The translations under genes were made by a program, and so were the position numbers. A stretch of 64,000 bases of DNA from Bacteroidaceae bacterium (lineage in GTDB: Bacteria > Bacteroidota > Bacteroidia > Bacteroidales > Bacteroidaceae), in the NCBI GenBank assembly GCA_024398615.1, contig JAKSIU010000001.1, positions 62,001 through 126,000 on the forward strand, given 5' to 3'. Within the stretch, counting starts at the first letter, position 1. Every line of letters begins with the position of its first letter. This document shows, piece by piece, positions 1-64,000 of the stretch. A model generated the notes under the pieces. It was not told where the DNA came from and did no database searches. It worked only from the letters and a program-made list of their open reading frames with translations.

Positions 1-1139
1 AAGGTGTTTCCAGTACGGACATCCTTGAGCTTGACGGTGCAGCCAAGATCACCGGGCATAAGTTCCGGAACCTGAATACGGTTACCCATACCCTGGCTTA
101 CGAAAATCTGAGCCACGCGTTCCTTTGAGCCACGGTCACCGTTGACCATATCCTGACCTTCGTGGGCCTTGCCTGACATTACCTTGAAGTATGAAACGGC
201 ACCGATATGGGGTTCCATTGAAGTCTTGAAGAAGAACAGAGATGTGCCGGCTGCATCAAGAGCAACGGTTTCGCCCTTGGCATCCTGAACCTTTGCGCCT
301 TCCAGTGGTGACGGAGCGACATTGCCCAGGAACTCGACCAGACGGTTGACACCTACGTTGGTTGAAGCCGATGAGCAGACAATCGGGAACAGGCCGCAGC
401 TTTCAATACCCTTGCGGAATCCAAGACGGATTTCATCGGTTGAAAGTTCACCCTGATCGAAGAACTTGTCCATGAGGGCTTCGTCATTCTCGGCAGCCGA
501 TTCGGTAATGGCATCGCGCATGGCCTGAGCCTTGTCTGCTACTGCAGCAGGGATATCCTCGGCCTTTGCAGGCTGACCGTCAGTGAATGTGAGCTTCTGG
601 TTCAGCAGAACGTCTATGATGCTCTTGAATGAAGGACCTGCCTGCTCCGGGAACTGGATAGGAACACAGGTTGTTCCGAATGTTGAACGGATCTGCTCGA
701 CCACACTGTCATATTCGCACTTGTCGCTGTCAACATGGTTGATCAGGAAGAATGCGGGCTTGCTCAGTTTCTTTACAAGACGGTAGCTGTTGATGACACC
801 TACATCAACACCGCGGGCACCGTTCACAAGAATGACGGCTGAATCACAGATGTTCAGAGCGGTAACGGCCTGACCTGAGAAGTCATCAGAACCCGGGCAG
901 TCGAAGAAGTTGAACTTCTTGCCTGCAAGTTCCACTGAAAATACTGTTGAATAGACTGAATAGCCGTATTCGAGCTCCACTGCTGCAGTGTCGCTTACGG
1001 TATTCTTCTGGTTGACTGAACCGCGGCGCTTGATGACGCCGGCTTCGAAAAGGATGCTCTCTGAAAGAGTGGTTTTACCTGATCCGGAACCGCCCATGAT
1101 AGCGATATTCCGGATGTCCTGTGTTGAGTAATTCTTCAT
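1..1139 (-). CDS. fusA2: EF-G-like translation factor EF-G2 (3' end outside the window)
   Basis: Ribosomal translocase-like GTP-binding protein; only the N-terminal 379 codons are here. The ATG at 1139-1137 gives MKNYSTQDIRNIAIMG. A P-loop GGSGSGKTT lies at residues 16-24. The other GTPase motifs are altered from canonical EF-G: DCPGSDDF at 80-87 replaces DTPGHVDF, so the catalytic His is Ser. NHVD at 134-137 replaces NKxD, and the switch I RGIT motif reads YGYS. This pattern fits the second EF-G of Bacteroides (EF-G2), reported to translocate without GTP hydrolysis. It lies divergent to hemW with a strong -33/-7 promoter. Tetracycline-protection proteins are less likely because they keep the canonical motifs. 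The family call is firm; loss of GTPase activity is inferred. Confidence 0.9.
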   Translation of the reverse strand, partial: MKNYSTQDIRNIAIMGGSGSGKTTLSESILFEAGVIKRRGSVNQKNTVSDTAAVELEYGYSVYSTVFSVELAGKKFNFFDCPGSDDFSGQAVTALNICDSAVILVNGARGVDVGVINSYRLVKKLSKPAFFLINHVDSDKCEYDSVVEQIRSTFGTTCVPIQFPEQAGPSFKSIIDVLLNQKLTFTDGQPAKAEDIPAAVADKAQAMRDAITESAAENDEALMDKFFDQGELSTDEIRLGFRKGIESCGLFPIVCSSASTNVGVNRLVEFLGNVAPSPLEGAKVQDAKGETVALDAAGTSLFFFKTSMEPHIGAVSYFKVMSGKAHEGQDMVNGDRGSKERVAQIFVSQGMGNRIQVPELMPGDLGCTVKLKDVRTGNT

Positions 1140-1190
1140 ATGGTTTGTTATTGATAAATCGACAGTCTGCCCCAATTTTTTTGGAGCATG

Positions 1191-1221
1191 CAAATTTATT
1201 AATAATAGGTAAAACCGCAAA
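1191..1221 (-). promoter_or_regulatory. Promoter of fusA2
   Basis: On the minus strand, TTTG (1221-1218) is followed after 19 bases by TAAATTTG (1198-1191), an exact Bacteroides -33/-7 match. It leaves a leader of roughly 45 bases before the ATG at 1139. Confidence 0.7.
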
Positions 1222-1237
1222 CATTTCCTCTTTATAT

Positions 1238-1268
1238 TTTGAGAGTTGCCGTATAAGGCCGTACTTTG
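1238..1268 (+). promoter_or_regulatory. Probable promoter of hemW (degenerate -7)
   Basis: TTTG at 1238-1241 and, after 19 bases, GTACTTTG at 1261-1268; only the TTTG half of the -7 box is kept. It ends 9 bases before the hemW ATG, so the leader would be very short. Confidence 0.4.
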
Positions 1269-1277
1269 CACATCCGG

Positions 1278-2420
1278 ATGGCAGGCATTTACATACATAT
1301 ACCTTTCTGCAGAAAACGCTGCATATACTGCGCCTTCTACTCGACTCTCAAGGCCGATGCAATGCAGCGTTACACCGGTTGCGTGTGCCGCGAGCTGGAA
1401 CTGCGCGGTCATGAAATCGCAGACGGAGCACCATACACAGTATATTTTGGAGGGGGTACCCCATCGTGTCTGTCGCTTTCACAGCTGGAACGGATTGTTG
1501 AAGCGACATACATCATAACCCACGGCAACGTAAGCGAGATGACCGTCGAGTGCAATCCCGATGACTTGAGTGCACAATACGCGGCAGGGCTGCGCAGCAT
1601 GGGATTCAACCGCATAAGTATGGGCATACAGACTTTCAATGACCATATTCTGGAGTTTCTTGGACGCCGTCATGACTGCGCAAGGGCAATTGAAGCTGTC
1701 AGGAATTGCAGGAATGCCGGATTCGACAACATAAGCATAGACCTCATGTACGGCCTTCCAGGCCAGACACTGGAAATACAGCGGTGTGACCTTGAAACCG
1801 CGACACGGCTTGACGTGCAGCACATTTCATCATACTGTCTGTCATTTGAGGAAGGTTCGCCGCTCTGGAAACTCAAGCAGCAGAACCGTGTCGTCCCTTC
1901 CGATGATGATCTCTGCCGGGACATGTATCTGGCCATGTGCGACCATCTCCACGCTCACGGTTTCGAGCACTACGAAATTTCCAATTTCTGCAGGCCCGGG
2001 TTCCATTCACGCCACAACAGCAGCTATTGGAACGGAACTCCGTATCTTGGCATCGGACCATCAGCCCACTCCTTCAACGGTAAATGTCGCAGGTGGAACG
2101 TATCGGACCTGGAGATGTACATGTCAGGAATAGAAAAGGTTTCCCAATCGGAGCCGGAACCGGACAGCATTGCCGAAAGCGAAGTCCTGACACATGACGA
2201 CACCGTAAACGAAAACATAATGCTTTCTCTAAGGACCGTCAACGGACTTGATTTACAGAAGCATGCAGAACGTTTCGGACCGGCGGAACTGACAAGGCTT
2301 GAAAAGGAAGCCGGTCCCCTGCTCGAGGCCGGCTTTCTGAAACTGTCTGACGGAAACTTGATTATCCCTGAAGAACAATGGTTCGTCAGTGACGGGACCA
2401 TCAGTTCGCTGTTCGTGTAA
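1278..2420 (+). CDS. hemW: Radical SAM heme chaperone HemW
   Basis: Radical SAM protein of the HemW family, a heme-binding chaperone related to oxygen-independent coproporphyrinogen oxidase; about 380 residues, normal for the family. The iron-sulfur motif CRKRCIYC (Cys-x3-Cys-x2-Cys) sits near residue 13. HNSSYW near residue 249 is the HemW HNxxYW signature. It lacks the N-terminal extension of true HemN. The ATG at 1278 (MAGIYIHIPF) is chosen over an in-frame TTG at 1266 because family members start just before YIHIPFC. It converges with glmM, 12 bases away. Confidence 0.93.
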   Translation: MAGIYIHIPFCRKRCIYCAFYSTLKADAMQRYTGCVCRELELRGHEIADGAPYTVYFGGGTPSCLSLSQLERIVEATYIITHGNVSEMTVECNPDDLSAQYAAGLRSMGFNRISMGIQTFNDHILEFLGRRHDCARAIEAVRNCRNAGFDNISIDLMYGLPGQTLEIQRCDLETATRLDVQHISSYCLSFEEGSPLWKLKQQNRVVPSDDDLCRDMYLAMCDHLHAHGFEHYEISNFCRPGFHSRHNSSYWNGTPYLGIGPSAHSFNGKCRRWNVSDLEMYMSGIEKVSQSEPEPDSIAESEVLTHDDTVNENIMLSLRTVNGLDLQKHAERFGPAELTRLEKEAGPLLEAGFLKLSDGNLIIPEEQWFVSDGTISSLFV

Positions 2421-2432
2421 TCACCGCTATGT

Positions 2433-3815
2433 TCAGATCATCTCTTCGATGACCTTCATGACCGCCTGGCCTATCTCATCGGCCTCGGCCATGGAATGCG
2501 CTTCGGAATACACGCGGATTATGGGTTCGGTATTGCTCTTGCGCAGATGCACCCACTTGTCGGGAAAATCTATCTTGACACCATCTATGTCGTTGACCTT
2601 CTGGTCCGAATAGATGCCCTTGACCTTCTGTAGAATTGCATCGACATCGGTTCCCGGCTTCAGGTCAATGCGGTTCTTTGCAATGAAGTACTCCGGATAT
2701 GTCCTGCGCAGTTCGCTGACCTTCAGTCCGGTATGAGCCAGATGGCTCAGGAACAGAGCTATGCCCACAAGAGCGTCACGGCCATAATGCAGTTCCGGAT
2801 AGATAACACCGCCATTACCCTCACCACCAATAACGGCACCGGTCTCCTTCATCCTGGTTGTCACATTGACCTCACCCACTGCAGCGGCATTGTATTCGCA
2901 GCCGTATGAGCGTGTCACATCGGCCAGGGCACGAGTTGAACTGAGATTCGACACTGTATTTCCGGGAGTATGTCTGAGCACGTAGTCTGCAACGGTGACA
3001 AGTGTATATTCCTCACCGTACATGCAGCCGGTCTCGTCAATGAATGCCAGACGGTCAACGTCAGGATCGACCACGAATGCCACATCCTGACCGCCCTGCT
3101 TCATCAGTCCCATTATGTCTGAAAGATTCTTTTCAAGAGGCTCCGGATTATGCTGGAAATCACCAGTAGGTTCACAATAGAGTTTCCTTACGCTCCTGAC
3201 GCCAAGCTTTTCAAGCAGTTCGGGAAGAATCAGGCCGCCCACTGAGTTAACGCAGTCAATGGCCACACTGAATCCGGCCTTACGGATGGCTTCGACATCA
3301 ACCAGGTCCAGATCCAGGACAGACTGGATATGACGGCTGTTCATGCTGTCGTCACGTGTATAATGGCCAAGATCGTCAACGGTGGCATATTCAAAGTCCT
3401 CGCTTTCAGCTATTGCCAGAACCTGGTTGCCGTCGGCAGCGCTCAGAAACTCGCCCTTTTCATTAAGCAGTTTCAGGGCATTCCAGTGACGCGGATTATG
3501 GCTTGCAGTCAGGATTAGACCACCATCGGCCTTCAGCCAGGTCACAGCCAGTTCCGTTGTGGGAGTTGAAGCCAGACCTATGTCGGTCACATCAAAGCCC
3601 ATCCCCATAAGGGTTCCGCAAACCACCTGGCGGACCATTTCGCCCGACAGACGTGCATCACGTCCCACCACGATGTGCTTTGCCGCAGGATTGCAACGAC
3701 GTATGAATGTGGCGTATGCCGATGTAAACTTGACTATATCAAGCGGAGTCAGGCCATTGCCGGCTGCACCGCCAATCTCTCCGCGAAGTCCGGAGATCGA
3801 CTTGATCATTGCCAT
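2433..3815 (-). CDS. glmM: Phosphoglucosamine mutase
   Basis: Alpha-D-phosphohexomutase that interconverts glucosamine-6-phosphate and glucosamine-1-phosphate for UDP-GlcNAc, peptidoglycan and LPS synthesis; 460 residues, cytoplasmic. The phosphoserine loop reads TASHNPRHWNALK, the magnesium loop DPDVDRL, the sugar loop GEGNGG and the phosphate-binding loop RKSNTEPIIRVYSEA. It is last in a leftward operon and its start overlaps the DUF4827 stop. A second ATG six bases in would give a 4-base ATGA overlap, but MAMIKSISG matches the usual N-terminus. Phosphomannomutase is the alternative within the same fold; Bacteroidales orthologs in this context are normally called GlmM. Confidence 0.88.
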   Translation of the reverse strand: MAMIKSISGLRGEIGGAAGNGLTPLDIVKFTSAYATFIRRCNPAAKHIVVGRDARLSGEMVRQVVCGTLMGMGFDVTDIGLASTPTTELAVTWLKADGGLILTASHNPRHWNALKLLNEKGEFLSAADGNQVLAIAESEDFEYATVDDLGHYTRDDSMNSRHIQSVLDLDLVDVEAIRKAGFSVAIDCVNSVGGLILPELLEKLGVRSVRKLYCEPTGDFQHNPEPLEKNLSDIMGLMKQGGQDVAFVVDPDVDRLAFIDETGCMYGEEYTLVTVADYVLRHTPGNTVSNLSSTRALADVTRSYGCEYNAAAVGEVNVTTRMKETGAVIGGEGNGGVIYPELHYGRDALVGIALFLSHLAHTGLKVSELRRTYPEYFIAKNRIDLKPGTDVDAILQKVKGIYSDQKVNDIDGVKIDFPDKWVHLRKSNTEPIIRVYSEAHSMAEADEIGQAVMKVIEEMI

Positions 3816-4447
3816 TTTTCTGTACTTATATTGATTTCATAAAATGCCGGATACACGCTCTGAGCGGCAGTCCGGGTACCTTCGTTGTGCGGAGAGATAA
3901 TCCGTACCTTAGCCGATGACTCACCGTTCAGGAAGCCAGGTCTGATATACGGGAAGACCATAATCCACGAATTGGGAACGGTATTTCCGTATGCAGTTGA
4001 CATTATGCCCGAAGTGAATGATGCAGTGTAGTTGTCACCCGTACGCTTTATATAAAGCTTGTCGGCACTGTCCTGAAACAGATTCATGGTCATGGTATCG
4101 CCTGTACCCACATATGTCTCGACATAACGGGCATTGAGGTTCCACAACTCACCGCTCTTCATCTCGCGTCCCTGACCACGACGGACAATCTGCATGTACA
4201 CGCCTCTGTCAGAGAACAGGACATACTCGTTCCTTGAAAAATCGGGGCCGGTTTCAGGATTGTCAGTAATCGTGTCCCTGAGGAATTCGTCAAGGGAAAT
4301 CACATCTATATCATGTTCAGCCAGATACGCATTTATCTGCTTGGCTTCACGCTCCTTCTGCTCAGCGTATGTCTCCTCGTCATCACATGACACGAACTGG
4401 ACGGCAAACAGTGCCGCTATGGCTGCAACCAGGTAGATTCTCTTCAT
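3806..4447 (-). CDS. DUF4827 family lipoprotein
   Basis: Predicted lipoprotein of 213 residues. A signal peptide ends in VSCDDEE, a lipobox with Cys21 followed by acidic residues. The remainder (for example NEYVLFSDRGVYMQIVRRG near residue 75 and YPAFYEINIS at the end) matches the Bacteroidales DUF4827 family as I remember it, thought to have an FKBP-like fold. It sits between the DHH phosphoesterase (3-base gap) and glmM (overlap), so it is co-expressed with cell-wall precursor synthesis. Function unknown. Confidence 0.8.
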   Translation of the reverse strand: MKRIYLVAAIAALFAVQFVSCDDEETYAEQKEREAKQINAYLAEHDIDVISLDEFLRDTITDNPETGPDFSRNEYVLFSDRGVYMQIVRRGQGREMKSGELWNLNARYVETYVGTGDTMTMNLFQDSADKLYIKRTGDNYTASFTSGIMSTAYGNTVPNSWIMVFPYIRPGFLNGESSAKVRIISPHNEGTRTAAQSVYPAFYEINISTEKWQ

Positions 4448-4450
4448 TTT

Positions 4451-5560
4451 TTATGAGTGTTTGTTTTTGAACAATTGACTGATGGTGGGATCATCGGACT
4501 TGGACCACTGCTCGATTCCATGGCGGAAACGAGACACTGCCTCGTCCAAAGAACCGCTGAATTCTCCGCCGGCAGCATTCATATGTCCCCCACCGGAAAA
4601 GAAATCGCTTGCAAAACGGTTACACGGGACATTGCCGACTGACCGTGCAGACAGGCGTATCAGTCCTCTCTGTCTGTCCTCACGCAGGAAAATGGACATC
4701 TTTACGCCAAGAATCTGAAGCGGCATATTCACAATCCCTTCCGTATCACCCTTCTTGACGCCGAACCGCTTCATTTCAGTGTCGGATAGTGCAATAAGCG
4801 CAGTTGATGCCCTTTCAATCACCTCCAGGCTGTTACACATGGCATAGCCGTGCAGACGCATGCGTCCTTCAGAATGACTGTAGAAAACACGGCGGTAAAT
4901 GGCATCCTTGTCTATTCCAGTCTCCAGCAGACGCCCCACAATAAAGAAAAGCGACGGACTGCTGCTACTGTATGCGAAACATCCGGTATCTGTCATGATT
5001 CCGGTGTAGATGCAGGTTGCGATGTCAGTTGTAACGCTGCGGAAATCTCCAAGAGCACAGAGCAGATGAAATACCAGTTCGGATGTTGATGATGCCTCGG
5101 GATGCGAAAGCACAAGATTCCAGTTCGCACCCGGGAACGGATGATGGTCAAGCATCATCTTCATGGCCTTCGAGAACAGGAAACTGGCCGCAACCTTCTC
5201 AATACGCCCCACCTCATTGAAGTCAAGACAGCAGATGACATCGGCCCTATCCACCAACTGCTCACATTCATCAGGCGATTCGGCGAAAACCATGACATTC
5301 TCGAATCCCGGCATCCAGGAAAGGAAATCGGGAGCATGGTCCGGAGTAATGACCACTGCTGTTTTCCCTTTGTCTTTCAAGTAGTTGCACAATGCCAATG
5401 ATGACCCTATGGCGTCACCGTCCGGACCTATATGAGTCAGAATCACATATCGTTCCGCCCAATCCATCCAGACTTTGAAATCCTGAACATCGGCCTGAGA
5501 AAAGACGTTTTCAAACATTGCGGTTATGTTTATCGAGCAAAAATACTCATTATCATTCAA
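4451..5560 (-). CDS. DHH/DHHA1 phosphoesterase, NrnA-like
   Basis: Manganese-dependent phosphoesterase of the nanoRNase/pAp or cyclic-dinucleotide phosphodiesterase group. Motif I is THIGPDGDAIGSS, an aspartate lies in CLDFNEVGRI, the DHH motif is in MLDHHPFPG, and the C-terminal DHHA1 motif is GGGHMNAAGGEF. The first ATG (5560) overlaps the comEC stop as ATGA. A second Met (5518, MFENVFSQADVQDF) matches the usual family start, so the real protein may be 14 residues shorter. Likely substrates are oligoribonucleotides of 2-5 nt or 3'-phosphoadenosine 5'-phosphate; the sequence alone does not choose. Confidence 0.88.
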   Translation of the reverse strand: MNDNEYFCSINITAMFENVFSQADVQDFKVWMDWAERYVILTHIGPDGDAIGSSLALCNYLKDKGKTAVVITPDHAPDFLSWMPGFENVMVFAESPDECEQLVDRADVICCLDFNEVGRIEKVAASFLFSKAMKMMLDHHPFPGANWNLVLSHPEASSTSELVFHLLCALGDFRSVTTDIATCIYTGIMTDTGCFAYSSSSPSLFFIVGRLLETGIDKDAIYRRVFYSHSEGRMRLHGYAMCNSLEVIERASTALIALSDTEMKRFGVKKGDTEGIVNMPLQILGVKMSIFLREDRQRGLIRLSARSVGNVPCNRFASDFFSGGGHMNAAGGEFSGSLDEAVSRFRHGIEQWSKSDDPTISQLFKNKHS

Positions 5561-7122
5561 ACAGCAAAGTTTTGAACCGTAAGCAGCATTTCAACTGCCG
5601 CCAGTCCTATGAGGCCGTGGACCAGTCTCGCGGAACGCTTCTCCTTAATCCAAAGCCAGACTGACAGGATGACCATATAGACAGCCCACACCTGCAGCGG
5701 ACTGTCAAATTCCATATTAATAACCGAATCCGGCAGACTGACAATCCGTTCCAGACAGGCATTCTCAAAGTCTGTCAGGAAAGTAAGCAGTTTCACTGTC
5801 AGTATCCTAGGCATTTCGAACCAGCCTACAGCCCAGATCATCATAGACAGGCATACGACCAGGAACATTATCGGAATGACCAGCAGATTAGTGATAAGGA
5901 AATATGTCGAGAATGTCCCGAAACTGTACATGACAAGCGGCGCGGTTCCTATCTGTGCAGCAAGCGACACGCAGATTATGCCCCATACATATTCTCCGGC
6001 AGGAGTCCGTGTCTTGACCAGACCGTGCAGGAGCGGCTCGAAGAGCAGGATTCCCAGAACGGCGCTGAAAGACAGCTGGAATCCGATATCAAACAGACTT
6101 TGCGGTTCTATGAGCAGGATAACCATTGCCGCGAAGCTCAGAGTGTTGATTGAAGAACTGTCCCGCCCCACCGAGCTGCAGAACGACAGCATGGAGAACA
6201 TTATCAGGGAACGTGTTATTGAAAGTGGAAGACCGATGGCAACTGCATAAGTCCACAGAACAGCCATGATAACCAGCTCGCGTATCCATCGGAAACGGAA
6301 CGGGAACAATTGTTTGGGCAGCAGCATGCCCAGAAGCCAGAACAATATTCCCACGTGAAGACCGGAGACAGCCAGGACATGGCTGGCACCGGAACTGGAA
6401 TAGATCTGTTTCAGACTGCTGTCAAGACTGCGTTTCTCACCAAGAGACACCGCCGCGACTACCGCAAGAGCATTTCCTTCCAGTCCCCATTCCGCCAGTT
6501 TCGAGAACATCTGCCGTCTGAGTCGGGCGGAACGGATTCCGATCGTTTCCGACCTCACATTATCCACAGGCTGCCACATGTCGGAACTGCCCCAAAGCGT
6601 ACCGGACACATCATGCCTGTAAAGATACCGGGCATAGTCAAAATCCAGAGAACCGTCATTCGCAGGTTTCCTGATGATTCCCTGGAACGCGACGCACATC
6701 CCTGGTTCAAGATTCCCTGCAATGCTGTCCTTCGGAACATAAAGAATAACGTTACGACCGCTTACTTCTGCATTTCCAAGCGAGACGTCAATCCTGTAAC
6801 TGCGTGGTTTTTCCTGCGGCCAGTCTGTGACATATCCCCACCAGGTATTATCATCCTCCGGCCAACTGACATGTACTTTTGCAGAATAAGAGCCATACGA
6901 CCATGCTCCTGTCAGGAAGAAGGACAGCAACATCCCAACGCCAAACAACCTGGCCTGTCTTCCCCCGTACAGGTACGAGACAAGCGTCAGTGTCAGGACA
7001 GACACTGCCACAGGCAAGACATACTGCGACAAGGATGCTGCGTCTTGGATGGTATCAGATAATATTATGCCTCCGGCCAAGGGGATGACCAGCCTCAGGG
7101 AGGGCCAGTCAGACAGTTTCAC
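5557..7122 (-). CDS. comEC: ComEC/Rec2-type competence membrane protein, without the nuclease-like domain
   Basis: Polytopic inner-membrane protein of 521 residues. The N-terminal third is DUF4131-like (two membrane spans, then a soluble OB-like part). The ComEC core follows, with the hallmark HVLAVSGLHVGI near residue 250 and many hydrophobic segments. ComEC forms the channel for single-stranded DNA uptake. The C-terminal metallo-beta-lactamase domain of full-length ComEC (about 750 residues) is absent, which I recall as common in Bacteroidales. It lies 7 bases after rpe and overlaps the DHH gene. Whether it works in transformation here is unknown. Confidence 0.88.
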   Translation of the reverse strand: MKLSDWPSLRLVIPLAGGIILSDTIQDAASLSQYVLPVAVSVLTLTLVSYLYGGRQARLFGVGMLLSFFLTGAWSYGSYSAKVHVSWPEDDNTWWGYVTDWPQEKPRSYRIDVSLGNAEVSGRNVILYVPKDSIAGNLEPGMCVAFQGIIRKPANDGSLDFDYARYLYRHDVSGTLWGSSDMWQPVDNVRSETIGIRSARLRRQMFSKLAEWGLEGNALAVVAAVSLGEKRSLDSSLKQIYSSSGASHVLAVSGLHVGILFWLLGMLLPKQLFPFRFRWIRELVIMAVLWTYAVAIGLPLSITRSLIMFSMLSFCSSVGRDSSSINTLSFAAMVILLIEPQSLFDIGFQLSFSAVLGILLFEPLLHGLVKTRTPAGEYVWGIICVSLAAQIGTAPLVMYSFGTFSTYFLITNLLVIPIMFLVVCLSMMIWAVGWFEMPRILTVKLLTFLTDFENACLERIVSLPDSVINMEFDSPLQVWAVYMVILSVWLWIKEKRSARLVHGLIGLAAVEMLLTVQNFAV

Positions 7123-7129
7123 GTTTCAG

Positions 7130-7780
7130 TCACATCTGTTTGAGTTTAAGAATTGCCTCCTCGGGATCAGGAGCCGAGAATACTGTATTTCCAGACACAA
7201 GGACATCCACTCCGGCAGCAACCAGACGCGGAGCTGTCTCGAAGTTCACGCCTCCATCGACCTGAATCAGGGCATGAGCCGAACGGCGGTCAATAAGTTC
7301 GCGCATCTGACGTACCTTTTCAATGGAATGCTCAATGAACTTCTGTCCGCCGAATCCGGGATTGACAGTCATGAGGAGCACCATGTCAACATCCTGAATA
7401 ATGTCATCAAGCATGCAGACCGGCGTTGAAGGATTGAGGGTTACGGCAGCTTTCATTCCATTTTCCTTAATTTCATGGATTGTCCTGTGAAGGTGTGTAC
7501 ATGCCTCATAATGGACATTCAGGCTCATCACTCCAAGGTCAGCGAAACGACGGATGAACTTCTCAGGCTGTACAATCATGAGATGGACATCAAGCGGTTT
7601 GGTCGAGAGGCGCGCCACCGATTCGATAACCGGAAAGCCGAATGAAATGTTCGGAACGAACACGCCGTCCATGATATCAAGATGCAGCCAGTCGGCCTGA
7701 CTGCGGTTAATCATCTCAATGTCAGCCGACAGGTTGGCAAAATTGGCCGACAGAAGTGACGGAGATACAATGGTACCCAT
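7130..7780 (-). CDS. rpe: Ribulose-phosphate 3-epimerase
   Basis: TIM-barrel epimerase of the pentose phosphate pathway (ribulose-5-phosphate to xylulose-5-phosphate), 216 residues. Motifs: SPSLLSANFANL at the N-terminus, HLDIMDGVFVPN, the loop MTVNPGFGGQKF and QVDGGVN. The ATG overlaps the stop of the upstream 53-codon ORF by one base (TAATG), suggesting translational coupling. Xylulose-5-phosphate is also where the arabinose operon at 32-36 kb ends. Confidence 0.96.
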   Translation of the reverse strand: MGTIVSPSLLSANFANLSADIEMINRSQADWLHLDIMDGVFVPNISFGFPVIESVARLSTKPLDVHLMIVQPEKFIRRFADLGVMSLNVHYEACTHLHRTIHEIKENGMKAAVTLNPSTPVCMLDDIIQDVDMVLLMTVNPGFGGQKFIEHSIEKVRQMRELIDRRSAHALIQVDGGVNFETAPRLVAAGVDVLVSGNTVFSAPDPEEAILKLKQM

Positions 7781-7941
7781 TACTGAACTGTATTTGCTGT
7801 TACAAGCAGTCCACGGGCGACCTCTCTGATGAATCCCAGCGTCCTTTCTGACGGTGTTCCATATGAAACGCCCCTAAGTGCGGCGCGTAACATTTTTTCC
7901 GATACAAAAGAAGAGCAAGCAGAAGTAGAAGTCTCATCCAT
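7780..7941 (-). CDS. Small 53-residue protein coupled to rpe
   Basis: An ATG at 7941 opens a 53-codon frame whose TAA shares a base with the rpe ATG. A consensus -7 box lies 34 bases upstream. The protein is basic and soluble-looking; the core RAALRGVSYGTPSERTLGF followed by IREVARGL resembles short Bacteroidales proteins with a TLxFIRxxAR motif, which I recall only loosely. A regulatory leader peptide for rpe is an alternative. No function is proposed. Confidence 0.6.
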   Translation of the reverse strand: MDETSTSACSSFVSEKMLRAALRGVSYGTPSERTLGFIREVARGLLVTANTVQ

Positions 7942-7975
7942 AGGCTGTCTGTTTAATTTGTTTGCTATTTCAACG

Positions 7976-8008
7976 CAAACTTAAGCAGAATAGTATATAG
8001 ATGAGCAA
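7976..8008 (-). promoter_or_regulatory. Promoter of the small ORF-rpe-comEC-glmM operon
   Basis: On the minus strand TAAGTTTG (7983-7976) matches TAnnTTTG; a TTG at 8008-8006 lies 22 bases upstream, slightly long. It sits between the sigma gene stop and the 53-codon ORF. Confidence 0.55.
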
Positions 8009-8037
8009 TTGTTTTACAAAAAATAACGCTTACACGC

Positions 8038-8631
8038 TTACAAAAGATTAAGGGAAACGTTTTTCTGGGTGACCATGCGTCTCATATTAAGTATTGCATA
8101 ACGCATGCGCCCAAGTGCAGTATTGATGGAAACTCCGGTCGCAATGGCAATCTCGTTGAAGCTCATATCCTGATAATACCGCATAAAGACCACTTCACGC
8201 TGGTTGTCGGGAAGCATATCCACCAGAGCACGCACATCGGCCAAAGTCTGGTCATTTATCATACAGTCTTCAACCGTTGGATCGGAAAAACGGGAATCGT
8301 TGAGACAGTCACGTTCATCGGATTCCCTGCTCACCGTATTTTCACTTCTGTCCTGACGGAAACTGTCCATGATGAGATTGTGGGCTATTCTGGTAATCCA
8401 TGCGCCGAATTTGCCGTTGCTGCTGTAAGAGCCTTTCTGCAAAGTGACAATAGCTTTCAGGAAGGTTTCCTGAAAGATATCCTCTGCAAGCTGGGTGTCA
8501 CGTACAACAAAACTGATGTACGCGTACAACTTGTCTTTATAACGATCCAGAAGGACATCAAATGCCTTTGCATTACCGCTTGAATACAGACCGACCAACA
8601 TGTCGTCAGTCATTTGATTCAATTTTTCCAT
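8038..8631 (-). CDS. ECF-type RNA polymerase sigma factor
   Basis: Extracytoplasmic-function sigma-70 protein of 197 residues. Region 2 spans about residues 24-95 (DRYKDKLYAYISFVVRD, then DIFQETFLKA, then WITRIAHNLIMDSFR). Region 4 spans about 135-190 (LPDNQREVVFMRYYQDMSF, then NEIAIATGVSINTALGRMRYA). It is transcribed alone from a consensus promoter, with no anti-sigma gene beside it. That points to control by its own expression level or a partner elsewhere. Its regulon cannot be read from the window. Confidence 0.93.
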   Translation of the reverse strand: MEKLNQMTDDMLVGLYSSGNAKAFDVLLDRYKDKLYAYISFVVRDTQLAEDIFQETFLKAIVTLQKGSYSSNGKFGAWITRIAHNLIMDSFRQDRSENTVSRESDERDCLNDSRFSDPTVEDCMINDQTLADVRALVDMLPDNQREVVFMRYYQDMSFNEIAIATGVSINTALGRMRYAILNMRRMVTQKNVSLNLL

Positions 8632-8712
8632 TACTGCTATTACTTCTTGTTCTTGGAGTAATGTTCAGTCGATAGGCACTTGTTTTTAAATGAATAACTA
8701 TAGTTTGGATTG

Positions 8713-8745
8713 CAAATATACTGACACAAAATCAATATTTGCAAA
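8713..8745 (-). promoter_or_regulatory. Promoter of the ECF sigma gene at 8038
   Basis: Minus-strand TTTG (8745-8742), 21 bases, then TATATTTG (8720-8713): a full Bacteroides housekeeping promoter. The leader is about 80 bases, A/T-rich, with no evident hairpin. Confidence 0.7.
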
Positions 8746-8782
8746 TAAAAACAATATTTTAACAATTGGAACACATTGAAAA

Positions 8783-9757
8783 TCATTTCATATGGTATCC
8801 TTCACATATTGGACTACCGCAAAGGAAATCCTGGACGGACATTCTGCGACGGCCTGCGATCTGGACCTCATGAAGTGAAACGGCATTCCCGTCGCCGCAT
8901 ACCACCTCGATTTTCCTGCGGCCGTCTGTATGTACCGTTCCCGGTTCCCCGAACGACTTTCCCGTTTCCGAAACGCTGAATATCTTAAAGTCCTGAGCGT
9001 TGCCGTCAATATCTTCAAGAGAGGTCCATGCGGCTGGATACGGTGACATTCCACGAATGAAATCGAACACTCGTCTGGCTGGCATATTCCAGTCAATACG
9101 ACATGTTTCCTTGAAGATTTTGGGAGCCGGACGGAGTTCGTCCTGCGGTATTTCGCATTGGCTTACAGGATGGACGTTGCCGTCAAGAATATCCTGTACC
9201 GTACGACAGCACAGTTTCGAGCCAAGTTCCATGAGTTTGTCATGAAGAGTCCCGGCGTTATCCGTATCCAGAATAGGAAGTGATTCCCTATGGATAATAT
9301 CACCTGTATCTATCTCGTGTTTGAGGAAGAATGTGGTCACACCCGTCTCACTGTCACCGTTGATGATTGCCCAATTGATTGGAGCCGCACCCCTGTACTG
9401 TGGCAGCAATGATGCATGCAGGTTGAATGTACCCATTGGCGGCATGTTCCAGACCTGTTCGGGAAGCATACGGAAAGCCACTACTATCTGAAGCTGTGCC
9501 CGGTATGAGGCAAGCTGCTCCAGAAAATCCGGATCCTTGAGACGTTCCGGCTGAAGTACAGGTATTCCGGCCTCTAAAGCGTATTTCTTTACCGGACTGC
9601 TCTGCAGCACACTGCCATGACGTCCAATTGGCTTGTCAGGCATGGTTACAACTGCGACCACATTACAGCCATATCCGACAAGACTGCGCAGGCAGGCCTC
9701 TGCAAACTCGGGTGTTCCCATGAACACTATCCTCAAATCCTTAATATCCATAATCAT
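8783..9757 (-). CDS. fmt: Methionyl-tRNA formyltransferase
   Basis: Transfers a formyl group from 10-formyltetrahydrofolate to initiator Met-tRNA; 324 residues, standard length. N-terminal IVFMGTPEFA, the folate loop LHASLLPQYRGAAPINWAI and the GVTTFFLKHEIDTGDI segment are diagnostic. It is last in the eight-gene leftward operon. The first ATG overlaps the ClC stop as ATGA; an in-frame ATG six bases in (MDIKDLRIVF) is an equally plausible start. Confidence 0.96.
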   Translation of the reverse strand: MIMDIKDLRIVFMGTPEFAEACLRSLVGYGCNVVAVVTMPDKPIGRHGSVLQSSPVKKYALEAGIPVLQPERLKDPDFLEQLASYRAQLQIVVAFRMLPEQVWNMPPMGTFNLHASLLPQYRGAAPINWAIINGDSETGVTTFFLKHEIDTGDIIHRESLPILDTDNAGTLHDKLMELGSKLCCRTVQDILDGNVHPVSQCEIPQDELRPAPKIFKETCRIDWNMPARRVFDFIRGMSPYPAAWTSLEDIDGNAQDFKIFSVSETGKSFGEPGTVHTDGRRKIEVVCGDGNAVSLHEVQIAGRRRMSVQDFLCGSPICEGYHMK

Positions 9758-11535
9758 TCTTCTGAAAGTTCAAGCAGGACACTTCTGTACGAGCCGAATA
9801 TCTTTGATTTTGACACGAATCCCACATATCGTCCCTGCTCATCCTCAACCGGAAGATTCCACGCACCGGTCTCGTCAAATTTCTTCATTACGGTATCCAT
9901 GGAATCGTTCACAGACAAACGTGCCGGCGGCATTTCCATGAGTTTGCGTACCAGGAAACGATGGTACAGTTCCTGACGGAACATGATGTTGCGGATGCTT
10001 TCCAGGCTGACCACACCGACCAGACGTTCTTCACTGTCAAGAACCGGGAACAGGTTTCGTTTGGAACGGGCAATCTCGCCCACCAGCTGTCCCATATCCA
10101 TATCAGGGCTGACCGGCACGAAATCCTTTTCAACCACACTGTCCATCTTCATGAGCAGCAGCACTGACTGGTCCTTGTGATGAGTGAGCAGTTCACCCTT
10201 CTGGGCCAGACGCATGGAGTAAATGGAATGCGGTTGGAACAGGCGGACTGTCAGATATGATACGGTTGACACAATCATGAGTGGCAGAAACATGGAATAT
10301 CCGCCGGTCAATTCGGCTATCAGGAACACGCCGGTCAGAGGCGCATGCATGATGCCGGACATAAGTCCCGCCATGCCGAACAGGGCGAAATTCTGTGCCG
10401 AGAGATCGGCACCGGGAATGAAACTGTTGACAAGTTCACCGAAAACGAATCCCGTAATACAGCCCAGAAACAGACTGGGAGCGAAAATACCGCCGCATCC
10501 GCCGCCGGCATTGGTGGCCGTGGAAGCGAAGACCTTGGTCAGAATGATCAGAACAAGATACAATATAAGGTGGTTGCCCGATTCGAAAAGCGAGCCCTCC
10601 ATGACACGGCCGGTATTACGGTTTATGTCGAGAATGTCATTGATTGCATCATAACCCTCACCATACAATGATGGAAAAAGGAAGATGAGAACACTCAGCA
10701 TAAGTGCCCCTATGGCAAACTTCGACATGGGATTCTTGAATTTTGAGAACCATGTTTCAAGCCAATGCATGGTCTGCGAGAAATACAGGGACACCGCTCC
10801 CGCCACGACTCCGAACAGCAGTGCATACGGAATGCGTGACAGGCTGAACTCATGGGCCGATGCGAACGAAAACATGGCATCGGTTCCGGTCATGACATAT
10901 GACAGGGTGGCCGCCGTGACCGATGACACCAGAAGCGGCATGAGGGAGCCCATGCTCAAATCGAACATCAGCACTTCAAGGACGAATACAAGTCCCGCAA
11001 TAGGTGCCTTGAAGATACCGGCAATGGCACCTGCCGAACCGCAGCCCACCAGCAGCATAAGAGTCCTGTGCTCCATGTTGAACATACGGCCTATATTGGA
11101 ACCTATGGCTGAGCCTGTCAGCACAATAGGCGATTCGGCTCCGACCGATCCGCCCATACCGATGGTAATGGCGCTGGCTATGACCGACGAATACATGTTA
11201 TGCGGCTTGATACGGCCGTTTTTCTTAGACAATGCATACAGGATCTTAGTGACACCGTGTCCTATGTCATCACGCACAAAGTACCTGATGAAAAGTCCCG
11301 ACAGCAGGATTCCAACCACAGGAAACAGCAGCAGTCCGAAATTGTAGTCCCCTATCACCAGACCGTCCTTGAGAAGTCCGTGAACAAGCTGGATCAGGAA
11401 CTTCAGCAGGATGGCAGCCAATGCCGTAAGCACACCTACAACAAGGCTTAACGCCAGGATGAACTGTCTCTGGCTGATATGATTCTGGCGCCAGTTGTTG
11501 AAACGGCTGAGCAGTGTCTGATTTTCGTTTTCCAT
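9754..11535 (-). CDS. ClC-family chloride channel/antiporter with CBS domains
   Basis: Polytopic ClC transporter of 593 residues with two cytoplasmic CBS domains in the last 140. The filter-forming motifs are visible: GGSVGAESPIVL (GxExP, gating Glu kept, consistent with H+/Cl- exchange), GSAGAIAGIFKAPIAG and GGGCGGIFAPSLFLG. The CBS pair probably senses adenine nucleotides. It overlaps fmt by 4 bases and follows tsaC by 4. Selectivity (chloride, nitrate, fluoride) cannot be fixed from sequence; the fluoride-specific CLC-F group usually lacks CBS domains. Confidence 0.92.
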   Translation of the reverse strand: MENENQTLLSRFNNWRQNHISQRQFILALSLVVGVLTALAAILLKFLIQLVHGLLKDGLVIGDYNFGLLLFPVVGILLSGLFIRYFVRDDIGHGVTKILYALSKKNGRIKPHNMYSSVIASAITIGMGGSVGAESPIVLTGSAIGSNIGRMFNMEHRTLMLLVGCGSAGAIAGIFKAPIAGLVFVLEVLMFDLSMGSLMPLLVSSVTAATLSYVMTGTDAMFSFASAHEFSLSRIPYALLFGVVAGAVSLYFSQTMHWLETWFSKFKNPMSKFAIGALMLSVLIFLFPSLYGEGYDAINDILDINRNTGRVMEGSLFESGNHLILYLVLIILTKVFASTATNAGGGCGGIFAPSLFLGCITGFVFGELVNSFIPGADLSAQNFALFGMAGLMSGIMHAPLTGVFLIAELTGGYSMFLPLMIVSTVSYLTVRLFQPHSIYSMRLAQKGELLTHHKDQSVLLLMKMDSVVEKDFVPVSPDMDMGQLVGEIARSKRNLFPVLDSEERLVGVVSLESIRNIMFRQELYHRFLVRKLMEMPPARLSVNDSMDTVMKKFDETGAWNLPVEDEQGRYVGFVSKSKIFGSYRSVLLELSEE

Positions 11536-11539
11536 GCAA

Positions 11540-12118
11540 TTACTCCCTGATTACCTGAACAAGACCGCCGGAACCGAGCTTAATGATGCTCGACGCCTTT
11601 GCCAGCCCATGGTCATTCTGACGGTATGAGACCACGTAATCGACACCTTTTATAATTGCCTCATCAATTTCAGAAAAATTACGGGGCGATGGGCTGCCGC
11701 TTATGTTGGCCGATGTCGATACCACCGCACCACCAAGAAGCCGGCACAGGTCACGGGAGAACTCCTCACGGGTAATGCGTATCCCGGCACTTCCGTCCTG
11801 GGCAATCAGTTCGGGTGCCAGATGGCGCACTCCGTCATAAATGATGGTCATCGGCTTTTCCGAAAGATCCATCAGATCATACGCCACATCCGGAATATCC
11901 GGCACGTAATAGCCCAGTTTGGCATCGGAATCCAGAAGTGAAAGCATTGCCTTGCTGTCACTGCGCCGCTTGAGTTCGAAAATGCGTCTGACTGCTTCTG
12001 AATTTGCCGCATCACATCCTATTCCCCAAATCGTATCTGTGGGATAAAGGATTATTCCTCCACGGCGCATCACGCTGACGGCCTGCTTCAGATCTTCATC
12101 ATAAACCGGCTTTGCCAT
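11540..12118 (-). CDS. tsaC: L-threonylcarbamoyladenylate synthase (YrdC/Sua5 family)
   Basis: Makes threonylcarbamoyl-AMP from threonine, bicarbonate and ATP for the t6A37 tRNA modification; 192 residues, YrdC domain only (no Sua5 C-terminal domain). Motifs: YPTDTIWGIGCDA at residues 21-33, KRRSDSKAM for nucleotide binding, and STSANISGSPSP near 135. One base separates it from prfC, so prfC, tsaC and fmt form a translation-related block within the operon. Confidence 0.93.
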   Translation of the reverse strand: MAKPVYDEDLKQAVSVMRRGGIILYPTDTIWGIGCDAANSEAVRRIFELKRRSDSKAMLSLLDSDAKLGYYVPDIPDVAYDLMDLSEKPMTIIYDGVRHLAPELIAQDGSAGIRITREEFSRDLCRLLGGAVVSTSANISGSPSPRNFSEIDEAIIKGVDYVVSYRQNDHGLAKASSIIKLGSGGLVQVIRE

Positions 12119-12119
12119 C

Positions 12120-13685
12120 TCAGAATTCGCTTGTAAAATGGAACTTTATATGTTTGAAATCAATCTGTGCCATCTGAAGCACATAGTTGCTGTCAGCAAG
12201 GAACACGTCACGTCCGTCCTTGTCGGTAGCCATGAACTGGTATTTGCGTTTCTTGAACGACTCCAGTTCCTGAGCGTCATCGCTCTCGATCCAGCAGGCC
12301 TTGTACAGGTTGGCCGGTTCCCAATGACAGGTGGCTCCGTACTCATGCTCAAGACGGTACTGTATGACCTCGAACTGCAGCTGTCCTACCGTGCCTATGA
12401 GCTTGCGGCCGTTGAACTGGTTCACGAACAGCTGTGCGACGCCCTCGCCCATGAGCTGGTCAATGCCTTTGGCCAGCTGCTTGGCCTTCATCGGATCAGA
12501 ATTCTCAATGTATTTGAACATTTCCGGTGAAAAGCTTGGCAGTCCCTTGAAATGAAGGTGCTCACCCTGAGTCAGCGTATCGCCTATCTTGAAATTCCCT
12601 GTATCCGGAAGTCCGATGATGTCACCCGGCCACGCCTCTTCGATGGTACTCTTGCGCTGGGCCATGAACTGCGTGGGAGATGAGAAACGCAGGGTCTTGT
12701 CCAGACGCACATGATAATATGGCTCATTTCTCTGGAATCTGCCGGAGCAGACCTTGCAGAACGCTATGCACGAACGGTGGTTGGGATCAATGTTCGCGGT
12801 TATCTTGAAGATGAAACCGGTGAAACGGTCATCCTCCGGATCAACAGTACGCTCCACCGCCTGTGTCGGACGCGGACTCGGTGCAATCTTGACAAAGCAG
12901 TTCAGAAGTTCCTGAACGCCGAAATTGTTCAGAGCCGAACCGAAGAAGACCGGAGCAAGCTGTCCGTCAAGATAAGCCTGATGGTCAAACGGCTCATAGA
13001 CACCGTCAATCAGTTCCAGGTCCTGGCGCAGTTTTGCGGCATTGGCCTCTCCCACATGCGCTTCCAGATCGGTGCTGTTTATATCGACTGTAACCCTTTC
13101 GGTCACCATCTGCTTGTTCGGCGTGAACAGATTGAGCTGCTGTTCATAAATATTGTAAACACCCTTGAAACGTGCACCCTTTTCTATTGGCCATGACAGC
13201 GGACGGACATGTATCTGAAGTTCATCCTCCAGTTCATCCAGCAGATCGAACGGATCGTTACCCTCACGGTCCAGCTTGTTCACGAACACTATCACCGGAG
13301 TATTGCGCATACGGCACACCTCCATGAGACGGCGGGTCTGCAGCTCGACACCCTTTGCGCTGTCAATCACAATGATGACACTGTCAACTGCGGTCAGCGT
13401 ACGGAAAGTATCCTCGGCAAAGTCCTGGTGGCCGGGAGTATCCAGAATGTTTATCTTATAACCCTCATAATCGAATTCCATGACCGATGTGGTCACTGAA
13501 ATGCCACGCTGCTTCTCAATGTCCATCCAGTCCGATGTTGCGGTCTTGCGTATCTTGTTCGACTTGACCGCTCCTGCGACCTGAATCTGGCCGCCGAACA
13601 GAAGGAACTTCTCAGTAAGTGTGGTTTTACCTGCATCAGGGTGCGAAACTATCGCAAACGTGCGTCTTCTCTCTATTTCTTCCAT
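12120..13685 (-). CDS. prfC: Peptide chain release factor 3
   Basis: Translational GTPase that removes RF1/RF2 from the ribosome after termination; 521 residues, normal length. All GTPase motifs are canonical: SHPDAGKTT, the switch [19 protein letters not shown] and NKLDR. The RF3 C-terminal domain follows, ending [12 protein letters not shown]. These intact motifs contrast with the EF-G paralog at the window start. Nine bases separate it from the upstream DUF4924 gene. Confidence 0.97.
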
Positions 13686-13694
13686 AATTATTCT

Positions 13695-14240
13695 TTATTC
13701 CAATTCCAGAATGCCCGCCTTCTCCTTCCTGTAATACGATGCGAGCATGGCTATCATTGCCGATATTGTCCCGGCTGCCCGGGTCGTGGATTCGGAAATT
13801 GTCCTGTGCTGAAGCCTCAGCATCCAAAGTCCGTACATCAGGTCAAAGCAGTCTTCCAGTTCATTCCCCCGGCTTTCACCTTTTCTGGTCCTGATCTCCA
13901 CAATGAACGGGAGCGCCTTGTAGTAGGCATCGTGATACTCAGGCACCTTTTCCGATTCCAGCAGCCTGCGGTGAAGATCCGTAAGCATCTCAAGCAGATT
14001 CATGTTCACCTGCAGATGTCCCTTCTCCTCCTTTCCCTCACGGCGCATCATGTCAATCATGTCCTGATACCAGTCCCTCCAGGACGCGCAGTCCGATTCA
14101 CTGCGGCCGCTGCCCTTGGCGACCGAGGCCATGAGCACATCGGCATCCAGTCCGGCCGCACGGATGGAATCCTCGACCTGCCACATATAGAGCAGATATT
14201 CGGCAATATTTGTTTTTCTAAGTTCTTCTGAAACGAACAT
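13695..14240 (-). CDS. DUF4924 family protein
   Basis: Soluble, probably helical cytoplasmic protein of 181 residues with no signal or membrane segment. The N-terminus MFVSEELRKTNIAEYLLYMW and the helix-rich remainder match DUF4924, which I recall as confined to Bacteroidota. It lies 2 bases after the lysE-type gene and 9 before prfC. Function unknown. Confidence 0.75.
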   Translation of the reverse strand: MFVSEELRKTNIAEYLLYMWQVEDSIRAAGLDADVLMASVAKGSGRSESDCASWRDWYQDMIDMMRREGKEEKGHLQVNMNLLEMLTDLHRRLLESEKVPEYHDAYYKALPFIVEIRTRKGESRGNELEDCFDLMYGLWMLRLQHRTISESTTRAAGTISAMIAMLASYYRKEKAGILELE

Positions 14241-14242
14241 GT

Positions 14243-14887
14243 CTATCCAATCATCAATAATATGAACCAGCCTAATGATACGATAATCAGCGCTGTTCCA
14301 AGTATTCTGTTTATCATCCAGATTCCACGCAGGTCAAAACGGTTCCTCAGTCTGTTGATAAGGAACGTAAGCAGCAGCCACCAGCACACATCACCGGCAA
14401 CGGTAAGCAGCATGACCTCCATTTTCATTCCATTGGCAAAACTGTCAATGGGAACGGAAAAGAAGGCGAACATGCCCATGTAAATGAAAACGACCAGAGG
14501 ATTCACCACTGCGACAAGGAATCCGGAAAGCGTATTATGCCATAAGGTATCCTTTCTGACAGGTCTGTCAACACGCGAACTTGCCAGAGGATTGTTCCTG
14601 ACAGTACTGATACCGAAGACCATGAGCAGGACAGCCCCTGTCAGTTTCACAATCAGAGCGATCTGCGGATCTTCAAGATAGCCCAGTACCATGGACAGGC
14701 ACATCATTGTAACGAAAATGTAAATGGCATCGCTCAAAGTGACACCAAGGCCGGTAAGGAAGCCTCCGAACCGACCTTTGTCCATGGTTCTACGGATTAC
14801 AAGCACACCGGACGGGCCAGTCGGGGCGGCTGACAGAAAGCCAATCGCCATAGACTTGATTATAAGTTCCAGTGTTATTACAGCCAT
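14243..14887 (-). CDS. LysE-family exporter
   Basis: Inner-membrane protein of 214 residues with about six hydrophobic segments. The LysE/RhtB motif GFLSAAPTGPSGVLVIRRTM lies near the N-terminus, followed by GFLTGLGVTLSDAIY. The family exports amino acids and derivatives. Its ATG overlaps the DUF5723 stop by one base (TGATG). Substrate unknown. Confidence 0.88.
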   Translation of the reverse strand: MAVITLELIIKSMAIGFLSAAPTGPSGVLVIRRTMDKGRFGGFLTGLGVTLSDAIYIFVTMMCLSMVLGYLEDPQIALIVKLTGAVLLMVFGISTVRNNPLASSRVDRPVRKDTLWHNTLSGFLVAVVNPLVVFIYMGMFAFFSVPIDSFANGMKMEVMLLTVAGDVCWWLLLTFLINRLRNRFDLRGIWMINRILGTALIIVSLGWFILLMIG

Positions 14888-16245
14888 CAGTATCTGAGTG
14901 ATGATAGTGCCAGTCTTATACCCGTTCTCAAATCTAAAGAAAAACCGCTCAAGGGTATCATCTGCGGATTCACTTCCATCTTTGACATGTCAGCGGCAAA
15001 GAAGAAATCCAATCCTGCCGGATGGAGATTGATTATTCCTCCGAAACTGTGGCCCAAGTTCGAAAAAGCCACATTTCCTGACAGTTCAAGAAATTTGAAG
15101 AGTGACAGATTAAGTGAAGTACGGGATTCGCTGATGTCAGTATGCCCGCCATATCTGGTATAAAGCTCGCCGACAGACAGACAATCCAGAAACGGCAACG
15201 AATATTCGATTCCGGCCCTCAGAGTCGCATCCAGCTTCTGTGTCATTTTTGTCGCTCCCTTCTCATAAAGGAACATCATGTCCTTAAGGTCGTCACCGAA
15301 ATCTTCGATTGAACCATCCGGAAGAAAGCCTCGGAATTCGGCACATTTACTGACATCCGTTCCGAATATCTGCAGATCTGTCCAGCGAATTGAACCCAGA
15401 TCCGAAATCGAGGCCGATGCCCTCAGTCCGGGAACAATGCCCTCAAAATCATATTCGGCACCCAGATCAACGGCAAAACCGTTGAGCGGATTCAGTTTGA
15501 ATTTACCATCAGCGGCACGGACATCGCTTATCTTTCCTTCTTCAAGTACGACTTCCGTCATTGGAACTCCGTTCCTTACGGTTGCGTCGGCCATCACCTT
15601 CCAGGAAGCGCCCGCCGTACTGGCATACAGTCTGTCAATACATGCATCGGCATATGCGAGTCCCAGAAGAGGTTTGAAAGCAGCTCCTATGCGAAGATGT
15701 CTGACAGGCTCATACTGGAAGCCCAAAGCAGTCTCAAGATATGATGATGCATTGACATTGATGTCATTGATTTCGTATTCCCCCCGCGAGAGCCCGGCCT
15801 TCATGAACGAGAACATTTCCTTTGGAATGGACATTCCGGTCCGGACAACCAGTCTGGAATCGAACCAGGCATACCATTTTTCCTTGCCGAATCCAAATGA
15901 GAGAACGTCGGTTCCATATTCGAAACCCAATGCAGACCTATCCGGCAGTCCGTCAAGGAAACGGTCTGCACTGATGTCGCTGCTCATGAACGTGGTCAGT
16001 TTTCCGGGATGAGATTCAGACTCGAAAAGGAAATCAGCCAGTCCGACATTCATTCTGGCATTCAATCCGTTTCCTCCCAAAACAGGAATTGCCAGGAAAG
16101 CCCTTTCGGGAGAGAAGGCCGGATTCAGTCTGTAGCGATCAAATGACCCTTCAAGAAAATAGGCGGATGCACCCGTCTGACACATTGCCGTCGATGCACA
16201 GAAGACAGCAAGAAGCGCTGAAACCAGAAATTTTACCCGTTTCAT
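14887..16245 (-). CDS. DUF5723 family outer-membrane protein
   Basis: Exported protein of 452 residues: signal peptide of about 22 residues ending STAMCQ, then YRLNPAFSPERAFLAIPVLGG, the typical start of DUF5723 proteins. These resemble PorV/FadL-like beta-barrels of Bacteroidota. Alternating hydrophobic/polar strands and aromatic girdles (GALGFEYGTDVLSFGFG type) support a barrel. It overlaps the upstream lipoprotein gene as ATGA, so the two are probably a functional pair at the outer membrane. Role unknown. Confidence 0.8.
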   Translation of the reverse strand: MKRVKFLVSALLAVFCASTAMCQTGASAYFLEGSFDRYRLNPAFSPERAFLAIPVLGGNGLNARMNVGLADFLFESESHPGKLTTFMSSDISADRFLDGLPDRSALGFEYGTDVLSFGFGKEKWYAWFDSRLVVRTGMSIPKEMFSFMKAGLSRGEYEINDINVNASSYLETALGFQYEPVRHLRIGAAFKPLLGLAYADACIDRLYASTAGASWKVMADATVRNGVPMTEVVLEEGKISDVRAADGKFKLNPLNGFAVDLGAEYDFEGIVPGLRASASISDLGSIRWTDLQIFGTDVSKCAEFRGFLPDGSIEDFGDDLKDMMFLYEKGATKMTQKLDATLRAGIEYSLPFLDCLSVGELYTRYGGHTDISESRTSLNLSLFKFLELSGNVAFSNLGHSFGGIINLHPAGLDFFFAADMSKMEVNPQMIPLSGFSLDLRTGIRLALSSLRY

Positions 16246-18065
16246 CTCTCATTCTCTTTTGTAAGGTCAACATCCACTCCACCTTCAAGGCTCAAGACCA
16301 TGTCCCTGATATGAAGGAAATCCGTTCTCTTCAATGCTTTCCGCCCACCGTCCTGCAATGCGGAACAACAAGCGGTAAAGACAATTCCGTCCAGTTTCTC
16401 CAGTGCTCCTGCCACCATATCGACTTTAAGCCGGACAGCATTTCCGTCATCAGCTTCATTATTCCCGGCAGGAATGCTCAGACGGCCAAATGAAACCCCA
16501 TCCAGCACATTGCCGGATGAATCAATGGCAAACATGTCCACGTCAATTCCCAAGGGAATGGTATTGACGACTATGGCACTGAGAGTCGCATCCACATTTT
16601 CCACATATTCGCTGAAATCATCAATTTCAGCTGCGATGCCGTCAATGGTATCGGAATAACAGACCGTGAACTGGCTGAACTCAAATGGTACTGTGAGTTC
16701 ATATTCCCCGGAAATGCCGTAGTCGGCAACCATACTGATACGATAATCCCGATCATGATACAGTTCTTCCTGCATGGTGAATTCAACTCTTTCAGGAATG
16801 CGGGCTGCAATTTCCGCAAGTCGGCTCACATACACGAATACGGTATCATCGTCCTGATGAGCCACAATATCATTGTTGTTGTAGATGAAGACGGTAACCG
16901 TTTGATTGTCCATATCTTCGGGACAGCCGGGGATTGTAATCCGGCCGTTGTCCGGAACAAGATTGCGGCAGATGTATTCGCCATCGGAATCCAGAGAACT
17001 CATGGACATATCCAGATACACAGGAACAGGAACATTCGTATTCACTCTTACGGCTAATTGGATATTGTCAAGTTCAAGGAAACTGTTCTTGTCTGAAAGG
17101 AAATCCAGATCTTCATCGAGAGCAATATCAAGAGCTTCGCATACCGTTTCCAGTTCGGGATTGAATTTTCCTTCAACATGACCGACAGATAACGTGGAGA
17201 CACTGATTTTCGGAACCACCTTCAGACCCTGCAGTTCACTGACCTTCAACTGCCGGTCATGAATACTGACAAGCCCTTCGATTGAAACCGGGGATTCATC
17301 TACCTGGAAAAAGGTCTTCCCGTCACGCTTGACGACAGGATTCTCCGCGAACGCCATTCCAGTCACTTCAAAGCCGTCAACCGCGAACCCTATTTCCCCT
17401 GACGAAAGCTCTTCTCCATTGACAGTTCCCCTGACAGTCATCACATGTCCTGCGGGATCGAAACTGATACGCGGATCGTTTCCTCTGTATTCCAATTCCA
17501 CATATTCCGGAAAACTTATGTGCATGGTGTCAATGTCAATGCTGCTGACCTTTGACGGAACACCGGAGAAACAGATGCTCACATCCACTGCCGCAGGTTC
17601 TGAAAGTTCCAATCTGCTTATGGAAAGTATGGACCCGTCTATTTCCTCCGTTACGCAAACCGATGCCGAGCTCTCAATGTAGCTCCAGAATGAAATATCC
17701 TCCTCATCCTCTGTAACTGCGCTGAAGGCCGTTTCCATAGCCGGCATGTCAGGACCGTCAAAAGTGGTCTGAAAGCCCGGAATCCTGACCCGGACTGAAT
17801 TGATGACATCATTTCCCCGATAACCCAGAACGTCATGCTCAAAGATTCTGAACAAGGCATCGGGATCTTCGTTATCCGCATGGAAAAGAGAATCCACATG
17901 AATCGTGTCAAGTGTACCTATGGGAACATCTATTCCTCCCGGAGCCAGCCTGATATCCAATGACAGATCCTTGTCCAGATCAAGACCGTGTGACACTTCC
18001 ACACAGGAAGTCATGATCAGGAAAACAGTCAGACATGCCAATGCACTACTCACTTTTTTCACCAT
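16242..18065 (-). CDS. Large hypothetical lipoprotein paired with the DUF5723 barrel
   Basis: Predicted 607-residue lipoprotein. The ATG at 18065 gives MVKKVSSALACLTVFLIMTS followed by Cys21 and VEVSHGLD. An in-frame start 63 bases upstream would put extra residues before the signal peptide and pass the -7 box, so it is rejected. The rest is acidic and strand-rich with no transmembrane segment; several repeats of about 150 residues with similar hydrophobic rhythm may be immunoglobulin-like or lipocalin-like, but I recognise no family. It is the first gene of the eight-gene operon. Confidence 0.78.
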   Translation of the reverse strand: MVKKVSSALACLTVFLIMTSCVEVSHGLDLDKDLSLDIRLAPGGIDVPIGTLDTIHVDSLFHADNEDPDALFRIFEHDVLGYRGNDVINSVRVRIPGFQTTFDGPDMPAMETAFSAVTEDEEDISFWSYIESSASVCVTEEIDGSILSISRLELSEPAAVDVSICFSGVPSKVSSIDIDTMHISFPEYVELEYRGNDPRISFDPAGHVMTVRGTVNGEELSSGEIGFAVDGFEVTGMAFAENPVVKRDGKTFFQVDESPVSIEGLVSIHDRQLKVSELQGLKVVPKISVSTLSVGHVEGKFNPELETVCEALDIALDEDLDFLSDKNSFLELDNIQLAVRVNTNVPVPVYLDMSMSSLDSDGEYICRNLVPDNGRITIPGCPEDMDNQTVTVFIYNNNDIVAHQDDDTVFVYVSRLAEIAARIPERVEFTMQEELYHDRDYRISMVADYGISGEYELTVPFEFSQFTVCYSDTIDGIAAEIDDFSEYVENVDATLSAIVVNTIPLGIDVDMFAIDSSGNVLDGVSFGRLSIPAGNNEADDGNAVRLKVDMVAGALEKLDGIVFTACCSALQDGGRKALKRTDFLHIRDMVLSLEGGVDVDLTKENER

Positions 18066-18093
18066 ATCCGTTTTACCTTTCTGTAAATTTCGG

Positions 18094-18101
18094 CAAATAT
18101 A
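18094..18101 (-). promoter_or_regulatory. -7 box of the eight-gene operon (18065 to 8783)
   Basis: Minus-strand TATATTTG 29 bases before the lipoprotein ATG. No good TTTG is seen at the -33 spacing, so upstream activation is possible. The ssb terminator lies just beyond. Confidence 0.6.
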
Positions 18102-18138
18102 CAAAAAAGGCACGACCCTCACACGCACACATAAAAAT

Positions 18139-18172
18139 ATAAAAAAGGGCGACCACCTGTTCAGATGGCCGC
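18139..18172 (-). terminator. Intrinsic terminator of ssb
   Basis: On the minus strand GCGGCCA (18172-18166) pairs with TGGTCGC (18155-18149) with one G-U pair, a 10-base loop, and a T-rich run to 18139. Confidence 0.7.
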
Positions 18173-18213
18173 AACTGTAAAGATAAATCTGTCTCGAACC
18201 TGTAAATTACATC

Positions 18214-18666
18214 TTAGAACGGAATTTTAGGATTACCGGCTTCAGGCTGGACCACCGGTTCCGGTTGAGGCTGCGCTGCAGGCTGCACCGACTGAGGCTG
18301 CGTCCCCTGTACACTTTCCTGACGCGGCTGATTCCTTGGGGTCAGCATTTCCAGATTATCCACAAAGATTTCAGTCACATAACGTTTGACACCATTCTGG
18401 TCATCATAGCTGCGGTTCCGGAGACTGCCCTCTATGAAGAGCTTATCTCCCTTGTGTACGTATTTTTCAACCGTTTCAGCAAGGCCACGCCAAAACACGA
18501 GGTTATGCCACTCAGTCCTGTCCGGTACCTGAGTCCCGTTCTGTGCGACGAACCCTCTTTCCGTTGTCGCAAGTGAAAGGGTTGCCATACAGACATGATT
18601 GTCAAGATACCTCACCTCGGGATCCCGCCCGGCATTTCCAATGAGTATTACTTTGTTTACTGACAT
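18214..18666 (-). CDS. ssb: Single-stranded DNA-binding protein
   Basis: OB-fold protein of 150 residues that coats ssDNA in replication and repair. N-terminal MSVNKVILIGNAGRDPEVRY and WHNLVFWRGLAETVEKYV are typical. The tail is Gln/Pro-rich and ends NPKIPF. The usual acidic DDDIPF tip that recruits partner proteins is weakened: no Asp directly precedes IPF. It has its own promoter and terminator, divergent from HU. Confidence 0.95.
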   Translation of the reverse strand: MSVNKVILIGNAGRDPEVRYLDNHVCMATLSLATTERGFVAQNGTQVPDRTEWHNLVFWRGLAETVEKYVHKGDKLFIEGSLRNRSYDDQNGVKRYVTEIFVDNLEMLTPRNQPRQESVQGTQPQSVQPAAQPQPEPVVQPEAGNPKIPF

Positions 18667-18694
18667 AATAATTAGGTATTAAATGTTTCAAAGG

Positions 18695-18726
18695 CAAATA
18701 TAGTCACTGCTTCCAGTCCGACCAAA
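18695..18726 (-). promoter_or_regulatory. Promoter of ssb
   Basis: Minus-strand TTTG (18726-18723), 20 bases, TATATTTG (18702-18695): consensus in both boxes. Confidence 0.7.
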
Positions 18727-18792
18727 TGGAAACCACAATAATTGACACGCCACACCAATATGATTGTTTTTTGAATAAAAATCAACCAAATC

Positions 18793-18823
18793 TTTCTAAT
18801 GTCAATTGAATAACCTATCTTTG
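18793..18823 (+). promoter_or_regulatory. Promoter of the HU gene
   Basis: TATCTTTG at 18816-18823 is an exact -7 box; the -33 position holds TTTC (18793-18796) with a 19-base spacer. The leader is about 45 bases. Confidence 0.65.
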
Positions 18824-18871
18824 CGGTCCCGTAAAAGAGAAAAGAGATACCTAAAATTAAGACTAGTAATT

Positions 18872-19153
18872 ATGACTAAAGCAGATGTTGTTAACCAAAT
18901 TGCTCAGAAGACAGGTCTGGACAAGGCTGATATTCTGACATGCGTTGAGGGTTTCATGGAGGTTGTCAAGGAATCATTGGAAAATGACGAGAACGTCTAT
19001 CTGAGAGGATTCGGAAGTTTCATCACCAAGAAGAGAGCAGCAAAGGCTGCCCGTGACATTCTCAAGAACACGACAATCACAGTTCCCGAGCACAAGATTC
19101 CAGCATTCAAGCCAGCCAAGACCTTTGCAATTGCTGTTAGAAAAGAAAAGTGA
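18872..19153 (+). CDS. HU-family nucleoid DNA-binding protein
   Basis: Histone-like protein of 93 residues starting MTKADVVNQIAQKTGL. The HU core VYLRGFGSFITKKRAAKAAR leads into the beta-arm, and KIPAFKPAKTFAIAVRK closes the saddle. It bends and compacts DNA as a dimer. The ATG at 18872 is chosen over an in-frame start at 18806 because the latter precedes the -7 box. It is followed by the 29-residue basic protein and RNase G in the same direction. Confidence 0.96.
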   Translation: MTKADVVNQIAQKTGLDKADILTCVEGFMEVVKESLENDENVYLRGFGSFITKKRAAKAARDILKNTTITVPEHKIPAFKPAKTFAIAVRKEK

Positions 19154-19178
19154 TAATTAACCCTTAATATTTAGAATC

Positions 19179-19268
19179 ATGCCAAGCGGAAAGAAGAAAA
19201 AAAGACATAAGATGTCTACGCACAAGCGCAAAAAAAGACTGAGAAAGAACAGACATAAGAGCAAATAA
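19179..19268 (+). CDS. bS22/mS38-like small basic ribosomal protein (AURKAIP1/COX24 domain)
   Basis: A 29-codon ORF beginning MPSGKKKKRHKMSTHKRKKR; over half of its residues are Lys, Arg or His. The RHKMxTHKRKKRLRKNRHK core is the AURKAIP1/COX24 signature, the family of mitochondrial mS38 and bacterial bS22, which bind near the decoding region of the small subunit. Its position between HU and RNase G follows an order I recall from Bacteroides. At 29 codons it is easily missed by annotation. Confidence 0.85.
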   Translation: MPSGKKKKRHKMSTHKRKKRLRKNRHKSK

Positions 19269-19287
19269 TAGTCTGTTATTTACCCAT

Positions 19288-19336
19288 CGAAGAACAAACT
19301 TGCCGTATGAAGTCAATGCGCCGGGTTTGTTCTTCG
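19288..19336 (+). repeat. 12-bp perfect inverted repeat before RNase G
   Basis: CGAAGAACAAAC (19288-19299) and its exact complement GTTTGTTCTTCG (19325-19336) enclose 25 bases; the right arm is followed by a short CTTTT. It could terminate the HU/bS22 transcript or be a 5' leader hairpin 30 bases before the RNase G ATG. Confidence 0.7.
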
Positions 19337-19366
19337 CTTTTGAAAACAAAACACCACACTTCGTAA

Positions 19367-20944
19367 ATGATCAGCGAACTGACCGTCAACGTACAGCCCG
19401 AAAGCATACAGATAGCAATAACCGAAGACCATAATCTGGTTGAATACCAGAACGAAAGCAGGGAATTGTCATTTGCTGTGGGCAACATGTATCTGGGAAG
19501 GGTAAAGAAGATTATGCCCGGACTTAACGCATGCTTCGTCGACATAGGTTCCGAAAAAGAGGCGTTTCTGCATTATCAGGATCTTGGTCCTGAGTTCATA
19601 GCTCTCCAGAAATACCTCAAACAGGTTCGAAGCAACCGCCGCAAGCTTTTCCCGTTCAGCAAAGCTACACCCGCCTCATCGGCTTTTGACAAGGACGGTT
19701 CAATCACATCCATTCTCGAGCAGGGCCAGGAGGTGATTGTCCAGGTTGCCAAAGAGCCCATTTCGACCAAAGGTCCCAGACTTACCGGTGAAATCTCTTT
19801 CGCCGGCAGATTCCTGGTTCTCATTCCCTTCTCAGACAAGGTTTCGGTATCCTCCAAGATAAAGGCAAGCGAGGAACGTGCCCGTCTGAAGCAGCTCATC
19901 ACAAGCATAAAACCCAAGAACTGCGGCGTAATAGTACGCACCGTCGCTGAAGGCAAGCGTGCCACAGAACTCGACAACGAGCTTGGAATACTGTACAAGC
20001 GTTGGGAAGACAGTCTGGTTCTTGCCCAGAAGGCTGAAAAGCCGGCTACGCTCATATTTGAAGAGACCAGCCGTACCATCGCCATACTCCGTGACATGTT
20101 CAATTCGTCATACGAATCCATCCATGTCAATGACGAGAAGACATATAATGAAATCCGCGACTATGTGGGAATGGTTGACCCGGAAAGGATTGGCATTGTC
20201 AAGCTGTACCAGGGCGAACTGAGCATATTTGACCATTTCGCCATAACCAAGCAGATAAAGTCTTCGTTCGGACGGGTAGTATCATACAAGAGCGGTGCAT
20301 ATCTGGTCATTGAGCACACCGAAGCCCTCCATGTGGTAGATGTCAACAGCGGTCACCGGGTAAACAAGAACAGCACCCAGGAGGAAAACGCCCTGGAAGT
20401 GAATCTTGGAGCTGCCGATGAACTGGCCCGTCAGTTGCGCCTGCGCGATATGGGCGGCATCATCGTGGTCGATTTCATTGACATGAGTCTGGCAGAAGAC
20501 CGTCAGAAACTGTACGAGCGCATGTGTCAGAACATGGAACGCGACCGCGCCAAACACAACATACTGCCATTGAGCAAATTCGGTCTGATGCAGATTACCA
20601 GACAGAGGGTACGCCCCGTAATGGACGTTCCTGTAGACGAGACCTGCCCGACCTGCTTCGGCAAGGGCACCATCAGACCGTCAATTCTCTTTACGGACCA
20701 GCTTGAAAGCAAGATTTCCTGCCTCGCAGAGAAACTCGGCAATTCGAAATTCAAGCTTTTCGTGCACCCTTATGTATATGCCTACATCAACAGCGGAATC
20801 ATGTCGATCAAGCGCCGCTGGCAGTCGAAATTCGGTTGGGGCATAAGAATCCTTCCTGACCAGAACCTTGCTTTTCTGGCATACCGCTTCACTGACCGCA
20901 ACGGTATTGAACTGGATATGAAGGAAGAACACGAAATAATCTGA
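19367..20944 (+). CDS. rng: Ribonuclease E/G family endoribonuclease
   Basis: Endoribonuclease of 525 residues that matures 16S rRNA and starts mRNA decay; it has RNase G length, without the long RNase E scaffold tail. An S1 domain covers about residues 35-130. DVNSGHRVNKNS and GGIIVVDFIDM carry the catalytic aspartates. The zinc link TCPTCFGKG lies near residue 430. No -7 box is evident between the upstream 29-codon gene and this one, so it may be expressed by read-through past the hairpin. Confidence 0.95.
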   Translation: MISELTVNVQPESIQIAITEDHNLVEYQNESRELSFAVGNMYLGRVKKIMPGLNACFVDIGSEKEAFLHYQDLGPEFIALQKYLKQVRSNRRKLFPFSKATPASSAFDKDGSITSILEQGQEVIVQVAKEPISTKGPRLTGEISFAGRFLVLIPFSDKVSVSSKIKASEERARLKQLITSIKPKNCGVIVRTVAEGKRATELDNELGILYKRWEDSLVLAQKAEKPATLIFEETSRTIAILRDMFNSSYESIHVNDEKTYNEIRDYVGMVDPERIGIVKLYQGELSIFDHFAITKQIKSSFGRVVSYKSGAYLVIEHTEALHVVDVNSGHRVNKNSTQEENALEVNLGAADELARQLRLRDMGGIIVVDFIDMSLAEDRQKLYERMCQNMERDRAKHNILPLSKFGLMQITRQRVRPVMDVPVDETCPTCFGKGTIRPSILFTDQLESKISCLAEKLGNSKFKLFVHPYVYAYINSGIMSIKRRWQSKFGWGIRILPDQNLAFLAYRFTDRNGIELDMKEEHEII

Positions 20945-21012
20945 CCTCTCCTCTTAACATTCAGTGGTCACGTACGTCTAATTGTCAGAACCTGCAGAAA
21001 AAGAACAAGGAT

Positions 21013-21510
21013 ATGACAAGTCAGATGTTGACCGATGCGTTTTCGTCAATCAGTGACGGACTGTACCGCATTGCCTTTCATCTGCTGGAGTCGGATGCCG
21101 ATGCACGCGACTCGGTCCAGGACCTGTTCATAAAACTGTGGGGACAGAAAGACACTCTTGATTCAGTCGTCAACTTCCAGGCATACTGCACGACACTCAT
21201 GAAGAACCTGTGCATCGACCGCATAAGGAAGGACAGTCGGACAAGCTGTCTGGAGATAGACGACCGCGATATTGACACGTCAGTTGAAAGTGTGGAAAGG
21301 AATTACGAATCGAGGGAAAGACTTTCAATCGTCATGGACGCCATAAGCAGGCTGCCGGCAAGGCAGCAGACAGTAGTGAGGATGTATGTGCTTGAGGAAA
21401 AGTCATATGACGAGATAAGCAAGGAAACCGGAATGTCAAACCTGACTTTAAGAGTGCTGCTAAGCAACGCCCGGAAGTCATTAAGGAAAACATTGGATGA
21501 AACGTATTGA
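21013..21510 (+). CDS. ECF-type RNA polymerase sigma factor
   Basis: Sigma-70 family protein of 165 residues. Region 2 is AFSSISDGLYRIAFHLLESD, then DSVQDLFIKLWG, then NFQAYCTTLMKNLCIDRIRK. Region 4 is LPARQQTVVRMYVLEEKSYD, then EISKETGMSNLTLRVLLSNARKSLR. It is the first gene of a three-gene overlapping set with a membrane-anchored candidate anti-sigma and a DUF4252 protein. The set looks like a self-contained envelope-signal module. The last helix reads NLTLRVLLS, with no acidic or basic run in the -35 recognition helix, so target prediction is not possible. Confidence 0.92.
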   Translation: MTSQMLTDAFSSISDGLYRIAFHLLESDADARDSVQDLFIKLWGQKDTLDSVVNFQAYCTTLMKNLCIDRIRKDSRTSCLEIDDRDIDTSVESVERNYESRERLSIVMDAISRLPARQQTVVRMYVLEEKSYDEISKETGMSNLTLRVLLSNARKSLRKTLDETY

Positions 21511-21892
21511 AGACATTATGGGAATGGACCCTGGCCGTCTGACGGAAATCGCGCAGGACAGCAGCATCAGAGTACCGGAAACTCTGAAGCATGACATCGG
21601 GGTAACCGCCAGAGCATTGGAACTGCTGGAAGAGAAGCAGTCAGAGGAAACCGCAAGACACCGCAGGTATTTCGGACTGGCAGCCGGCTCAGTCGCAGCT
21701 GCTGCATCAATCGCACTACTGCTGGCATCAGGTCTTTCATACCCCAAGGACACATTCAAGGATCCGGCCTTGGCATACGCCCAGCTTGAAGAGACATTCA
21801 ACCTTATTGGAAGCAAAATGAACCCAGGACTGGAAATGGCCCAATCCGTCCAGCCCATGTTAGACAACACGATAACAAAAGTACTGAAATGA
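21497..21892 (+). CDS. Putative anti-sigma factor, single membrane span
   Basis: 131-residue protein starting 14 bases inside the sigma gene, which implies translational coupling. Residues 1-55 are cytoplasmic and charged, a possible sigma-binding domain. One hydrophobic segment, GLAAGSVAAAASIALLLASG, lies at about 57-76. A short periplasmic tail of 55 residues follows. There is no zinc-binding HxxxCxxC motif of the ZAS type. The role is inferred from position and topology only. Confidence 0.7.
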   Translation: MKRIEDIMGMDPGRLTEIAQDSSIRVPETLKHDIGVTARALELLEEKQSEETARHRRYFGLAAGSVAAAASIALLLASGLSYPKDTFKDPALAYAQLEETFNLIGSKMNPGLEMAQSVQPMLDNTITKVLK

Positions 21893-22386
21893 AAAGAATA
21901 ATGGCAATTGCAGCTGTCATGCTGCTTCTGACAGTCGGTGCGAACGCCCAGACTGCAAAGGAAATCTATTCCAAGTATTCAGACAGCGAAAACGTGAGCG
22001 CAGTCTACATTTCATCAGCAATGTTCAAACTCATGGGTAAGCTCCCAAGCATGTCTGTCGGGAATGAAGACGTCAATCTCTCCGCCCTGGTCAAAAGTCT
22101 TCAGAGCATGTATGTAATTGACTGTGAAGACGACGAGACAATTGCCCAGATGAAGGCCGATGTGAAGAGTCTGACACAAAAACGCAAGCTTGAACTGCTC
22201 ATGGAAGCCAAGGACGAAGGCGAAACTATCAGGATTTTTACCCAGGGAGACGAAGACACCGTAGAATCGTTCATCATGACTGCCGACGATGGTGAAGACG
22301 GTTACACCTTCATATCGCTGGAAGGCACCATGAACCGTGCCGATCTGGAAAAGGTCATAGCAAAAGCCGCCAAGACCATCCAGTAG
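21889..22386 (+). CDS. Exported DUF4252 protein
   Basis: 165-residue secreted protein: signal peptide MKRIMAIAAVMLLLTVGANA, then QTAKEIYSKYSDSENVSAVY, which matches DUF4252 as found beside ECF sigma genes in Bacteroidota. No lipobox is present, so it is probably periplasmic. The ATGA overlap with the anti-sigma gene suggests equal expression. It may be the sensor or a target of the module; function unknown. Confidence 0.85.
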   Translation: MKRIMAIAAVMLLLTVGANAQTAKEIYSKYSDSENVSAVYISSAMFKLMGKLPSMSVGNEDVNLSALVKSLQSMYVIDCEDDETIAQMKADVKSLTQKRKLELLMEAKDEGETIRIFTQGDEDTVESFIMTADDGEDGYTFISLEGTMNRADLEKVIAKAAKTIQ

Positions 22387-22399
22387 AAGACAGGGTGCT

Positions 22400-23374
22400 T
22401 TACCTGAGCTTCAGGACCTGGCCGACATAAACGCCGGAATCCCTTTTCAGACCATTACGGTGCATGAGAGCTGACATTCTCACGCCATAGCGCTGCGAGA
22501 CATTCCATAGACTGTCATCCGGCCCGATCTCATACGTGCGGAATTCCTTTTCCGCACGTGTCTTTTTACGGTCGATATATATCAGAGAACCATCAGGCGC
22601 CTTCATGTTCAGCGTCATGTCGTTGTAACGACGCAGCTTGAGGCGGGAAATGCCACTGGCCTCGGCAATAGCCTTGAAGGTGACACCGTCCTGAAGCCTG
22701 ATGCATCTGCAGCCGTTTATTTCCAGCACTTCAAAGACAGCATCCTCAATGATGTCTTCCGCCTCACGGCTCACCCTGCGTTCCGCAATGGCAGTGGCAG
22801 GCTTGTCAAAACGGTCCAGACCATAACGTTCCACAAGACTGACAAGCTGGTCCGCATACTTGGGATTGGTCGCATAGCCAGCTGCCTTCAACCCTTTAGC
22901 CCAGCCCTTGTAGTCCGTCCTTGAAAGAGAGAAGAGATCTGCGTACCTGCTTCCGTTCTTGAGAAAAAGAGAATGATCCTCAAATGATTCCTGAGCAGAA
23001 TCATAGCAGCGGAAGCACTCGTTTCTAGAATCATCGTCCTTATATGTGCGTCCGCCTTTCCAGTCGCTGTGACACTTGATTCCGAAATGGTTATTGCAAC
23101 CCACGGCCAGGCTGCTGCGACCGGCATCGGACTCCAGCAGGCCCTGGGCCAGAGTGATGCTGGCCGGAATTCCATAACGTTCCATCTGCTCTACTGCCGT
23201 TGCACTGTAACGGTCAATGTAAAGTACATAGGCATCGGAAGTTGAAACCGGATGAAGTTCCACATTGTCTTTATCTTCGACAGTCTTCTGACCACCAGGC
23301 AGCTGTCTTGAAGTGGAACAGGATACAGCAAACGCGGCAAAGGCCAGCACAGCGATGTCAAACAGTCGTTTCAT
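22400..23374 (-). CDS. Glucosaminidase lipoprotein with LysM domain
   Basis: 324-residue cell-wall hydrolase. The lipobox AVSC puts the lipidated Cys at residue 19. The FlgJ/GH73-type glucosaminidase domain covers about 50-195: SITLAQGLLESDAGRSSLAV with the catalytic Glu, then NNHFGIKCHSDWKGG. A linker follows and a C-terminal LysM repeat (YEIGPDDSLWNVSQRYGVRM to GQVLKLR) binds peptidoglycan. A second, weaker LysM-like unit may lie near 215-265. It converges with DUF4252, 13 bases away. Confidence 0.92.
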   Translation of the reverse strand: MKRLFDIAVLAFAAFAVSCSTSRQLPGGQKTVEDKDNVELHPVSTSDAYVLYIDRYSATAVEQMERYGIPASITLAQGLLESDAGRSSLAVGCNNHFGIKCHSDWKGGRTYKDDDSRNECFRCYDSAQESFEDHSLFLKNGSRYADLFSLSRTDYKGWAKGLKAAGYATNPKYADQLVSLVERYGLDRFDKPATAIAERRVSREAEDIIEDAVFEVLEINGCRCIRLQDGVTFKAIAEASGISRLKLRRYNDMTLNMKAPDGSLIYIDRKKTRAEKEFRTYEIGPDDSLWNVSQRYGVRMSALMHRNGLKRDSGVYVGQVLKLR

Positions 23375-23416
23375 AGTCAGGATATTTTACCAATTTACCA
23401 TTCGGGGTTTTCACCA

Positions 23417-23424
23417 CAAAGGTA
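23417..23424 (-). promoter_or_regulatory. -7 box of the glucosaminidase gene
   Basis: Minus-strand TACCTTTG, 42 bases before the ATG. The -33 region has no clear TTG. Confidence 0.5.
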
Positions 23425-23548
23425 CTTTTTAATTCCAACACACTGACTACTTGTCCTCAAAAAGTCCCGAAACTTCTGCCACAGTGTCACAGCCGGGACA
23501 AATGGCATGAGGTTTGCTGACACAAAGGCAAGAGGATAAAAATAAAAG

Positions 23549-24187
23549 ATGAATAAAAGAAAACGCGCTATGGAAGAAAGCAGCCAGGAATCCATGCAGG
23601 AAAAGACCGGACAGGCAATGCAGGATCAGGAGAACATCAAACAGGAGCAGAAAGACAACCAGCAGCAGGACGAACACACTGACGACAACGGACAGACCGA
23701 TGAAAACGGGACTGAAAACCAGGAGGAAAGCGTAGAAACGCAGCTGGCCGATGCCAAGGAACAACTGGCACAGATGCAGGACAGGCTTCTCAGACAGATG
23801 GCTGAATTCGACAACTACCGCAAGCGCACCATCAAGGAAAAGGCAGAACTGGTCATGAATGGTTCAGCAGGCATTGTCACAGACATACTGCCTGTCATTG
23901 ACGATATGGAACGCGCCATAAAGAACGCAGCGGAATCGACTGACTACAACGCTCTTAAGGAAGGCATCGAACTTATCTACAACAAGCTCATGCACACTCT
24001 GGAGCAGAAAGGAGTCAAGAAGATATGTCCGAAAGACGAACCGTTCAACGTCGACTTTCACGAAGCCATTGCCATGATCCCGGCACCCGATGAGAAATCC
24101 AAGGGTCTGGTCATAGACTGTGCAATTGACGGTTATATGCTCAACGACAAGGTGCTGCGCCACGCGAAGGTGGCCGTTGCCCAATAA
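23549..24187 (+). CDS. grpE: Nucleotide exchange factor GrpE
   Basis: DnaK co-chaperone that drives ADP release; 212 residues. Residues 8-75 are an unusually long Gln/Glu/Asp-rich disordered stretch. The long dimer helix and the GrpE domain follow (QMAEFDNYRKRTIKEKAELV, then GVKKICPKDEPFNVDFHEAI, ending VLRHAKVAVAQ). dnaJ starts 24 bases on. No CIRCE-type inverted repeat is seen upstream and dnaK is not in the window. Confidence 0.95.
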   Translation: MNKRKRAMEESSQESMQEKTGQAMQDQENIKQEQKDNQQQDEHTDDNGQTDENGTENQEESVETQLADAKEQLAQMQDRLLRQMAEFDNYRKRTIKEKAELVMNGSAGIVTDILPVIDDMERAIKNAAESTDYNALKEGIELIYNKLMHTLEQKGVKKICPKDEPFNVDFHEAIAMIPAPDEKSKGLVIDCAIDGYMLNDKVLRHAKVAVAQ

Positions 24188-24211
24188 CAACATAAACACT
24201 TTCAAGTCATT

Positions 24212-25369
24212 ATGGCAAAAAGAGACTACTATGAAGTGCTTGAGGTCCAGAAGACCGCAACAGCCGATGAAATAAAGAAGGCCTACCGCCGTCTTGCCAT
24301 CAAATATCATCCGGACAAGAATCCGGGAGATAAGGAAGCCGAAGAGAAGTTCAAGGAGGCAGCCGAGGCTTACGGTGTTCTGAGTGACCCGGACAAGCGT
24401 GCCAAATATGACCAGTTCGGATTTGACGGTCTGAACGGAGCCGGAGGATTCGGCGGAGGCGGATTCAGCGGTCAGGGCATGTCCATGGACGACATTTTCT
24501 CTATGTTCGGTGACATATTCGGCGGTGGTGGAGGATTCGGCGGATTCGGTGGCCGTACCCGTCAGCGCAGTGAGCGCAAGTCTCAGGGTGCCGACGTCAG
24601 AATATCCGTTCCTCTGACACTTGAGGAAATCAACACTGGAGTAACCAAGAAGTTCAAGCTGAAGAAGCTTGTCCCCTGCCAGCACTGTCACGGAAGCGGA
24701 GCCAAGGACGGTTCCGGAACTGAAACCTGTCCGGACTGTCAGGGTTCCGGCACAATCCTGCGTACCCAGCAGAGCATATTCGGAATGGTCCAGACCCAGA
24801 GCGTGTGCCCGCGCTGCGGCGGTGAAGGCAAGATTATCAGAGAGAAATGCCCGCACTGTTCCGGTGACGGCGTCGTCTACGGCGAAGACATTGTCGAGGT
24901 AAGCATCCCCGCCGGTGTTCAGGAAGGCATGCAGCTCTCTGTAGAAGGCAAAGGCAATGCCGGCAAGCACAACGGATATAACGGAAACCTTCTCATTCTC
25001 ATCAAGGAGCAGCCGCACAAGGATCTGGTACGCGACGAGAACGACCTGGTCTACAACCTTCTTCTCAGCGTTCCTCAGGCGTGTCTGGGAGGCGCAGTTG
25101 AAGTCCCCACCCTTGACGGTGCAGTCAAAGTCAAGATAGAACCGGGAACACAGCCGGGCAAGATGCTACGTCTGCGTTCCAAAGGTCTGCCGGAACTTCA
25201 CAGCAACCGCCGCGGTGACATGATTGTGAACATCAGCGTCTATGTTCCGGAAAACCTGTCACGCGATGAAAAGGCTGCAATGGAAAAGTTCGCACAGTCA
25301 GACCACTTCTCGCCATCGCTTTCCATCAAAGAAAAGATATTCAAAAAATTCCGCAGTTATTTCGACTGA
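24212..25369 (+). CDS. dnaJ: Chaperone DnaJ
   Basis: Type I Hsp40 of 385 residues. The J domain is [20 protein letters not shown] onward, with HPD in [10 protein letters not shown]. The Gly/Phe-rich region spans about residues 75-115. Four zinc-finger repeats follow: [24 protein letters not shown] and CPHCSGDG. The C-terminal substrate domain ends the protein. It is the middle gene of grpE-dnaJ-folC. Confidence 0.97.
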
Positions 25370-25374
25370 TTCCA

Positions 25375-26685
25375 ATGGATTACCAGCAGGCAGTTGACTA
25401 TCTCGTCAACAGGACCCCCATGTTCCAGAACAAAGGAGCCGGAGCATATAAGGAAGGGCTTGAGAACACCATTGCCCTAGACCGTCATTTCGGCAGCCCT
25501 CACCGGCTGTTTGACACGATCCACGTTGCCGGAACGAACGGCAAAGGCAGTGTATCACACACACTGGCAGCAGTTCTCCAGGCTTCGGGACTGAAGGTGG
25601 GACTTTACACATCACCCCATCTGACAGACTTCAGGGAACGCATCAGAATTAACGGAACCCCCGTCAGTCAGGACTTCGTGAGCCGCTTTGTAAGCTACAA
25701 TCTGGAATTCTTCGAAAAACTGCACCCATCGTTTTTTGAAGTTGCCACAGCCATGGCATTCTACTGGTTCAGCATGGAGAAGGTCGATGTGGCTGTCATC
25801 GAAACCGGACTTGGCGGAAGGCTGGACTGTACCAATATCATCACGCCGAAACTGAGCATCATAACCAACATCGGCTTTGACCACATGCAGTTCCTGGGCG
25901 ATACGTTGGACAAAATAGCCGGTGAAAAGGCCGGAATCATCAAACGCGGTGTCCCTGTTGTCATTGGAGAGGACTGCCCTATCACCCGTCCGGTCTTCCA
26001 GGCCAAGGCCGATGCCGAACATGCACCCGTCATCTTTGCCCAGGATTCGGACAAGATAACCTCAGTTCATCGTAAGGATATTTCCACAGTCACATATCAG
26101 ACAGACCTGCTCAAGGACCTGGACAGTTGTCTGGCAGGGTTCTGTCAGGAGAAGAACGCCAACACCATTCTGCACGCCATTGACTGCCTGCGGCTTCAGG
26201 GATTTGAGATCAGCGACAGGAATATAAGGGAAGCTTTTGCCAACGTATGTGAGATGACCGGTCTGAAAGGACGTTGGCAACGAGTTTCAAGTTCACCGGC
26301 AGTCATTTGCGATACCGGGCACAACAGTCATGGAATCAAATACATTGCAAAGCAGCTTAAAGAAGCCATCGATTCCCCGGAATATGACACCGTACGTATA
26401 GTCATGGGTATGGTAGGTGACAAGGACATTGATCACGTACTCGAACTCATGCCTGAAAATGCCGTCTATTACTTTACCCAAGCTTCGGTGGAAAGAGCTA
26501 TGAATGTAAATGTTTTTCAACAGAAAGCCAGCAGATTCGGACTCATCGGCAATGCTTTTCCCACTGTAGAGCAGGCATACCATGCAGCTGTTGCCGACGC
26601 ATCGGACCGCGATCTGATTTTTGTAGGGGGAAGCACGTTCATTGTCGCCGATATGATGAAGATGCCCGAATTTTCCTCTCTCTAA
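25375..26685 (+). CDS. folC: Bifunctional folylpolyglutamate/dihydrofolate synthase
   Basis: Mur-ligase-fold enzyme of 436 residues that adds glutamate to dihydropteroate and folates. The P-loop is VAGTNGKGSVSHTLAAVLQ, the folate/omega loop TSPHLTDFRERI, and ETGLGGRLDCTNII with GFDHMQFLGDTLDKIAGEKA complete the active site. Five bases separate it from dnaJ, so folate synthesis is co-transcribed with heat-shock chaperones. It is the last gene before the sugar operon promoter. Confidence 0.95.
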   Translation: MDYQQAVDYLVNRTPMFQNKGAGAYKEGLENTIALDRHFGSPHRLFDTIHVAGTNGKGSVSHTLAAVLQASGLKVGLYTSPHLTDFRERIRINGTPVSQDFVSRFVSYNLEFFEKLHPSFFEVATAMAFYWFSMEKVDVAVIETGLGGRLDCTNIITPKLSIITNIGFDHMQFLGDTLDKIAGEKAGIIKRGVPVVIGEDCPITRPVFQAKADAEHAPVIFAQDSDKITSVHRKDISTVTYQTDLLKDLDSCLAGFCQEKNANTILHAIDCLRLQGFEISDRNIREAFANVCEMTGLKGRWQRVSSSPAVICDTGHNSHGIKYIAKQLKEAIDSPEYDTVRIVMGMVGDKDIDHVLELMPENAVYYFTQASVERAMNVNVFQQKASRFGLIGNAFPTVEQAYHAAVADASDRDLIFVGGSTFIVADMMKMPEFSSL

Positions 26686-26706
26686 GCACTTTTTTGTCTA
26701 ATACGC

Positions 26707-26762
26707 TTGCAGTTGTATCCTTTTTTGGCTTAATTTGCGTGGTTATACACCTAATAAGCCAA
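26707..26762 (+). promoter_or_regulatory. Promoter and candidate operator of the gal-ara operon
   Basis: TTG at 26707-26709, 20 bases, then TTAATTTG at 26730-26737 (one mismatch to TAnnTTTG). An 8-bp perfect inverted repeat, TTGGCTTA (26725-26732) and TAAGCCAA (26755-26762), brackets the -7 box and start site, where a repressor would block transcription. Confidence 0.5.
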
Positions 26763-26782
26763 TTAACGCATAAAATACAACT

Positions 26783-27868
26783 ATGAGCAACTTTTTCGTT
26801 GAAGACAACCTGTCCGGGCTCAGGAGACAGGATTTCCAGAAAACAGTACAGGGAAAGCAGACCGACCTCTACATTCTCAGAAACAGCAGAGGCGCCGAAA
26901 TAGCAGTAACCAACTTTGCCGGAGCGCTTCTCTCCATAATGATGCCGGACCGCAACGGCAAGATGGAGAGCGTGGTATGGGGGCATGACAGCATCGACCA
27001 CGTAATGGAAAGCCAGGAGACCTACCTGAGCGTACTGATAGGACGCTACGGCAACCGTATAGCCGGCGGACGCTTCACCATTGACGGTAAGGAATACACA
27101 CTGGCAACCAACGACGGTCCCAACAGCCTGCACGGTGGACCTACAGGTTTCCACAAGCGCGTTTTCGATGCCCAGCAGACCGATTCCTCAACACTCAAGC
27201 TCCACTACCTGTGCAAGGACGGTGAAGAGGGTTTCCCCGGCAATCTGGATGTCAACGTCACCTACCGTCTGACTGACGACAACGAGTTGGTAATCGAATA
27301 TGAGGCAACTACCGACAAGAAGACCGTCGTATGCCTGACCAACCATGCCTACTTCACGCTGAACGGCATGAAGAAGAGCCCCGCAAATATCCTGGATTAC
27401 GACCTGACCATCAATGCCGACCACTACGTTCCAATCGATGCCACATGCATCCCGCTTGGCAACATCGACAAGGTCGAAGGCACACCGTTCGATTTCCGCA
27501 CTCCCCACAAGATCGGAGAGCGCATTGAAGATGGCCAGCAGACAGCAAACGGCCACGGCTACGACCACTGCTGGGTACTGAACAAGCGCGAACCCGGCGA
27601 ACTCTCATTTGCAGTCAAGTGTGCCGATCCCGCCAGCGGCCGTACCCTTGAATGCTGGACAACCGAACCTGGTGTACAGTGCTATACCGGAAACTGGTGC
27701 AGCGGCAGCATCTGCGCCCACGGCTCCGACCTGCCCCGCCGTTGTGCCGTCTGCTTCGAAGCCGAGCACTTCCCTGACAGTCCGAACAATCCTCATTTCC
27801 CAAGCGCAACGCTCAACCCCGGCGAAGTCTATACACAGACCACCATTTACCGTTTCGGAGTAGAATAA
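26783..27868 (+). CDS. galM: Aldose 1-epimerase (cytoplasmic)
   Basis: Mutarotase of 361 residues interconverting alpha and beta sugar anomers. Motifs: GRYGNRIAGGRFTIDGKEY, NGPNSLHGG-type loop (NDGPNSLHGGPTGF), catalytic His in LTNHAYFTLNG and the Glu in a PGEVYTQTTIYRFGV tail. There is no signal peptide, unlike the other two epimerases in the window. It is the first gene of the seven-gene sugar operon, 9 bases before galK. Confidence 0.93.
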   Translation: MSNFFVEDNLSGLRRQDFQKTVQGKQTDLYILRNSRGAEIAVTNFAGALLSIMMPDRNGKMESVVWGHDSIDHVMESQETYLSVLIGRYGNRIAGGRFTIDGKEYTLATNDGPNSLHGGPTGFHKRVFDAQQTDSSTLKLHYLCKDGEEGFPGNLDVNVTYRLTDDNELVIEYEATTDKKTVVCLTNHAYFTLNGMKKSPANILDYDLTINADHYVPIDATCIPLGNIDKVEGTPFDFRTPHKIGERIEDGQQTANGHGYDHCWVLNKREPGELSFAVKCADPASGRTLECWTTEPGVQCYTGNWCSGSICAHGSDLPRRCAVCFEAEHFPDSPNNPHFPSATLNPGEVYTQTTIYRFGVE

Positions 27869-27877
27869 GCCTGGGAG

Positions 27878-29029
27878 ATGGACAACAGCGAACTCAAAGC
27901 CAGGTTCAAGGAACAGTTCGGCCATGACTGCCGTCTGTTCTTTTCCCCGGGCCGCATCAACCTGATCGGTGAACACACCGACTACAACGAAGGATTTGTC
28001 TTTCCGGGTGCAGTTGACAAAGGCATAACTCTTGCCATAGCACCCAACGGTACCCGGACAGTCAACGTTTTCCCCATTGACCTTGAAGACGAAACGGTCT
28101 GTTCATTCAGTCTTGACACCCCATCAAAGCCCAGCCAGCGCTGGGCCTGTTACGTTTTCGGGGTCTGCATGGAACTGGCCGCACGCGGTTTCCTGTGCGA
28201 TGGATTTGACGCCACTTTCACAGGGAACGTACCGCTTGGAGCCGGGATGTCTTCATCGGCAGCCATCGACTGCGTATTCGCATTCGCTCTGAATGAACTG
28301 TTCTGCGAAGGCAGGATTGACAAGTTCGAACTGGCACGCATAGGCCAGGCAACCGAAAACAACTGGCTGGGACTGAAATGCGGCATCATGGACCAGTTCG
28401 CATCGGTCTTCGGCAAGAAAGGCCAACTCATACGCCTGGACTGCCGTTCACTCGAATACGAATACTTTCCGTTCAACCCCAAGGGCTACAGTCTGGTGCT
28501 GGTCGATTCATGCGTCAAGCACATGCTGGGCGGCGAATATAACGAACGCCGCGAAAGCTGCGAAAAAGCAGTGGCTGCCATCGCATGCCGTTGGCCGCAA
28601 GTAAAGGCGCTCAGGGATGCCACACACGACATGCTGGATGCAGTACGCAATGACATAACCGAAACCGACTACCAGCGTGCCCTCTACATTCTGGACGAAA
28701 AGGACCGCGTTCTTGAAGTCTGCGACTCACTTGACAAAGGCGACTACGAGAATGTGGGACGATGCATGTACCGCACGCACTGGGGCATGAGCCGCCAGTT
28801 CGGCGCAAGCTGTCCCGAGACCGATTTCCTGGTCGAAACCGCAGCCGGATGCGGTGTGGCCGGAAGCCGCATCATGGGCGGAGGCTTTGGAGGATGCACC
28901 ATCAACCTTGTCAGAGACGACATGATGGAGTCCTTCCTTGAAAGCGTACGTTCAGCATACAATGAGAAATTCAGAATTGAACCGAAAATCTACAAAGTCA
29001 CGGTAAGTGACGGCACTCACGAGATATAA
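27878..29029 (+). CDS. galK: Galactokinase
   Basis: GHMP kinase of 383 residues that phosphorylates alpha-D-galactose at C1. Signature PGRINLIGEHTDYNEG near residue 27, the ATP loop GNVPLGAGMSSSAAID near 115, the catalytic Asp in LKCGIMDQFASVFG and the C-terminal GGGFGGCTINLV. No galT or galE is in the window, so the Leloir pathway must be completed elsewhere. An arabinokinase role is conceivable from the ara context, but the signature is standard for GalK. Confidence 0.94.
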   Translation: MDNSELKARFKEQFGHDCRLFFSPGRINLIGEHTDYNEGFVFPGAVDKGITLAIAPNGTRTVNVFPIDLEDETVCSFSLDTPSKPSQRWACYVFGVCMELAARGFLCDGFDATFTGNVPLGAGMSSSAAIDCVFAFALNELFCEGRIDKFELARIGQATENNWLGLKCGIMDQFASVFGKKGQLIRLDCRSLEYEYFPFNPKGYSLVLVDSCVKHMLGGEYNERRESCEKAVAAIACRWPQVKALRDATHDMLDAVRNDITETDYQRALYILDEKDRVLEVCDSLDKGDYENVGRCMYRTHWGMSRQFGASCPETDFLVETAAGCGVAGSRIMGGGFGGCTINLVRDDMMESFLESVRSAYNEKFRIEPKIYKVTVSDGTHEI

Positions 29030-29064
29030 TTCATTAATAATCAACCAATAATCAAAACAAAACA

Positions 29065-30231
29065 ATGAAAAAGAGTTCCATTTTGCTCGTTGCAGGAATG
29101 CTTGCTATGGCAGCCTGCACACAGAAGGAGGAAAAGACGCCTGTTCTCAACAAGGCCGATTTCCAGACTGAATTCACAGGCAAACAGACCGATCTGTACA
29201 CGCTTACCAACGCAAACAACTGCGAAGTCTGGGTCACCAATTTCGGTGCCCGTATCGTTGCAATCATGGTTCCTGACAAGGACGGAAAGATGCAGGATGC
29301 AGTCATCGGCTTCAAGAACATCCAGGACTACACCACTCTGGCAAGTGATTTCGGTTCAACCGTAGGACGCTATGCAAACCGCATCAATCAGGGCCAGATT
29401 ACCATTGACAGCGTTCTATATCAGCTTCCTCAGAACAACTTCGGCCACTGCCTGCACGGCGGTTGCGACATTACCATTCCGCTTGGATGGCAGAATCTTG
29501 TATGGGATGTCAAGGAAGTTTCAGGAAATGCAATCACTCTGGTCATGAATTCAGCCGACGGTGAAGCCGGATTCCCCGGCAACGTCGTTGCAACCGTCAC
29601 CTACACTCTCAATGACAACAACGCCATTGACATTGTCTGGAAGGCCACAACTGACAAGAAGACCGTCATCAACATGACCAACCACAGCTACTTCAACCTG
29701 AACGGTGACCACTCGATTCCAATCACAAACCACATTCTCACTCTTAATGCCGACAACTTCACACCTTGTGACAGCACCTATATGACAACAGGCGAAATCG
29801 CTCCTGTAGCAGGCACTCCTATGGATTTCACCAAGGGCCGCAGAATCGGTGAGGCAATCGAAGGACTCGAAGGTGCCGCATTCGAAGACGAGCAGCTCAG
29901 AAACGGCAACGGCTATGACCACAACTGGGTTCTGAACACCAAGTGTGATGACACCAAGTGCGCAGCCAAGCTGTACAGCCCCATCACCGGCATCTTCGTT
30001 GAGGTCTACACCAACGAACCCGGTATCCAGTTCTATTCAGGCAACTTCCTTGATGGCTCAGGCAATGACAAGCAGGGCAACCCGATGGTTATCCGCACAG
30101 GCTGCTGCCTCGAAACCCAGAAGTTCCCGGACAGCCCGAACAAGGCCGATCTTCCCGGATGGTACAGTGCAATTCTGGAACCAGGTCAGGAATACTACAG
30201 CCACTGCATCTACCAGTTTGGCGTAGAATGA
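29065..30231 (+). CDS. Aldose 1-epimerase, lipoprotein form
   Basis: Second mutarotase of the operon, 388 residues. The signal peptide ends LAMAACTQKEEK, with a lipidated Cys and then charged residues, so it is periplasmic or surface anchored. Catalytic motifs are kept: GRYANRINQGQITIDSVLY, NNFGHCLHGG, MTNHSYFNLNG and the C-terminal LEPGQEYYSHCIYQFGV. It could convert sugar anomers before uptake by the adjacent symporter. Confidence 0.9.
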   Translation: MKKSSILLVAGMLAMAACTQKEEKTPVLNKADFQTEFTGKQTDLYTLTNANNCEVWVTNFGARIVAIMVPDKDGKMQDAVIGFKNIQDYTTLASDFGSTVGRYANRINQGQITIDSVLYQLPQNNFGHCLHGGCDITIPLGWQNLVWDVKEVSGNAITLVMNSADGEAGFPGNVVATVTYTLNDNNAIDIVWKATTDKKTVINMTNHSYFNLNGDHSIPITNHILTLNADNFTPCDSTYMTTGEIAPVAGTPMDFTKGRRIGEAIEGLEGAAFEDEQLRNGNGYDHNWVLNTKCDDTKCAAKLYSPITGIFVEVYTNEPGIQFYSGNFLDGSGNDKQGNPMVIRTGCCLETQKFPDSPNKADLPGWYSAILEPGQEYYSHCIYQFGVE

Positions 30232-30268
30232 TTACAACGCAATTATTAACCAATCAAATAAACACCAA

Positions 30269-32218
30269 ATGTTTTTACAATCAGTTTCAGTGTTGGAAGG
30301 CCTCAAGACCAACGGCTTTGCAACCATTGACTACATCGTAGTTATCGCCTATCTGGCGCTTCTCATTTTCCTGGGATTCTTCCTGTCACGCAGCAAGAAC
30401 GGTAAAGAGAAAGATTCAAAAGACTACTTCCTGGCAGGTAACACCCTGACATGGTGGGCAGTAGGTGCATCACTCATCGCAGCCAACATCTCGGCCGAGC
30501 AGTTCATCGGAATGTCCGGAACAGCTTTCGCTTCAGGTATCGCAATTGCAGCTTACGAACTTATGGCAGCAGCCACACTTATCGTTGTAGGTAAGTTCCT
30601 GCTTCCTGTCATGATTGAAAAGAAGATCTTCACCATTCCGCAGTTCCTCCGCGACCGTTACAATCCGGGAACAGGTCTGGCCTTCTCGATCTTCTGGCTT
30701 TTCCTTTACATATTCATCAACCTGACATCAGTTGCATGGCTGGGTGCTCTGGCCATCGAGCAGATTCTGGGACTCCGCGGCTGCGTTCTCATGATTGGCA
30801 GCACATCAATCTCAATCCGTCTGGTCATCATCCTGATTCTCTACATCATTGCAGGTGTATACTCAATCTACGGCGGTCTGTCATCAGTTGCATGGACCGA
30901 TGTAATGCAGGTCACCTTCCTGGTAGGCGGTGGTCTGATTACCGCTTATGCAGCCCTGAAGGTCATTTCCACCAAGCTCGGTCTTGAAGGCGGTGCTCTT
31001 GCAGCTCTCGGTCATGTATTCCAGAGCCTCAAGGACGTTCCCGGTGACACACACTTCAACCTGGCTGTCCAGCGTAACGCTGCCATGTACCCGGGCATTA
31101 CCGATGACCCGTACTTCACACTGCCAGGCATTGCCCTCATCGTAGGTGCCCTGTGGCTGACCAACCTTGGTTACTGGGGCTTCAACCAGTACATCATCCA
31201 GAAGGGTCTTGCAGCAAAGAGCCTTGACGAAGCCAAGAAGGGTATGATCTTCGCAGCATTCCTGAAGATATTGATCCCGTTCATCGTATGTATCCCGGGC
31301 GTATGCGCATTCTATATCAAGACACAGCAGCCTGAGATGTTCGCGCAGCTGGCAGGCGGCATATCCATTTCCGATGACGCCTATCCGTTCCTTATCCGCA
31401 ACTTCACCCCGGTATTCATCAAGGGTCTGTCGTTTGCAGCACTTGCAGCCGCTGTCATTTCGTCACTGGCTTCGATGTTCAACTCGACATCGACCATCTT
31501 CACGATGGATATCTACAAGCAGTACATCAAGAAGGATGCAACTGAAAAGAACCTTGTAAACGTAGGCCGTCTGACATCAGTCTGTGCACTGGTTATCGCA
31601 ATGATTGCCGTTTATCCTATCATGGGCGGTGCCGACCAGGCATTCCAGATTATCCAGGAGTACTCAGGTTTCGTTTATCCGGGCGTTGTAGTAATCTTCG
31701 GTCTGGGTCTGCTGTGGAAGCGTGCTTCAGGTCCTGCAGCCGTAGTTGCAGCCATCGGAACATTCTTCTTCTCAATCCTGTTCAAGTTCCTGCTGCCTGA
31801 GGTTCCGTTCCTGCTCCGCATGGGTTACGTGTTCCTGGTACTCGTTGCCATCTTCGTTCCCATGTCACTGCTCAACAAGAGCGGCCGCATCGAGGCTGAG
31901 AAGCTTGACCAGCACACCATCGACACACAGCTCAAGTGGTCAAAGGTCCTGTTCATCGCTGCAGGCGTTTCATTTGCAGTATTCATCTGGGGCATGTGCT
32001 CACCGGTTCTCCGTTCATGGGGCTTCGAGGCAATGCTGTTCTTCGCAGCCATCCTTGGTGTACTCGGTCTGTACCTGCGCTCGAATGCAAAGGACAAGTA
32101 CCAGAATGCCAAGGCAGTCGGTATTGATCTGGCTCTGTTCCGCACTGACCGCACATTCAACATCGGTGCAATCTGCGTCATTGTAATCCTTGCAATCCTC
32201 TACGTATTCCTTTGGTAA
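30269..32218 (+). CDS. Sodium/sugar symporter (SSS family)
   Basis: Solute:sodium symporter of 649 residues with about 14 membrane spans. [19 protein letters not shown] and [20 protein letters not shown] match SGLT-type sugar carriers (vSGLT, arabinose AraP-like). It carries L-arabinose or galactose, judged by operon position; sequence does not decide between them. The ATG at 30269 follows the lipoprotein epimerase by 37 bases, and araD starts 4 bases after the stop. Confidence 0.92.
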
Positions 32219-32222
32219 TCAC

Positions 32223-32918
32223 ATGCTGGAAGAATTGAAAGAAAAGGTGTTCCAGGCCAATCTGGACCTTGTCCGTCAAGGCCTGGTCATCTTTACGTGG
32301 GGAAACGTTTCGGGCATAGACCGCGAAAAGGGACTTGTCGTCATCAAGCCCAGCGGTGTGAGCTATGACGAAATGAAGGCATCCGACATGGTAGTGGTCT
32401 CCCTCGAAACCGGAAAGGTTGTCGAGGGTGACCTCAACCCGTCATCGGACACTCCTACACACCTTGTTCTCTACAGGGCGTTCCCAAACATCCAGGGCGT
32501 TGTCCACACCCACTCCACCTATGCCACAGCATGGGCCCAGGCCGGCATGGACATACCCAACATAGGAACAACCCACGCCGACTACTTCTACAAGGACATT
32601 CCCTGTACGGCCGACATGACCGAAACCGAAGTGAAAGGCGAATACGAACTTGAGACCGGCAACGTCATTGTACGCCGTTTCGAAGGAATCAACCCTGACC
32701 ACACCCCCGGTGTTCTGGTAAAGAACCACGGTCCGTTCTCATGGGGAACCAGTCCTGCAAACGCCGTATATAATGCAAAGGTGATGGAGCAGTGCGCCAA
32801 GATGGCCTACATCTCGTTCACTCTCAACCCCGACACGACAATGAACCCGCTTCTTGTCGAGAAGCACTACATGCGCAAACATGGCCCGAATGCATACTAT
32901 GGCCAGAAGAAAAAGTAA
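32223..32918 (+). CDS. araD: L-ribulose-5-phosphate 4-epimerase
   Basis: Class II aldolase-fold, zinc-dependent enzyme of 231 residues giving D-xylulose-5-phosphate. [20 protein letters not shown] near residue 25, the zinc histidines in [14 protein letters not shown] and [12 protein letters not shown]-type [17 protein letters not shown], and [11 protein letters not shown] near 168. The ATG at 32223 ([10 protein letters not shown]) is preferred over an in-frame start 33 bases upstream inside the symporter gene. Confidence 0.95.
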
Positions 32919-32938
32919 CACAAAAAAAATTACAGACT

Positions 32939-34471
32939 ATGTTTGACAATTATGAAATATGGTGGGTGACCGGTGCCCAGCTCCTTTACGGAGGCGATGC
33001 AGTGGTCGCAGTTGACGGACACTCAAAGGAGATGGTTGCAGGTCTCAACGACAGCGGCAACATTCCCGTCAAGATAGTATATAAAGGTACTGCCAACAGC
33101 AGCAACGAGGTCGAGGCCGTAATGAAGGCTGCCAACAACGACGCCAAGTGCATAGGTATCATCACCTGGATGCACACATTCAGCCCCGCCAAGATGTGGA
33201 TCAAGGGACTTCAGGCACTTGAAAAGCCGCTCCTCCATTTCCACACACAGTACAACACTGAAATTCCTTGGGACAGCATCGACATGGACTTCATGAACCT
33301 GAACCAGAGCGCCCACGGCGACATCGAGTTCGGTCACATCTGCACCCGCATGCGCATTGCCCGCAAGGTCGTTGTAGGACACTGGAAGAGTCAGGATGCC
33401 CAGAAGCAGATTGCAGTATGGGCACGTGCCGCTGCCGGTAAGGCCGATGCACACAACGTACGCTGCCTTATGTTCGGTATGAACATGAACAACGTTGCCG
33501 TTACTGACGGTGACCGTGTCGAGTTCGAGCAGCGCATGGGCTACCATGTTGACTACTACCCCGTTTCATCTCTGATGGACTATTATAAGAAGGTGACTGA
33601 CGCTGAAGCCGATGCACTTGTAGAGGAATACAAGAAGCTCTACACCATCAAGATTGACGAGAGCGGAGAAGAGGTCTATTGGGAGAAGGTAAAGAATTCA
33701 GCGAAGGCCGAAATCGCACTGCGCCGTGTCCTGAAGGACGAAGGTGCCACCGCTTTCACCACCAACTTCGATGACCTGGGCGGTGCAGACATTGATGACC
33801 CCAACTTCCTGGGCTTTGACCAGATTCCGGGTCTCGCATCACAGCGTCTCATGCAGGAAGGCATCGGCTTCGGTGCTGAAGGTGACTGGAAGACCGCTTG
33901 CCTGTACCGCACTCTCTGGGTCATGAACCAGGGTCTTGCAAAGGGCTGCTCATTCCTTGAGGACTACACCCTGAACTTTGCAGCCGACTGCACATCAAGC
34001 CTGCAGAGCCACATGCTGGAAATCTGCCCGATGATTGCCAGCGACAAGCCAAAGCTGGAGGTTCATTTCCTTGGCATCGGCATCCGCAAGCAGCAGACCG
34101 CACGTCTGGTGTTCACATCAAAGACCGGCCGCGGCATCAAGGCCACACTTGTTGACCTGGGCAACCGCTTCCGTCTGATTACCAGCGAAGTCGAGTGCAT
34201 TGAGCCGAAACCAATGCCCAAGCTGCCGGTTGCAAGTGCCCTCTGGGTACCACAGCCAACATTCGAGATCGGTGCCGGCGCATGGATTCTTGCAGGAGGC
34301 ACACACCATAGTGCATTCTCATATGACATCACCGCTGAATACTGGGAAGACTTCGCTGAAATGACAGGTGTCGAGTTCATCAGCATTGACAAGAACACCA
34401 CCATTGCAGGATTCAAGCAGCAGCTTCGCAACAACGAAGTCTATTACATGCTCAACAAAGCCCTGAAGTGA
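32939..34471 (+). CDS. araA: L-arabinose isomerase
   Basis: Manganese-dependent isomerase of L-arabinose to L-ribulose, 510 residues. It aligns throughout with the E. coli enzyme as I recall it: MFDNYEIWWVTGAQLLYG, WMHTFSPAKMWIKGL and PWDSIDMDFMNLNQSAHG. The metal and catalytic residues are all present: Glu314 in GAEGDWK, Glu341 in FLEDYTLNF, His in SHMLEICP and His in GGTHHSAFS. The ATG at 32939 is 20 bases after araD; a longer in-frame extension into araD is rejected. Confidence 0.97.
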   Translation: MFDNYEIWWVTGAQLLYGGDAVVAVDGHSKEMVAGLNDSGNIPVKIVYKGTANSSNEVEAVMKAANNDAKCIGIITWMHTFSPAKMWIKGLQALEKPLLHFHTQYNTEIPWDSIDMDFMNLNQSAHGDIEFGHICTRMRIARKVVVGHWKSQDAQKQIAVWARAAAGKADAHNVRCLMFGMNMNNVAVTDGDRVEFEQRMGYHVDYYPVSSLMDYYKKVTDAEADALVEEYKKLYTIKIDESGEEVYWEKVKNSAKAEIALRRVLKDEGATAFTTNFDDLGGADIDDPNFLGFDQIPGLASQRLMQEGIGFGAEGDWKTACLYRTLWVMNQGLAKGCSFLEDYTLNFAADCTSSLQSHMLEICPMIASDKPKLEVHFLGIGIRKQQTARLVFTSKTGRGIKATLVDLGNRFRLITSEVECIEPKPMPKLPVASALWVPQPTFEIGAGAWILAGGTHHSAFSYDITAEYWEDFAEMTGVEFISIDKNTTIAGFKQQLRNNEVYYMLNKALK

Positions 34472-34472
34472 T

Positions 34473-36068
34473 ATGGCCTACAATCCAAAACAGATAATTG
34501 AGCAGGGCAAGGCCGTTCTCGGTATAGAGTTCGGTTCCACACGAATCAAGGCCGTTCTCATCGACCCTGAATTCAAGCCCATTGCACAGGGCAGCCACAC
34601 CTGGGAGAACCAGCTTGTGAATGGCCTGTGGTCATACAGCGTTGAAAGCATCTGGTTCGGTCTTCAGGACTGCTACCAGAACCTTCGCGCCCAGGTTCTC
34701 GAAAAGTATGAATGCGAGATTGAAAACCTTGCATCAATAGGTATCAGTGCCATGATGCACGGATACATGCCTTTTGACAAGCATGGAGACATTCTGGCAC
34801 CATTCCGCACATGGCGCTGCACCAATACGGGCAAAGCCGCTGCCGAACTTTCCAGTCTGTTCAATTTCAACATTCCTCTGCGTTGGAGCATATCGCACCT
34901 CTATCAGGCCATTCTTGATGACGAGCCGCACGTCAAGGACATCGACTACCTGACCACACTGGCAGGTTTCATCCACTGGCAGCTCACCGGAAAGAAGGTT
35001 CTTGGCGTAGGTGACGCATCGGGTATGATTCCGGTCGATCCCGCCACCAAGAGCTACAATGCCGAAATGGTAGCCAAGTTCGACAAGCTCATCGCTCCCA
35101 AGGGATATCCCTGGAAGCTTCTGGACATCCTGCCCCAGTCACTCGATGCAGGTCAGGATGCCGGCTGTCTTACCGAAGCCGGAGCACGCAAGCTTGACAT
35201 TACCGGCCACCTCAAGCCCGGAGCACAGATCTGTCCTCCTGAAGGCGATGCAGGCACCGGCATGGTAGCCACCAACGCAGTACGTCCGCGCACCGGTAAC
35301 GTATCGGCAGGAACCTCATCGTTCTCAATGATAGTACTGGAGAAGGACCTCAAGAAACCGCACGATGTCATTGACATTGTCACCACTCCTGACGGCAGCC
35401 CGGTTGCCATGGTACACTGCAACAACTGCACCAGCGACCTCAACGCATGGGTCAACCTTTTCAAGGAATATGAGGAGATTATGGGAATGAAGGTCGATAT
35501 GGCCCGCATCTTCACCAATCTGTTCAACCATGCCCTGAAAGGAAGCAAGGACTGCGGCGGAATAATGAGCTTCAACTATGTATCGGGCGAGCCTGTCACC
35601 GGCTTTGCTGACGGACGTCCTCTGTTCGTCCGCTCCGCTCAGGACAAGTTCAACCTTGCCAACTTCATGCGCGCCATCATAAGCGGTGCCATCGGCGTTC
35701 TCAAGATAGGCAACGACATCCTGTTCAAGGAGGAGAAGATCAAGGTTGACCGCATTACAGGTCACGGCGGTCTGTTCACCACTCCCGGTGTAGGTCAGCG
35801 CATTCTGGGTGCCGCCCTCAATTCACCGATCTCATGCATGGAGACAGCCGGTGAAGGCGGTCCGTGGGGTATGGCTATCCTGGCCGCCTACCGTATAAAC
35901 GGTGGAGGTCAGAACCTGGCCGACTATCTGGACGAGAAGGTATTTGCCGGCAACACCGGCACATCGGTAGCTCCAGATCCCGAAGACGTGGAAGGCTTCA
36001 ACGCCTACATTGAGAACTACAAGGCATGCCTGCCAATCGAGGCAGCTGCCGTAGCTCACAAGAAATAA
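34473..36068 (+). CDS. araB: FGGY carbohydrate kinase, probable L-ribulokinase
   Basis: Sugar kinase of 531 residues with the FGGY fold: ATP/sugar domain AVLGIEFGSTRIKAVLIDPE, IGISAMMHGYMPFDKHGDIL, the phosphate loop GNVSAGTSSFSMIV and a C-terminal ITGHGGLFTTPGVGQRILG. It is not the E. coli or B. subtilis AraB subtype. Its place directly after araA, one base apart, completing araD-araA-kinase, makes L-ribulokinase by far the best call. Xylulokinase or rhamnulokinase activity is the alternative. It is the last gene of the operon. Confidence 0.82.
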   Translation: MAYNPKQIIEQGKAVLGIEFGSTRIKAVLIDPEFKPIAQGSHTWENQLVNGLWSYSVESIWFGLQDCYQNLRAQVLEKYECEIENLASIGISAMMHGYMPFDKHGDILAPFRTWRCTNTGKAAAELSSLFNFNIPLRWSISHLYQAILDDEPHVKDIDYLTTLAGFIHWQLTGKKVLGVGDASGMIPVDPATKSYNAEMVAKFDKLIAPKGYPWKLLDILPQSLDAGQDAGCLTEAGARKLDITGHLKPGAQICPPEGDAGTGMVATNAVRPRTGNVSAGTSSFSMIVLEKDLKKPHDVIDIVTTPDGSPVAMVHCNNCTSDLNAWVNLFKEYEEIMGMKVDMARIFTNLFNHALKGSKDCGGIMSFNYVSGEPVTGFADGRPLFVRSAQDKFNLANFMRAIISGAIGVLKIGNDILFKEEKIKVDRITGHGGLFTTPGVGQRILGAALNSPISCMETAGEGGPWGMAILAAYRINGGGQNLADYLDEKVFAGNTGTSVAPDPEDVEGFNAYIENYKACLPIEAAAVAHKK

Positions 36069-36079
36069 TCTGACTCCCA

Positions 36080-36133
36080 GCGAACAGGGGACAGGAACCG
36101 TTCAGGCTTGAACGGTTCCTGTCCCCTGTTCGC
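36080..36133. repeat. 25-bp perfect palindrome (REP-like)
   Basis: Arms 36080-36104 and 36109-36133 are exact reverse complements with a 4-base loop. The core of each right arm, TGTCCCCTGTTC, recurs at 48482 and 48497. It sits between convergent genes. No T-run follows on either strand, so it is not a classical terminator, though it may still block transcription or protect 3' ends. Confidence 0.9.
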
Positions 36134-36147
36134 TGCTGTTCGCTTGA

Positions 36148-37419
36148 TTATTCGACAGAATTGAGAGGCTTTGGGAAATGACTGTTCTCAAGTGAAACCT
36201 CGTAATAGTCCTGCTGTCCATCCCGTCCCTCATGAACCAGTACACGGAATGACTTTGACTCCAAATCATAGATACTGGTATGGGTGGAGTACCAGAGAGG
36301 GGTGTCATCGGAATGCCAGTTATCAGGATCATCATAGATTTTCAGGAAATCCCTGAAACCCTCAACAAATTCGGTTTTGTCGCAAAGGGCATAGTTCCTG
36401 TACATGTCAATTGACGATAAGCCGCCATCACACCACTCGGTAAACCAGAAGTCATGCGATGACGGGTCAATGGTATAGGCATTTGTATACCACACCTTTT
36501 TCATAAGTTCCTGCATCCCTTCAAAGGTCTCGGGAGTCGAGGCATAATTGTCATGAAGTATATCCCAACGCTCCAACCCACATCCGTGTTCCTGTATCAC
36601 CCCCTTCTCCATCAGGCAGTTAGTGAAGTTTGTCATGATATTGCCCAATGACGGCTCACAGTTATCAGGAGCAATGGTATAAACTGCCTCATTGTCCATA
36701 AACTCAAGTACTACGCTCTTTTCGGAATCGCAGATCAGCCAGTGAAAGGCTTGGGAGACACCTTGCTGCGGGAAATCGACAGGGTCGGTCCAGTCTATTC
36801 CGGCAATCACATCCATAGCCTCATCCACGCTCCCGGCACGGTCAAGAACAACGCGTACCAGATACATCACACAATAATGCATGTCCGATGAGGGATTGGT
36901 ATGGGCTGCTCCGTGTCCGTATGCATACGGTTCCCATGTTGAAGGATCAAAGGAAGTTTCTCCCGTAGGAGCCACATTAATCCCAATATACAGTCCTTTC
37001 TCGTTGATTCCATCCACAGTTTTGAAAGGCAAATACCTATAGGCATCGGAAAACACTCCTGACTTTGCCAATGCATTGCTCAAATCCGGAAAACATCCGG
37101 TCATTCCTATTGATGCATAGTGGTCATCAGTATGGTTGATCTTAATGATGGCCGATGCATCGTTATTGATGTACCAGTCAAGATTACGTCCAACGAACCT
37201 GCCTTTGCGAACCTCCGAACAACCCGGATAATCAGGCATCAGCTGTTCATTGAAAAAAGCAAGGTTTGCCTGAAAGTCATAATCGTCATATTCGACAGCA
37301 TAAAGGTAATCCGCAATCTGTCTGTTTGCAGCATTTTGAGAATCCATGTCATCTTTCTGACATGAAACTGCAGCAAAGCACAGGAATAAGCCGGGAAAGA
37401 GTATATTCAATATCTTCAT
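36148..37419 (-). CDS. Ntn-hydrolase lipoprotein (linear amide C-N hydrolase/choloylglycine hydrolase type)
   Basis: 423-residue predicted lipoprotein (lipobox FAAVSC, Cys20). Cys67 in YPGCSEVRKGRFVGRNLDW is placed like the nucleophile of bile-salt hydrolases and penicillin V acylases. GVNEKGLYIGIN-type DGINEKGLYIGINV, NVAPTG and a late NCLMEKGVIQEHGCG follow. Substrates could be bile salts, N-acyl amides or acyl-homoserine lactones. The start is the ATG at 37419; an in-frame TTG six bases upstream is ignored. It converges on the sugar operon. Confidence 0.8.
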   Translation of the reverse strand: MKILNILFPGLFLCFAAVSCQKDDMDSQNAANRQIADYLYAVEYDDYDFQANLAFFNEQLMPDYPGCSEVRKGRFVGRNLDWYINNDASAIIKINHTDDHYASIGMTGCFPDLSNALAKSGVFSDAYRYLPFKTVDGINEKGLYIGINVAPTGETSFDPSTWEPYAYGHGAAHTNPSSDMHYCVMYLVRVVLDRAGSVDEAMDVIAGIDWTDPVDFPQQGVSQAFHWLICDSEKSVVLEFMDNEAVYTIAPDNCEPSLGNIMTNFTNCLMEKGVIQEHGCGLERWDILHDNYASTPETFEGMQELMKKVWYTNAYTIDPSSHDFWFTEWCDGGLSSIDMYRNYALCDKTEFVEGFRDFLKIYDDPDNWHSDDTPLWYSTHTSIYDLESKSFRVLVHEGRDGQQDYYEVSLENSHFPKPLNSVE

Positions 37420-37435
37420 AATCAAAAGGTGTGTA

Positions 37436-37465
37436 CAAAAATACTCAAATATTCTGCATATTCAA
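37436..37465 (-). promoter_or_regulatory. Promoter of the Ntn-hydrolase gene
   Basis: Minus-strand TTG (37465-37463), 19 bases, TATTTTTG (37443-37436), ending 16 bases before the ATG. Confidence 0.65.
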
Positions 37466-37501
37466 GCACATTGGAAGATGTTTGTTAATTGACGTTAAAT
37501 A

Positions 37502-37545
37502 TCCGATGCGCATATCAGACTATCCGATTTAGTCCGATATATTTG
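37502..37545 (+). promoter_or_regulatory. -7 box with three phased TCCGAT repeats, FISUMP lipoprotein gene
   Basis: TATATTTG at 37538-37545 is an exact -7 box. TCCGAT occurs at 37502, 37523 and 37533, spaced 21 and 10 bases (whole helical turns), and occupies the place of a -33 box, which is missing. This suggests an activator site. Confidence 0.5.
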
Positions 37546-37591
37546 CAAAATATATATAGAAAAAAAATAACCAATCCTTTTTCCATAAACA

Positions 37592-39040
37592 ATGAAACAG
37601 ATTAAATTACTGTCATTTTGCCTTGCAGCAGTTCTTTTGGCATCCTGCAATGAAAAACCTCTTGACGAACCGGAACAGGAGAATGTGACTTTTTCCAACA
37701 TTGATGCCCAAGCACTTTCAATCAATATCAAGTGCTCATTTGACCAGCTGTCTGAAAAGGACGTGCTGTACGGCACTTTTGTAACCCTATACTGCGAATC
37801 GGATCCCGAAAGCGCATCGATGTTCGAGTCATGGAAGAACGGCAATGACAATCCCGGCTGCCAGAAATTCACCGCAGGGAAAATCAAGTCAGGTGGCGGT
37901 TATGAGGCCAACATCTCAGGCTTGAAGCCAGGAACGGACTACGATTTCTGCGTAGGATTCATTTCAGAAGACGACACTCATAGGGAAATAAGCAAGATCC
38001 AGCAGTTCAGAACCAATGACTTTGCTCCCAAATTCGAGAATAACGCTGTAAATTCCAGATTCTTTTCCGCTGACCTGTCATGCAATCTTGCAGGTCTTGG
38101 AGCTGCCGACATGGCATACTGCACCTTTGGTTACGTCATAGGAAAGGATCACAACCCCACTGCCCAGAACGGAACAGAGTTCAAGGTTGAGATGAAGGAC
38201 TCCACAATGACGGCCAAGGTCACAGGGCTTGCACCTGAAACCACCTACTATTACCGTTCTTTCGTCAAGGTCAATGCCACTGACAACATCTGCTACGGAC
38301 AGGAACAGACCTTCCAGACAAGCAATCTGGACGGACTCAAGCTTGATCTTGGCCTGCCATCGGGCACAATATGGGCAAGCAGCAATCTGGGAGCCGACAC
38401 CCCGTTCGAATTCGGTGACTACTATTTCTGGGCAACCACAAAGCCCATCAACGGTCCCAGCACAACCTCCGACCTCTGGTATTATGACCCGGAAACTGGC
38501 TCATTCCAGAACGTAGGTGACATTGCCGGAACCGAGCATGACGCAGCACACATGCAGATGGGAGGCAAGTGGCGCATGCCAAGAAAGGAGGAGCTTGAGG
38601 AACTGTTTGGCAACTGCACCATCGTTGACCACATGGTAAACGGCGAATACGTTTCGGAACTGAAGAGCAAGAACAACGGCAAATCCATGATCATTCCGTT
38701 TGCGGGCTATATGTCCTACACAGGAGAGAAGCGATATTACTGGGACAAGGAAGAAGAACTGGGTGCATATTACAGCAGCAACAGGAAATACAACACATAC
38801 TCATTGTGGCTGATGCTTCCGTCCAGCACACAATGCGATGCCAATGGCGAGAAAACCGACGAGAGCACATATTACATTTCAGCCTATCAGGACTGCTATA
38901 TGGATTTCGAATACCACGAACACGACTACTGGTACAGTTATATTGACGGCAAGGATATAAAAGTCGACATGTACGGCGTGTTCATCTTTTATCCGGACTA
39001 TGCCACACCCATCCGCCCGGTATGGGATCCCAATCTCTAA
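37592..39040 (+). CDS. Lipoprotein with two fibronectin-like domains and a FISUMP domain
   Basis: 482-residue surface-type lipoprotein: lipobox LLASC (Cys20) followed by NEKPLDEPEQE, an acidic stretch like the Bacteroides lipoprotein export signal. Two Ig/fibronectin III-like domains span about residues 28-130 and 140-245 (each ends in a GLKPGTDYDFCV or GLAPETTYYYRSFV strand). The C-terminal domain starts GLKLDLGLPSGTIWASSNLG and ends ATPIRPVW, the FISUMP (Fibrobacter major paralogous) domain. Ligand unknown; probably adhesion or glycan binding. Confidence 0.82.
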   Translation: MKQIKLLSFCLAAVLLASCNEKPLDEPEQENVTFSNIDAQALSINIKCSFDQLSEKDVLYGTFVTLYCESDPESASMFESWKNGNDNPGCQKFTAGKIKSGGGYEANISGLKPGTDYDFCVGFISEDDTHREISKIQQFRTNDFAPKFENNAVNSRFFSADLSCNLAGLGAADMAYCTFGYVIGKDHNPTAQNGTEFKVEMKDSTMTAKVTGLAPETTYYYRSFVKVNATDNICYGQEQTFQTSNLDGLKLDLGLPSGTIWASSNLGADTPFEFGDYYFWATTKPINGPSTTSDLWYYDPETGSFQNVGDIAGTEHDAAHMQMGGKWRMPRKEELEELFGNCTIVDHMVNGEYVSELKSKNNGKSMIIPFAGYMSYTGEKRYYWDKEEELGAYYSSNRKYNTYSLWLMLPSSTQCDANGEKTDESTYYISAYQDCYMDFEYHEHDYWYSYIDGKDIKVDMYGVFIFYPDYATPIRPVWDPNL

Positions 39041-39064
39041 GAATCATTCAGATTCAACGCACAT

Positions 39065-39104
39065 AAGCACAGGCGCAGAAGAATGCGTCTGTGCTTTCTT
39101 TTTG
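39065..39104 (+). terminator. Intrinsic terminator of the FISUMP lipoprotein gene
   Basis: 13-bp stem (39065-39077 with 39084-39096, one G-U pair), 6-base loop, then TCTTTTTG. Confidence 0.85.
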
Positions 39105-39135
39105 CACCACCTTTCCAGCATCAAAAACCTGTATT

Positions 39136-39172
39136 AAAAATAAAAAACAGGGCGGGGATAATCCCCACCCTG
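39136..39172 (-). terminator. Intrinsic terminator after aqpZ
   Basis: Minus-strand CAGGGTGGGGA pairs with TCCCCGCCCTG (39172-39148, one G-U), loop of 3, then TTTTTTATTTTT. It ends the GH9-NSS-aqpZ transcript and stands back to back with the plus-strand terminator. Confidence 0.88.
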
Positions 39173-39199
39173 CTTTCTATCGGGCAATAGAGCCGGAAA

Positions 39200-39856
39200 T
39201 CACTTTGAAAGGCACTTCCATACGCCGGCTGCAAGAGCACCGCCGCAAAGAGGAGCAAGAATGAATATCCAGAGCTGGCTCAGTGCCTCACCGCCTGCGA
39301 AGATAGCCGGGCCAATTGAACGGGCCGGGTTGACTGATGTGCCGGTGTAGCGGATGCAGACCAGATGAACCAGGACCAGTGTCAGACCGATTGCAAGACC
39401 TGCAAGATTGCCGGCACCCTTTTCAGAATCGGTAGTACCAAGTACGACAAGCACGAATACGAATGTGAACACCAGTTCAGCAATGAAGCCGGTGGCAGGA
39501 TTGATACCTTCCTGACAGACGTTCTGTCCAAGTCCTCCGGTCGGAGTGAGTGCGAACAGGATGGCAGCACCGATAATGGCACCGATAACCTGGAAAATCA
39601 CGTACATGATGGCATCCTTACCGCTCATGCGGCCTGACATCCATACGCCGAGGGTGATAGCCGGGTTGATGTGGCAGCCCGAAATTCCACCGATTGCGTA
39701 AGCCATTGCCACAACGGCAAGACCGAATGCAAGTGCAGTACCTACAACACCGGGAACGCCGGGAGCAGCCGATGAGCAGCCCAGACTTACGGCAGCACCG
39801 CAACCCATGAGAACCAGAACCATGGTTCCAACCATTTCAGCCAAATACTTTTTCAT
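39200..39856 (-). CDS. aqpZ: Aquaporin (MIP family), AqpZ-like
   Basis: Six-span water channel of 218 residues. Both half-helix motifs are intact: HINPAITLG and SVNPARSIGP. The Arg after the second NPA, with a Thr/Cys-poor filter, fits a water-selective pore; the Asp after NPA typical of glycerol facilitators is absent. It lies 37 bases after an NSS transporter, with a strong terminator behind it. Confidence 0.93.
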   Translation of the reverse strand: MKKYLAEMVGTMVLVLMGCGAAVSLGCSSAAPGVPGVVGTALAFGLAVVAMAYAIGGISGCHINPAITLGVWMSGRMSGKDAIMYVIFQVIGAIIGAAILFALTPTGGLGQNVCQEGINPATGFIAELVFTFVFVLVVLGTTDSEKGAGNLAGLAIGLTLVLVHLVCIRYTGTSVNPARSIGPAIFAGGEALSQLWIFILAPLCGGALAAGVWKCLSK

Positions 39857-39893
39857 TTCCGTATAAATTTAAAAGTTTAAAAAAATAAAGTTT

Positions 39894-41252
39894 CTATAAG
39901 ATTCCGGACAGGAATATGGAAATGACGGCAGCCGGAGCAAGCCATCGGATCATGAAGAGCAGCAGCTTGCGCCATCGGCGATGATACTGCTCGTTTTGAG
40001 CATATTCGTATCCGACAACTTCATCCAGAATGACATTGCGGCTCATTTTCCATCCGACAAAGATAACGATTACCAGACCCGCCAGAGGCATGAGGTAATT
40101 GCCTATCGTATAGTCAAACAAATCGAACAGCACACGTCCGCCGACAGTGAAACCGCTCAGCACCCCGAATGACAGGGAACATAGTGCACCTATTGCAAAC
40201 GCACATACGAATACGAGTACCGATGCCCCCACGCGGCTCATCTGATAACGGTCAATGAGCCAGGACACTGGCACCTCAAACAGTGACATGGCCGATGTCA
40301 GGGCTGCCAGAAGAACAGCAAAGAAGAACACCACTGATACGACGCCTCCGGCCGGCATTCTCGAGAACACCACCGGCAGGGTCTTGAATACCAGTCCGGT
40401 ACCCTGGTCTGTAGGCATGCCGTATGCGAACAATGCAGGAATGATGGCACAACCGGCTATGATGGCAAACACGAAATCGGCGATGATGGTCGATACGGCC
40501 GTCTGTGTAAGACCTATCTTTCTGTCAAGATACGATGAGTAGGTAATGAGAATGCCCATTCCTATTGACAGGGAATAGAATGACTGGCCCATTGCCGCCA
40601 GAAACACTTTAGGCGTTATCTTTGAGAAATCGGGTCTGAAGAGATATGCCATTCCCTGCCCAGCTCCAGGCTGGATGGCAACCCAGACGGCAATGAATAT
40701 CATAACGAAGAACAGGACCGGCATCATGACCTTAGAACATTTCTCAATGCCTTTATGGACTCCGTTCATGATTATCAGCGCAGTGACAAGCAGGAACGCC
40801 CCATCCAGAACAACCGGCCGCACTGGCGATGCTACAAGATTGCCGAACATACCCTGAATGGCTTCATCAGTTCCGGCCCGGCGGAATGACAGGAGACATG
40901 AATCGGCAAGATACTGGAGCGTCCATCCGCCAATCACACAATAGTAGCAGAGCGTGAAGAATGGAATTCCTACAGCCAGTATGCCGTAATGTTTCCACAG
41001 ACCGCGCGGTTCAAGCTGTCCCACCGCATCGGCCGCACCGACGTGGCTGCTTCGGCCCACAATGAACTCGGACATCATGATGGGCAGGGAAAAGAGCACT
41101 ATGCACAGTATATAAACCAGCAGGAACGCACCGCCGCCATACTCGCTCAGCATGTAAGGAAAACGCCAGATGTTACCCAGCCCGACAGCACTCCCTGCCA
41201 GAGCCAGGACTGAGCCAGTCCTGCTTCTGAATGATTCCCTTTCCTGTACCAT
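39894..41252 (-). CDS. Sodium-dependent transporter (NSS/SNF family)
   Basis: Inner-membrane symporter of 452 residues with about 11-12 spans. The start SRTGSVLALAGSAVGLGNIW RFPY motif carries the sodium- and substrate-binding first helix as in LeuT. The family takes up amino acids with sodium. It lies 23 bases downstream of the GH9 gene with a degenerate TATATTCG box 5 bases before its ATG, so it may be read from both its own and the GH9 promoter. Substrate unknown. Confidence 0.9.
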   Translation of the reverse strand: MVQERESFRSRTGSVLALAGSAVGLGNIWRFPYMLSEYGGGAFLLVYILCIVLFSLPIMMSEFIVGRSSHVGAADAVGQLEPRGLWKHYGILAVGIPFFTLCYYCVIGGWTLQYLADSCLLSFRRAGTDEAIQGMFGNLVASPVRPVVLDGAFLLVTALIIMNGVHKGIEKCSKVMMPVLFFVMIFIAVWVAIQPGAGQGMAYLFRPDFSKITPKVFLAAMGQSFYSLSIGMGILITYSSYLDRKIGLTQTAVSTIIADFVFAIIAGCAIIPALFAYGMPTDQGTGLVFKTLPVVFSRMPAGGVVSVVFFFAVLLAALTSAMSLFEVPVSWLIDRYQMSRVGASVLVFVCAFAIGALCSLSFGVLSGFTVGGRVLFDLFDYTIGNYLMPLAGLVIVIFVGWKMSRNVILDEVVGYEYAQNEQYHRRWRKLLLFMIRWLAPAAVISIFLSGIL

Positions 41253-41275
41253 GCCGCGAATATAACTAAAAAATG

Positions 41276-43357
41276 CTACTTGCGCCAGATGTATTCAGCC
41301 TTTGGACGGGCAACCTTGCCGCCTGACAATATCGGATATACCACCGATGGGAAGCAAAGACTCTGATATATGGTATATTCGTTATTCTGGTAGTTGTCCA
41401 GAACATCGATGTAGGCACGCTCACGGGCTGTTCTGCCGCGTTGGATTACCGGATAGCTTGGATAGTCCCGCACATAGTTTCCGGCTCCGAACACCAGAAT
41501 GCCCGGTCTGGGACCCCAGCCCTGCTCAATGGTATAGGCCGATTCACGGTCATGCGGCCAGTGCACGCGGTCATGGCCCATTCCTGTCAGATAGCACTTG
41601 CCAAGCGGATTCAGGCCAAGCGCATAGTCCATCATCTGACTCACCACATCAATGTAATTCTGGTCACCTGTGAGTCTCCACATCATGACAAGCGGATATG
41701 AGTACTGTCCCTGGGCCACATTGCTGCCCCACCAGTTCACATTCATCGGGGCACCGTTCGGATAAGCGTTCGCTTCAAAGGCTGCAATCTGCTTTTTTGC
41801 GGTTTCATCGAGTATTTCACGGAACACGGCAACCGTGGCTGCATCGGTCTTTGACGAAGGAGCCAGCACATATGACATGAAGTACGATGCAAGCCAGCCG
41901 CGTCCGGCAAAGATTTCGGAACCCTGGTTGTAGGTGGTCAGCATAGCTTGAGCATCCTGAGCGTGCTCCTTCACGTAAGCATGACATGTTTCGTTGCCTG
42001 TCATCAGGTACTTCTCCACATTATAATACATCTGGAAATTGGTCTGGATGCCGCCTCTCGAAGCCAGAGCCTTTTCGGCGGCATCATGAGCCAGTTCGGC
42101 CCTCGATGTGTATTCCTTTGACTTCGCTTCATCAAAAGGTCCTATTATCCTGGCAAAATGGTAGAACAGGCCGGCAGCCCATGACGATGTGCGGGCATCG
42201 AGCACCTCGCTGCCGAACAGATGGTCCTCGAAGTCATAGCTGGTGAAAGGCGAATAGCCCTGGGTCTCAGTCCCCCATGGAATCTGGCCATCCTCCTCCT
42301 GGAAGTATTTCCAGAACATAGTACCCCACTCGGCCTCGTCCAGAATGTCAGGAATGCCGTTGCCGCTTCCCAGAATGTTCCATTCGCTGTCGAACATGTC
42401 CGGCATGTCGAACTGACGGTCTGTGAACAGTTCGGGAAAGGCCTCGAAAGTGGTCAACAGGGTCGATGGCACGTCCATGTGATAGGTGCGGCGGTCAGCA
42501 TCGCCTGCATCGTGATAACCGCCCCAGGCCTGCATGGTGGGTTCATCGCCCTTGACCGGAAGCGATGCTTCATTGATGCGGTAATACGTTTTGTATATGG
42601 TCTCGTGACACCTCTTTGTCCTGTACGGATAGTCAACATACGGAGGTATCAATTGGATGCCGCAGCGCTGGTTCAGAAGCGAGCGGAAGCTCATGTATGC
42701 CAGCTGTGCTGACTGTTCGCCACCCACATGGAAAGGGTACGAACTGCCGTAGCCGCTCACGCAGATTCGGTACGGACCGCCAGCAGGAACGCCTGACAGG
42801 TCAATCCTGTATACATGGTCACCCGATGACTGGTCCTGTCCCAGATCCTTGAGTACTCCCTCAAAGACCTTCTTTCCGCCCTTCTCCCGATAAACGGTAT
42901 ATTTGGGCATCTCGCCTTCAATCTCACGGCCGCCGCCATCGCCCAGCCAGATAGCCAGGTTGGCGAAACGCTTTGTCGACAGAGCGCTGTAGGCCACCTG
43001 ATTTGTCTTTATGGATTCGCAGAACACCTTTTTCTCATCGAATTTGAAGCTGAAACTGCCGTACGGTGTATCAATGGAATACTTTTTCCCGTTCTGGAGT
43101 GTCGGAACAGTAAGATACACGAAATGGTCGCACATGTCGGCAGCAGCGGCGGTACGGTTGACAGCCAGAGCCGGTTCTCCATTGACCTTCCAGGCCTGTA
43201 TGTCGCTTATGTCGCATTCGTTCACGTCAAGAGTGTCGCTCTTGAAATACAGTTCTATGACATTGTCAGCAGCTGTGCGGATCTCTTGGAAGACCAGTCC
43301 GGCCCTTGCCTCAAAAAGGCAGCACAGTGACAGAATGGCAAGCGTAAGTCTTTTCAT
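41276..43357 (-). CDS. Glycoside hydrolase family 9 enzyme (endoglucanase-like)
   Basis: 693-residue secreted glycanase. The signal peptide is MKRLTLAILSLCCLFEARAG. A CelD-type N-terminal Ig-like domain covers about residues 100-205, then the (alpha/alpha)6 GH9 domain: GGYHDAGDADRRTYH with the catalytic base pair of Asp, GLNPLGKCYLTGMG, and NNEYTIYQSLCF with the acid Glu near the end. Substrates in this family are beta-1,4-glucans, including mixed-linkage glucan. The start at 43357 is preferred over one 30 bases upstream, which precedes the signal peptide. Confidence 0.93.
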   Translation of the reverse strand: MKRLTLAILSLCCLFEARAGLVFQEIRTAADNVIELYFKSDTLDVNECDISDIQAWKVNGEPALAVNRTAAAADMCDHFVYLTVPTLQNGKKYSIDTPYGSFSFKFDEKKVFCESIKTNQVAYSALSTKRFANLAIWLGDGGGREIEGEMPKYTVYREKGGKKVFEGVLKDLGQDQSSGDHVYRIDLSGVPAGGPYRICVSGYGSSYPFHVGGEQSAQLAYMSFRSLLNQRCGIQLIPPYVDYPYRTKRCHETIYKTYYRINEASLPVKGDEPTMQAWGGYHDAGDADRRTYHMDVPSTLLTTFEAFPELFTDRQFDMPDMFDSEWNILGSGNGIPDILDEAEWGTMFWKYFQEEDGQIPWGTETQGYSPFTSYDFEDHLFGSEVLDARTSSWAAGLFYHFARIIGPFDEAKSKEYTSRAELAHDAAEKALASRGGIQTNFQMYYNVEKYLMTGNETCHAYVKEHAQDAQAMLTTYNQGSEIFAGRGWLASYFMSYVLAPSSKTDAATVAVFREILDETAKKQIAAFEANAYPNGAPMNVNWWGSNVAQGQYSYPLVMMWRLTGDQNYIDVVSQMMDYALGLNPLGKCYLTGMGHDRVHWPHDRESAYTIEQGWGPRPGILVFGAGNYVRDYPSYPVIQRGRTARERAYIDVLDNYQNNEYTIYQSLCFPSVVYPILSGGKVARPKAEYIWRK

Positions 43358-43384
43358 AATTAACTGATTAGCATGTGTACCTTG

Positions 43385-43417
43385 CAAAAATAATCAATAT
43401 TGGAGGAGATTATCTCC
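43385..43417 (-). promoter_or_regulatory. GH9 promoter with adjacent palindrome
   Basis: Minus-strand TATTTTTG (43392-43385). No -33 TTG; instead a perfect palindrome, GGAGAT-T-ATCTCC (43405-43417), lies where the -33 box should be, a likely regulator site shared with the divergent protease gene. Confidence 0.5.
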
Positions 43418-43460
43418 CTGATTGGGTTATTTACATTACGAATACGTAGATTTATTTTCC

Positions 43461-43468
43461 TACCTTTG
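43461..43468 (+). promoter_or_regulatory. -7 box of the tricorn-like protease gene
   Basis: TACCTTTG, 31 bases before the ATG at 43500; no matching -33 box. Confidence 0.55.
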
Positions 43469-43499
43469 CGAACTAATTGAAACTAACAGACAATAAGAT

Positions 43500-46400
43500 A
43501 TGAAGAAAGTCCTTTCTGCGGCAGTATTTTTTGCAGCTGCCATTTCGGCTCAGGCCGTTACTCCACTTTGGATGCGAGATGTTCAGATTTCTCCTGACGG
43601 ACAGACAATTGCCTTCTGCTACATGGGCGACATCTATTCCGTTCCGGCAGCCGGCGGCACGGCTGTGCAGCTTACAACCAGAGACAGCTATGAGCAGAAT
43701 CCAGTGTGGAGTCCGGACAGCAAGTCAATTGCCTTTGCCAGCGACCGCTTCGGGAACTTTGACATTTTCCTGATGCCCGCCACCGGAGGGCAGGCCACAA
43801 GGCTTACCTTCAACTCGACATCGGAAATTCCCCAGTGTTTCAGTCCTGACGGAAAGAATGTGCTGTTCAGCGCAAACATTCAGGATCCGGCCGCAAGCGC
43901 AATGTTCCCCACAGCCAGGTTCAGTGAACTGTACTCCGTACCGGTCAAAGGAGGCAAGACCGTCCAAGTGCTTGGCACCCCTGCCCTTTCAGTCAGCTAT
44001 AGTCCTAAGGGTGACTATTTCCTGTATCAGGACAACAAGGGTATGGAGGACACCTGGCGCAAGCACCACATTTCATCGGTCACACGGGATATCTGGAAAT
44101 ATGACTTGAAAAGCGGGAAGCACACCAACCTGACGAACCGCCCGGGTGAAGACCTGAATCCGGTCATTGACCCTGCAAGCGGCAAGGTATATATTCTGAG
44201 CGAGCCCGCCCAGGGTGACGGCTACCCTACGGCAAAGGGCTGGCAGACCAGCATCAATGTATTCTCGTTCAATATGGACAGCCCCGACAAACTTGTGAAA
44301 GTATCGGACTTCAAGACACATCCGGTGCGTTTCCTGAGCATCGGAGGCGGACTGCTATGCTATACCTGGGACGGCGAAATCTATACCCAAAAGCCCGATG
44401 GCAAGGCACAGAAAGTCAGGATCGAGCTGACCCGCGACGAGGAGAACCTGCCCGAAATCCTGACCAAGACCAGCGGAGCACAGGATGCCGCAGTCAGTCC
44501 CAACGGCAAGGAGATTGCATTCACGTTGCGCGGCGAAGTATTCGTGACATCGGTCGAATACAAGACCACAAAGGCAATCACACATACTCCACAGGCAGAA
44601 AGCGGTGTGACATTCGGCCATGACAACCGCTCAATTGTCTATGCCAGCGACCGTGACGGCAAGAGCCAGCTTTACATGGCAAGCATAGAACGTGAGGCCG
44701 ATCCCAACTTCGCCAATGCCACAACAATCAAGGAGGAGCCCATTTTCAAGGACATGAAGGTGGAACGTTCCAACCCCAAGTTCTCACCCGACGGAAAGCT
44801 GCTGGCCTTCATTGAGAACCGCACAAAGCTCATGGTAGCCGATATGGACAGCAAGAAGATAACCCAGGTGACCGATGGCAGCCAATGGTATGACCTGGGT
44901 GACGCCTTTAACTATGCATGGAGCAATGACAGCCGTTACCTGACACTTGAATTTGTCCCCAACGCCCATGACCCGTACTACAATATAGGTGTGGTAAGCG
45001 CCAAGGGTGGCCAGATTACTGACCTGACCGGCAGTGGCTACATGAACGGCGCACCGGAATTCGTTCTTGACGGCAATGCGGTGATTTTCCGCAGCGACCG
45101 TTACGGTATGCGTTCACACGCATCGTGGGGTTCGCAGGAAGACGTGTTCCTGTGCTTCATGAATCAGGACGCATACGACCGCTATCGCCTTTCTAAGGAA
45201 GACTACGAACTGCTCAAGGAACAGGAAAAGTCCGCAAAAAAGGACGATGAAAAGAACAAGAAAGATACAGAAAAGTCAGGAAAATCAGGAAAGAAGGATT
45301 CAAAGAAAGACGACGCCAAGGACACTGACAGCGAAAAGAAGGACGAGGTGAAGGAAATCACGTTCGAGCCCGAAGGCATACGCGACCGCATAGTCCGTGT
45401 CACCATAAACAGCAGCGACCTTGGCTATTACATGCTTTCAAGCGATGGTGAGACTCTGTACTATACAGCAAGTTTTGAAGGTGGTCAGGACTTGTGGAAG
45501 ATGGATGTCCGCAAGAAGGAGACCAAACTTATCTCGAAAGGTGCCGGCATCGGGAAATTTGTCTATGACGGAGACGGCAAGACGCTGTTCCTGCTTGGAA
45601 GCAGTTTCAAGAAACTTGACGGCGACAACCTGAAGTCCATTGATTTCAGTGCCGAGCTGAGCATCGACCATGCTGCCGAGCGTGAGTACATGTTCAATTA
45701 TGTCGAGAACGAAGAGAAGAACCGTTTCTACGATGCCGCAATGCACGGCGTTGACTGGGACAGCTACTGCAAGACATACCGCCGTTTCCTGCCCCACATC
45801 ACCAATAACTACGATTTCAGTGAAATGCTGTCAGAACTGCTTGGCGAACTGAACGTGTCACATACCGGTGCGCGCTACAGTGCAGGCGGCAAGTCACAGC
45901 CCACAGCACAACTGGGTCTGCTCTACGACCTTGATTATGCAGGCAAGGGACTGAAAGTAAGCGAAATCATTGCAGGAGGCCCGTTTGACCGCGCATCGCT
46001 GAATCTTAAGGAAGGTGACATCATAACCGCCATCAACGGTCAGGAAATCACCACCGAGCAGGACCCCAGCCTGCTGCTCATGAACTGCAGCGGAAAGAAG
46101 ACCCTTGTAAGCGTCAAGGGCAAGGATGACATGGTGGTCATTCCCATCAGCATATCGGCCCAGAACGACCTCCTGTACGAGCGCTGGGTCAAGCGCAATG
46201 CCGATTACGTGAAGAAGATTTCAGGCGGCCGTCTTGGCTACGTCCACATCAAGGGCATGAACGATGCCAGTTTCCGCACCATCTACGAAGACATCATGGG
46301 CGAATACTACAAGTGCGACGGCATAGTCATTGACCAGCGCTTCAACGGCGGCGGACGCATGCACGAGGACATTGAAATCATGTTCGGAGGACACCAGTAC

Positions 46401-46787
46401 CTGACTCAGGTAATCCGTGGCCGCGAATCGTGCGACATGCCTTCACGCCGCTGGATCAAGCCAAGCATCATGCTCCAGTGTGAATGCGACTACAGCAATG
46501 CTCATGGCACTCCCTGGGTCTATAGCCACACAGGACTGGGTTCGCTGGTCGGCACTCCCGTTCCAGGAACCATGACCAGTGTGAACTGGGTCGACCTGAT
46601 TGACGACTCAATGTACTTCGGCATTCCGATAATAGGCTACCGTCAGGAGAACGGACGCTATCTGGAGAACACCCAACTTGAGCCCGATGTACTGGTCTAT
46701 AACACTCCTGAGCAGATTGTCAAGGGTCAGGACGACCAGCTCAAGGCCGCAGTTGAAGAACTGCTGCGCCAGATTGACGCGAAATAA
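43500..46787 (+). CDS. Tricorn-like S41 peptidase
   Basis: 1095-residue secreted protease. The signal peptide ends SAQAV. WD40-like PD40 beta-propeller repeats follow (SPDGQTIAFCYMGDIY, WSPDSKSIAFASDR, FSPDGKNVLFS and later copies). A Lys/Asp-rich low-complexity linker of about 50 residues lies at 570-618, then a second propeller part. A PDZ domain spans about 800-850 (GPFDRASLNLKEGDIITAIN). The S41 domain has VIDQRFNGGGRMHED and the probable nucleophile Ser999 in DYSNAHGTP. Tricorn enzymes degrade peptides; here it is extracytoplasmic. Confidence 0.92.
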   Translation: MKKVLSAAVFFAAAISAQAVTPLWMRDVQISPDGQTIAFCYMGDIYSVPAAGGTAVQLTTRDSYEQNPVWSPDSKSIAFASDRFGNFDIFLMPATGGQATRLTFNSTSEIPQCFSPDGKNVLFSANIQDPAASAMFPTARFSELYSVPVKGGKTVQVLGTPALSVSYSPKGDYFLYQDNKGMEDTWRKHHISSVTRDIWKYDLKSGKHTNLTNRPGEDLNPVIDPASGKVYILSEPAQGDGYPTAKGWQTSINVFSFNMDSPDKLVKVSDFKTHPVRFLSIGGGLLCYTWDGEIYTQKPDGKAQKVRIELTRDEENLPEILTKTSGAQDAAVSPNGKEIAFTLRGEVFVTSVEYKTTKAITHTPQAESGVTFGHDNRSIVYASDRDGKSQLYMASIEREADPNFANATTIKEEPIFKDMKVERSNPKFSPDGKLLAFIENRTKLMVADMDSKKITQVTDGSQWYDLGDAFNYAWSNDSRYLTLEFVPNAHDPYYNIGVVSAKGGQITDLTGSGYMNGAPEFVLDGNAVIFRSDRYGMRSHASWGSQEDVFLCFMNQDAYDRYRLSKEDYELLKEQEKSAKKDDEKNKKDTEKSGKSGKKDSKKDDAKDTDSEKKDEVKEITFEPEGIRDRIVRVTINSSDLGYYMLSSDGETLYYTASFEGGQDLWKMDVRKKETKLISKGAGIGKFVYDGDGKTLFLLGSSFKKLDGDNLKSIDFSAELSIDHAAEREYMFNYVENEEKNRFYDAAMHGVDWDSYCKTYRRFLPHITNNYDFSEMLSELLGELNVSHTGARYSAGGKSQPTAQLGLLYDLDYAGKGLKVSEIIAGGPFDRASLNLKEGDIITAINGQEITTEQDPSLLLMNCSGKKTLVSVKGKDDMVVIPISISAQNDLLYERWVKRNADYVKKISGGRLGYVHIKGMNDASFRTIYEDIMGEYYKCDGIVIDQRFNGGGRMHEDIEIMFGGHQYLTQVIRGRESCDMPSRRWIKPSIMLQCECDYSNAHGTPWVYSHTGLGSLVGTPVPGTMTSVNWVDLIDDSMYFGIPIIGYRQENGRYLENTQLEPDVLVYNTPEQIVKGQDDQLKAAVEELLRQIDAK

Positions 46788-46794
46788 GGGCTGA

Positions 46795-47472
46795 TCAGCG
46801 GGTCTGCAGTGCATTGGAATACACAATGCCGTTATGCGGCTGCGGTGTAATGCCCTTGCGCTTGAACAGTTCCGGAACTGTAACCAGTTCGAAACCGAGT
46901 TTCTTGAGAGCCGGTATCAGCGTCTTTATGGCCTCGACAGTCTGAACGTTGTCGGCCATATCGTGCATCAGAATGACGTCCCCGTCCTTGGCCTGGTCAA
47001 GGATACGCTGTGTACGCGTGGCAGCATCGACTCCAGGTTCCCAGTCCTCGCAGTTGATTCCGTTGATGAATGTAAGCCCCACGGTCTCGTGAAGCAGCGG
47101 ACTCACGTTGATGTAAGGCGGGCGGAAGAACTCCGGGCGCTCGCCTATGAATGATTCAATCCAGTCGGCATTGCGCTCAATCTCGTCGGCCATCTGCTCA
47201 GCTGAAAGACGCGCCATATACTGGTGGCTCCAGGAATGGTTCTCAATGGCATGGCCTTCACGATAAGCGCGGACCATGTCCTGGGTATTATCCCCACCCC
47301 ATGAACCGACCACAAAAAAACTTGCCTTGACCTTCTCCTTCTTCAGAATGTCAAGAATGTCGGCAGTCACATTAGAAGGACCGTCATCAAAACTAAGTGC
47401 AATGATCTTGTCGGGTTTCGGCCCGCACGAGGCAAGTATTGCCATAACAAGGATAGGAATGATTCTTTTCAT
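46795..47472 (-). CDS. Polysaccharide deacetylase lipoprotein (NodB domain, CE4)
   Basis: 225-residue lipoprotein (MKRIIPILVMAILASC, Cys16). NodB motifs are complete: ALSFDDGPS (catalytic base and metal Asp), HSWSHQYM (metal histidines), RPPYINVS, and LMHDMADN (catalytic His). Likely substrates are N-acetylated glycans such as peptidoglycan, or acetylated xylan. The ATG at 47472 is preferred; the longer in-frame start runs through the -7 box. Confidence 0.92.
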   Translation of the reverse strand: MKRIIPILVMAILASCGPKPDKIIALSFDDGPSNVTADILDILKKEKVKASFFVVGSWGGDNTQDMVRAYREGHAIENHSWSHQYMARLSAEQMADEIERNADWIESFIGERPEFFRPPYINVSPLLHETVGLTFINGINCEDWEPGVDAATRTQRILDQAKDGDVILMHDMADNVQTVEAIKTLIPALKKLGFELVTVPELFKRKGITPQPHNGIVYSNALQTR

Positions 47473-47479
47473 AATGGTA

Positions 47480-47511
47480 CAAAAATACATATATTTGCGG
47501 GTAGCAAACAA
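47480..47511 (-). promoter_or_regulatory. Promoter of the deacetylase gene
   Basis: Minus-strand TTG (47511-47509), 21 bases, TATTTTTG (47487-47480), only 7 bases before the ATG, implying a leaderless or nearly leaderless mRNA. Confidence 0.6.
47490..47497 (+). promoter_or_regulatory. -7 box of the esterase gene, interleaved with the deacetylase promoter
   Basis: TATATTTG two bases from the opposing -7 box, so polymerase cannot hold both promoters at once. No -33 TTG is seen. Confidence 0.55.
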
Positions 47512-47529
47512 CTTAACGCACAGAATATT

Positions 47530-48357
47530 ATGAAGAAGATACTGCTATTTCTGGCCATGCTTCCGGCCATGCTCGTCATGCAGGCCCAGAACGGACGTTT
47601 CACATACACCACCGAAAAGGATATTCCATATCGTACCGATGCCGAAGGATACGCCGCAGAACGCTGCAAGCTGGATTACTACTATCCTCAGAATGCAAAG
47701 GACTATCCCACTGTCATCTGGTTCCACGGAGGCGGCATAGAGAGCGGGAACAAGGAGATTCCGCGGGAACTTCAGAACAGCGGAATGGCCGTGATCGGAG
47801 TGGGTTACAGGCTTCTTCCAAAGGCCACTGTCCAGGAAGCCATTGACGATGCGGCAGCAGCTGTCGCCTGGGCTTTCAAAGAGGTTGAAAAGCGTGGTGG
47901 AAACCCCAAAAAGATATTCGTGGCCGGACATTCTGCCGGAGGATATCTCATTGACATGATAGTTCTGGACAAGCACTGGCTTGAGAAATATGGAGTCGAT
48001 GCCGATGAAATAGCCGGTGCTTTCCCCTACAGTGCGCAGGTGATCACCCATTATAACGTACGCAAGCAGACAGGAGTGGGAGCCCTTACACCACGCGTTG
48101 ACGATACAGCCCCACTCTACCACATACGCAAGATAGCAATGCCGATGCTCGTCCTCTCAGGTGACCGCGAGCTGGAACTGTACGGCCGCTACGAGGAACA
48201 GGCATATTTCTGGCGTATGATGAAGCTGAACGGCAACGAAGACTGTCTGCTGTACGAATTCGACGGCTACGACCATGGCGGCATGCCGTCCCCCGCACAC
48301 GCAGTAGTGAAGCGTTTCATCCGGGGTATCTGCAACGGCAACATGCCGGAACGCTGA
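47530..48357 (+). CDS. Secreted alpha/beta-hydrolase, carbohydrate-esterase-like
   Basis: 275-residue exported esterase: signal peptide ending MLVMQAQ, the oxyanion loop WFHGGGIESG, nucleophile elbow VAGHSAGGYLID (Ser near residue 140), acid Asp in VLSGDRELE and the His in GYDHGGMPS. It resembles hormone-sensitive lipase/feruloyl-esterase-type enzymes found in glycan loci. Divergent from the deacetylase and converging on the GH51 gene; a role in removing acyl groups from arabinose-containing glycans is inferred from context only. Confidence 0.85.
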   Translation: MKKILLFLAMLPAMLVMQAQNGRFTYTTEKDIPYRTDAEGYAAERCKLDYYYPQNAKDYPTVIWFHGGGIESGNKEIPRELQNSGMAVIGVGYRLLPKATVQEAIDDAAAAVAWAFKEVEKRGGNPKKIFVAGHSAGGYLIDMIVLDKHWLEKYGVDADEIAGAFPYSAQVITHYNVRKQTGVGALTPRVDDTAPLYHIRKIAMPMLVLSGDRELELYGRYEEQAYFWRMMKLNGNEDCLLYEFDGYDHGGMPSPAHAVVKRFIRGICNGNMPER

Positions 48358-48396
48358 CCGGCGTTTCTTTCAATTAAAACCGGAAAAGATAAAAGA

Positions 48397-48426
48397 AATG
48401 GAACAGCCCGTCAAGACCGTTCCATT
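48397..48426 (+). repeat. 8-bp hairpin downstream of the esterase gene
   Basis: AATGGAAC (48397-48404) and GTTCCATT (48419-48426) form a weak hairpin with a 14-base loop and no T-run; possible 3' end of the esterase transcript. Confidence 0.4.
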
Positions 48427-48471
48427 CCATTCAATAACCGGACTTTGTCAAGTCATAATTCCGTAACACGC

Positions 48472-48510
48472 GAACGGAACCTGTCCCCTGTTCACATGTC
48501 CCCTGTTCAC
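48472..48510 (+). repeat. Tandem half-copies of the REP-like element
   Basis: TGTCCCCTGTTCAC occurs at 48482-48495 and again at 48497-48510; the first is preceded by GAACGGAACC, as in the right arm of the palindrome at 36109. The last unit covers the stop codon of the GH51 gene. Confidence 0.8.
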
Positions 48511-50519
48511 AGAGAGATGGTGTACATGACCATTGAGAAAGGTTCGACATCAAGGTTCATCTTCTTGCTGACCTTGACAGATTCGGTGACAGGAGCGATT
48601 GGCTGGGCATCGAAGTTGTTCTCGTCCATGGCATTGCCTTTCAGGACTGTCAGAGTGGCATTTGACTTGAGACCGAAACGTGAAAGGTTCAGACTGGCCT
48701 TGGCGGCATTCTCGCTGGCATTGCAGATCTTCACATAGAGCTTGCGTGCCTTGCTGTCAAGAACCACAGACTGTCCAAGGAGATTGTCCTCACGGTCAAA
48801 CTTCACGCAGTCACCATAGAACCAGTCACCGCTTGACTGACCGAACATCTGCTGTACGTAATAGCTGCAGGTCAGATACGGTCTCTCATTGTCGAAATAT
48901 ATAAGGTCCGGATTCCAGTTGTTGGTGCCCTTCTTTGCGAACAGGGGGGCATATGATGTCATGCAGACAACATCGCCATTGCGCTCGACGTGAAGCAGGT
49001 ACAGTCCCTCGGAAAGGGCGTCAATGAGTTTCTTGTCCTTGGCTGCGTATTCACCAAGATAGACCTTGGTTCCACGGTCACGCGGATAACTGTCATACTG
49101 ACGGCTCGTCTGGAAGTAATTGCGCTGCTCATAATAGTGCTCGTCCAGAATGGGAACCTGAAGATCCAAAGCGAACTTCCAGCCCTCCTCGTAGTCACCG
49201 TTACCGGGATGTGAGCCCGGGCCTGCTGTGCCTACAATAACGATTTCCGGATGTGCGGCACGAACCTTATCGTAAATGTATTTGAAACGTTCTTCAAATT
49301 CAGGAGTGATCTTCTCTTCGTTTCCAAGTCCCAGATATTTCAGATTGAAGGGTTCCGGATGACCGGCATCGGCACGCACCTTACCCCACTTTGAATCAGC
49401 AGGACCGTTGGCCCACTCTATCAGGTCAAGAGCGTCCTGAGCCCATTCGTCCATATCCTCCATTGGAGCTGCATCCTGAGCCTGTGTACGCATGTTCCAG
49501 CCGCCATTGGTTCCCTGGCAGTTCACACCGCAAGGCAGAATCGGCAGGGGTTCCATGTCAAGGTCCTCGCAAAGCTGGAAATACTCGAAGTAGCCCATCT
49601 CCATTGACTGGTGGTAGCCCCATGTATTCTTGATCTGACGGCGCTGCTCACGCGGTCCTACAGTGGTCTTCCAGCGGTAGGTATCCCAAAATCCGTCACC
49701 GCCTCCATGTACCACGCAACCGCCCGGGAAACGCATGAAACTGGGCTTGAGGTCAGCGAGGGCCTGAACCAGATCCTTTCTGAGACCATGTCCCATGTAA
49801 GTGTCCTGTGGGAACAGTGACACCATATCAACGTCCAGGTCACCCACGGTCAGCGAAAGAAGCTGGAATGTGGCATTTGTGGCCGATGATGCGGCCGTCA
49901 AGGTAAGTTCATACTTTTTCCAGTCCTTGCCTGACACCTTGATTATGGTATCTGAAACAATCTGGGGCTGACGCATGCCGAAACCCGGAAAACCGCCCTG
50001 TCCGCCTGTCGGGCGGGCTGCCGGTGCCGTCAGAGCAATGCGAACCTCCTTGTCAACGCCGTCAGGGTTGCGCATGAACACGGAGAAATCATATTTTGCA
50101 CCTTCAGTAAGGACAATTCCGTCATAACCGTTGTTGCTTATTCCGAATCCCTTCCATCCGTTATAGTCATAGAACTCCTTGGAACGTTCGGTGTGAAGAC
50201 GCATGTAGTTCGGGTTGTTGCTGTGTATGGGGTCCTGCTGTTTGGGCTCGATATAACCTAATGAATGTCCCGGCCTTTCGGTTCTCCAGGCGGTGCCTGC
50301 CCCCCATCCGTCACGTTCTGCCGGACTGTATTCGAACGATCCGTTCTGAATGAGTTCCGCACAAAGACCGCCGTCGGCTGACGAACTGATGTCTTCAAAG
50401 AAAATGCCAATGAGTTCATTACTGATCTGCTTTCCGCCGGCAGGTGCCTTGACAGGTCTCTGGGCCTGTGCCGTCACTGTGGCAGCAGCCAGAGCCATAA
50501 GAATAATTGTTTTTTTCAT
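48507..50519 (-). CDS. Alpha-L-arabinofuranosidase, GH51
   Basis: 670-residue secreted enzyme releasing L-arabinofuranose from arabinan or arabinoxylan. The signal peptide ends TAQAQ. ELIGIFFEDISSSADGGLCA and the carbohydrate-binding beta-domain come first. The barrel carries FMRFPGGCVVHGG, YLGLGNEEK (acid/base Glu in GNE) and PILDEHYYE with the nucleophile region. A glycine-rich insertion (GGQGGFPGFG) lies near residue 170 inside the beta-domain. The product would feed the araBAD genes at 32-36 kb. Confidence 0.93.
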   Translation of the reverse strand: MKKTIILMALAAATVTAQAQRPVKAPAGGKQISNELIGIFFEDISSSADGGLCAELIQNGSFEYSPAERDGWGAGTAWRTERPGHSLGYIEPKQQDPIHSNNPNYMRLHTERSKEFYDYNGWKGFGISNNGYDGIVLTEGAKYDFSVFMRNPDGVDKEVRIALTAPAARPTGGQGGFPGFGMRQPQIVSDTIIKVSGKDWKKYELTLTAASSATNATFQLLSLTVGDLDVDMVSLFPQDTYMGHGLRKDLVQALADLKPSFMRFPGGCVVHGGGDGFWDTYRWKTTVGPREQRRQIKNTWGYHQSMEMGYFEYFQLCEDLDMEPLPILPCGVNCQGTNGGWNMRTQAQDAAPMEDMDEWAQDALDLIEWANGPADSKWGKVRADAGHPEPFNLKYLGLGNEEKITPEFEERFKYIYDKVRAAHPEIVIVGTAGPGSHPGNGDYEEGWKFALDLQVPILDEHYYEQRNYFQTSRQYDSYPRDRGTKVYLGEYAAKDKKLIDALSEGLYLLHVERNGDVVCMTSYAPLFAKKGTNNWNPDLIYFDNERPYLTCSYYVQQMFGQSSGDWFYGDCVKFDREDNLLGQSVVLDSKARKLYVKICNASENAAKASLNLSRFGLKSNATLTVLKGNAMDENNFDAQPIAPVTESVKVSKKMNLDVEPFSMVMYTISL

Positions 50520-50569
50520 AAATGCTGTACGTAAATTATTATCACTGATATATGGGCATTTGATTACTG

Positions 50570-50600
50570 CAAAACTATCGTTAATTTGTCAAATCGCAAA
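50570..50600 (-). promoter_or_regulatory. Promoter of the GH51 gene
   Basis: Minus-strand TTTG (50600-50597), 19 bases, TAGTTTTG (50577-50570), both consensus. Confidence 0.65.
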
Positions 50601-50614
50601 AAGAATTATCTTTG
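50585..50614 (+). promoter_or_regulatory. Promoter of the secreted aldose epimerase gene
   Basis: TTTG (50585-50588), 18 bases, TATCTTTG (50607-50614). It interleaves with the GH51 promoter within 45 bp. Confidence 0.6.
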
Positions 50615-50643
50615 CCAGTGAGATAACCCCAAACATTACAGAT

Positions 50644-51822
50644 ATGAAGAAAGCATCATTGTTTCTTGCCATCGCTGCAGCGGTTTTGTGCAGCATGCCG
50701 GCTTGTGCCAGAAAAGTTGCGTTTCCACTTGTCGACAGCGCGCCTTTCGACACCATCATTGACGGGCAGAAGGTTGCCCTCTATACCATCAGGAAGGGAA
50801 ACGTTGCCGCCCAGATAACCAACTACGGCGGATTCGTGGTAGGTCTGTATTCTCCCGACAGGAACGGAGAATATGCGAACCTGGTCAACCACTATGACAA
50901 CATTCATCAGTACATGCGCTACAACATGGGTATGATAGGACCGGCCCTTGGACGTTATGCGAACCGTATCGCCAACGGCAAGTTCACGCTTGACGGAGTT
51001 GAATACAACATCACGAAGAACAGCGGCCAGCACACCCTTCACGGAGGCTCGAAGGGCTTTGACCACACGGCATGGAAGGTTGTCAAGGCAAAGAAGAGCA
51101 AGCTGGTTCTGAGCTGTGTGCTGCCCGACGGACTTGACGGCTTCCCCGGTACTCTGACCACCACCCTGACCTACTCCATCACCAAGGACGGAGGTCTGCA
51201 GATAAGCTACGAGGCCACCACCGATAAGGCAACCGTTGTCAACCTGTCCAACCACACCTATTTCAACCTGAACGGCACAGGCAACGGCGACATTCTGGGA
51301 CATTACCTGACCATCAACGCCGGTTTCATTACCGAAACTGACCGCAGCAACATCCCGACAGGCGACTACGTGATAGTTGACGGTTCTGCCTATGATTTCC
51401 AGAAGGCCACCAAGATCGGTGACCGCCAGTTCACACCACAACCCGCCGCAGGTACCGCCGGGCGTTCTGCTGCCGGATCCGGAGGAATGGGAGGATTCGG
51501 AGGATTCGGAGAGTTAGGAGGAACACGAGGTCTGATTCCCGAAGGCATGGTCCGCAGCTTCGACAACAACTACTGCCTTATCCACCAGAATTCAGAAAAG
51601 GTGGAAAAGGTTGCTGAACTTTATTCGCCGGAATCGGGCCGCAACATGGAAGTCTGGAACAACCAGCCAGGAATGCAGGTGTTCACCGGCGCACGCACGG
51701 CCATTGCCCTGGAATCGCAGAACTACCCGGATGCGCCCAATCACCCCGGTTTCCCCAGCGCCACCCTTCGTCCAGGCGAAAAGTATCAGCACACCGTGAT
51801 ATACAAACTGTCCGTGAAGTGA
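50644..51822 (+). CDS. Aldose 1-epimerase, exported
   Basis: Third mutarotase of the window, 392 residues, with an N-terminal signal (MKKASLFLAIAAAVLCSMPA; a Cys follows, so either secreted or lipid-anchored). Catalytic motifs: GRYANRIANGKFTLDGVEYN, GQHTLHGGSKGFDH, LSNHTYFNLNG and PGEKYQHTVIYKLSV. A glycine-rich insertion (about residues 264-299, with GGMGGFGGFGELGG) interrupts the fold before the last third. The ATG at 50644 follows the -7 box; a longer in-frame extension into the GH51 gene is rejected. Confidence 0.9.
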   Translation: MKKASLFLAIAAAVLCSMPACARKVAFPLVDSAPFDTIIDGQKVALYTIRKGNVAAQITNYGGFVVGLYSPDRNGEYANLVNHYDNIHQYMRYNMGMIGPALGRYANRIANGKFTLDGVEYNITKNSGQHTLHGGSKGFDHTAWKVVKAKKSKLVLSCVLPDGLDGFPGTLTTTLTYSITKDGGLQISYEATTDKATVVNLSNHTYFNLNGTGNGDILGHYLTINAGFITETDRSNIPTGDYVIVDGSAYDFQKATKIGDRQFTPQPAAGTAGRSAAGSGGMGGFGGFGELGGTRGLIPEGMVRSFDNNYCLIHQNSEKVEKVAELYSPESGRNMEVWNNQPGMQVFTGARTAIALESQNYPDAPNHPGFPSATLRPGEKYQHTVIYKLSVK

Positions 51823-51846
51823 TTTTCACGGGCAGTCCGATGCCTT

Positions 51847-51894
51847 GAACCGGCGCCTACATCCTGTCCTTGACGGACTGGCCGGCGCCGGTTC
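51847..51894. repeat. 11-bp inverted repeat between epimerase and barrel genes
   Basis: GAACCGGCGCC (51847-51857) and GGCGCCGGTTC (51884-51894) are exact complements; the right arm lies in the last codons of the barrel gene. Possibly a shared terminator of the two convergent genes, but no T-run follows. Confidence 0.5.
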
Positions 51895-54259
51895 CCTTAT
51901 ACTTGCTTCCAGCGCTGTTGAAACGGTATGACAGACGCAGTTCCACACTTGGTGTATATCCGTCATTGTTCTGATTGTTATAGACATAACCGTAATCGGA
52001 ACGTAAATACGGAACGCTGGAATTGAAGATATCGTTCCATGCGATGCGTGCTGTCAGAGCCTCGTTCCTGAAGAATGACTTGCTCAGTCCCAGGTCAAAA
52101 CGCTGGATGGGCTTCTCAATGTACATCAACAGGTCATTGCACGGACTGATATACTGGTAGTCGGCATCAAGCGCCCAGTTGTGTTTGAAATTGAATGCGT
52201 TGGCGGCCTGGAACAGGAACATGGGATGAGTGTACTTTTCAGTGCGCTGACCGCCATCGGCACGGGGATCATTCACTGTCAGCGAATAGAACTGCTTTTC
52301 AAGACCGATGGTAACGCGCGGATTCCACACTCCGACTACCGGCGCAGCATTCAGATATGCGCCTATCTTGTCCAACGGATTCTGCGAATTGGCGTACCGG
52401 ATCATGACAACACCGTCATTGCTGTATGGCGATGCCCACTGGAAGAAACTGTTTTCAATGTTCTCATACGATGCGCTCAGATTCACCCACTGCCATCCGG
52501 CATTCAGTGCCAAAGTACGGTGAATCTCGTTCTTCATTGTGGGATCACCGCTCTGATATGTGAAACGGTTGTCGTATGTAACTTCAGTCGTCATCTGGTC
52601 AAAGCGTGGACGTATGGTCTTGTAGGTATAGCTGAGATTCATGCTGACCGGACCGGCTTTGGTAGAGAAACTGAACGACGGGAACCAGTTATCCTGCCTG
52701 CGCGTCATGCTGTTCTCTTCAACAATCCTGTCAGTATAGTCAAAGTTCACATGCTCATATCTCATGCCGGCACTCAGCTGGCCGAACGGCAGTCCCAACG
52801 CATATTCGGCAAAACCGGCAATGGTGTTCTCCATGATTAGGGCATCGGTCTGCGGAATGTCCACTCCGGAAATCCTGTAATTCTGACCGGCTGTAAAATA
52901 GGTTTCCTCAACTCCAGTCTGGAGACTTCCCTTCCATACAGGATAGCTCAGTATCAACTTTCCGGCCCCCATGACAAAGTCACCGCCCGATTCAGATTCC
53001 ATTGTCGCTGGACCTGTCCAGCCTGTCTCGGTGACATCGGTCACTGTAGTATAGCCGCCACTCATGAAATCAGCGTTGAAATTGATGCCAAGCTTATCGA
53101 TTTTCCCATCATAATAGAGATTGCCGCTCAACTGGTCATTATCATTGTTGTGGCTGTCATTCACGGCGATCAGATGATCTATGAGCTGACCATTCCTGAA
53201 TATATCGTTCTCCATTACCATATTGCTGTTTCCTATGGTGTTGCGGTCCAATCCAACTTTCATACCTACGGAATGGTTGTCGCTTATCTGCCAGTTTGCT
53301 CCGGCTATGTACTGGAATCCGCCATTATGACCAACGTAATTCAATGTGCCCACCTGGGTATTGGTCAGAATCCCATTTTCTGCACTTACAATGGAACCGC
53401 CTTCGATACCACTGTTCTGATATCCGCGCTGGTTCCAATAGACTATCTTGCCGAACCAGTCCCATCCGCCGTTGCGGTAATTCAGGTCCAACACAGTCCA
53501 TGAAGGATCAAAGTCATGATTGTCATAGATATGCTGACGGGCCTGACTTGTCAGAGCATAGCTGAAACCATCGCCCTGACGCTTTACGGTGCGGATAATC
53601 ACGACACTGTTCACATCGCCTCCATACATGGCTCCGGGATTGCTGATCACCTCAATGGACTTTATATCGGCAGCCATGAGATTTCTGAGTTCCGAATCAT
53701 CAGTCATTTTCCGACCGTTGATGTATATTACCGGTTCGCCACGGCCAAGCACCTCCAGCTTGTCGCCGATGGTAATCATGCCGGGCACCTTGTCAAGAAC
53801 ATTCTGCGCATTGCCATAATGTTCAAGGACTGATCCGGCTACGCTCGTGACAACGGCATTACCCTTGATTTCAGTTTTCGGAAGTATGCCGGTAATTACG
53901 ACCTCATCCAGAACCTTTGTGTCAGGACGCATGTGGACATCGGCCCCGCCGGATGCAAAATCCTGCAGTTTCAGAGTCTCGGTAACATAGCCCATCATTG
54001 AAACCTGGGCTATCTGCCACTTTCCATCACTCTCTATCATGAACTTGCCGTCCATATCGGTAATCCCGCCATTGACTATGACCGAATCGGGCAGAGTGCG
54101 CAGTGAAACCGTGACAAAAGGCATAGGGTCACCATTCTCATCCCATACCGTACCTTCAGCAATCTGTGCCTTCAGCGGAACGAAGGGAAAAACAACTGAC
54201 ATGATGAAAAACGCAATAACAAGCGTCAATGATTTCTGAGAGCTTTTTTCAAACAACAT
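51857..54259 (-). CDS. Outer-membrane beta-barrel protein of the TonB-receptor type
   Basis: 800-residue outer-membrane protein. The signal segment lies in residues 10-31. A carboxypeptidase-regulatory-like domain covers about 35-110 (GTVWDENGDPMPFVTVSLRT), then a plug-like region (VLDKVPGMITIGDKLEVLGR, INGRKMTDDSELRNLMAADI) and a 22-strand-type barrel of the OMP_b-brl_3 group, ending LRLSYRFNSAGSKYKGTGAG plus a short tail. No SusD partner is adjacent, which fits non-SusC members. Cargo unknown. Confidence 0.88.
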   Translation of the reverse strand: MLFEKSSQKSLTLVIAFFIMSVVFPFVPLKAQIAEGTVWDENGDPMPFVTVSLRTLPDSVIVNGGITDMDGKFMIESDGKWQIAQVSMMGYVTETLKLQDFASGGADVHMRPDTKVLDEVVITGILPKTEIKGNAVVTSVAGSVLEHYGNAQNVLDKVPGMITIGDKLEVLGRGEPVIYINGRKMTDDSELRNLMAADIKSIEVISNPGAMYGGDVNSVVIIRTVKRQGDGFSYALTSQARQHIYDNHDFDPSWTVLDLNYRNGGWDWFGKIVYWNQRGYQNSGIEGGSIVSAENGILTNTQVGTLNYVGHNGGFQYIAGANWQISDNHSVGMKVGLDRNTIGNSNMVMENDIFRNGQLIDHLIAVNDSHNNDNDQLSGNLYYDGKIDKLGINFNADFMSGGYTTVTDVTETGWTGPATMESESGGDFVMGAGKLILSYPVWKGSLQTGVEETYFTAGQNYRISGVDIPQTDALIMENTIAGFAEYALGLPFGQLSAGMRYEHVNFDYTDRIVEENSMTRRQDNWFPSFSFSTKAGPVSMNLSYTYKTIRPRFDQMTTEVTYDNRFTYQSGDPTMKNEIHRTLALNAGWQWVNLSASYENIENSFFQWASPYSNDGVVMIRYANSQNPLDKIGAYLNAAPVVGVWNPRVTIGLEKQFYSLTVNDPRADGGQRTEKYTHPMFLFQAANAFNFKHNWALDADYQYISPCNDLLMYIEKPIQRFDLGLSKSFFRNEALTARIAWNDIFNSSVPYLRSDYGYVYNNQNNDGYTPSVELRLSYRFNSAGSKYKGTGAGQSVKDRM

Positions 54260-54408
54260 ACAATACTTATTTTTATAGATATCATTACAAAGACGAACAT
54301 TTTCGACTTTTGTTAATTTGCTTGTGCATCAAAAACATTTCTTTCCTTTAGACAACGGACAGCCATAAAAACTACAGTCTTCCGGATGATATTTGAAAGA
54401 CAATAGAT

Positions 54409-54416
54409 TATATTTG
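54409..54416 (+). promoter_or_regulatory. -7 box of the flavoprotein gene
   Basis: TATATTTG ending 7 bases before the ATG; a nearly leaderless arrangement. No -33 box at normal spacing. Confidence 0.5.
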
Positions 54417-54423
54417 CGCAACT

Positions 54424-55179
54424 ATGAAAAAAAAGGAAATGACAAGACGCGAGGCACTCAAGAAAATGGGTGTCATTGCAGCCGCGACAGCAGTCACCAC
54501 CAGCGGAATTGAAGCGCTGGCAGCATGCAGTCCGGACAAACCATACAATTTCAGGAAAATGAAAGTATTGCTCATCAACGGCAGTCCGCGTCCCAGCGGC
54601 AACACTGCCACACTGCTGAAAGAAGCAGCAGCCCAACTCGAAAAGAACGGAATAGACAGCGAGATAGTGAACATAGGCGGAAAGGCCGTACACGGATGCA
54701 CGGCCTGCTCTGTCTGTCGCGGCGACAATGAGCACCACTGCACGTTCAAGGATGACATCTGCAATCATCTCATAGACCTCATGGCAAAGTCCGATGCTCT
54801 GATAGTAGGTTCGCCCGTCTATTACGGACAGCCCAACGGAGCGGTTCTGGCTCTTCTGCAGCGCATGGCCTACGCAGGCGGCGCATTCATGCAGGGCAAG
54901 CCGGCAGCAGCCGTAACCGTTTGCCGCCGCGGTGGAGCATCGGCAGCCTTCCAGACTCTCCAGATGCCATTCCAGATGCTGAACATGCCCATTGTGACAT
55001 CGCAATACTGGAACATTGCGTACGGTTCAGCCCCGGGACAGGTGTCACAGGATGCTGAAGGTATGCAGACCATGCGTACCCTGGCTGACAACATGGCCTA
55101 CATGCTCAAGCAGTTCGACAGCGGCAAAGCCGGGAAGCCTGAACGCGAACCCGGAACATTCACCAATTTCATAAGATAA
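54424..55179 (+). CDS. Tat-exported flavodoxin-fold NAD(P)H oxidoreductase
   Basis: 251-residue protein with a twin-arginine signal (MTRREALKKMGVIAAATAVT) and a following Cys in AACSPD that may be lipidated. The mature part is an NADPH-dependent FMN reductase: VLLINGSPRPSGNTATLL binds FMN phosphate, CTACSVCRGDNEHHCTFKDD is the Cys-rich loop common in this iron-sulfur flavoprotein subfamily, and GSPVYYGQPNG binds the isoalloxazine. Tat export implies folding with FMN in the cytoplasm. Physiological substrate unknown. Confidence 0.88.
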   Translation: MKKKEMTRREALKKMGVIAAATAVTTSGIEALAACSPDKPYNFRKMKVLLINGSPRPSGNTATLLKEAAAQLEKNGIDSEIVNIGGKAVHGCTACSVCRGDNEHHCTFKDDICNHLIDLMAKSDALIVGSPVYYGQPNGAVLALLQRMAYAGGAFMQGKPAAAVTVCRRGGASAAFQTLQMPFQMLNMPIVTSQYWNIAYGSAPGQVSQDAEGMQTMRTLADNMAYMLKQFDSGKAGKPEREPGTFTNFIR

Positions 55180-55204
55180 GTCACGTAGCCGTAGAACTTC
55201 GGTC

Positions 55205-56104
55205 ATGAGACGGCTTCTGACAATACCGCTTCTATGCTTGTGTCTTACGGCATCGGCCCAAAGAAGCGCATGGATGGCGCTATTGCCCGATGACATGCCG
55301 GTCTGCCGCGTCTCCATTCCGGGAACGCATGACAGCGGCACAGCCGGAGTGCGGTTTCCGACCAGGCACTATGCCAGGACCCAGACCCTGACGCTGGCAG
55401 AGCAGTGGGATGCCGGAATCCGATTCTTTGACCTTCGCCCCAAGCCTGACGGTGACCGTCTTGAGATTTACCATGGCCCCGCCAATTGCCATCTGACGTT
55501 TTCCGAGGCGCTTCTCATACTTATGGAAAAACTGCAGGCACACCCTACAGAATTCTGTATAGTAATGACCAACCTGGCAGGTGGAGACCGGCAAGCCATG
55601 AGAATGGTCAATGAGGAAATCCGGCAGACCGTCCCTGATTCCATGACCGCCAGATTCACATCGGACCTGAAGACAGGCAGTCTGCGCGGACGCATTCTGT
55701 TCCTGCATCGCAGCGGCAAGGCTACAGGAGCATACTTTGCCGGACCAAGCCCTTCGGGACCCGAATTCAGGACCATAGAGGCCTCGGACTCCAATGAAAG
55801 CGCGTCCGTTCTCTGGCAGGACTATTACTGCGGCGGTGACGACTATCTGGAGCGCAAGTGGCAACTGATGTCTGCAAACCTGCTCAGAAACTCCGGAATG
55901 GATGATTCCACCGGCATCTGGTGCATTAACCATGCATCGGGCTACACCGGACACGGCATTTCTACAAACATAAGGCGTAACGCAACCGCAACAAATGCCA
56001 GGCTGCTGCAACAGCTGCAGCAACACCCCTCTTCCACCGGCATCATCCCAATGGATTTTCCCAGTCAGGACCTCATCGATGCCATTATCGCCTGCAACCT
56101 TTGA
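55205..56104 (+). CDS. Secreted phosphatidylinositol-specific phospholipase C-like enzyme
   Basis: 299-residue exported PI-PLC X-domain protein. The signal peptide is MRRLLTIPLLCLCLTASAQ. The two catalytic histidines are visible: His42 in SIPGTHDSG and His90 in EIYHGP, with RFFDLRPKPDG between them. The bacterial enzymes cleave phosphatidylinositol or GPI anchors. It lies 25 bases after the flavoprotein gene in the same direction, probably co-transcribed. Host lipid or Bacteroidales inositol lipids are possible substrates; neither is shown. Confidence 0.88.
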   Translation: MRRLLTIPLLCLCLTASAQRSAWMALLPDDMPVCRVSIPGTHDSGTAGVRFPTRHYARTQTLTLAEQWDAGIRFFDLRPKPDGDRLEIYHGPANCHLTFSEALLILMEKLQAHPTEFCIVMTNLAGGDRQAMRMVNEEIRQTVPDSMTARFTSDLKTGSLRGRILFLHRSGKATGAYFAGPSPSGPEFRTIEASDSNESASVLWQDYYCGGDDYLERKWQLMSANLLRNSGMDDSTGIWCINHASGYTGHGISTNIRRNATATNARLLQQLQQHPSSTGIIPMDFPSQDLIDAIIACNL

Positions 56105-56164
56105 TTGCATTTTCCGCAATCTGTTAAATTATGTCATCAATTAAAATGGCATTTCCACACTTTG

Positions 56165-56172
56165 TAGATTTG
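56165..56172 (+). promoter_or_regulatory. -7 box abutting the UvrA-like gene start
   Basis: TAGATTTG ends 4 bases before the ATG at 56177, so the start site would fall on or after the ATG: a leaderless candidate. Confidence 0.5.
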
Positions 56173-56176
56173 CAGC

Positions 56177-58435
56177 ATGAACGACAGGATAATAGTCAGG
56201 AATGCCCACTGCAACAATCTGCAGAACATTGACATTGAGATTCCAAAACACAGTATTGTTGTATTCAGCGGTGTGAGTGGAAGCGGCAAATCATCACTTC
56301 TGTCCGACACCATCTACACCGAGGCGCAGCGTCAGCTCATAGAGACTTTCTCGTCATTTGCCCGTGCAAGACTGCCAAGGCTCTCACGGCCCGATGTTGA
56401 TGAAATTCTCAATCTCTCGACGCCAATTGTCATTGACCAGAAAAAGATGGGCAGCAACCTGCGCTCAACCGTAGGCACTGCCACGGAACTGGCCACCTAC
56501 ATACGGCTGCTGTACTCGCGCATAGGACAGCCGCAACTGGACCTGCCGTCATGGTGTTTCTCGTTCAACCACCCTGAAGGCATGTGTCCCCACTGTCAGG
56601 GTCTGGGCAAAGTCATGAAAATAGACTTGGACCTGTTTCTTGACCGTGAGAAATCCCTGCGCCAGGGAGCCATACGGCATCCGTTCTACAAAAACGGATC
56701 CTACATGCTCAAGGAACTTATCAGATACGGCATATTCGACAACGACAAGCCGCTCAAGGACTGGTCCGATGACGAACTGCACAAGCTTCTCTACAGCGAA
56801 CCGATAGAACTGGACAAGGATACGACCGGACTTACCTACAACCGTTTCCACGAGGGAATCATCACAAAGCTTGAAAGGGCCGCCGTGGAGAAGGCCGATG
56901 ACGAAAAGGCCCAGGACGAGCAGAACGCCCGTGACCGGTTCATGACATACAGAACCTGTCCCCACTGTCACGGGACACGCATAAACGGGCGCGCACGAAG
57001 CGTCAAAATAAACGGAGTCAGCATAGACCAGGCTTTCGGCATGGAACTGGTCGACCTGCTGGAGTTCATGCGGGGAGTCAACGACCCCATGGGAATATCG
57101 GTCCCGATAATACGCAAAACGGTATACATGCTGGAACAGCTGGTGAAGATTGGCGTGGGATACCTGTCGCTTGACCGCCCCGTATCCACTCTCTCGGGCG
57201 GCGAAAGCCAGCGCGTCAAGATGGCCCGCCAACTGGACTGCGACCTCACGGACCTGCTCTACGTGCTTGACGAACCCAGTGTAGGCCTGCACCCGCGTGA
57301 CACGGAAATGCTGATAGGTCTGCTGCGTGAACTGCGCGACAAGGGCAACAGCGTCTTCGTGGTCGAGCATGACCCGGACATAATACGCTCAGCCCAATGG
57401 GTAGTCGACATGGGCCCCAAAGCCGGAAGCCTGGGCGGCAGAGTCATTTACAACGGTCCCGTTCAGGGTCTGGAGCAGTCCGATGGCATGACCGGCCGTG
57501 CCCTGCGCCAGCGCATGCTGCCCGCAGCACCCGTCCGGCGCCGGCCATGGACGGAATCATATCTGGTGGAGCATGCATCGGCCAACAACCTGAAGGACAT
57601 AACAGTACGTATTCCAAAGGGCATTCTTACCTGCGTGACAGGCGTTGCCGGCTGCGGAAAGAGCAGTCTTATTCACGAATGCTTTGCAGTCCAGCACCCC
57701 GATGCCGTTGTCATTGACCAGCAACCCATAGGCCGCACGTCACGCGGAACCATAGCATCGTACATAGGCATTTTCAACCATATCCGGAGTTTCTTTGCCG
57801 ATGCCTGCGGCCAGGATGTTTCGCTATTCTCATTCAATGCCGACGGTGCCTGCCCCAAGTGCGAGGGACGCGGCTATCTGAGTTACGAGATGAGTTTTCT
57901 GGATGCCGTCAAGACCCGCTGCGACTGTTGCGAAGGCAAACGCTACAACCCCAAGGCCCTGAGTTTCCGCTACCATGGCAAGGACATCGCCCAGGTGCTG
58001 GACATGACCGTGCTGGAGGCATCGGACTTCTTCAAGGACGAAAGGAAGACCGCAAAGTGTCTGGACCTGCTCACACAGGTGGGTCTGGGATACCTGAAGC
58101 TTGGCCAGACCCTGAGTTCACTGTCGGGCGGCGAAAGCCAGCGCCTCAAGATTGCCACCTGTCTCAAGAAAGAGGGCGGGATCTACATAATGGACGAGCC
58201 CACCACCGGTCTCCACATGAGCGACATAGACACGTTCTTCCAGATTGTCTCCAGACTGGTCGACAAAGGCAACACGGTAGTGATCATAGAGCACAACCTG
58301 GACTTGATCCGCAAAGCCGACTGGATTATCGACCTTGGGCCCGAAGGCGGAAAGAACGGGGGACAGGTAATGTTCGAAGGCACCCCAGACGACCTGAAGC
58401 ACTGTCCCCACTCCATTACCGCCCGCTACCTGTAA
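56177..58435 (+). CDS. Short UvrA-like ABC ATPase (UvrA paralog)
   Basis: 752-residue twin-ATPase protein, about 190 residues shorter than UvrA. P-loops GVSGSGKSS and GVAGCGKSS, signatures LSGGESQRVKMARQL and LSGGESQRLKIATCL, and Walker B LYVLDEPSVGLHPRD and IYIMDEPTTGLHMSD are all intact. Zinc modules CPHCQGLG, CPHCHGTR and CPKCEGRG with CDCC are kept. The UvrB-binding and part of the insertion domain seem reduced or missing, so it resembles the UvrA2/DrrC class linked to drug or damage tolerance, not the core repair UvrA. Confidence 0.88.
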   Translation: MNDRIIVRNAHCNNLQNIDIEIPKHSIVVFSGVSGSGKSSLLSDTIYTEAQRQLIETFSSFARARLPRLSRPDVDEILNLSTPIVIDQKKMGSNLRSTVGTATELATYIRLLYSRIGQPQLDLPSWCFSFNHPEGMCPHCQGLGKVMKIDLDLFLDREKSLRQGAIRHPFYKNGSYMLKELIRYGIFDNDKPLKDWSDDELHKLLYSEPIELDKDTTGLTYNRFHEGIITKLERAAVEKADDEKAQDEQNARDRFMTYRTCPHCHGTRINGRARSVKINGVSIDQAFGMELVDLLEFMRGVNDPMGISVPIIRKTVYMLEQLVKIGVGYLSLDRPVSTLSGGESQRVKMARQLDCDLTDLLYVLDEPSVGLHPRDTEMLIGLLRELRDKGNSVFVVEHDPDIIRSAQWVVDMGPKAGSLGGRVIYNGPVQGLEQSDGMTGRALRQRMLPAAPVRRRPWTESYLVEHASANNLKDITVRIPKGILTCVTGVAGCGKSSLIHECFAVQHPDAVVIDQQPIGRTSRGTIASYIGIFNHIRSFFADACGQDVSLFSFNADGACPKCEGRGYLSYEMSFLDAVKTRCDCCEGKRYNPKALSFRYHGKDIAQVLDMTVLEASDFFKDERKTAKCLDLLTQVGLGYLKLGQTLSSLSGGESQRLKIATCLKKEGGIYIMDEPTTGLHMSDIDTFFQIVSRLVDKGNTVVIIEHNLDLIRKADWIIDLGPEGGKNGGQVMFEGTPDDLKHCPHSITARYL

Positions 58436-58454
58436 CCGTCAGGATTGGCCGGAA

Positions 58455-60173
58455 TCAGTAGAAGAGCAGGCCGCTGATGTTCATTGACTTGTCTTCGTCA
58501 TCGGAGCGCAGATAGAAATGGTTCAGGTAGAACACGCATGCCCTTCCGTCTGACAGAACGCCCTGATAGCCGGGTCTGATACCATTGTGCGATTCCAATA
58601 TGCCTTGGAAATCCTTGGACATGGCCTGCAGATCAGACATGGGCAAATCCAGTTCAAAACTTAACGAATCATTCAGAGGGAAGCATGCCCGGACGTTGTC
58701 TTCAGTCATTTCCAGGTCACCCATATTTGAACGGTTCTCATATGGAACGACTGCAGTCTTGCCTTCCGGAACCTCCAGCTCCACATTTTCAAGATTCAGG
58801 TGGTAGCTTGACAGGTATAGCGCATCGCGCTTTTCCTTCTCCATTCCGCCTGTCAGTGCATCCGGGGTCACGAACAGTCCTATCACGTCACGCGGGTACC
58901 TGGATCTCAGATAATCCAGCTTGCTGTCCACCTTGAACGCGGTCTCACGGTCCAGACCGGCCAGCCACTCACGGTAGGCATCGGCATCCATGGGAACATC
59001 GGCCCTGCCACTTACGGCCATGGCGGAACGGACCTGTCGCAGCATGCTGTCACGGACTGCCGATGACACGTTGACCGGAAAGACTGACAGCAGTATGAAC
59101 AGCACGACCGGAGTCAGAGCCAGCCACATGATACGGTCGTCATTCTTGAGCCATAGAATGATACAGGCCACATAGCACCACAGATTGAACGCAATCAGAT
59201 ATGCGCGGCTGACCGTAATTCCGTAGTCCGATACACGGCGGACAATGCCCACGCTCATGAGCACCAGCAGCGGCAGCATGAGCCTTGGCATCCAGACACA
59301 TACCAGACGCACTGCAAAGCCGCCGAAAGTCCGGTCTTGTCTGTACGGCCTCACCGCCAGCTGCAACAACACCACCAGAAGCATGGAAGCCGATACCAGA
59401 TACGACACCCATCCGTCCGGCAGTGTCCAATTGGCAATGATCTTGACCGCATAGCAGTATAGAGTAATGAAATAAAGCGATACAAGCGGAATGAACAGGT
59501 ATCGGACTGCGCCCCGCAGAAAGGCGGGCATGACGGCCAGGGCCGCATTGTGTTTGTCCTGGCCTGACGGCACTCCCTGCAGCACAAGCATCGGAGCCAC
59601 AAGAAAGAAACTGAAACAAGCAAGGTCCTCATACAGATCGGAGTCCACATTCAGGCCGAACAGCTTTTCAAACGAAAGCAGCAGCAGAGACATGCCGCCC
59701 CAGAGCACCAACGCGACCAGAAGCGCCACAACCGCAGTACAGCCAACTGTCAAAGAGAAGTTCCACATTGGCATATCCTCCTTCCTGCCGATGAACGGCA
59801 GCACAATCACCGAAATCACAGCCAGAACAAGCAGAGCAGCGAATATAAGCACATATGGCTGACGGTTCATCACATCCTGATACCGGCTCATCAGCACCCA
59901 GATACCGGCCCAAAGCACATATGCCGCTATGGAAGGAATCCGGAACGGGCGTTCCTCGCCAAGCAGCGAAAGGCCCAGTGACAGCATCATGGCAGTGGCA
60001 GGATACCAGTACAGGAAGAACTGTACCTCCTGTCCGACAGCATCGGACGGAACATGATTCAGGACTATGCCCACAACTGTCAGCACCACAGCAAACGCCA
60101 CAGTCAGCGGGAAGCGCCCTACGCATTCCCTTATCCCCGCCGCAAGTTTCGCGGCCATTCCTGCTATTGTCAT
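58455..60173 (-). CDS. DUF4153 membrane protein
   Basis: 572-residue inner-membrane protein. Residues 1-370 hold about 11-12 hydrophobic helices with the DUF4153 pattern (YWYPATAMMLSLGLSLLG, VAPMLVLQGVP, then LYCYAVKIIANWTLPDGWVS). The C-terminal 190 residues are soluble and unrecognised (RSRYPRDVIGLFVTPDAL). It is the last gene of a five-gene operon with a winged-helix regulator. Function unknown. Confidence 0.82.
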   Translation of the reverse strand: MTIAGMAAKLAAGIRECVGRFPLTVAFAVVLTVVGIVLNHVPSDAVGQEVQFFLYWYPATAMMLSLGLSLLGEERPFRIPSIAAYVLWAGIWVLMSRYQDVMNRQPYVLIFAALLVLAVISVIVLPFIGRKEDMPMWNFSLTVGCTAVVALLVALVLWGGMSLLLLSFEKLFGLNVDSDLYEDLACFSFFLVAPMLVLQGVPSGQDKHNAALAVMPAFLRGAVRYLFIPLVSLYFITLYCYAVKIIANWTLPDGWVSYLVSASMLLVVLLQLAVRPYRQDRTFGGFAVRLVCVWMPRLMLPLLVLMSVGIVRRVSDYGITVSRAYLIAFNLWCYVACIILWLKNDDRIMWLALTPVVLFILLSVFPVNVSSAVRDSMLRQVRSAMAVSGRADVPMDADAYREWLAGLDRETAFKVDSKLDYLRSRYPRDVIGLFVTPDALTGGMEKEKRDALYLSSYHLNLENVELEVPEGKTAVVPYENRSNMGDLEMTEDNVRACFPLNDSLSFELDLPMSDLQAMSKDFQGILESHNGIRPGYQGVLSDGRACVFYLNHFYLRSDDEDKSMNISGLLFY

Positions 60174-60640
60174 TTTTTTGAAGGTTTACAGAACAGACAT
60201 ATAAAAACGAACCCCACAAGTACCGTCACCGCGTATATGACCACTTGCCAGACGACAGGTACGGACGGCTGCATGGCCGACATTCCCGCCAGTCCGGCAT
60301 CCATGAAAACAAAGGCCGATGCAATGCACATGGCAATGGGCAGGAGCATCCACCACGGACAGACTCCAGCATCACGCAGGCGGCGTGAAGCCACTGCAAG
60401 AGACGGGCAAAGAACTGCCAGGTGAAAACAGGCAAACAGGATGAGCAGCACTTTGAATGCCACCTCATAAAAAAGGCAGGACGGAGTCCTATTGCCAAAG
60501 ACAGCAATCATGACCGCCAGAACACATGCCATAAGCAGTGAAACACCCAGTACGGAGAAGCACCATTTCCAGAACTCCTTCAATGAGGCCTTGCCGCCAA
60601 AACTGAAATACTTTTTCAAACAGGTTTTGATCTCGTTCAT
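60170..60640 (-). CDS. DUF805-type membrane protein
   Basis: About 156 residues, four hydrophobic segments. The YFSFGGKASLKEFWKWCF start and SRRLRDAGVCPWWMLL motif are the DUF805 marks. The ATG at 60640 overlaps the preceding gene as ATGA, and its stop overlaps the DUF4153 start the same way. Function unknown. Confidence 0.8.
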   Translation of the reverse strand: MNEIKTCLKKYFSFGGKASLKEFWKWCFSVLGVSLLMACVLAVMIAVFGNRTPSCLFYEVAFKVLLILFACFHLAVLCPSLAVASRRLRDAGVCPWWMLLPIAMCIASAFVFMDAGLAGMSAMQPSVPVVWQVVIYAVTVLVGFVFICLFCKPSKK

Positions 60641-61131
60641 ATGCACCAACTGTCCATTGTCCATTCCAGCGAATCACGCGGAATGGTTATTTCATAATAC
60701 TCTCCTATTGAAGGAACCAGATCCTGCGGGAAACCCAGTTCCATCATGTGCTCATTGTACAGGCTGTCTTTTTCCGGATAATAATAACGCCATCTGCCGT
60801 CCTTGTATCTCCATGGGGCAATACGGCAAAGCGAATCCAGCTTCATGTAAAAGCCGCTGTCAGGCACTTCATTGAAACGGAATGTCGTTCTGTTATGGTA
60901 ATCGGGAAACTGCGGACCTATCCACTCATAACTTACGAATTCATATGGAGGGAACTCCACCCCCTCGGCAAATTCTTCCACATACTCCGCCCAATCCGGA
61001 GCATGTCTGCAGGTACAATAATCAATGATTTTGCCTATTATGATGAATAACAGGACAATGCCTGCAAATACACAGATCATGATCAGGCATCCCCTGCCAC
61101 AACCTCTGTTCTCCTTCGGTGTTTCGCTCAT
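60637..61131 (-). CDS. Single-span membrane protein of unknown family
   Basis: 164-residue protein starting MSETPKENRGCGRGCLIMIC. One membrane span at about residues 15-35 is followed by an extracytoplasmic domain rich in Tyr, Trp and Asp (YEWIGPQFPDYHNRTTFRF). The start at 61131 gives an ATGA overlap with the regulator gene; a longer in-frame start would lie inside that gene. I do not recognise the family. Confidence 0.72.
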   Translation of the reverse strand: MSETPKENRGCGRGCLIMICVFAGIVLLFIIIGKIIDYCTCRHAPDWAEYVEEFAEGVEFPPYEFVSYEWIGPQFPDYHNRTTFRFNEVPDSGFYMKLDSLCRIAPWRYKDGRWRYYYPEKDSLYNEHMMELGFPQDLVPSIGEYYEITIPRDSLEWTMDSWCI

Positions 61132-61433
61132 ACCTTCAGCAGTTTTGAAAGGGCAGTTATATGCGCGGTGAATGCGCATCGGCCCTGTTCGGTGATTGAA
61201 TACGATGTGTTTGGCTTGCGGCCTATGAACTGTTTGACCGATGTCACATAACCGGCCGTTTCCAGGGCACGCAAGTGTGTGGTCAGGTTACCGTCAGTCA
61301 CGCCCAGCATCTGTCTCAAGCTGACGAAGTCATAGCTGTCATTGGCAGCCAGCACCGACATGACACCCAGGCGTACACGGTTCTCGAACAGCTTGTCGTA
61401 GCCGTCCAGCAATATGGGATTCTGCTCAGCCAC
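61128..61433 (-). CDS. Winged-helix transcriptional regulator (HTH_27-like)
   Basis: 101-residue DNA-binding protein. RVRLGVMSVLAANDSYDFVS and LRQMLGVTDGNLTTHLRALE are the helix-turn-helix, and QFIGRKPNTSYSITEQGRCA is the wing, as in the MarR/ArsR-like HTH_27 group that often pairs with membrane proteins. It overlaps both neighbours, so it is expressed with them and may autoregulate the operon. Confidence 0.88.
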   Translation of the reverse strand: MAEQNPILLDGYDKLFENRVRLGVMSVLAANDSYDFVSLRQMLGVTDGNLTTHLRALETAGYVTSVKQFIGRKPNTSYSITEQGRCAFTAHITALSKLLKV

Positions 61434-62046
61434 GGCTTTTGAAAATCAGATAGACACCATAAACGACATGCACCGCACCGAATCCCAGGATCCAAAGTTC
61501 AAGCGCATACCGGCGCAGGAAACATGCCGTCAGTCCAATGAGAATCAGAATCAGTCCCGGCCATTCAAGGCTTGGTTCACTGCATTTCGACAGATTTGTC
61601 ACTGCCAGCCCGTAGAAGCACAGCATTACAGCCGGAATCCACTCATACATGCCTGTCTTCGCAAAACACATTGCAATGCTCATCATCCCGCCAATGAAAA
61701 CCGGCAGGAAAAGCGTGACGAACAATCTGCGGTTATTTGCATTGAAAGACAGCGCAATGCCATTCTTTCCTGCACGTATCAGTGAAAACACGAACGGCAC
61801 CAGGACTCCCAACGCAAGAGTGACAACAGCTACAATGCAGACAGGTGCAATCGGGAAGCCTGAATCGTAGGCATGAGCATCGGCAGAGCCAATCAGCCTT
61901 CTCACCAGCAGACCCCCAGCCAGCGCAACAAGTCCGCACAGCAGCGGCGACCACCCGCAAAGATACGAGCGGGTAGAACGGTTCATCATATCACGGATCT
62001 CCTCCAGAGCTTGTCCTGGAGCCATTTTCCCTTCTTCTTTCTTCAT
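61426..62046 (-). CDS. Hypothetical inner-membrane protein
   Basis: 206 residues starting [20 protein letters not shown], a cytoplasmic helix, then about six hydrophobic segments in pairs. No family recognised, though a helix-plus-six-span plan is common next to HTH_27 regulators. First gene of the operon; its 3' end overlaps the regulator start by 8 bases. An in-frame start 33 bases upstream is rejected since it precedes the better-placed ATG with the -7 box just beyond. Confidence 0.75.
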
Positions 62047-62066
62047 ATTAAAAGTACTTTGCACCA

Positions 62067-62074
62067 CAAAGTTA
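62067..62074 (-). promoter_or_regulatory. -7 box of the five-gene membrane operon
   Basis: Minus-strand TAACTTTG, 20 bases before the ATG at 62046; no good -33 match. Confidence 0.5.
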
Positions 62075-62108
62075 ATCATTTATTCAAACATCAAGCCACA
62101 ATTTGTCT

Positions 62109-62116
62109 TATTTTTG
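62109..62116 (+). promoter_or_regulatory. -7 box of pfkA
   Basis: TATTTTTG, 27 bases before the pfkA ATG; the region between the two divergent -7 boxes is only 34 bp. Confidence 0.55.
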
Positions 62117-62143
62117 CGTCTGAAGAAAAAAAAGATTATCACA

Positions 62144-63118
62144 ATGGCAGAAATAAAGTCTATCGGTGTGCTGACATCTGGCGGAGATGCCCCAGGTATG
62201 AATGCGGCTGTACGTGCGGTGACACGCTCGGCCATATATGCGGGATGGAAGGTTTTTGGAATATACCGCGGCTATGACGGACTCATAAGCGGCGACATAA
62301 AGGAGTTCACCACCGAAAGCGTATCGGGTATAATCTTTGAAGGAGGAACCGTGTTACGCACGGCACGCAGCAAGGAGTTCATGACCCCGGAAGGACGCAG
62401 GAAAGCATACGACAACTGCGTACGTTTCGGAATAGACGCCCTTATTGTAATAGGTGGCAACGGTTCGCTGGCAGGAGCACAGGATCTGGCACGGGAATAC
62501 AGCATCCCTGTCATCGGATTACCGGGAACCATTGACAACGACCTGTACGGCACCGACAATACCATAGGATATGACACAGCGCTGAACACGATAGTGGAAT
62601 GCGTCGACAAGATACATGACACGGCCAATTCGCACAACCGCATTTTCTTCATTGAAGTAATGGGGCGCGATGCCGGTTTCCTGGCCCAGAACAGCGCCAT
62701 TGCCGCCGGAGCCGAGGCAGCCATCATTCCGGAGAGCAGTACCGACATTGACCAGCTGGCCGCATACATTGAACGCGGGATCCGCAAGTCAAAACGCAGT
62801 TCCATAGTCATAGTTTCCGAAAAGGACGGCGGTGCCATGCACTATGCCGAACGCATGCGCAAGGAATACCCCGAGTTCGATGTGCGTGTTTCCATTCTGG
62901 GTTATCTGCAGCGTGGCGGCCGTCCCAGTGCCTTGGACCGCATTCTGGCAAGCCGGATGGGCGTAGCCGCAATCGAAGCCCTAAAGGAGGGACAGACCAA
63001 CGTGATGATTGGAATAGACAACAATCAGATGGTATATATCCCTATTGCAAGAGCGATCAAGAAGGACAAGCCAATAGACGAGGAACTGATAAACGTACTC
63101 TCTATCCTTTCAATCTGA
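62144..63118 (+). CDS. pfkA: ATP-dependent 6-phosphofructokinase
   Basis: Glycolytic kinase of 324 residues, group A length. [19 protein letters not shown] at the start, the catalytic [15 protein letters not shown] and [12 protein letters not shown] are kept. The nucleotide position reads [10 protein letters not shown]: Gly, not the Asp of PPi-dependent enzymes, supports ATP use. Asn in place of the usual GGDG Asp is a variation I recall in Bacteroidota. The ATG at 62144 is preferred over a non-ATG start 30 bases upstream. Confidence 0.94.
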
Positions 63119-63127
63119 GCGGAAACG

Positions 63128-64000
63128 TCAGTACTTCTGCTTGCGGTATGCCAGTGGGGAAAGCCCCGTGAGACGCTTGAAGAACTTGCCGAAATTCGAC
63201 TGTGAGACGAAATTGAGTTCGTCGCTTATCTGCTGTACTGACAGTTCCTGTCTGTCCAGCAGATTCTTTGATTCCGACAGCAGATACCAGTCTATCCAGT
63301 AGCTGGCCGATTTTCCGGTCACCGACTTCACCGTCATGTACAGGTAACGTTCGGTTATGCAAAGCCTGTCGGCATAGAAACCAAGACTGTGATGTTCCCT
63401 GAAATGCTCACGCATCAGTTTCATGAATTCGGCACAAAGGCTGGCCGCCCTTGCCTTTCCGCTCTGGTCCTGCCGTTCGAAAAGCGTATTGAGAGAACCG
63501 TAGAACAGTGCCAGTATCAGGAACTTGAGCGAGTTGAGACGCTGCTCATTACCCACATTCTCAACAATCGAGACACAGGCATCGACAAAAGTTCCCATTG
63601 ACTTTGCACTGCCTTCTTCCAGTTGGACAATGGGATTGACCATAAGTGTCGAGAAAATCTCATTCATACGGAGTGCCATTGAATACAGTTCCTGCATGAA
63701 TGTCTCGGAAATGACTATGACCTTGGATTGGGCCGGCTGGTCAGGATCCACATCGTATTGGACAACCTGATCAGGCAACAGAATTACAAGACAGGGTGCC
63801 TGGAAACGGTAAGACACTGAATTGACTGAAACCGTACCACCGCCGGCCGTCACGACCACGCCAAAGGTATAACCTGCCTTGAATGATTTTTTGAGCAGAG
63901 GATTCACGGTATAGTCATCGAACATGAAGATATCGTCCCCGATGCGTCTTTCAGGGACAACCAGCTTTCCCAATATTTCCCTGAATGCCTTAACTCTTGA
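63128..64000 (-). CDS. AraC-family transcriptional regulator (start outside the window)
   Basis: The frame is open to the right edge, so the N-terminus is missing; an internal TTG at 63973 is not a credible start because coding continues upstream (RVKAFREILGKLVVP). An AraC-like ligand-binding cupin domain is followed by a double helix-turn-helix: LGFYADRLCITERYLYMTVK, then LSVQQISDELNFVSQSNFGK and FFKRLTGLSPLAYRKQKY. It converges with pfkA, 9 bases away. Inducer unknown. Confidence 0.9.
   Translation of the reverse strand, partial: SRVKAFREILGKLVVPERRIGDDIFMFDDYTVNPLLKKSFKAGYTFGVVVTAGGGTVSVNSVSYRFQAPCLVILLPDQVVQYDVDPDQPAQSKVIVISETFMQELYSMALRMNEIFSTLMVNPIVQLEEGSAKSMGTFVDACVSIVENVGNEQRLNSLKFLILALFYGSLNTLFERQDQSGKARAASLCAEFMKLMREHFREHHSLGFYADRLCITERYLYMTVKSVTGKSASYWIDWYLLSESKNLLDRQELSVQQISDELNFVSQSNFGKFFKRLTGLSPLAYRKQKY

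Follow-up and report, generated by a model that had tools for sequence, protein, structure and literature searches.

Does an EF-G paralog whose GTPase catalytic residues are substituted still move tRNA and mRNA on the ribosome, and does it spend GTP in doing so? This question is raised by the gene found at the start of the window, the 64,000-nucleotide stretch of DNA analysed here (G000:C1:62001-126000). The purpose of GTP hydrolysis by EF-G in translocation is described as still debated (PMC12775393). GTPase-free translocation by the EF-G2 of Bacteroides thetaiotaomicron is already in print: this protein is reported to translocate without GTP hydrolysis and to lack GTPase activity (Han et al., EMBO J 2023). 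An initial annotation of the window had proposed that the gene is an ortholog of this factor and extends its trait to another lineage.

A full-length EF-G paralog with an altered GTPase centre

The 5' part of the gene occupies positions 1..1139 of the window on the minus strand (379 codons), with a conserved ATG at position 1139, and its open reading frame exits the left window edge. Completing it from the flanking sequence of the same contig, as the initial annotation had advised, gave a full-length ORF of 717 codons (L006:4986-7139, minus strand), and EF-G domains I to V are all recognised by Pfam in the 717-residue product. The GTPase (G) domain with its G' insert covers residues 8-276 (312..1118, minus strand; GTP_EFTU, 113.1 bits) and domain II residues 302-382 (EF-G_D2, 34.9 bits), of which residues 302-379 are in the window (3..236, minus strand). 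The structure predicted for the part in the window had a mean pLDDT of 44.4, too low for a structure search, and the model plays no part in what follows.

Four features had been read in the G domain from the letters alone, and alignment recovered each of them on the minus strand: an intact P-loop (GGSGSGKT, residues 16-23, 1071..1094), YGYS replacing RGIT in switch I (residues 58-61, 957..968), DCPGSDDF as G3 motif (residues 80-87, 879..902) and NHVD replacing NKxD in G4 (residues 134-137, 729..740). Ser84 (888-890) stands opposite the catalytic histidine of canonical EF-G, so the suspicion that this histidine was merely shifted elsewhere was not borne out. The residues contacting Mg2+ and phosphate are retained in the alignment along with the P-loop. 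The YGYS change is predicted to be conservative, because serine, like the threonine it replaces, keeps the hydroxyl that holds Mg2+. The genome also possesses a separate canonical EF-G, whose absence would have weakened the proposal; it lies on another contig, with RGIT, DTPGHVDF and NKMD intact, beside ORFs assigned by eye to ribosomal proteins L3 and L4. An RF3-like ORF of the window, named by eye and by a search match, keeps DTPGHQDF and NKLD, as had been noted. In two other members of the genus (G011 and G017), a pair of canonical-type EF-G matches was obtained per genome; the copies inspected (L235, L236) have diverged yet keep DTPGHVDF and NKMD.

The gene belongs to the Bacteroidales EF-G2 family

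The protein scored 1148 bits against the NCBIfam EF-G2 model NF058620 (EFG2_Bacteroid), over its cut-off of 1000, and stayed under the cut-offs of the canonical EF-G model TIGR00484 (469.5 bits for 659.4; Ser84 stands where that family has histidine) and of the Tet(Q) model (114.8 bits for 1425). Its nearest solved chain, PDB 7uvp/8dmf (718 residues), aligned end to end with 1092 bits and is 100% identical to the EF-G2 gene product of Bacteroides faecis MAJ27. The molecule name of this PDB chain, 'tetracycline resistance protein TetQ', disagrees with its EF-G2 match, and the label appears wrong. Our comparison with Bacteroides was based on B. faecis and other named loci, 80 in all, among which no B. 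thetaiotaomicron record occurs. The first 379 residues of the window protein are 54-59% identical to 23 Bacteroides-type relatives.

The protein also carries the marks of the EFG II subfamily. Gly16 was found in 215/215 sequences and Leu25 in 209/215, the window included, and both are present in its EF-G2; the fourth place of switch I is Ser in 211/215 and Thr in 4/215, the window protein having Ser. The lysine pair of loop I in domain IV corresponds to K487 and K488. Margus et al. (2011, PMC3150367) defined EFG II by its relaxed G2 motif and listed YGYSV for Bacteroidetes, so that the switch I observation was already in print.

EF-G2 matches were obtained in 36 of the 37 genomes of the genus, 118 of 121 of the family and 227 of 247 sampled in the order. 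At E values up to 1e-165 they extended to 154 of 395 genomes of the phylum, nine of which belong to a low tier of about 560 bits. Canonical EF-G was detected in 30 of the 37 genus genomes, and the seven lacking it are 77-90% complete. In the tree, named loci of Bacteroides, Phocaeicola, Mediterranea and Paraprevotella fall inside the family branch, as does L224, from another family; GTDB places Paraprevotella in Bacteroidaceae. On these grounds we take the family to be GTDB Bacteroidaceae and the order to be Bacteroidales, and the organism of the window appears to belong there. By these sequence criteria, the window gene is a Bacteroidales EF-G2 (fusA2-type, EFG II subfamily), an ordinary member of a widespread known family. 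The proposed orthology to Bacteroides EF-G2 is thus supported by the curated family model, the trees, a common insert and the neighbouring genes.

The catalytic histidine is missing from every EF-G2 sampled in the order

We then compared the catalytic position in 165 proteins of the order: the window protein, 20 from the genus, 31 from the family, the 28 best-scoring from the order, the 80 named ones and five low-scoring ones from the order. Here the residue is Ser in 140, Ala in 23, Thr in one and Met in one, in a sample that leans to the best matches and in which some species may occur in both the named and the unnamed sets. To correct for this lean, 40 mid-scoring members of the order were added, giving 205 proteins; these carry Leu (11), Ala (10), Ser (7), Met (5), Phe (3), Gly (2) or Pro (2). 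Neither His nor Tyr occurred at this position in any of the 205 EF-G2s of the order. Among 50 EF-G2-type proteins from outside the order, hand-picked across the score range of the phylum, Tyr was found in 36, Leu in 5, Thr in 4, Phe in 2 and Pro, Ser and Ala in one each, with His in 0/50. Four relatives lacking the domain IV insert described below also have Tyr. As a control, all 29 canonical EF-Gs extracted from 30 genus loci showed DTPGHVDF and ERGIT.

Lys22, Asp80 and Gly83 are invariant in 255/255 sequences (205 of the order and 50 outside), and the P-loop residues Lys22 and Thr23 in 165/165 of the order. The lysine of NKxD is lost in 164/165 order sequences and 39/40 of the added ones, and retained in 19/50 outside the order. 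At the tip of domain IV, His591 is present in 163/165 (the other two are gapped) and in 40/40 of the added members, and K488, Q489, G491 and G492 are found in 165/165. YGYS was considered as an order-wide mark: YGYS or YGYT occurs in 28/28 best-scoring order members but in only 2/40 mid-scoring ones, and it was dropped. Extension of the B. thetaiotaomicron trait to this lineage is plausible, as had been suggested, but it is a small step, since every sampled member of the order lacks the histidine.

Loss of this residue is not by itself a proof of GTPase loss, because the EF-G-2 of Thermus thermophilus, whose PDB chain (1wdt) aligns as DAPGYGDF with Tyr in place of His, is said to bind GTP and to hydrolyse it with a higher intrinsic GTPase activity (PMC3150367). 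The EF-G2 of Mycobacterium smegmatis, as cited in the same paper, binds guanine nucleotides and lacks ribosome-dependent GTPase activity. The initial reading of an altered GTPase therefore stands as far as the substitution of catalytic residues is concerned, but residue logic alone is insufficient to carry it further. We consider a GTPase deficiency of the window protein likely.

A domain IV insert and its probable stepwise history

Alignment with the genome's own canonical EF-G revealed a single long insertion of 27 residues, at residues 506-532 in domain IV. Han et al. reportedly found that a 26-residue segment of domain IV governs the GTPase loss of B. thetaiotaomicron EF-G2, and we infer that the insert is this same segment. 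Measured between alignment borders (residues 504-537), the segment has 34 residues in the window protein and in 20/20 genus, 31/31 family, 28/28 best-scoring order and 80/80 named sequences, as well as in four of the five low-scoring order loci. In the 40 added order members it has 34 residues in 34, 25 in three, and 35, 36 and 38 in one each; outside the order it has 25 residues in 48 of 50, with one each of 26 and 27, and insert-less forms have 6-7 residues. The fifth low-scoring locus, L224 (G260, another family of the order), has one in-frame TAG within the insert, which is either a sequencing error or a real truncation. Its segment of 27 residues stems from this stop, and L224 was excluded from the tree described below and included in the 165 residue counts.

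A tree of 131 proteins was computed by a quick method under a simple model, with the insert and motif columns removed and a midpoint root. On it the three length classes of the insert need two changes, and a single branch (SH-aLRT 98) separates the long class from the rest. YGY needs one change, the classes His/Tyr/other four, and His/aromatic/non-aromatic six. Four EFG II-type proteins from outside the order (L215-L218), insert-less and with Tyr, take an intermediate position in the trees, with canonical EF-G on one side and the family that bears the insert on the other. The simplest reading of these sequences is that His was replaced by Tyr, an 18-residue insertion occurred once, Tyr then gave way repeatedly to small or aliphatic residues, and a 9-residue extension took place once within the order; the direction of these changes is inferred, because the root is a midpoint root.

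Selective constraints on EF-G2 and canonical EF-G

The selective constraints on the two factors were compared in 18 genus genomes carrying both EF-G2 and canonical EF-G. The mean amino-acid difference is 0.178 for EF-G2 against 0.072 for canonical EF-G in the G core, 0.256 against 0.244 in G', and 0.029 against 0.098 in domain IV without the insert, the insert itself reaching 0.156. The ratio of the G domain to domains III-V is 3.71 for EF-G2 and 1.47 for canonical EF-G; EF-G2 has the higher ratio in 134 of the 151 pairs that could be used, out of 153, and the difference exceeds zero in 1000/1000 bootstraps over genomes. pN/pS agrees with the amino-acid pattern (G domain, 0.189 for EF-G2 vs 0.143 for EF-G; domains III-V, 0.065 vs 0.096). 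Median dN/dS, restricted to pairs with unsaturated synonymous sites (111 for EF-G2 and 145 for EF-G out of 153), is 0.062 vs 0.069 in the G domain and 0.028 vs 0.032 in domains III-V, so that within these pairs the amino-acid result is not repeated and the EF-G2 G domain is not the more relaxed one. All domains of EF-G2 are under purifying selection. The amino-acid pattern suggests that the protein works through its tRNA-mimic half and that GTP turnover is less constrained.

Gene neighbourhood and expression control

Upstream, a divergent HemW-like radical-SAM gene (1278..2420, plus strand), recognised by eye from CxxxCxxC, accompanies EF-G2 in 19/20 genus, 20/30 family, 13/28 order and 38/80 named loci (tblastn, >80 bits, as for the following genes). 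Downstream, past the window edge (L006:2541-4857), are ORFs that, judged by eye, encode a histidine kinase and a response regulator. The kinase is found near EF-G2 in 20/20 genus, 20/30 family, 11/28 order and 68/80 named loci. The response regulator is found in 67/80 named loci, at 81-82% identity in the eight matches shown, and in 0/78 of the non-named loci, whose 1500-base flanks stop before its position. EF-G2 may thus be part of a long-lived gene neighbourhood.

Bacteroides promoters have a consensus of -33 and -7 boxes. By eye, a putative promoter resembling it lies at 1191..1221 on the minus strand, composed of TTTG (1218-1221) and TAAATTTG (1191-1198), and -7-like boxes precede EF-G2 in the majority of the 20 genus loci. 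The activator of fusA2 in B. thetaiotaomicron is BT4338, later named Cur (PMC10994844), which acts at CCTTATGTTACATAACATTGTT (PMC6989115). Activation by Cur has been shown in Bacteroides under carbon limitation and is no requirement for assigning a protein to EF-G2. The upstream region of B. faecis EF-G2 carries TTATGTTACATAACATTGTT. We looked for such sites within 350 bases, allowing at most 3 mismatches in 14 positions and leaving out loci with short flanks (2 named, 1 order). They were found in 61/78 named, 19/30 family and 17/27 order loci but in 1/20 genus loci, for about 5.7, 2.4, 2.4 and 0.9, respectively, expected from single-base shuffles. Upstream of the window EF-G2 there is no recognisable Cur site: the best match has 6 mismatches in 14 positions and none with 3 or fewer lies near the gene.

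Our candidate for Cur is L271, a B. faecis protein chosen on account of its family (Crp), its identity pattern and its co-occurrence with the site. It has a match at E values up to 1e-30 in 80/121 family genomes, identity being only 30-39% in five of them, and in 0/37 genomes of the window genus, eight of which are at least 90% complete. It is also absent from other near-complete genomes of the family, 59/86 having a match. A Cur site is present in 19/26 loci with the regulator and in 1/24 without it (Fisher p 3.6e-7), the latter being the 20 loci of the window genus and four of one further genus, that is, about two independent losses rather than 24; for family loci alone the figures are 19/26 and 0/4 (p 0.012). 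Since the operator is unrecognisable in the window genus and the candidate regulator is found in none of its 37 genomes, EF-G2 expression there is probably not controlled as it is in Bacteroides.

The initial annotation had also set the gene at about 25 kb from an arabinose operon. Two galM-like genes, a galactokinase gene and a sodium/solute symporter gene, followed by arabinose genes, occupy window positions 26783-36068. The L-arabinose isomerase ORF (32792-34471, over its family cut-off) begins about 31.7 kb from the EF-G2 start, further than had been estimated, and is followed by the gene of a sugar kinase (34473-36068) that falls short of the xylulokinase cut-off. In B. thetaiotaomicron Cur connects the arabinose genes with fusA2. 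A link between these genes and EF-G2 is not supported in the window, as no Cur site was found upstream of EF-G2 and the candidate regulator was found in 0/37 genus genomes. Four sites with 3 mismatches at 24.5-26.5 kb all lie within the dnaJ and folC ORFs and were put down to chance; 5/100 shuffles had as many Cur-like matches as this stretch.

Discussion

We propose that the window EF-G2 is probably an alternative ribosomal translocase, working beside canonical EF-G without, or almost without, GTP hydrolysis. The factor would bind the ribosome with GTP, its G domain having an intact P-loop and intact Mg2+ and phosphate ligands; tRNA and mRNA would be moved by the tRNA-mimic domains III-V; and the protein would then leave the ribosome with no or hardly any GTP hydrolysed. 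Such a release would be possible because the catalytic histidine is gone and the extra domain IV segment has altered the release step. Cells that are starved or grow slowly would thereby spare GTP, with canonical EF-G still at hand.

As an EFG II factor, the protein could instead have kept GTP hydrolysis, at a slow rate or by a route independent of the histidine, as Thermus EF-G-2 does in the description of PMC3150367. Such an enzyme fits the retention of the P-loop Lys and Thr, of Asp80 and Gly83, and of Ser or Thr as residue 61, and likewise a median dN/dS of the G domain that is not above that of canonical EF-G. Two points speak against it: within the order the position is taken by S, A, L, M, T, G or P, with Phe in 3/205 and Tyr, the Thermus residue, in 0/205, and GTPase activity is reportedly lacking in the ortholog of B. 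thetaiotaomicron. We regard residual hydrolysis as unlikely. A role in another step, such as recycling or the clearing of stalled ribosomes, rather than in general translocation has a precedent in Borrelia, where translocation and recycling are divided between EF-G paralogs (as cited in PMC3150367). The tip and loop I residues of domain IV are nevertheless kept in nearly all members, and domain IV without the insert varies less within the genus than that of canonical EF-G, so that we give this role only a slim chance.

Two further readings have almost nothing left in their favour. The molecule name of the closest solved chain would make the protein a tetracycline ribosomal-protection factor; the family-model scores, far under the Tet(Q) cut-off and over that of EF-G2, lead us to reject this identity, and EF-G2 is found in most genomes sampled in the order. 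Amino-acid change in the GTPase core exceeding that of canonical EF-G might be taken as a sign of a decaying, non-functional paralog. Decay is contradicted by purifying selection in every domain, by the full-length ORF, by the presence of the gene in 36/37 genus genomes and by the retention of its neighbours, and is just as improbable.

With an alternative translocase as the preferred reading, a broader and more tentative view can be put forward, which we hold to be somewhat less probable than its converse. Hydrolysis-free translocation would not be a speciality of gut Bacteroides but would have arisen stepwise in Bacteroidota (His to Tyr, the 18-residue insertion, the exchange of Tyr for small or aliphatic residues on at least two branches and the 9-residue extension in Bacteroidales), leaving living intermediates, and in the window genus it would have been uncoupled from the Cur starvation switch. 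If this uncoupling is true, EF-G2 would be made under a different programme in this genus, perhaps during ordinary growth. The natural series, consisting of His, Tyr without the insert, Tyr with the insert, and Ser, Ala or Leu with the short or long insert, could serve to locate the step that abolishes hydrolysis. The open-licence literature, which was queried on other points, gave no account of the series at the histidine position or of the missing Cur site. For the genome itself, the practical yield is a correct gene name and the caution that the starvation control of Bacteroides should not be assumed.

Comparison with known systems

Thermus thermophilus EF-G-2 (1wdt/2dy1) is likewise an EFG II relative without the catalytic histidine; it has Tyr there and GTP hydrolysis is described for it, whereas the window protein has Ser84. 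The EF-G2 of M. smegmatis is, by its description, a comparable EF-G paralog that binds guanine nucleotides and lacks ribosome-dependent GTPase. Bacteroides EF-G2 (fusA2, BT2167; NF058620; 7uvp/8dmf) matches the window protein along its full length and shares with it YGYS, DCPGSDDF, an intact P-loop and the 34-residue domain IV segment; most named loci also have the histidine kinase and the response regulator beside it. It differs in G4, where 79/80 named loci have NQLD and the window gene NHVD, and in its Cur (BT4338) operator, which is unrecognisable in the window genus, where the candidate Cur gene was not found either. With the EFG II subfamily the window gene shares Gly16, Leu25, Ser for Thr in G2 and the lysine pair of loop I; NKxD in G4 is given as conserved in that subfamily (PMC3150367), whereas the window protein has lost its lysine. 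For EFG II, Margus et al. (PMC3150367) describe a domain pattern similar to the variation among EF-G2 domains within the genus.
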